64,000 nt of DNA, taken from Cynocephalus volans. Lineage: Eukaryota > Chordata > Mammalia > Dermoptera > Cynocephalidae. This document shows, piece by piece, positions 1 through 64,000 of this stretch (within the stretch, counting starts at the first letter, position 1; every line of letters starts with the position of its first letter). The translations under genes were made by a program, and so were the position numbers. Under the pieces are notes generated by a model that saw only the letters and a program-made list of their open reading frames with translations, did not search any database and had not been told where the DNA came from. The DNA is taken from assembly GCF_027409185.1 (NCBI RefSeq), contig NC_084469.1, forward strand, positions 83,735,918-83,799,917, given 5' to 3'.

Positions 1-119
1 TCAAAGCCACAAACCATTAAAGTGCACTGTTTGTTAGGTAAATACTGTAGATTGGGGTCAGGACTGGAGAGAGGCTGGAGAATTTGATGGTAATGGGAAG
101 CCAACATAACTTTGTTTTC

Positions 120-330
120 AATAGCACCATTTAATGAGCGTATTGTTATGATGAAGCTACTGTGTTATGTGGGTTACATACAGTACATTGTTTAACCCAG
201 TGAAATGAATATTCTTATCCTCACTTTATGGATGAGGAAATTGGAGGCTCACAGAGCTAGTAATGGTGTAAAGATTTGATCTCAACATGTTGACTCTTCC
301 TGACTCCAAAGATTGTTCTCTCAACCCCTG
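120..330. repeat. MIR-like relic
   Basis: The stretch ATCCTCACTTTATGGATGAGGAAATTGGAGGCTCACAGAG (split here by reading) resembles the MIR core. Orientation was not fixed. The remaining bases of 1-528 show nothing else recognisable and belong to ORC6 intron 2 or beyond. Confidence 0.5.
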
Positions 331-528
331 TGATACTGAAAGATAAACATACATGGATTTTAAAGTATGTGTTTTTGGAGGATAATGATAGTAGCAGCAT
401 GGAAGATGGTCCCTAGGAAAGAAAGAGGTGATGATCTAGACAGTAGAGAGTAAAGAGAACATTGCAAAATTTTTTCCTCCGACTCAACAAAACGATTCTA
501 ATGTCCATCTAAAATAACATATAAGGGA

Positions 529-2779
529 GGTTCTGGTCAAGATGGCAGAATAAACGGTTCCGCAGCGTCACTCTCTCCCACAAATCAACCAATTTACAAC
601 TATAAAAATGTAACATCAGCCATGCTGGGGCTGCTGGAGCTCAGGGGAAGAGGAGGAGAGACCTATGGAGTTCATGAAGGTGGGAGAAACCACGATAAGA
701 GAAAGAAAAAGCTGCTCTGAGCGTTTCGGGCTGTGGCTGCTTTAAGGCTTGAGCTGATGAGTGCATGGAGCAGGAGCTGGCAGAAGCCACAGCTGTGCCC
801 TTCAGATGGAGTTACTTGGAGGCAGTAGGAGAGAAGAGGGCCTTGGAGGCCCCCAGGAAAGCAAGACCACTAATAGGGTTCCCATGGACCCACAAAGGAG
901 CGAGGAGCCAGAACAACCAGAAAAAGGGAGCCACTCAGAGGCCGGTGAATCATTGAAGGGACGGCACCGGGCCCGTACCATGGGAAGTGTTTGGAGCATG
1001 GGTGGTGGGTGAGATGGGAACACCAGGAGAACACTGGGACACAGCAAGGACAGACAACCTGCCCCCCCCAATCAGCACAAGACCACTCACAGGAGACTGG
1101 TCAGGAATGCAGAATTGCATGGGGTGCAGTTTGATGAAAAGACTCAGGCCCAGATCAGAGATTCCACAGAACACAGATCCACCTGGTCTCTGGAGAGCTG
1201 GAAGTACCTATAAGATCAACCATTAAACCCAGAGCTGCACAAAAAGCCTTCCCTAGGGAAATAGCAGCAAAGCAGCAATTTAAACAACCACACACTCAAG
1301 TACTGGTTCCCACAGGAAGTTCCCCTGTGTTAGAAGCAAAGGACAAAAAATTAGTTCTGGCCCAGGAACACCACCAGCACCTTGGGGCCTTCCTGGGAAC
1401 CAGAGGCTTGGATCTGGGGACCAGACCCTACTCCCACTTCCAGGCAAACTGTGCCAGTGCCGCGGGGCCAGCACAGGGACCCAAGGCACAGAGAAGGGGA
1501 CTGGACCCTCCTCCCACAACCAGGCACACCATGCCAGCACCTCGGGGCCTGCACAGTGACCTGAGGCAAGGAGAAGGGGACTGGACCTCTCCCACAACCA
1601 GGCACACCAAGCCAGTGTCTCGAGGCCCACCCAGGGTCCCAGGGAATGGAGAAGGGGACCAGACTTCTCTCCCACAACCAGGCACACCAGGACAGTGCCT
1701 TGGGGCCCACCTGGGAACCCGGGGCATGGAGAAGGGGACCGGACTTCTCTCCCACAGCCAGGCACACCATGCCAGTGCCTCGGGGCCCACCCAGGGACCC
1801 AAGGCATGGATAAGGGGACCAGACCTCTCTCCCACAACCAGCCACACCACGCCAGCACCTCGGGGCCCGCCCAGGGTCCTGAAGCATGGAGAAGGGGACC
1901 GGACCTCTCTCCCAAAACCAGGCACACCATGCCAGTGCCTCAGGGCCCTCCCTGGGCATGGAGATGGGGACTGGACCCTCCTCCCACAACGAGGTATGCC
2001 ATGCCAGTGCCTTGGGGCCCACACAGAGACCCAGGGCATGGAAAAAGGGACCAGACCGCCCTCCCTCAACCAGGCACACCAAGCCAGCTCCTTGGGTCTC
2101 ACCTGGTGACCCGAGGCATGGAGAAGGGGACTGGACACACCTTCCACAACCTGGCACATGGCACCAGCGACTTGGGGCCTGCCCAGGGACCAGAGACATG
2201 GAGAAAGGGACCAGACACACCCTACAACCAGGCTTATTGCCAGTGCCAAGGAGCATACTAGAAACAGCACCTCCATGTAGGTGGCCCACTACAGCCTCCA
2301 CAATAACCATGGCTGCCGCGAAAGCAACTAGACACCACAAGCACCATGCAAATGGTCCACCAACCACTGGAGTGCATTCACACAAGGAGAGTCACCAGCA
2401 GAGTCAAAGAAAAGAAGAGGATGTCTCTTTCCACAAAGGCCATTTCAGAGTGACAGAAGCAGCATCTGCTAATATTGGGGGACCCGATCACATCTCTCAG
2501 CATTGGACAGATTAATCTATGGAACAAATTAACAGAATAACCGTGATTATTTCAGAAGGAGAGAAGAAATCTAGGGTAATTAGAGGGAGGAGGGGGAGGT
2601 AATGGGGAAAGGGGAGAGATTGGACAGGGGCATAAAGACTAATTACGATTTGTAACAATACATATGCTAGTAATATAGATTTGATCAACATATCTCAATG
2701 TTCAACCCCCAAAATATGTATAATAGATTTTGATTCATTAAATAAAATAAAATAAAAATAAAAATAAAATAAAATAAAC
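529..2779 (+). mobile_element. Composite non-autonomous retroposon: L1-like 5' end + VNTR + L1-like 3' end + A-rich tail
   Basis: The 5' end (GGTCAAGATGGCAGAATAAA and the following CCCACAAATCAACCAATTTA) resembles the start of mammalian L1 5' UTRs. It is followed by GC-rich sequence, an ~80-bp VNTR (1380-2260), a short unique part, a purine-rich block (2575-2640) of the sort found in L1 3' UTRs, and an (AAAAT)n tail. No ORF1 or ORF2 remains. Long open frames across the VNTR are a by-product of the repeat and not genes. Flanks AAATAACAT (5') and AAATAAACAT (3') may be a decayed target-site duplication. The layout recalls SVA/LAVA composites, though none of their parts is recognisable. Confidence 0.7.
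1380..2260 (+). repeat. ~80-bp VNTR, about 11 units
   Basis: The phrase GGCATGGAGAAGGGGACC recurs with starts near 1491, 1571, 1649, 1729, 1809, 1889, 1961, 2041, 2121 and 2201. The spacing is 80 bp except for one 78-bp and one 72-bp unit. Each unit contains CCCACAACCAGGCACACCA and GCCTCGGGGCCC. It is C+G rich and strongly strand-asymmetric. Confidence 0.9.
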
Positions 2780-2909
2780 ATCTGAGGATAGCCAGAAAAA
2801 TTCTAAAACATAAGAGTTTTAACCAGGATCAGACCAACCAAAAATTAAAATGTAATGATTAAGCTTCAATGTTGCATGTATATTTCAGACATTGGTGGGA
2901 CCTACTTAC

Positions 2910-4399
2910 CCTGTCCAAGGGGCACTTCATACAGGAAGCTGCAAGGTCCAGGCACATGACTGCATTACTGGTTTCTGTGGTATGTGCAGAAAGGCCAACA
3001 CACTTCACCTGGGACAGTCGCAAGTATTCTTCTGCTTTCCTGGTTATAAGGACAATGTGTTCACTAAAACTCTTTTCCAGAAATCTGCCCAACACTTTGT
3101 AAACAATGAATACAGGCTAGTGGACTTCATTCTGAGCTTAACTACTGTGCAAGTTTATTTGAGGTTGGCAGTGAAGCTCACATCCTTTGGGGAGGGGAAG
3201 CTCTATAAGACAGAATTAGCACCCTGACTCCAGACACCACTGTGCTCTAGTGCTTCCAGGCAAAAGTAAGTTCAATTCACCCAAAAAATAACTCTTCTTT
3301 CCTCCTTCCATTACCGGAACAAGCATGAACAATCAGAGAGGCAGGCAGGTTAGACCAGAGTTCCTCTTTTTTCCCCCTTCCTCTAAACCAGTACTTCTCA
3401 AACTTTAGTTACTCGAAAATCACCTTGGGAGCCTGTGAAAACGCAGATTGCTGGGTCCCATTCCCAGAATTTCTGATCAGTAGGCCTGGGGTAGGGCTCA
3501 AAAACTTGTATTTCTAAAATGTGCCAAGTTGATACTGATGCTGCTGGTCCAGACACCACACGTTGAGAACGGCTGTTCTAAATAATTACCGAGTGCAGGA
3601 GGTCTGTCCGCGAATCTTACGAAGTGCTCTTTTCCTTCCCTTGCCTCACCTAATCGACTGCTGAGGCACCGGGCCTCGTCCTGCTCTCCATGCTTTAGCT
3701 ACAACGGCTTTATTGAATCCTGCAAAGATCCTTCCCACCTCAAGGCTTCTGCAAGGGCTGTTCTTTCTGCTTGGGCCTCTCTTACCACATCTACCCTGGC
3801 TGGCACCTTCAATCGAACAGGTCTCAGCGCAAATGGCACCTCCTCCGAGGCCGTTCCTGAATTTTTAAGAAAGGCAGCGGCCAGGCCGTGCTGTCCCACA
3901 CCCCAGTCGTCCGGCACATCTCCCCGTTGGATGTCCTACAGTCCTCGTCATTGTAGACAGTGACCTCGATAGGGTCTCTACCACGTCCGTCTGGTCCACC
4001 CATGTAAACAGTCTGCGGAATGACTGGAAGTCCTCCCTCACTCCTTTTCCTACCCCACCGTGCATCCCACCGAGCTAGTTGTTTCCAGGGACGTTTACCG
4101 TCGCCCTTTCTTGCCATCCCATATAAGCCCACAGCCGGGAAGTTCTTCCTAAAGCCAGAACCAGCACCCTGACTCCAGACACCACTGTGCACTATTGCAA
4201 AAAACAACCCTTCTTCCTCCTGGTTTCCCCGGCCCCGGCGCTCCCTGTCACTCCCGCGCCCCCGGCCGCTCGGAAAGGGTGCGGGTCTCGCCTGAGGAGG
4301 AACCAGGGCCGTGAGGCGGACACGGCCGACTCACCTCAGCACGTCGGGCTCGGCGAGGCCCAGGCGCGGGGCGAGGCGCGCGATCAACCCGGACACCAT
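2910..4399 (-). CDS. ORC6: ORC6, origin recognition complex subunit 6 (5' part: coding exons 1 and 2)
   Basis: ORC6 is the smallest subunit of the origin recognition complex and helps load MCM helicase at replication origins in the nucleus. Exon 1 (4335-4399) encodes 21 codons starting MVSGLIARLAPRLGL and ends in a GTGAGT donor. Exon 2 (2910-3039) starts after an AACCAG acceptor, restores the split Arg codon and encodes KAEEYLRLSQVKCVGLSA, then TTETSNAVMCLDLAAS, ending at PLDR before GTAAGT. The two exons join in frame (195 nt, 65 codons) and match the N-terminal TFIIB-like cyclin-box region of ORC6 as I remember it. The remaining exons are not in the window and must lie beyond position 1, so the gene is cut by the window edge rather than broken. 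It is head-to-head with VPS35 and shares its CpG island. Intron 2 carries the VNTR retroposon, inserted antisense to ORC6. Confidence 0.95.
3389..3575 (+). mobile_element. MER5A-type hAT-Charlie DNA transposon
   Basis: It starts CAGTACTTCTCAAACTTTAG and ends ACGTTGAGAACGGCTG, with CTGATGCTGCTGGTCC inside, as in MER5A. The 8-bp flanks CTCTAAAC and TTCTAAAT look like a diverged hAT target-site duplication. It lies in ORC6 intron 1. Confidence 0.85.
3690..3960 (+). repeat. L2-like LINE relic
   Basis: CTCAAGGCTTCTGCAAGGGC and CAGGTCTCAGCGCAAATGGC correspond to the well-known L2 3' region (roughly 'CTCAGGGCCTTTGCAC' and 'AGGTCTCTGCTCAAATG'). It is strongly diverged; borders are approximate. Confidence 0.55.
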
Positions 4400-4931
4400 G
4401 ACGCTGACGCCAACGACTTCCGCGAGCAGCTGCAACGCGACGAAAACCCGCGCGCAGACGCCGCGCCGGCCAGTGAAAGCCAGGCTCCATCCCCGGCGCA
4501 TGTGGATTGGTTGGGACTAGACGTTGAGGCCGTTTCACAAACCAGTCCTGGTCTTCCTTCTGTGCGTGCGCATCACGAGTGCACTCTCTAAGGCGGATGT
4601 AGTGAACGTGGCCTGGCGGCTTCCCCTCCTTGTATTCCTTCCTTCTTGACAAACTCGTCAGATACCGCCTTTCCCTCCTGCTGTCTCCCACCAGTCCCCG
4701 AGTGAGCCCTACTGCCCTGTACCACCCCGCCCACTCTCATACACTGTGGAGAGACTGGCTGCCGCCTAGGTCCGTCAGTCCAGTGTTATGAGGCTGGGGC
4801 CAATAAACACGCGAGACTCGGGTTCCTAGAAGCCGGCCAATAGAGAAGCCGCCTTCAGGGCCTGAAGGCGGGGTTGGGGAGGGCGGGGCTGTTGGAGGGC
4901 GGGGGGGGGGGGGGGGGTTGCGCGGCGTCTG

Positions 4932-4939
4932 TCACATGA
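4932..4939. promoter_or_regulatory. TCACATGA E-box (M-box/CLEAR-like) about 60 bp upstream of the VPS35 ATG
   Basis: The palindrome-like TCACATGA matches the core bound by MiT/TFE factors (TFEB, MITF), which control lysosomal and endosomal genes. Its position in the VPS35 leader/core promoter fits a retromer gene. Binding is inferred from the motif alone. Confidence 0.5.
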
Positions 4940-4996
4940 TCGCGGGAGGCTCCGCGCGGGCTAGGTGCTGCTTGCTGCAGGCTCCGGGGAGTCGCC

Positions 4997-45321
<40,325 letters not shown>

Positions 45322-46125
45322 ACAGGAAACAGCTCACCATACTCCTTTCCATGTACATCCAATAAAGGTTTTATTATACTAGGTTTCCCTTCCATAGATT
45401 GTGCCTTTCAGAAATGCTGAGGTAGGCTTCCCGTTTCTTACCTGTGATGTGTTTTACCCAGCACCTCCAGATGCTCACCTTCAGGACCTTAATAAAGTTA
45501 TTCTCTTCATAAGCGTTCAAGTCTGTCTGATCACCCCAAGTAGCATGACTGACCTGCTGTTTAAAATTCCTGTGATCTGTAAAAAAACAAAAAAACAAAA
45601 ACCATTTATCTCGGCTACTAATCAAGCTCTCCTTCCTTTTTTTCTGTTTTGTTTCATTGTTGATTGTGTGTTTTTTTCACTACTGGGGAGTACTAACCCA
45701 AAAGTGTCTGTCTCTTTATTCTGTGGCCCGATTTCAGATTAATTTAGAGGAAAGGAATACTGTATGTATGTGAAATTCAGCTTGGGCTTTTCCCTAAATG
45801 CAAGATAGGCCATGTATAATATTTTCCCTAAGACTAGAATATATTAATGCATGTGTGAGAATTTTAAAGCAACATGGTCAAAACAAGAAGCTATATTTTG
45901 CATATTTGGACTCAGCCATCCATTGAGAACCTATGTTGTCCTCTGGACATATTTATCAAAATAATTGGGTTCTAAATAGTATAAAATAGAAAATTTGTGA
46001 TCTATATAATTTATGTATAACCTTCATTATTGTAAATTTAGCGGAAAATGCGTCACAATTATTATGATTTTTTTTTTTTTTTTTGCAACAGTGAGACAAT
46101 AAAGTTGCTATTAACAGTTTTGGAT
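45322..46125 (+). other. VPS35: VPS35 3' UTR with two poly(A) signals
   Basis: AATAAA hexamers lie at 45361-45366, only 40 bp after the stop codon, and at 46098-46103. The distal one fits the roughly 0.8-kb 3' UTR of the main mammalian VPS35 mRNA and the proximal one would give a very short 3' UTR. A T-rich run sits at 46069-46084, just upstream of the distal signal. The end at about 46125 is inferred. Confidence 0.65.
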
Positions 46126-46350
46126 CTTTTTTTTCTCCTTTCATACTATCTTGATTGATAAAAGGCATTAGTAGAATGCCTGTGGAATTTAGTAGACATT
46201 ATCATATACTCATGGAGTTCCTATTCAACTCTAGTTTTAAGCACTTACTGAGCAAGATACCTTCTATTCTTTCAGTCACTTATACCCATTTGCTTTCCTC
46301 CCCACCCCTTACTTCGCATTTCCTAAAGCATGATGAGTTCCCATAAACTC
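46126..46350. other. Intergenic, nothing recognised
   Basis: AT-rich sequence after the VPS35 3' end. No gene or clear repeat was seen. Confidence 0.5.
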
Positions 46351-46359
46351 CCCAAAGGC

Positions 46360-47135
46360 TCCGTACCTGTATTAGTTATCTACCGTGTAACAAATTATCA
46401 GTGTCTTAAAAAACAAACACTTAGGGCCGGCCCCGTGGCTCACTTGGGAGAGTGCGGCACTGGTAGCGCCGAGGCCGCGGGTTCGTATCCTATGTGGGGA
46501 TGGCTGGTGAGCTCACTGGCTGAGCATGGTGCGGACCACACCGTGCCGAGGGTTGCGATCCCCTTACCGGTCAAAAAAACAAAACAAACATTTATCTCAC
46601 AGTTCTCTGGATCAGGAATTTGGGAGCAGCTTAGCTGATGGTTTGGGCTCAGGGTGTCTCATAAGGTTGCAATCAAGATATTGGCTGGGGTTGCAGTTTT
46701 CTGAATGTTTGATTAGGGCTGACTTCTGAGCTCACTCACATGGCCATTAGCTGGAGACCTCAGTTCCTCTCCTTGTGGCCCTTCCTCGGGGGCAGCTTGA
46801 GTGTCTATAACAAGGCAGCTGGCTTCCCCAGAGTGAGCAATCACAGAGAGAGAGCAAGGAGGAAGCCACAATGCCTTTTTATGACCTAGCCTTGGAAGTG
46901 ATACACTGTAATTTTGACCTTATTCTCTGTTAGAAGGGAGTCAACTAAGTCTATCCCATACTTAAGAGTAAGGGGAATTAAGCTCCACCTCTTGAAGGGA
47001 GAAGCAGCAAAAAATTTATGGACATTTTCAAGTAGCCACATCACTTACCACCTAATCAGTTGTCCTCCCATTGTTAGATGTCTAGCACTTGTTAGGTTTT
47101 ACAATAACAAATATTCCCAAAGTTCTAAAACTAGT
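46360..47135. mobile_element. MaLR (MLT1-type) LTR relic, interrupted by a SINE
   Basis: TATTAGTTATCTACCGTGTA ACAAATTATC and later ATTTATCTCACAGTTCTCTG, GGAGGAAGCCACAATGCC are typical of mammalian LTR relics of the MLT1 kind. The SINE at 46424 sits inside. Class and borders are approximate. Confidence 0.6.
46424..46578 (+). mobile_element. tRNA-Ile-derived SINE, dimer
   Basis: GGGCCGGCCCCGTGGCTCAC start and CTTACCGGTCAAAAAAAC end. Target duplication AAACAAACACTTA / AAACAAACATTTA. Confidence 0.9.
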
Positions 47136-47464
47136 ACTGTTAAAATCTATCAAATATGCTAAGCCTTCCTGTGTTATGTCTTAGTGCAACAAACCCCTTC
47201 TGTTCTTTGCAGGTGTTAATTTACCCTGTATAAACCTGATTATGGATTAGAGGTTAACATGTCCATTTTATTTGTAGGTTCTGTGAAATACAGCTAGAAA
47301 AGTAAAAAAGCTGTGACTCAAGAATACTTGAGTTTGAACTCAGTTGGAGAGGATGGGTCAGACATAAAATGTCTGTACAAGGTGTAAAGGATCTCATTTT
47401 CTGGGTTGAGGTAAAGAGACCAGATTTAAAAAACAAACTAAAGCACCGCTAATATTCTTAACTT

Positions 47465-47700
47465 ACAGATTTCTTTATTGAACAAAAACTGAGCACCTAC
47501 TATATGCCAGATACCATTAGGCACTAACTGAACATAAAGGTAAACAAGTTATAATACTAGTTTCAAGAATTTTAGTCTGGTGTGGTGACAGATCCATAGT
47601 TACAGAATATGATAAGGGTATGTCCAGGAGAGCACTGGAGGGTTTTTGGGGGTTGGGGGTGTTGGGGGAGTCTTGGAGAGAGTTGTATAAATTCTCACAG
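47465..47700 (+). repeat. L2/MIR-like relic
   Basis: GAGCACCTACTATATGCCAG ATACCATTAGGCACTAA (two parts) is typical of an L2 3' domain. Confidence 0.5.
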
Positions 47701-48442
47701 AAGTTCAAGTTCTATTGGCTGTTTAGCCTTGTGAGGCTAATGCTCGGCCTGCGGTCTCATATTTAATAGGTAAGGCGAGGCTGCTCAAAGAGGGATCCGT
47801 GAACTGAAGCAAGTTAAATTCTTGCCTGTCTGTAATGAGATCAATGTAAAAAAAATTGAGTATATATTAAAAAAACTTCCATAGCAATTTGATAGAGTGA
47901 TTTTATGTCTATTGAATGTAATTATAAAAATTTGGGGTTTGTTTTGTATGTTTGCTACTCCTTTTTCTAGTAATTTTTATTGTGTCTTACGAAAATGTTC
48001 CTTTCCTTAATAGATGGGGGAAAAATTCCTTTACAGATGGATAGAAGCGCTGAGCCAGGGCAGGCATGGTGCTGAATGGCATTAAATTCCAAGACTAGGG
48101 GATAGTCACAGGAGGACACATCTAGGAAGGTAATATGAGTGGATAAGGGATGCCTGCTGTGTAGGACTTTTCTGCCTTCTTTTACCTGTCTCCATTCAGG
48201 AAACCAGTCTTCTTGGCCTAAAAATTCACGCCTCTGACTGGTCTTCAAGCCCTGAGGTTGGTGGTCATTAGATTAATGAACTATGACACCACCCTGTCCA
48301 TTAAGGGCCCTGGGTATGCAGCTTAAAGATGTTTGACTTGATCAGGCATCGACAGTACTTTGAAGGAGAACGATGAGTGGTTATAGTACATGTGAAAGTC
48401 AGAGCCATTGAGAAGTGTGACAGACCACAATGAATGCATGGA

Positions 48443-48639
48443 CAGTTGTGCGCTGCATAACAAGAGTTTGGTCAACAATGGACCACATATACAACGGTGG
48501 TTGGAGCAGTAGGCTATATCATGTAGCCTAGGTGTGTAGTAGGTTATACTGTCTAGGTTTGTCCACTCTATGATGTTCACACTACGACTAACAAAACATT
48601 TCTCAGAATGTATTCCCATTGTTAAGTGATGCATGACTG
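48443..48639. mobile_element. Short Tc1/mariner-type (Tigger-like) DNA transposon
   Basis: The ends CAGTTGTGCGCTGCATAACA and (inverted) CAGTCATGCATCACTTAACA form terminal inverted repeats. GTAGCCTAGGTGTGTAGTAG and TCCACTCTATGATGTTCACA match a well-known mammalian non-autonomous element. Confidence 0.75.
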
Positions 48640-48680
48640 TACCAACACTGGCACCGAGGGGATTTAAACACAAAGTCCAG

Positions 48681-48846
48681 GACCGGCCCCGTGGCTCATT
48701 TGGGAGAGTGCGGCACTGGTAGCACCGAGGCTGCGGGTTCGGATCCTATATAGGGATGGCCGGTGCACTCACTGGCTGAGCGTGGTGCAGACGACACCAA
48801 GCTGAGGGTTGTGATCCCCTTACTGGTCAAAAACAAAAACAAAAAC
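48681..48846 (+). mobile_element. tRNA-Ile-derived SINE, dimer with perfect target duplication
   Basis: The 15-bp duplication AAACACAAAGTCCAG at 48666-48680 and 48847-48861 flanks a dimer with a (CAAAAA)n tail. Confidence 0.95.
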
Positions 48847-49480
48847 AAACACAAAGTCCAGATTTCAGAGGTCTTCCATGACATTTGCTCTCACTTTCTG
48901 CGAATCCAAGGTAGTAATTTCAAGCAGAATGGAATTGGCAGGATTGAACTTTGATGTATTTGATGGCAATTCCAGGCCACATATTGTAAGTGAAAGTTGG
49001 TGGGTGGAGAAATCCCTGGAGGAAGGAGGCCTTCCTGTTTACCAGGGTTGGTCCTAAGGGGATGCAAGGGGATGGACAGCAGACACTGACTCAATTGCCA
49101 ATATCTACATTTGCTGCACACTCGAGTTAGATACAGTAGTGGCCTGCCTTAGGTTTGATTAAAGACACAGGTTCCATGGCTTGTGGTAATTAAAAGAAGT
49201 CATTTGGAAGTGGGCTGGGATAGATCTCATAATGCTGTTCACTCCTCTAGGTTACCCTGTAGTGTACCAACAAAAGAGACTTCACACTTCCAAAATCTCT
49301 GGAGATGAACTGTATATTTTACTACTCATTGCAGTGTTTAACTGGCCTTAGGTCAGAAATGTCCTTCTATAACTAAGTAAAATCTTAAGGCTGTAACTTA
49401 AATCCATTTTCACTCAGCAGACAGCTAAATGCAAATACAGAGAAACTTGTGGTGGCTTCATGACCATTAGGTATAATTTC

Positions 49481-49935
49481 TTGCATTTGAAATGTCACCT
49501 CTCCCAGAGTGACGGTGATGCAAAGGATTATTCAAAGCCCATTTCTTCTCAGCAGTGAGAGGCCCCAAAGGGGTTAATTTCCAGAAACCCTCAAGAGAGC
49601 AGCATTCCTTGGAAAATAACACTGAACTACAGTTTTCTCCCCGTATTTATTCTCCAGGCCAGAAAGTTACAGAAAAGGATCATAGGTGGTTACAAAAAGA
49701 ACAGTAAGATAATTGCCATGGCAAAAATCATTAGGTTTAGCTGCACCAAGGACATCTGCCCTTAGAACCAGCAATTTTGCTGTGTTACAATTCTTTTTCG
49801 ACGACAGAGACTTTAGCCCAGGGACAATTTTCTGTCTTTTGCAAGCTTAACATTTCTATGTGTAATTCTAAAATGTTAGGCCCTGTGAAATACATTTGCT
49901 TTATAAATGTTGGTATACTCCACATATTACATTTG
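49481..49935 (-). mobile_element. Solo LTR-like repeat, minus strand (same family as 58873-59412)
   Basis: On the minus strand it shares AAGCAAATGTATTTCACAGG, TTGTAACACAGCA, a CTGG(A/C)CTGGA-AATAAAT block and TTAACCCCTTTGGGGC with the plus-strand copy at 58873. The AATAAA on the minus strand is at 49646-49651. The family was not recognised by name. Confidence 0.65.
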
Positions 49936-50287
49936 CTTTATAAATGTTACTCCACATGAAAGAAGCATGTTTGACTGGTATGTTTTTGTAAATGTAAAAT
50001 ATAAAATTGGCCTGGTATGTTTCTTTTTTCAAGCATTATTGTCTTTAACTATATACACAAAGGTAGTGGAATACTCTCATATACTACTACAAAGAAAAGG
50101 GTTGAATATATTTAAACTGGTGAACCTTATCAAGGAATAAAATGGGTTAATAAGATGTGTACAAATTTGGTAAAATTAACATAAATGTCATCAGCAGTGA
50201 TTTTAAGTCTTAAATAGGATGTCTACAAAGGAGATGGGGATTACAATATTTTTCTCAACCATTTTTATCCTTCTAGACACATCCCCT

Positions 50288-50580
50288 GGACCAATGCTTC
50301 TCATACTTTAAAAAATATACAAATGGCATGGGGATTTGTTAAAATGTAGGCTCTGGAATTCAGTGGATCTGGGGTGGGGTCAGTGATTCCACATTTTTTT
50401 TTTTTTTTTTGGAGCTGGCTGGTATGGGGATACAAACTCTTGACCTTGGTGTTATAACTCAATATCACGCTGTAAACAATGGAGCTAACCAGCCAGCCCA
50501 GACTCCACATTTCTAATAAGCCCCCAAGGGTATCCCCATGCTGCTGCTCCAGGGATCACTCTTTGAGTAACAAAGCTCTA
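50288..50580 (+). mobile_element. MER5-type hAT element, split by a SINE
   Basis: ATGCTTCTCATACTTT and ATTCAGTGGATCTGGGGTGG before the SINE, then CATGCTGCTGCTCCAGGGAT and ACTCTTTGAGTAAC after it. Confidence 0.65.
50397..50500 (-). mobile_element. tRNA-Ile-derived SINE, monomer, minus strand
   Basis: Plus-strand text GACCTTGGTGTTATAACTCA and GGAGCTAACCAGCCAGCCC. Target duplication GATTCCACATTT / GACTCCACATTT. Confidence 0.9.
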
Positions 50581-50769
50581 TGCAACAATCCCATAGATAT
50601 TTTAGAGATACCTGCAGGAACTTGTTTCACTTGTTTCTTATATGGGTTCCATGTGTTCCTTTTGGCAAAGACAGGTGAAGTGGGTGGCAGTGGCCTAGTG
50701 ACATGTTTGCGCCTGTCTTTCCTTCATGGAGTATAAGGGGTTTAGGAGATCTGGTATGAGGCAATACTG

Positions 50770-53700
50770 TCATATGTACATATGAGGGTGGATCTTGGCC
50801 TTTCCAGGGCACAGCAGTTTGATAAATGCTTTTCTGAAACTTACGTGGCAGAGTGGGTACAGAATAGGGTTGATAGCCGAATTTAGCCAGAGGAGCCAGA
50901 AGGATGTCTCATAGAGTGAGTGCTGGATGCACGTCCCGTGGCAGGCAGCTCGGATGATCATGAGCAAAGTGTAGGGAGCCCAGCACAGGCCAAACACACA
51001 TACGATGATGGCCAGCGACTTGGCCACTCGCTTATCCCTGGAGAGCCGCAGGCGGCTGACTACAGTGCTGGCAAGGTCCTGCTGCTTCTGGGCATTGCAC
51101 ACACTCTCACTGGCCCTGTAGTGGTTCTGCCTTCGCCGTGCTGCTTTGGCTCTAAGATCCACCTGCAGAGATGGTAAATCTTGAGTCCCAGGGACATCAA
51201 ATGAAAGACCCTTGTGCTTGGGGTAGAGGCCCTGGTCTCTTCTCTTCCTGCTCCTCCTATTAGCTGCTTTAACAAAAAATATGTGTTTCTTTTTTCTCCC
51301 TTGGAAGTCCATCTCCAAGCCGTCTTGGCCATGGGCAATGTTGTCATTCCTCAAGGAGGTGCGTTTCTGAATGTTGATATAGATGCTCAAGTTGAAGTAA
51401 GTGACACTGATGAAGGGGGTGAAGAATTCGATGATGGAGGCTGTCATTAGGAAGTACCAGTTGTAGAAGAACTCAGCATAGCACTGCCCCCGGGGAAGAA
51501 TGCTTCTTTTGGCTACATACTCCCAGCTGATGATGGCAGGCCCGTAGAGGAGGAACGCTGCTACCCACACCAGCACCATCTTGAAGACGGCATCCCTGGT
51601 TGTGCCCTTCTGAGCCCTGTAAGTCACCTAGAGGGAAACAGCAGAGGCCGGTGAGAGGGGAGGTTGAGGCAGCTTTGCCCACTCAGGTTAGTAAGCAAGG
51701 GACCAACAATGAGGCCAAGTATTAGTTGTTAATATAGTCAGCATTTGGGGGATGGGTGAGTTCTATTTCCATATCAGCCAACTCTTCACCAGCTGTACTA
51801 TGCCACTCTAGGTAGCCTCCTTGCAATAGGTAAAGAAGGAGCTTTCCTCCTGGGGAGATGCTCAAGGTCTGTCCCTTTGGATGTTATGGTATTCCTTCAT
51901 GTATGAAAGCATACATCTCCAATACCCTTCACTCACTCAACAGCAGCACATGTGCTGTTACACTTCATGTCCTCTTCCAACTTTTAAGCACATCTTTACA
52001 TTTGTAACTTTATGTGCTCATTCAATATTTTTACTCTTGACCAGTTCAGTCCCCACTACTGTTCCTGTAGGTGGCACTATGTTGCAGTGGCTAAGAGCGG
52101 AGGCTCAGGGCCGGCCTGTGGCTCACTTGGGAGAGTGTGGTACTGATAACACCAAGGCCACGGTTTTGGATCCCTATGTAGGGATGGCCAGTTAGCTCAC
52201 TTCCATAGTGTGGTGCTGACAACACCAAGTCAAGGGTTAAGATCCCCTTACCGGTCATCTTTAAAAGAAAAAAAAAGAGCAGAGGCTCTGTCTGGGGTCA
52301 GGTGGCTTGGATTCAAATGCTTGCTTGGCTAGTTGTTTGTCCTAGGCAACTTACTTAACTTTTGTGTGCCTCAATTTCATGCGTAAAATAGAACATTCTT
52401 TTACCAGACCATAGGGTTGTCATGACTCTATGTATGTCAGGCTCTTGGATATAATTCATGTAAAGTTCTTAGAACAGTGTCTAGCTTAAAATAAGCCCCC
52501 AAACATTAGTTATCACTATTACTGTGTATAAAAATATCTGTAAAGGCAAAAGCATGAAATAAAAATCCTTGACTTTTCTTCCTTGTATCTTTGGTTGGCA
52601 GAAAAGGTCTGAGAAGGTGAGAGATAATTCAGGAAATGAAAGGCGCTCTAAAGATGTGGGAGATGGAAGTTTTCTTCCAACTGGCCTGCCATACTGTAGA
52701 CCTTTATGGAGCGTGTCACTAGAGCAGAATGCCCAGCTCTCAGCACAGGCCAGTGCAGAACATTTAATACTGGTCATTAGGCAATCTGACTATATATGCA
52801 TGCAATGTACACAAAACCTTTAATCACAGCCAAGGAAATCTAATTACCAAGGGAGTATCTCAGGAGAGCAAACCCAAGCAATGGGTTCTCTGAGCTCCTG
52901 GAAAGTTAGAAAATGCCACTTTAGACAACATTTGTACTTAGGAAGTGATTTTGGTCAAATACAGTGGGAATGTAAGAAACAGCAACAGGAATGGGAGACA
53001 AGGAAGATCTGAGCTTGAGCAATGATGAAAGGCAGTGGTTTTCATTCTCACCTGTACCTTATAATCACCCAAGGGCATTAAAAAAAATGCCAGTACCTAG
53101 GCCCCACTCCAAGCTAATTATGTCCAAAGTGGGTTGAGAACTGCAGCTTTAAGTAAAGCAAGTTGTATGGGTGCCAGAGTGGACTCAGCGGTGGCTCTGC
53201 CTCTGAGGATGGGGTGGGAGGGTGTGGAGTTTCTCAGGCCATGATGAGGTCTTGTGGGTGGTGAGAAGCCCAAAACCTGTTGCTGTTTTCTAATTGTTCC
53301 ATAGTGAATATGGATTACTTGAACAAAAGATAAAAGGGATTTTTTAAATCCCAAAGGAAAATTGTCCTTTTTCACTTCTCTTGGGTTTTCCTGCCTCACC
53401 ATAAGGCTTATTTCTGCCCCTGCTGACTGATTTCTTTGAGACTTATCATCCCCGTCTGCAAAATGGAAGTAAAGAAAGTAGTTTCCATTCATCTTACAGG
53501 GAGGTGAGGACCAAATGAACTAGCCATCATAGAGGTTAGAGCCAAAGGGCTTTCAACCCCTCACTTTTCTGATGGGGAAACAGACTCCTAGAAGCATCAG
53601 GATGTGCCCAAGGTCACGCAATGTAAGTGGTTAAATGAAGACTGGAACCAGATCTCCTGACTTCTGAGCCAGCATGAAAAACACCACTGAGGTGAGCGGA

Positions 53701-55358
53701 CCATCACCCTTGTGATGGCTCATGCAAACCCTTCCTGTTGCTGTTAGCCCTGAGAGCCTCACACTGAAAAGCAGGGGCTCTTCCCACCCAGCGCTGTTCT
53801 GGGGAGGCAGTCATCAACTCTTAACCAGGGAGGGCAAGCAGCCACTTGACACCCACATCACTTTTCCACCAGGCCTGGAGTTTGGACTTTTGATCTTATC
53901 TCCAGTTATTTAATCAGCATGAAATCAGCAAATATGCCTAGCACTGTTCCAGGCACTGGGGATACATCCGTGAACAAGACAATGCCTCTGCCCCCTTAGG
54001 GTGCTGGATTCTAGTGGGGGACACAGACACAGACCTAGAATATACTGCCAGGTGGAGATAGCATGAGCAGAGTAGGGAAGGGGCAACAGATAGTGCCAGG
54101 GCTGCTGTTTGACATGGGTAACTTAGGAAGACCTGTTGAGGAGGTGACAGTTGAGCCTATGTACAGAGGAGCCTATGTGGAAAGGTAAAGGTGGCATAAC
54201 AGGGGCCGGTCCGTAGCTCACTTGGGACAATGTGGTGCCGATAACACCAAGGCCACGGGTTTGGATCCCTGTATAGGGATGGCCGGTTAGCTCACTTGGG
54301 AGAGCGTGGTGCTGACAACATCAAATCAAGGGTTAAGATCCCCTTACCCGGCATCTTTTAAAACAAACAAACAAACAAACAAACAAACAAACAAACAAAC
54401 AAATGTGCCACAACAGGACTTCAGGTTTGCATCCCATTCCCTGACCACATTCATGACCACAATACCTATGGTATTACCTATGTAAATATAAAAATAAATC
54501 CTGCAGAATGCACAATTATAGTGCATTCTAAGTTTTTTATTTGTTAAATGTTAAGTATTTAAAACAGATCACAACACTTGTAATCTAGCTTGGCATCTCC
54601 CTTCTTTTCCTTTTGAATATGGGGGTCCTGAGAATATATGGAGGTAGTGTGGTGGAGGTTTCCCTAACTACCTGACTAGACTACTAACTAGTCCAGCAAC
54701 TCCAAACCCAACCGTGTCCCGCCTGTCCCCCACCCCAGCAGGTTTGTGTCCTGCCTCGGCCCTTCTTACCGCCTTGGTGACGGAGATGAACCTGTCGTAG
54801 CTGATGAAGACGATGTTGAAGACCGAGGCGGTGCACACCAGGTAATCCGTCACCAGCCACAATTTACACAGACCCTTCCCGAATTTCCACTCCCCGGTCA
54901 GGACGTAAGGGATGTACAGCGGGATGCAGAAGCCGCCTGCGGACACGGAGAGGCGGTGGGCGGCCGGCGGAGGGGGCACCGCGGGGCGTGGCGCTCCGGC
55001 CCGGGTCGGGGTGTCCAACTCCCGAGGGAGACCTCCGGGTGCAGGGATCCCCTCTCCAGGGCTGCTCAGGCGCCCCCGGCCCCCACCCTACCCCCGGGCC
55101 GCACTCACCCACCAGCAGGTCGGCAACGGCCAAGTTGAGGAAGAAGAAGTTGCCGCGGGAGTGCAGGCTGCGGTCCACGGCGAAGGCCACCACCACCAGC
55201 GCGTTGCCCAGCACCGTGGCCAGCGCCAGCAGCGCCATGAGCGTCGCCAGCAGCGCGGCCACGGGCGCTGAGAAGTGGCCGGCGTGCGGCCCGGGGTGCA
55301 GTCCCGGCCCCGGCCCCGGCCTGGGGGCGCTCGCGTTGGCCGACGCGTTGTGCTCCAT
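50770..55358 (-). CDS. Histamine H3-like aminergic GPCR (third H3/H4-type receptor), complete, 3 exons, 424 aa
   Basis: A rhodopsin-family receptor with exons at 55109-55358 (250 nt), 54770-54936 (167 nt) and 50770-51627 (858 nt, TGA stop). All junctions are GT-AG, at the positions HRH3 and HRH4 use: after the TM2 LLVG and in ICL2 before VTYRAQ. N4 and N8 are N-glycosylation sequons. N52 (1.50), D80 (2.50), C107 (3.25), D131-R132-F133 (DRF, as in H3), CWAPY 354-358 and NPILY 392-396 are intact. D114 (3.32) and E206 (5.46), which bind the amine and imidazole of histamine in H3, are both kept at H3's residue numbers. The runs CYAEFFYNWYFL and LCWAPYTLLMIIRAACHG are H3-like. ICL3 is shorter than in H3 and basic, and the N-terminus and C-tail differ, so it is neither HRH3 nor HRH4. 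By homology it should be a Gi/o-coupled plasma-membrane amine receptor. The ligand is inferred. Confidence 0.9.
52107..52274 (+). mobile_element. tRNA-Ile-derived SINE, dimer, GATAACACC type
   Basis: Target duplication AAGAGC(G/A)GAGGCTC at 52093-52106 and 52275-52288. The left monomer has TACTGATAACACCAAGGCCA and the right TGCTGACAACACCAAGTCAA. It lies in receptor intron 2. Confidence 0.92.
52290..52515 (+). repeat. MIR relic
   Basis: TCAGGTGGCTTGGATTCAAA TGC and CTAGGCAACTTACTTAAC followed by TGCCTCAATTTCAT are MIR text. It lies in receptor intron 2. Confidence 0.75.
53033..53148 (+). mobile_element. MER5-like hAT fragment
   Basis: CAGTGGTTTTCATTCTCACC, CCAGTACCTAGGCCCCACTC and GTGGGTTGAGAACTGCAG. 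Confidence 0.55.
53920..54180 (+). repeat. L2-like relic
   Basis: GTTCCAGGCACTGGGGATAC ATCCGTGAACAAGACA (two parts) is typical L2 text. It lies in receptor intron 2. Confidence 0.6.
54203..54403 (+). mobile_element. tRNA-Ile-derived SINE, dimer, with (CAAA)n tail
   Basis: GATAACACC-type left monomer, right monomer with GGCCGGTTAGCTCACTTGGG, and a tail of about ten CAAA units (54363-54403). It lies in receptor intron 2, about 370 bp from exon 2 on the donor side. Confidence 0.92.
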
Positions 55359-55550
55359 GCGGCGGCGGTGGCTCCAGGGGCCGTGGCGGGGCGGGCGAGG
55401 GCACCCGCGTCCGGGAGGGGTGCGGCGGCCGCGGGAGCGAGGGCGGCGCGGAGGCCGCGCGGGGCGCCCGCAGCCGGGGCGGGGCCGGGGCACGGGGCCC
55501 GCGGGCGGAGGAAGACGTCTCCACCCCCGGCCGCCCACGCAGCTGTCCTA
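54890..55550. promoter_or_regulatory. CpG island over the first exons of the H3-like receptor
   Basis: A sharply bounded GC- and CpG-rich block covers exons 1-2 and about 200 bp upstream of the ATG, unlike the AT-rich flanks. An intact CpG island at the 5' end suggests the promoter is still used in the germ line or early embryo. No TATA box was seen. Confidence 0.7.
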
Positions 55551-55559
55551 GAGTCTCTG

Positions 55560-57530
55560 AAGCAAGTTGTTATTACTATTTCCTCAAATTGGAATAGTCT
55601 TAGGTTTTATTTCAATCCTAAAAGTAATACCTGCACTTGTGAAAAGAAATCAAACAATGTAGAAGGGCATGAAATAGTGAAATTCCTTGCAATAGTTCCT
55701 CCCAGAAATACCCACTTGGAACATTTTGGTTTAAGTCCTCCCAAGCTTCAGACCCTCATCTATTTATTTGTTTCCCTAATATGTATATAACCTGCTCTTT
55801 CTCCCCACGAAATAATGCATCTAGACATTTTGCCACTTCCACAACATGGGCCACCGTCATTATCCTTAATGCCACCATCGTTTTCCCGTTGTATGGATGA
55901 GAGCGCATTTGGCCAGTCTGTTGATGGACGGCTGGCAGTTGTTTGTAAGTTTGGTTTGGCTGTGCTGTGTATCTTTACTCACTTGTCCCATAATTTCCTC
56001 AAGAGAAATGAATGAAAGCGGAAGTGCTGGGACAAAGAGAATGCACAGTTACTATTTTATAACGTTGCCGGCTTGCCCTCCGGAAAAGTCGTTCCAGTTT
56101 ACAGTCAAACCAGCCACTTTAACGTTTTTCACAGTGGGTAGTGATGGTGTAGGGTGTTATCTTGGTTTCCCAGAGTTGCCCACCTCGTGCCGTGGTCCCT
56201 TTGCTTCTCTAACACAGGAAGTCCTTCCCCCTGGGAACTGGCTTAGCCATTTGGATCACAGGGTTGAGGGACCGGAGAGACAGGCTTTCTCCCAGAGGGA
56301 GTGATGGCCCCTGCGGCTGGAGATTACCGTTGATGGAAGGCTGCACTTTAACACTCTTGCCTCCTGAGTGGGGGCAGGGTCTGCCAGGTGTCTTCTCCCT
56401 GTGGCTTGGAGGGGTGTGTGTGTGTGGAAGGTGAACTGGAGTGGGAGGATGTGTCTAAATTACCCAGACTCTGCAGTTGCTTTATCTGTCCAGGTTATTT
56501 GCCTCTTGTAGACCAGTTTGCTCCAGTGATGGGAAAAGTGACCCAGTGTCATGGAAGCAGATTCTTGAATCACAGCACAGTAACAGACCCTCTCAGGAAT
56601 GGACCCTTGGGGATCAGTTAGGGCAGTGACTCTCAAACTTTTTGAACCACACTCACAGTAAGAAATACTTTTTACATTGTAACCCAATGTGTCACACACA
56701 CCCACCCATCCCCATACACATACACCCTTACATATACATGTACACATTTCAATGGGGAAAAAGTTTAACAAAAACAGTATTTGCCGTTAGTATGATGCAT
56801 TCTGATATATTTGGTTCTATCCTATGTTTTATTATTAGTTTTTGCTGCTAGTCTTAACCCACTGCATGTATTTCATAATCCTCAACCGACTCTCAACTTG
56901 CATTTGAGAGATAATAATCTAATTGAACCCCTTATTTTTACACATAGGGAAACAGTCCAGAATGGGAAGAGACTCACCTGGGGACAAACAGGGAGTCCAG
57001 GCAGAGTAGAGCTGGCACCAGGATCTTCTGGCTGTGAGACCAGAGCTTTTCTCTGGCTCCAGACTGATACTGACAGACATGGCCTGTCAAGAGATGACTG
57101 TCCGTCTCCTGGTGACAAGGATGCTTTAAGGGCTGGAAACAACTCCGATGATTAAGGAAGGAAGAAACAGGCCAGCATTTGTCTCCTTTCTTGTCCACTA
57201 ATTGCCTCTTCATTTTGCTGAAAAGACCCTTCCCCCACCCCCTTCCTTTGGTGCCACAGCTAATTGCTGCTATTTAGCAGCAATCACTGCACACCCTAAT
57301 CTGGAGCTGGCAAAATGACTTGTTGGAGCTGGTGGACCCATGTGAGAGGAACTGAAGTTTCCATTGAGACTGGCCTGCCAGGCTGTGGATTGCTCCCCAG
57401 GAAAGGTGATGGCAGGTTAGGTAGGGGACACTTGTACTGTCACTGTTGTCTTTCTGTAAAAAGACAGGAGAGCAGAGTCTGGCAGGCATCAGCTATTGAG
57501 TGGCTAGGCGACCAGGCTTAAGAGTCAAAT
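55560..57530. other. Intergenic, upstream of the receptor; no gene seen
   Basis: Apart from a short CA-rich stretch near 56690-56740, nothing was recognised. The reading frames look fortuitous. Confidence 0.5.
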
Positions 57531-57535
57531 GCCTG

Positions 57536-57943
57536 TTTGCTATGAAATGAATTGTGTCCTCTCCCAAATTCATATGTTGAAGCCCTAACCCTCAATGTGA
57601 CTGTATTTGGAGATAGGGCTGTTAAGGAGGTAATTAAGGTTAAATGAGGTCTTAAGAGTGGGGCCCTAATAGGATAGTACTGGTGTCCCTATAAGAAGAA
57701 GAGAGACCAGATCTCTGAGCCCCCCACCTCACTCCCCCCATGTGCACACAGAGAGAAGGCCACTTGTAGACACAGTGAGAAAGTGGCTGTCTATAAGCCA
57801 GGAAGAGAGCCCTCACCAGGAACCAATGCTGATGGCACTTTTGACTTCTAGCTTCTGGAACTGTGAGAAAAAAAATTCCTGTGGTTTAAGCCACCTGATC
57901 TGTGGTATTTTGTTACTGGCAGCCAGGGCAGACAGATACGCTG
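57536..57943 (+). mobile_element. MaLR-type (MLT1-like) LTR relic
   Basis: CAAATTCATATGTTGAAGCC, GACTGTATTTGGAGATAGGG, GGTGTCCCTATAAGAAGA and AAGCCACCTGATCTGTGGTA are the familiar mammalian LTR text, in order and full length. Confidence 0.8.
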
Positions 57944-57974
57944 TTCCACCACTTACCAGGTGAGAGAGGGAGAC

Positions 57975-58150
57975 TTTGGCCAGGGCTTACCATCTCTGGG
58001 CCTCCGTTTTCTCACATATAAAGGAGATAACAATAGTAGTTCCCATGACATATGGTTGTGGTAAGGATTCAATGAATATGTGGAAAGCACACAGAGCAGT
58101 GCGTGGATGTAGTTAAGCATTAGATTAATGGGAGCTGTAACAATTACTAT
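57975..58150 (+). repeat. MIR relic
   Basis: CTCTGGGCCTCCGTTTTCTC and GGTAAGGATTCAATGAATAT. Confidence 0.65.
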
Positions 58151-58564
58151 TATCCACTTTGAGGATTATCCCCAGGACACTTTAAATCCTTGGTCTATTC
58201 TCTCCTCCTATTCTGCACATCACAGCAACCTCCCCCTGCTGGTATTCTTTGGAAGACAGATACTTTAAATTTGCTCAAGGGAGGCATAACTGAGAAGGCA
58301 AAACTGCTACAAAAAAGAAAAATAAATCATAGGCTGTGGAAGTAAAAATGATCTTTATTATTGCCACTGCTGTTGTTTTGGTATCCAGGCTTCTTGCTTT
58401 GCAGTGCAAAAGGAACTGACTTCATTGTCTGCCAGACTGTGTGGAGCTCTTGCCTATAGGATCAGAACAGTGGAGAGAACATGACCCAGGGGCAGAACTG
58501 TCTGCTGCCTTTCCTGGGTTCCCACAGCACTCTGTCCACCATCTCAGCCCTCATACCAGCCGAT

Positions 58565-58758
58565 AGATTTTGGATGTGTTGTCCCTACAAAAACTCATGT
58601 GGAAAACTCCCCAATGTGACAGTGTTGAAAGCTGTTTGAGTCATGGGGGCGGATCCCTCATGAATGGATTAATGCTCTTCCTTGTGGGGTGGGGGTCTTG
58701 AGTGAGATCTTGCTCTATTAGTTCCCATGAGAGCTCGTTGTTTTAAAAGGCCTGATAC

Positions 58759-58797
<39 letters not shown>

Positions 58798-59526
58798 TCC
58801 TCTCACCATGTGATCTGCTTATACCTGCCGACTGCCTGCCACTTTCTGGCATGAGTAGAAGCAGCCTGAGGCTTGTAGAGTATGCATAAAGCAAATGTAT
58901 TTCACAGGGCCTGGTTTTCCAAAGCCTTGCAGTTTCAAATATTGACCTTACAAAAAACAGGAAAATTTCCCCAGGCTATATGGTCTCTGATGTAAGATAA
59001 AGAGTTGTAACACAGCAAGGCTGCTGGTTCAAAGACAGACAAGTTACTGATTGATATGTAAAGATATTGGGAAGCTGCTGTAGGGAGAAGGAATGTTTGC
59101 TAAAATCAAGGTTTTGTTAGTGGATCAACTTAATTGCACGTTACCAGCTTCTATTGTTAAAACTTGTTAAAACTATAACCCCACCTATTTCCCTTCCTGT
59201 AACTTCCTGGGCTGGAAAATAAATGCAAGAAGAGAGTACCAATTCATGGCTAATTTCCCAAACAGAAGGAATGCCTCTATCTTGAGGGCTTTGGGAGATT
59301 AACCCCTTTCTGGGGCTTCTCACTGCTCAAAAGAGATGGGCTTTAGGTAATCTTTGGTGGCTCCATCACCCATGGGAAAAGGGGTGACAAATCTGTGGGA
59401 GGCAAAGCAACAGAGGCCCGTGCCAGATGCAGCTGTCCCAGAATCATAAGCCAAATAATCCTCCATTCTTTATAATTACCCAGTCTCAGGTATTTCTGTT
59501 ATAGCAACACAAAATGGACTAATACA
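58565..59526 (+). mobile_element. MST-type MaLR LTR, split by a second solo LTR
   Basis: TCATGGGGGCGGATCCCTCA TGAATGG (two parts) and, past the insert, TAAGCCAAATAATCCTCC with ATTACCCAGTCTCAGG are ERVL-MaLR MST text. A (TC)n run lies at 58754-58793. The insert occupies 58873-59412. Confidence 0.8.
58873..59412 (+). mobile_element. Solo LTR inserted in the MaLR LTR (5-bp duplication)
   Basis: The insert starts TTGTAGAGTATG, ends AGGCAAAGCAACA and is flanked by GAGGC on both sides (58868-58872, 59413-59417). AATAAA occurs inside, at GGCTGGAAAATAAATGC. Length 540 bp. Homologous to 49481-49935 in the opposite orientation. Confidence 0.7.
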
Positions 59527-59574
59527 CCAGTTTTTACTGCTGTGTCTTCTTTCTTGAGAGAAGTAAGACCATAG

Positions 59575-59780
59575 CTTTAGCTACCAGACAGAGGTGAGTT
59601 TGAATCCTGGCTCCACCATTAACTTGTTGGGTGATCCTGAGCCAATTTCAGAACCTCTGAATCTCATTTGATCAGCTGTTAAATGGCAATAATAGTAACT
59701 GGCAGCATTTTTGTAAAGATTATTTGGCAACAGTACATATTGCTTGGCACATAGTAAGTACACAACGAACAGGAGCTCTT
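59575..59780 (+). repeat. MIR relic
   Basis: GAGTTTGAATCCTGGCTCCA and CTTGTTGGGTGATCCTGAGC, then TTGGCACATAGTAAGTAC. Confidence 0.8.
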
Positions 59781-60148
59781 ACAGCTGATATGGCACCTGG
59801 GGTCTCTAGGCCTCTTGAGTTGGACATAAGATTCTCTGAACCTTAGCTCACCTGGGGGAGTCTAAGGCTTCCCCAATATCCCTGCAGGTTCACAGAAGGT
59901 TCTGTTCCAAGGCTCAATGACATCTAGCTGGGGACTCAATGACCTCTGACTGTGGGTTGTGTCACTTTTCCACGTGTGCCATCTCACTTGTGGATTACAT
60001 CAACTCAAACGTGAAACCCAGCTTCCTCCCTGATATCCTCAAAACCCCACTCTGCAGGATTTGGAGGGGAAATCCAGGAAGGATTTACATCACAGAAATA
60101 CAAGCTTAGCAGCTTCAAATGGAACATAAGACATTTCTATTTGAGGGA

Positions 60149-60698
60149 GTTTGGATGTGTTGTCCCCTCCAAAACTCATGTGGTGGGCCGAGCCCGTGGC
60201 GCACTTGGTAGAGTGCGGTGCTGGGAGCACGGCGACGCTCCCGCCGCGGGTTCGGATCCTATATAGGAATGACCGGTGCACTCACTGGCTGAGTGCCGGT
60301 CACGAAAAAACGACAAAAAACAAAAACAAAAACAAAAAAACTCATGTGGAAATTTGATCCCCAATGTGGCGGTGTTGGAAACTGATTGAGTCATGGGGGC
60401 GGATCCCTCATGAATGGATTCATGCTCTCCCTGGGGGAGGGAGGATTAATGAGTGAGATCTTGCTCTATTTGTTCCCAGGAGAGCTAGTTGTTTAAAAGA
60501 CTCTGGCACCTCCTGTCTCTCTCTCTTGCTTCCTCTCACCATGCGATCTGCCTGCCACTTTCCGCCATGAGTAGAAGCAGCCTGAGGCCCATGCCAGATG
60601 CAGCTGTTCCGGAATCGTAAGCCAAATAAGCCTCTGTTCTTTATAAATCACCCAGTTTCAGGTGTTCTGTTGTAAGCAACACAAACAGACTAAAACAC
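60149..60698 (+). mobile_element. Second MST-type MaLR LTR, split by a SINE
   Basis: Closely parallels the copy at 58565 (CATGGGGGCGGATCCCTCAT, CCATGCGATCTGCCTGCC, AGCCAAATAAGCCTCTGTTC). The SINE at 60184 divides it. Confidence 0.85.
60184..60336 (+). mobile_element. tRNA-Ile-derived SINE, short-right-arm variant
   Basis: Perfect duplication AAAACTCATGTGG at 60171-60183 and 60337-60349. The left monomer carries GGGAGCACGGCGACGCTCCC and the right arm ends at GGCTGAGTGCCGGTCACG, followed by A-rich text. Same subfamily as 30181. Confidence 0.93.
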
Positions 60699-62235
60699 TA
60701 TTCTAAAAATGCTTTTCAGTCACCACCCCCTACCACACAAGGCATTTTTGTGTAGCACTTCACCTTACATGGTGCCCCAGCCTCACATCATTCCTGGCTT
60801 GTCTCTTTGTACCCCCTTCTCTCAAATCAAAATATATCTTCCCTTTTTCTCATGACTGCTAGTCTAGCATCTCTTTCTATTATCTAGGCATCTGCTGACA
60901 CTTCTAGCTCAAGCACCTTCTAAAACTACTTTTTGGATCAAAGATCATCTCTTCTTAAGAGGAGTCCCAGTGGCAACTAGAATTTTAACACCTCCCCCCC
61001 ATACTGTTATTGTGTTTTACTTTATTACAGGATAAAACACAAAATTCCTTTGTCTACCTAGAAAATGCAAGTGACTCAATTAAAAACCTATTGATACTAA
61101 CATGAATTCAGTAGAGTAGATGGATTCAAATTTATATATGAAATGTCCACAGCTCTGCTATATACCAGCAATAACCCATTAGAACTTTGCTGTAAAAAAA
61201 ACTCATGTATAATAGCAACAAAAGCCACAGATACTTATAAATAAACCTGACAAGAAATGTGCAGGAAGAGTATGAAGAGAAAATTTTAACTTTACTGAAA
61301 GACTAAGAGGAAGCATTAATAAGTGGAGAGACAACTGGTTCCTGGTTTGTAAGACCCAGCAGTGTAAATATACCAATATTCTCCAATGAATCTATGAATT
61401 CAATTCAGTCCTAACTAAATTTCAACCAGATTGTCAAGCAAAATTCACATGGAAGAGAAAATGCACAAAAATGTCCAAGACATTGTTGAGAAAAAAGATC
61501 AAAGGGACTTGCCTGATTGTGTATCAAAATATTATAACCCTATTGTGATTAAGACAGTGCAGGAATCAACACATACAATAATGAAGCAAAATGCAGAATC
61601 CAGAAGCATGTATACATGGAAATATAGTTTATGATAAAGAAGACATTTCTTATCAGCAGGAAAAAGACAGATTATACAATATATTTTTGAAACGAAGGGC
61701 CAAAATTTAGAAAAAATAATGTTAAACACCTATCTTATACAAGGGAGAAAAGTATTCCAGATGAGTTAAGAAACTAAATATAAAAATGAATAAAACTGTA
61801 AAAGTATTTTAAGAAAAATAATCCTGAGATGAGGGAAGACTTTGTCTAACTCAGAAGCTATAGAGAAAAAAAACTGACAAATCTGACTACATAACAATTA
61901 AAAACTTCTATAAAATGACAGATGCTATCAACAAAGTTAAACTACAGTGACACATGTCATAGAAACTATTTATGAAAAGTTAGTACCTAGAATATATAGA
62001 GCATTTTCACGAATCAGTGAGACAAATAACCTAACAAATGTGGCCAAAAAATATGAACAAGTTATTCGCAGACCTACACACGACTTACACAAAATCATGT
62101 CACTGTTGCTAGTAACCAAATTAAATGCAAATAAAAATTAGAACAACTAAATAGTTTCTATATCCTATTATGGTTGGAATAATTTAAATGAGAGATAATA
62201 GCTGTGATCAGAAAAGACGCACTCTCTCTCTTTTT

Positions 62236-62332
62236 ATCTTTTTTTGGTGGTTGGCTGGCATGGAGATCCGAATCCCTGACCTTGGTGTTGTCAGCACCAT
62301 GCTCTCCCAAGTGAGCTAACCGGCTGGTCCCC
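62236..62332 (-). mobile_element. tRNA-Ile-derived SINE, monomer, minus strand
   Basis: Plus-strand text CTTGGTGTTGTCAGCACCAT and CAAGTGAGCTAACCGGCTGG. Confidence 0.88.
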
Positions 62333-62574
62333 CCACCTCCTTTTTTAAAAAAAGATGCTCTCTTTTATGGGTGGCAGTATAAATCAACATCTATCAAAAT
62401 GTGAAAAGGTCATACCTTTGACCCAGCAATTTCAGTTTTAGAATCTATTGAAATAATCACACGTGGGTAAATAAGTATGTAAAAAGATGTTTGTTCAAAC
62501 ATTTCTTGTAATGGTGAAGAAGTTAAAAGCAACCTAAATATTCATCAGTAGGAGGGTGATTGAATAAAATATAA

Positions 62575-63045
62575 TCTACCTTGTGGTAGATTGTGAATTT
62601 GGCCCTAAGTTCTTCCCCTCCCTGCATCAATGGCCTTACAAGGTGATGTTGCAATAGTCCTGACAAATGCTGGAGTTGGTTTCTCCCTGAATCTGGTTCG
62701 GCTTAGTGACTTGAAAAGCCCTTGCATATTAAGGGCTGTTCTCTTGCTGCACTTGGAACTCTGACACTGCCATGTGAACAAGCCTGAGCCAGCCTTCTGG
62801 AAATGAGAGGCCATGTGAAGAACTGAGTCATACTGGCTGATAGTCTGCCAACCTTCAGAATATGGATGAGGCCGCCCTAGACCATTCAGCCACCAATTGA
62901 CCTGGAGCTGACCACAGATGCATGAGAAAGCTCATCAGAGACCAAACTGGATTGGACAAGAAGAATTGTGCAGCTGGCCTTTTTAAGCCACTACATTTTG
63001 GGGTGGTATGTCTCACAGCAATGGATAACTGATACTCATCTATAC
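62575..63045 (+). mobile_element. MLT1-like LTR relic
   Basis: GTAGATTGTGAATTTGGCCC, ACTGCCATGTGAACAAGCCT and TTTAAGCCACTACATTTTGG GGTGG (two parts) are MLT1-type text, inserted in the old L1. Confidence 0.65.
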
Positions 63046-63139
63046 AATGAAATACCATGGAGCAATTTGAAAGAATGAGATGAATATATGCATATTAGTA
63101 TACTGACATGGAAGCTTGATGAGACAAATTAATGATAAA

Positions 63140-64000
63140 AAAAAAAAACCTTTGATTTTGTAATTCTATAAGCTTTCCTATTGCCTTCCAATAAATTCCT
63201 TTTTCCCTCCTCTTAAGTTAGCCAGAGTTTATTTCTCTTGTTTAAGCCAGATAACTCTATAAATAGATGTCCTGGGCAAAATGAAGTTGGAAAGCCCTAA
63301 GTTAAATAGGTTTTTTTACAGTAGGATTTGGCAATGAATCCTCCAGAAGAAGTAGAGTATGCGTGCGGCTGCCCCATAGTTATTTGACAATGATACCCCC
63401 TTCCTACTATGCCCTGATGTCTCAAGAGATTAATGGTCCATAGAATGCACTTTGGAAAAGCTCTGTCCTATTTGTCCTTGTAACAAATGATAATCTAAGG
63501 ATTCTGCCATATCTACCCTCCGTTTTGCTGGAAGGCTTTCTCATTTGTGTGTTGTGCTATGTCAACTGTCTCACCCCCCCTAGACATTTGTTGCAGGAAT
63601 CCATTACAGTAAAAGTAAATAGAAAATGGTATCTGCTTTAGAAAACATTTCCCCAATTTTCTGTTAATAGCACTCATTATGTAGGTTCATAATGATCACT
63701 TTGTCCAGTGTGCCAAATATCAGGGCAAAGTGATCTGTTTCTGAAAATTGACCAGTCCACACACTACCTAACACAGAACTTTGTGAAAGGATCTTACTTA
63801 GTGGCACGTGAACTTCTTGGCTGATGTGGTATTGGAAGACAAGTGATCACTGGAGAAATGTGAGAAAGACTTGGAGAACTGTGCTTGGAATTAGAGGTCC
63901 TGGATGGAAATCCAGTCCCTGGTATACCAGCCACTGTACCCTGGGAGTTGCTGAGCCTCAGTTTTTTCAGTTTATCCACAAAATGAGGATGATAACAGTA
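63140..64000. other. Intergenic, nothing recognised
   Basis: No gene and no clear repeat apart from possible MIR text at the very end (CTGAGCCTCAGTTTTTTCAG). Confidence 0.5.

Follow-up and report, generated by a model that had tools for sequence, protein, structure and literature searches.

Textbooks list four histamine receptors. The window, a stretch of 64,000 nucleotides from the genome of the colugo Cynocephalus volans, contains a gene that resembles those of the H3 and H4 receptors (minus strand, 50770-55358), and the question that it raises is whether this gene is one of the four, a recent copy of one, a decaying relic, or a receptor in its own right. The reading favored here, with a probability of about 0.8 judged from sequence comparison, is that the gene (HRH5) is an old, intact paralogue of HRH3 and HRH4 that is under constraint and probably encodes a Gi-coupled histamine receptor.

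The three coding exons of HRH5, all on the minus strand, join into one reading frame of 424 codons, uninterrupted by stops or frameshifts. Exon 1 (55109-55358, 250 nt) begins with ATG at 55358 and encodes the N-terminus, TM1, ICL1 and the start of TM2; exon 2 (54770-54936, 167 nt) encodes the remainder of TM2, TM3 with D114, the DRF motif and the start of ICL2; and exon 3 (50770-51627, 858 nt including the stop codon) encodes TM4, ECL2, TM5 with E206, ICL3, TM6 with CWAPY, TM7 with NPILY, and helix 8. Both introns, likewise on the minus strand, are of the GT...AG type (54937-55108, 172 nt, phase 1; 51628-54769, 3142 nt, phase 0), and the second contains two tRNA-like repeat heads on the plus strand (54282-54353 and 52186-52257). 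The protein matches the whole Pfam 7tm_1 profile (1-260 of 260, E 5.1e-57), which makes it a class A (rhodopsin-like) GPCR. By base composition, a CpG island with approximate limits of 54500-55750 lies across the 5' end: the 500-base windows that start at 54500, 54750, 55000 and 55250 have a GC content of 0.53-0.79 and a CpG observed/expected ratio of 0.73-0.99, compared with 0.40 and 0.29 across the window as a whole. The junctions of colugo HRH3 (donors GTGG/GTAAA and GCT/GTGAG) and colugo HRH4 (donors GTGG/GTAAG and GCT/GTAAG) fall at the same codons as those of HRH5, and exon 2 of HRH3 is also 167 nt long. A retrogene is rejected because the introns sit where HRH3 and HRH4 have theirs. An earlier interpretation of the DNA letters (the sequence-only reading) had described three clean GT-AG exons with 424 open codons, the DRF, CWAPY and NPILY motifs, a CpG island at the 5' end, intron positions and phases shared with HRH3 and HRH4, and VPS35 as a neighbor; the joined exons, their translation, the base composition, the junctions of HRH3 and HRH4 in the same genome, and the Vps35 exon matches agree with this description.

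Exon matches to Pfam Vps35 place VPS35 at 27932-44562 on the plus strand, and the only ORC6 exon match of the genome search is at 2910-3047 on the minus strand. SHCBP1 was located outside the window, approximately 54 kb past exon 1 of HRH5, by a search with the SHCBP_N family; a search aimed at the same gene with the Beta_helix family had no match on this chromosome (C18). The gene order on C18 is thus ORC6-VPS35-HRH5-SHCBP1. The gene cannot be HRH3 or HRH4 itself, since both were found elsewhere in the same genome, HRH3 on chromosome C1 and HRH4 on C21.

The same gene is present in the NCBI annotation as "histamine H3 receptor-like [Cynocephalus volans]" (P0001), with 100% identity across the 424 residues; the suspicion that annotations might already call it H3-like was therefore correct. 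The NCBI model is 526 amino acids long, having 102 additional N-terminal residues by way of an extra 5' exon (coding part 55792-55908, minus strand; donor GT at 55791-55790, acceptor AG at 55549-55548; coordinates derived by hand). These 102 residues are present in P0001 alone among the placental models. The relatives in grey squirrel, rabbit and pika begin at the equivalent of the methionine at 55358, and the treeshrew model begins a few residues downstream of it. Coding status for the extra exon is doubtful, and it may be 5' untranslated sequence.

The colugo protein was aligned and a main tree was built with 21 H5-type rows (colugo plus squirrels, treeshrew, rabbit, pika, marsupials, birds, reptiles and amphibians) and 16 HRH3 rows, with HRH4 and outgroups left for separate trees. 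Colugo D114 and E206, which the sequence-only reading had placed at the residue numbers of H3 itself, do align with D114 and E206 of the human H3 receptor chain 9jeq_R. Nine residues (D114, Y115, C118, E206, W371, Y374, F398, L401 and W402) are identical in all 21 H5 and all 16 HRH3 rows, and T119 is kept in 20/21 and 15/16, respectively. These pocket residues are described as contacts of histamine or H3 ligands in the relevant passages of structural and mutational studies (PMC11187927, PMC9569329, PMC10589313), so far as those passages go, and the colugo protein retains the H3 residues named there as histamine contacts. D3.32, E5.46 and the aromatic contacts that characterize H3/H4-type receptors are all found in it. 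HRH4 has the intron positions, D3.32 and E5.46 in common with colugo HRH5 but is much more diverged: the two HRH4 rows have Y94H, Y167N, T375S, M378T and L401Q, at which HRH5 keeps the H3 letters. The product of HRH5 is predicted to be a plasma-membrane receptor of high, H3-like affinity for histamine, which it would hold between D114 (3.32) and E206 (5.46). Gi coupling is likely because ICL2 (12/17 residues identical to human H3), TM5 (28/35) and TM6 (30/36) resemble those of human H3; coupling to Gi/o would lower cAMP and transmitter release, and H3 agonists and antagonists are predicted to act on HRH5 as well.

An unlikely alternative is that HRH5 is an intact paralogue whose natural ligand is some imidazole or amine that is not histamine, or that has no ligand at all and is constitutively active, its pocket being kept by descent. 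In its favor are the L or F that all 21 H5 rows carry in place of H3 W393, a neighbor of pocket residue E395, and an ICL3 and N-terminus unlike those of H3; a literature search found no functional or pharmacological study of HRH5 in print. Against it stands the sameness of the histamine contacts across the 21 H5 rows, with T119 replaced in one.

For the preferred reading, a histamine receptor, the distinct ICL3 would mean other regulation or partners than those of H3. The ICL3 of colugo HRH5 is identical to that of camel H3 at 8/92 residues and the N-terminus at 8/20, much as the sequence-only reading had stated for both; helix 8 plus the C-tail, the latter also called clearly different there, differ less (16/26 identical). 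Short motifs were counted in 132 listed H5-type matches and 120 listed H3 matches, partial proteins included. The ICL3 motif [FN]F[VM]K is present in 104/132 H5-type and 0/120 H3 proteins, FFVKP in 89/132 and 0/120, and QDL..LQ[VM] in 63/132 and 0/120; the colugo ICL3 carries two short H5-specific motifs, in the forms HIFFVK and QDLPSLQV. A KIHP tail is present in 127 of the 132 H5-type proteins, and in its place KLKxQP is found in 90 of the 120 H3 proteins. Counting against a clean separation, one of the 132 has an H3-type TM3 motif and one has the H3-type VGAFCIP. HRH3 and colugo HRH5 thus share intron positions and phases, the 7TM core, the histamine contacts and the conserved activation motifs DRF/CWAPY/NPxxY, but differ in tree group, chromosome, ICL3 and tail.

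Considerably less probable is that the colugo gene is a very recent pseudogene or an unexpressed relic that has yet to acquire a stop codon. Loss of the gene seems common in placentals, judging by the matches: among the best 120 of 1209, the placental relatives belong to seven species, all of them Euarchontoglires, and no primate protein is included. A search with the ICL3 region (residues 330-445 of P0001) returned 39 proteins, three of them placental besides colugo, and added no new placental order, but it was not a sensitive search because it missed treeshrew and pika. In neutral simulations of substitutions only, with 400 copies per divergence, 72/400 copies were free of stops at 0.05 changes per site, 3/400 at 0.15 and 0/400 at 0.20; given the 72 copies, a gene that lost its function up to about 20 million years ago might not show it. 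Opposed to decay are the absence of any disabling change, the intact splice sites and CpG island, and the end branch of colugo in the tree (0.081 changes per column), which is shorter than those of rabbit (0.09), pika (0.13) and treeshrew (0.15), that of squirrel being 0.050. Changes found only in colugo number three at 188 otherwise invariant columns and zero at 32 tabulated positions.

A recent duplication of HRH3 in the colugo lineage, to which the H3-like name of the annotation and the rank of HRH3 as the closest protein of solved structure might point, can be dismissed as exceedingly improbable, since the H5-type and HRH3 rows split at 100/100 (21 versus 16 rows), the colugo protein is 88-89% identical to a grey squirrel protein whereas its identity to seven HRH3 rows is 53-59%, and the colugo has its own HRH3 on another chromosome. 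Nine genera are represented in both groups (Tupaia, Pelodiscus, Alligator, Podarcis, Heteronotia, Rhinatrema, Ascaphus, Pleurodeles and Cynocephalus), and constraining the colugo gene into HRH3 is rejected, moderately (p-AU 0.026). The sequence-only reading had proposed a separate ancient paralogue as opposed to a recent copy inside the HRH3 clade; the tree puts the gene outside HRH3, and the split, the shared genera and the constraint test uphold the proposal. At 17 sites, the 20 H5 rows apart from colugo have no letter in common with the 16 H3 rows, and neither set has more than two letters; colugo has an H5 letter at 16 of these sites, an H3 letter at 0 and another letter at 1. With HRH4 and HRH1 added, H3 plus H4 stand against H5 at 97/92, and HRH1 itself joins among the H5 rows; when the outgroup is a CHRM3 fragment, a branch supported at 95/95 separates H5 from the rest. 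In an LG+G4 tree that takes in HRH1, CHRM3 and ADRA2, such a branch occurs in just 10% of the bootstrap trees, although HRH3 remains a group at 91/94. Distant outgroups thus do not fix the root, which HRH1 places within the H5 rows. In the favored reading, the HRH5 paralogue of HRH3 and HRH4 predates the split of amphibians and amniotes.

An HRH5 clade was named from sequence in a 2019 survey of vertebrate GPCRs (PMC6504862), as a group of its own in the H1/H3/H4 subtree with members in amphibians, sauropsids, marsupials and few placentals. The relatives found here have the same position in the subtree and the same distribution, and on that match of position and distribution, as distinct from a comparison with the gar reference ENSLOCP00000006664, the colugo gene very probably belongs to this clade. 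The kind of gene is therefore already known. What is new is the intact copy in colugo, with its conserved pocket and ICL3 motifs, and the unusual distribution among placentals; taken together, these turn the function of HRH5 into a testable question. Other names were considered. GPR166P was rejected: the parts of the dog and rat GPCR surveys that concern it (PMC2651185, PMC2117022) link it to no histamine receptor. The chicken HRH3L, which an excerpt of PMC7318453 places on GGA2, is probably a different gene; the HRH3L in the portion of a listing for songbird RA (PMC7599217) is not assignable to either gene from the listing.

A wider proposal, given little better than even odds here, is that HRH5 works as a fifth histamine receptor, with high affinity, Gi coupling and an H3-type pocket, and persists in scattered Euarchontoglires (colugo, treeshrew, squirrels, rabbit and pika) after independent losses in primates, many rodents and the remaining placental branches. 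Drugs directed at H3 would then also act on a second, unrecognised target in rabbits, squirrels and treeshrews. If true, a fifth receptor with practically the pocket of H3 would alter how H3 pharmacology in animals such as rabbit and treeshrew is to be read, and species with and without HRH5 form a natural set for asking what it did.

HRH5 may have originated in the early vertebrate genome duplications. The idea of a duplicated block was checked with three families (oxysterol-binding, cerebellin and NFAT) chosen by their human map positions. NFAT, expected under the block idea, does not fit, being present on C18 and absent from C1 and C21 among 10 matches. One oxysterol-binding gene lies approximately 47 kb from HRH3 and another approximately 263 kb from HRH4, in agreement with a block; none is near HRH5, those on C18 being at 6.47 Mb, and the family is silent on HRH5. 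Cerebellin-like exons (four examined of 30 C1q matches) lie on C1, C21, C18 and C3, which are the chromosomes of HRH3, HRH4 and HRH5 plus one more, and fit the block idea for all three receptors.

On its minus strand the window (G000:C18:83735918-83799917, where G000 is the genome of the Philippine colugo and C18 one of its sequences) carries the receptor gene adjoining VPS35. Exon 1 (55358-55109), exon 2 (54936-54770) and exon 3 (51627-50770) of this gene, once spliced, give 424 uninterrupted codons; its introns of 172 nt (phase 1) and 3142 nt (phase 0) are both GT-AG. Gene order on C18 is ORC6 (minus strand; one exon match, 2910-3047), VPS35 (plus strand; exon matches, 27932-44562), the colugo gene (minus strand) and, beyond the window, SHCBP1 (plus strand; C18:83844876-83858933); SHCBP_N family matches occur at two places in the genome, C18 and C13, and the stronger, on C18, is taken as SHCBP1 on grounds of position. 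Human 16q11 presumably has ORC6, VPS35 and SHCBP1 in like order without the receptor gene. The colugo gene is neither HRH3 nor HRH4, both of which map to other chromosomes of the same genome (C1 near 55.94 Mb and C21 near 20.75 Mb, respectively). The sequence-only reading had given it the intron positions and phases of those two genes, and comparison within the colugo genome bore this out: the junctions of all three lie at the same codons and in the same phases, so one ancestral gene structure is common to them.

In a tree of 21 H5-type rows (the colugo gene and its tetrapod relatives, very probably the clade named HRH5) and 16 HRH3 rows, the two groups split with support of 100/100. With HRH4 and HRH1 added, H3 and H4 stand together apart from the H5 rows (97/92), and the very long HRH1 row attaches among the H5 rows; when a CHRM3 fragment serves as outgroup, H5 forms one side of a branch (95/95), and constraining the colugo gene into HRH3 lowers the log-likelihood by 23.4 units (p-AU 0.026). 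A simpler model with three distant outgroups keeps HRH3 as a group (91/94) and roots the tree within the H5 rows, and H5 stays whole in only 10% of bootstraps. The colugo gene groups with four other placentals at 100/100 in two trees and at 88/99 in the tree with three distant outgroups, so its placement within H5 is firmer than the root. From the trees of H5, HRH3, HRH4 and outgroup rows it follows that the gene is, as judged by its sequence, an old paralogue predating the amphibian-amniote split, with H5 perhaps sister to H3, perhaps to H3+H4; the earlier proposal of a separate ancient paralogue is upheld by the 100/100 split and the p-AU of 0.026. In tree position and species distribution it agrees with the HRH5 clade as described in PMC6504862, and the symbol HRH5 is in use in a chicken RNA-seq paper (PMC12752978). 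No functional study of HRH5 was found in the open-access literature searched. The colugo gene is therefore an added copy of HRH5, a group already named and, as far as found, unstudied.

Among the best 120 of 1209 database matches, identity to the colugo protein reaches 89% in squirrels, 82% in treeshrew, 80% in rabbit and 78% in pika, and is 70-72% in marsupials and 64-75% in birds, turtles, crocodilians, lizards, snakes, Sphenodon and amphibians, some of them partial. Placental entries among these 120 come from seven species, all Euarchontoglires (Cynocephalus volans, Sciurus carolinensis, Sciurus vulgaris, Urocitellus parryii, Tupaia chinensis, Oryctolagus cuniculus and Ochotona princeps), counting a cluster of 20 sequences by its named representative, S. 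carolinensis; no other placental name is among them, and an ICL3 search of low sensitivity added no placental order. Because intact placental copies should rank above marsupial ones, this patchy distribution among the best 120 matches suggests repeated loss of H5 in placentals. Two U. parryii models (P0007, P0048) have TM2-ECL1 altered or ICL3 shortened, which reflects either annotation errors or splice forms. In other species listed with both genes, H5 and HRH3 also seem to be on separate chromosomes, because their largest contigs are unequal in size (for H5 and HRH3, respectively, for example 21.2 versus 15.8 Mb in Aix galericulata, 72 versus 206 Mb in Heteronotia binoei, 41 versus 158 Mb in Rhineura floridana).

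An oxysterol-binding gene lies approximately 47 kb from HRH3 (C1:55.94-56.00 Mb) and another approximately 263 kb from HRH4 (C21:20.47-20.76 Mb), a sign of duplicated blocks; a genome family search found none near the colugo gene. NFAT genes, tried as a further duplicated-block family, gave no support for a duplication origin. Four cerebellin-like exons (4 of 30 matches read) occur on C1, C21, C18 and C3, the first three approximately 6 Mb from HRH3, 46 Mb from HRH4 and 2.2 Mb from the colugo gene, respectively. The oxysterol-binding and cerebellin-like neighbours fit, without proving, an origin of HRH3, HRH4 and HRH5 as remnants of early vertebrate genome duplications.

Across all 424 residues the gene product has 100% identity to the database entry "histamine H3 receptor-like [Cynocephalus volans]". 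The NCBI model, P0001, has 102 additional N-terminal residues (1-102, window 55356-55908), which begin in an extra 5' exon and are a proline/arginine-rich translation of the CpG island that covers the 5' end of the gene. Grey squirrel, rabbit and pika models begin with MEPN..., which corresponds to MEHN... in the colugo protein, and that of treeshrew begins a few residues downstream; because the other placental models are without the 102 residues, the extra exon probably belongs to the 5' UTR or reflects an error in the model. Intron 2 contains two tRNA-like Rfam matches (52186-52257 and 54282-54353) within longer repeats of two-part tRNA-like build, as judged by eye, which look like the tRNA-Ile-derived CYN SINEs of colugos.

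The end branch of the colugo gene is 0.081 changes per column, compared to 0.050 for squirrel, 0.15 for treeshrew, 0.09 for rabbit and 0.13 for pika, and it alone is changed at three (R66H, L127F, M148T) of 188 otherwise invariant columns. If the gene is neglected at all, the neglect would be recent. Long neglect is very unlikely: assuming 2.2e-9 neutral changes per site and year, approximately, and a colugo lineage near 80 million years old, drift since the origin of the lineage would be approximately 0.18, and substitution-only simulations left 72, 14, 3 and 0 of 400 copies stop-free at 0.05, 0.10, 0.15 and 0.20 changes per site, respectively.

D114 and E206 have the same residue numbers as in human H3R. 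Of the H3 residues described in PMC11187927, PMC9569329 and PMC10589313 as contacts of histamine or other H3 ligands, or as a switch, D114, Y115, C118, E206, W371, Y374, F398, L401 and W402 are identical in all 21 H5 rows, and 20 of these rows also have T119; Y189 and F193 are replaced in some rows and retained in the colugo protein. At Y94, Y167, T375, M378 and L401 the colugo protein agrees with H3, from which the two HRH4 rows depart. The sole position of 32 tabulated without a letter common to H5 and HRH3 is W393 of H3, which is L or F in H5. Gi/o coupling is likely, because TM5 (28/35 identical), TM6 (30/36) and ICL2 (12/17) resemble human H3. ICL3 matches camel H3 at 8 of 92 residues and contains HIFFVK (residues 254-259; P0001 356-361) and QDLPSLQV (288-295; P0001 390-397), taken as putative docking sites for a regulator; among 132 listed H5-type proteins, several of them partial and one with an H3-type TM3 motif, general forms of these motifs occur in 104 and 63, respectively, versus none of 120 listed HRH3 proteins.
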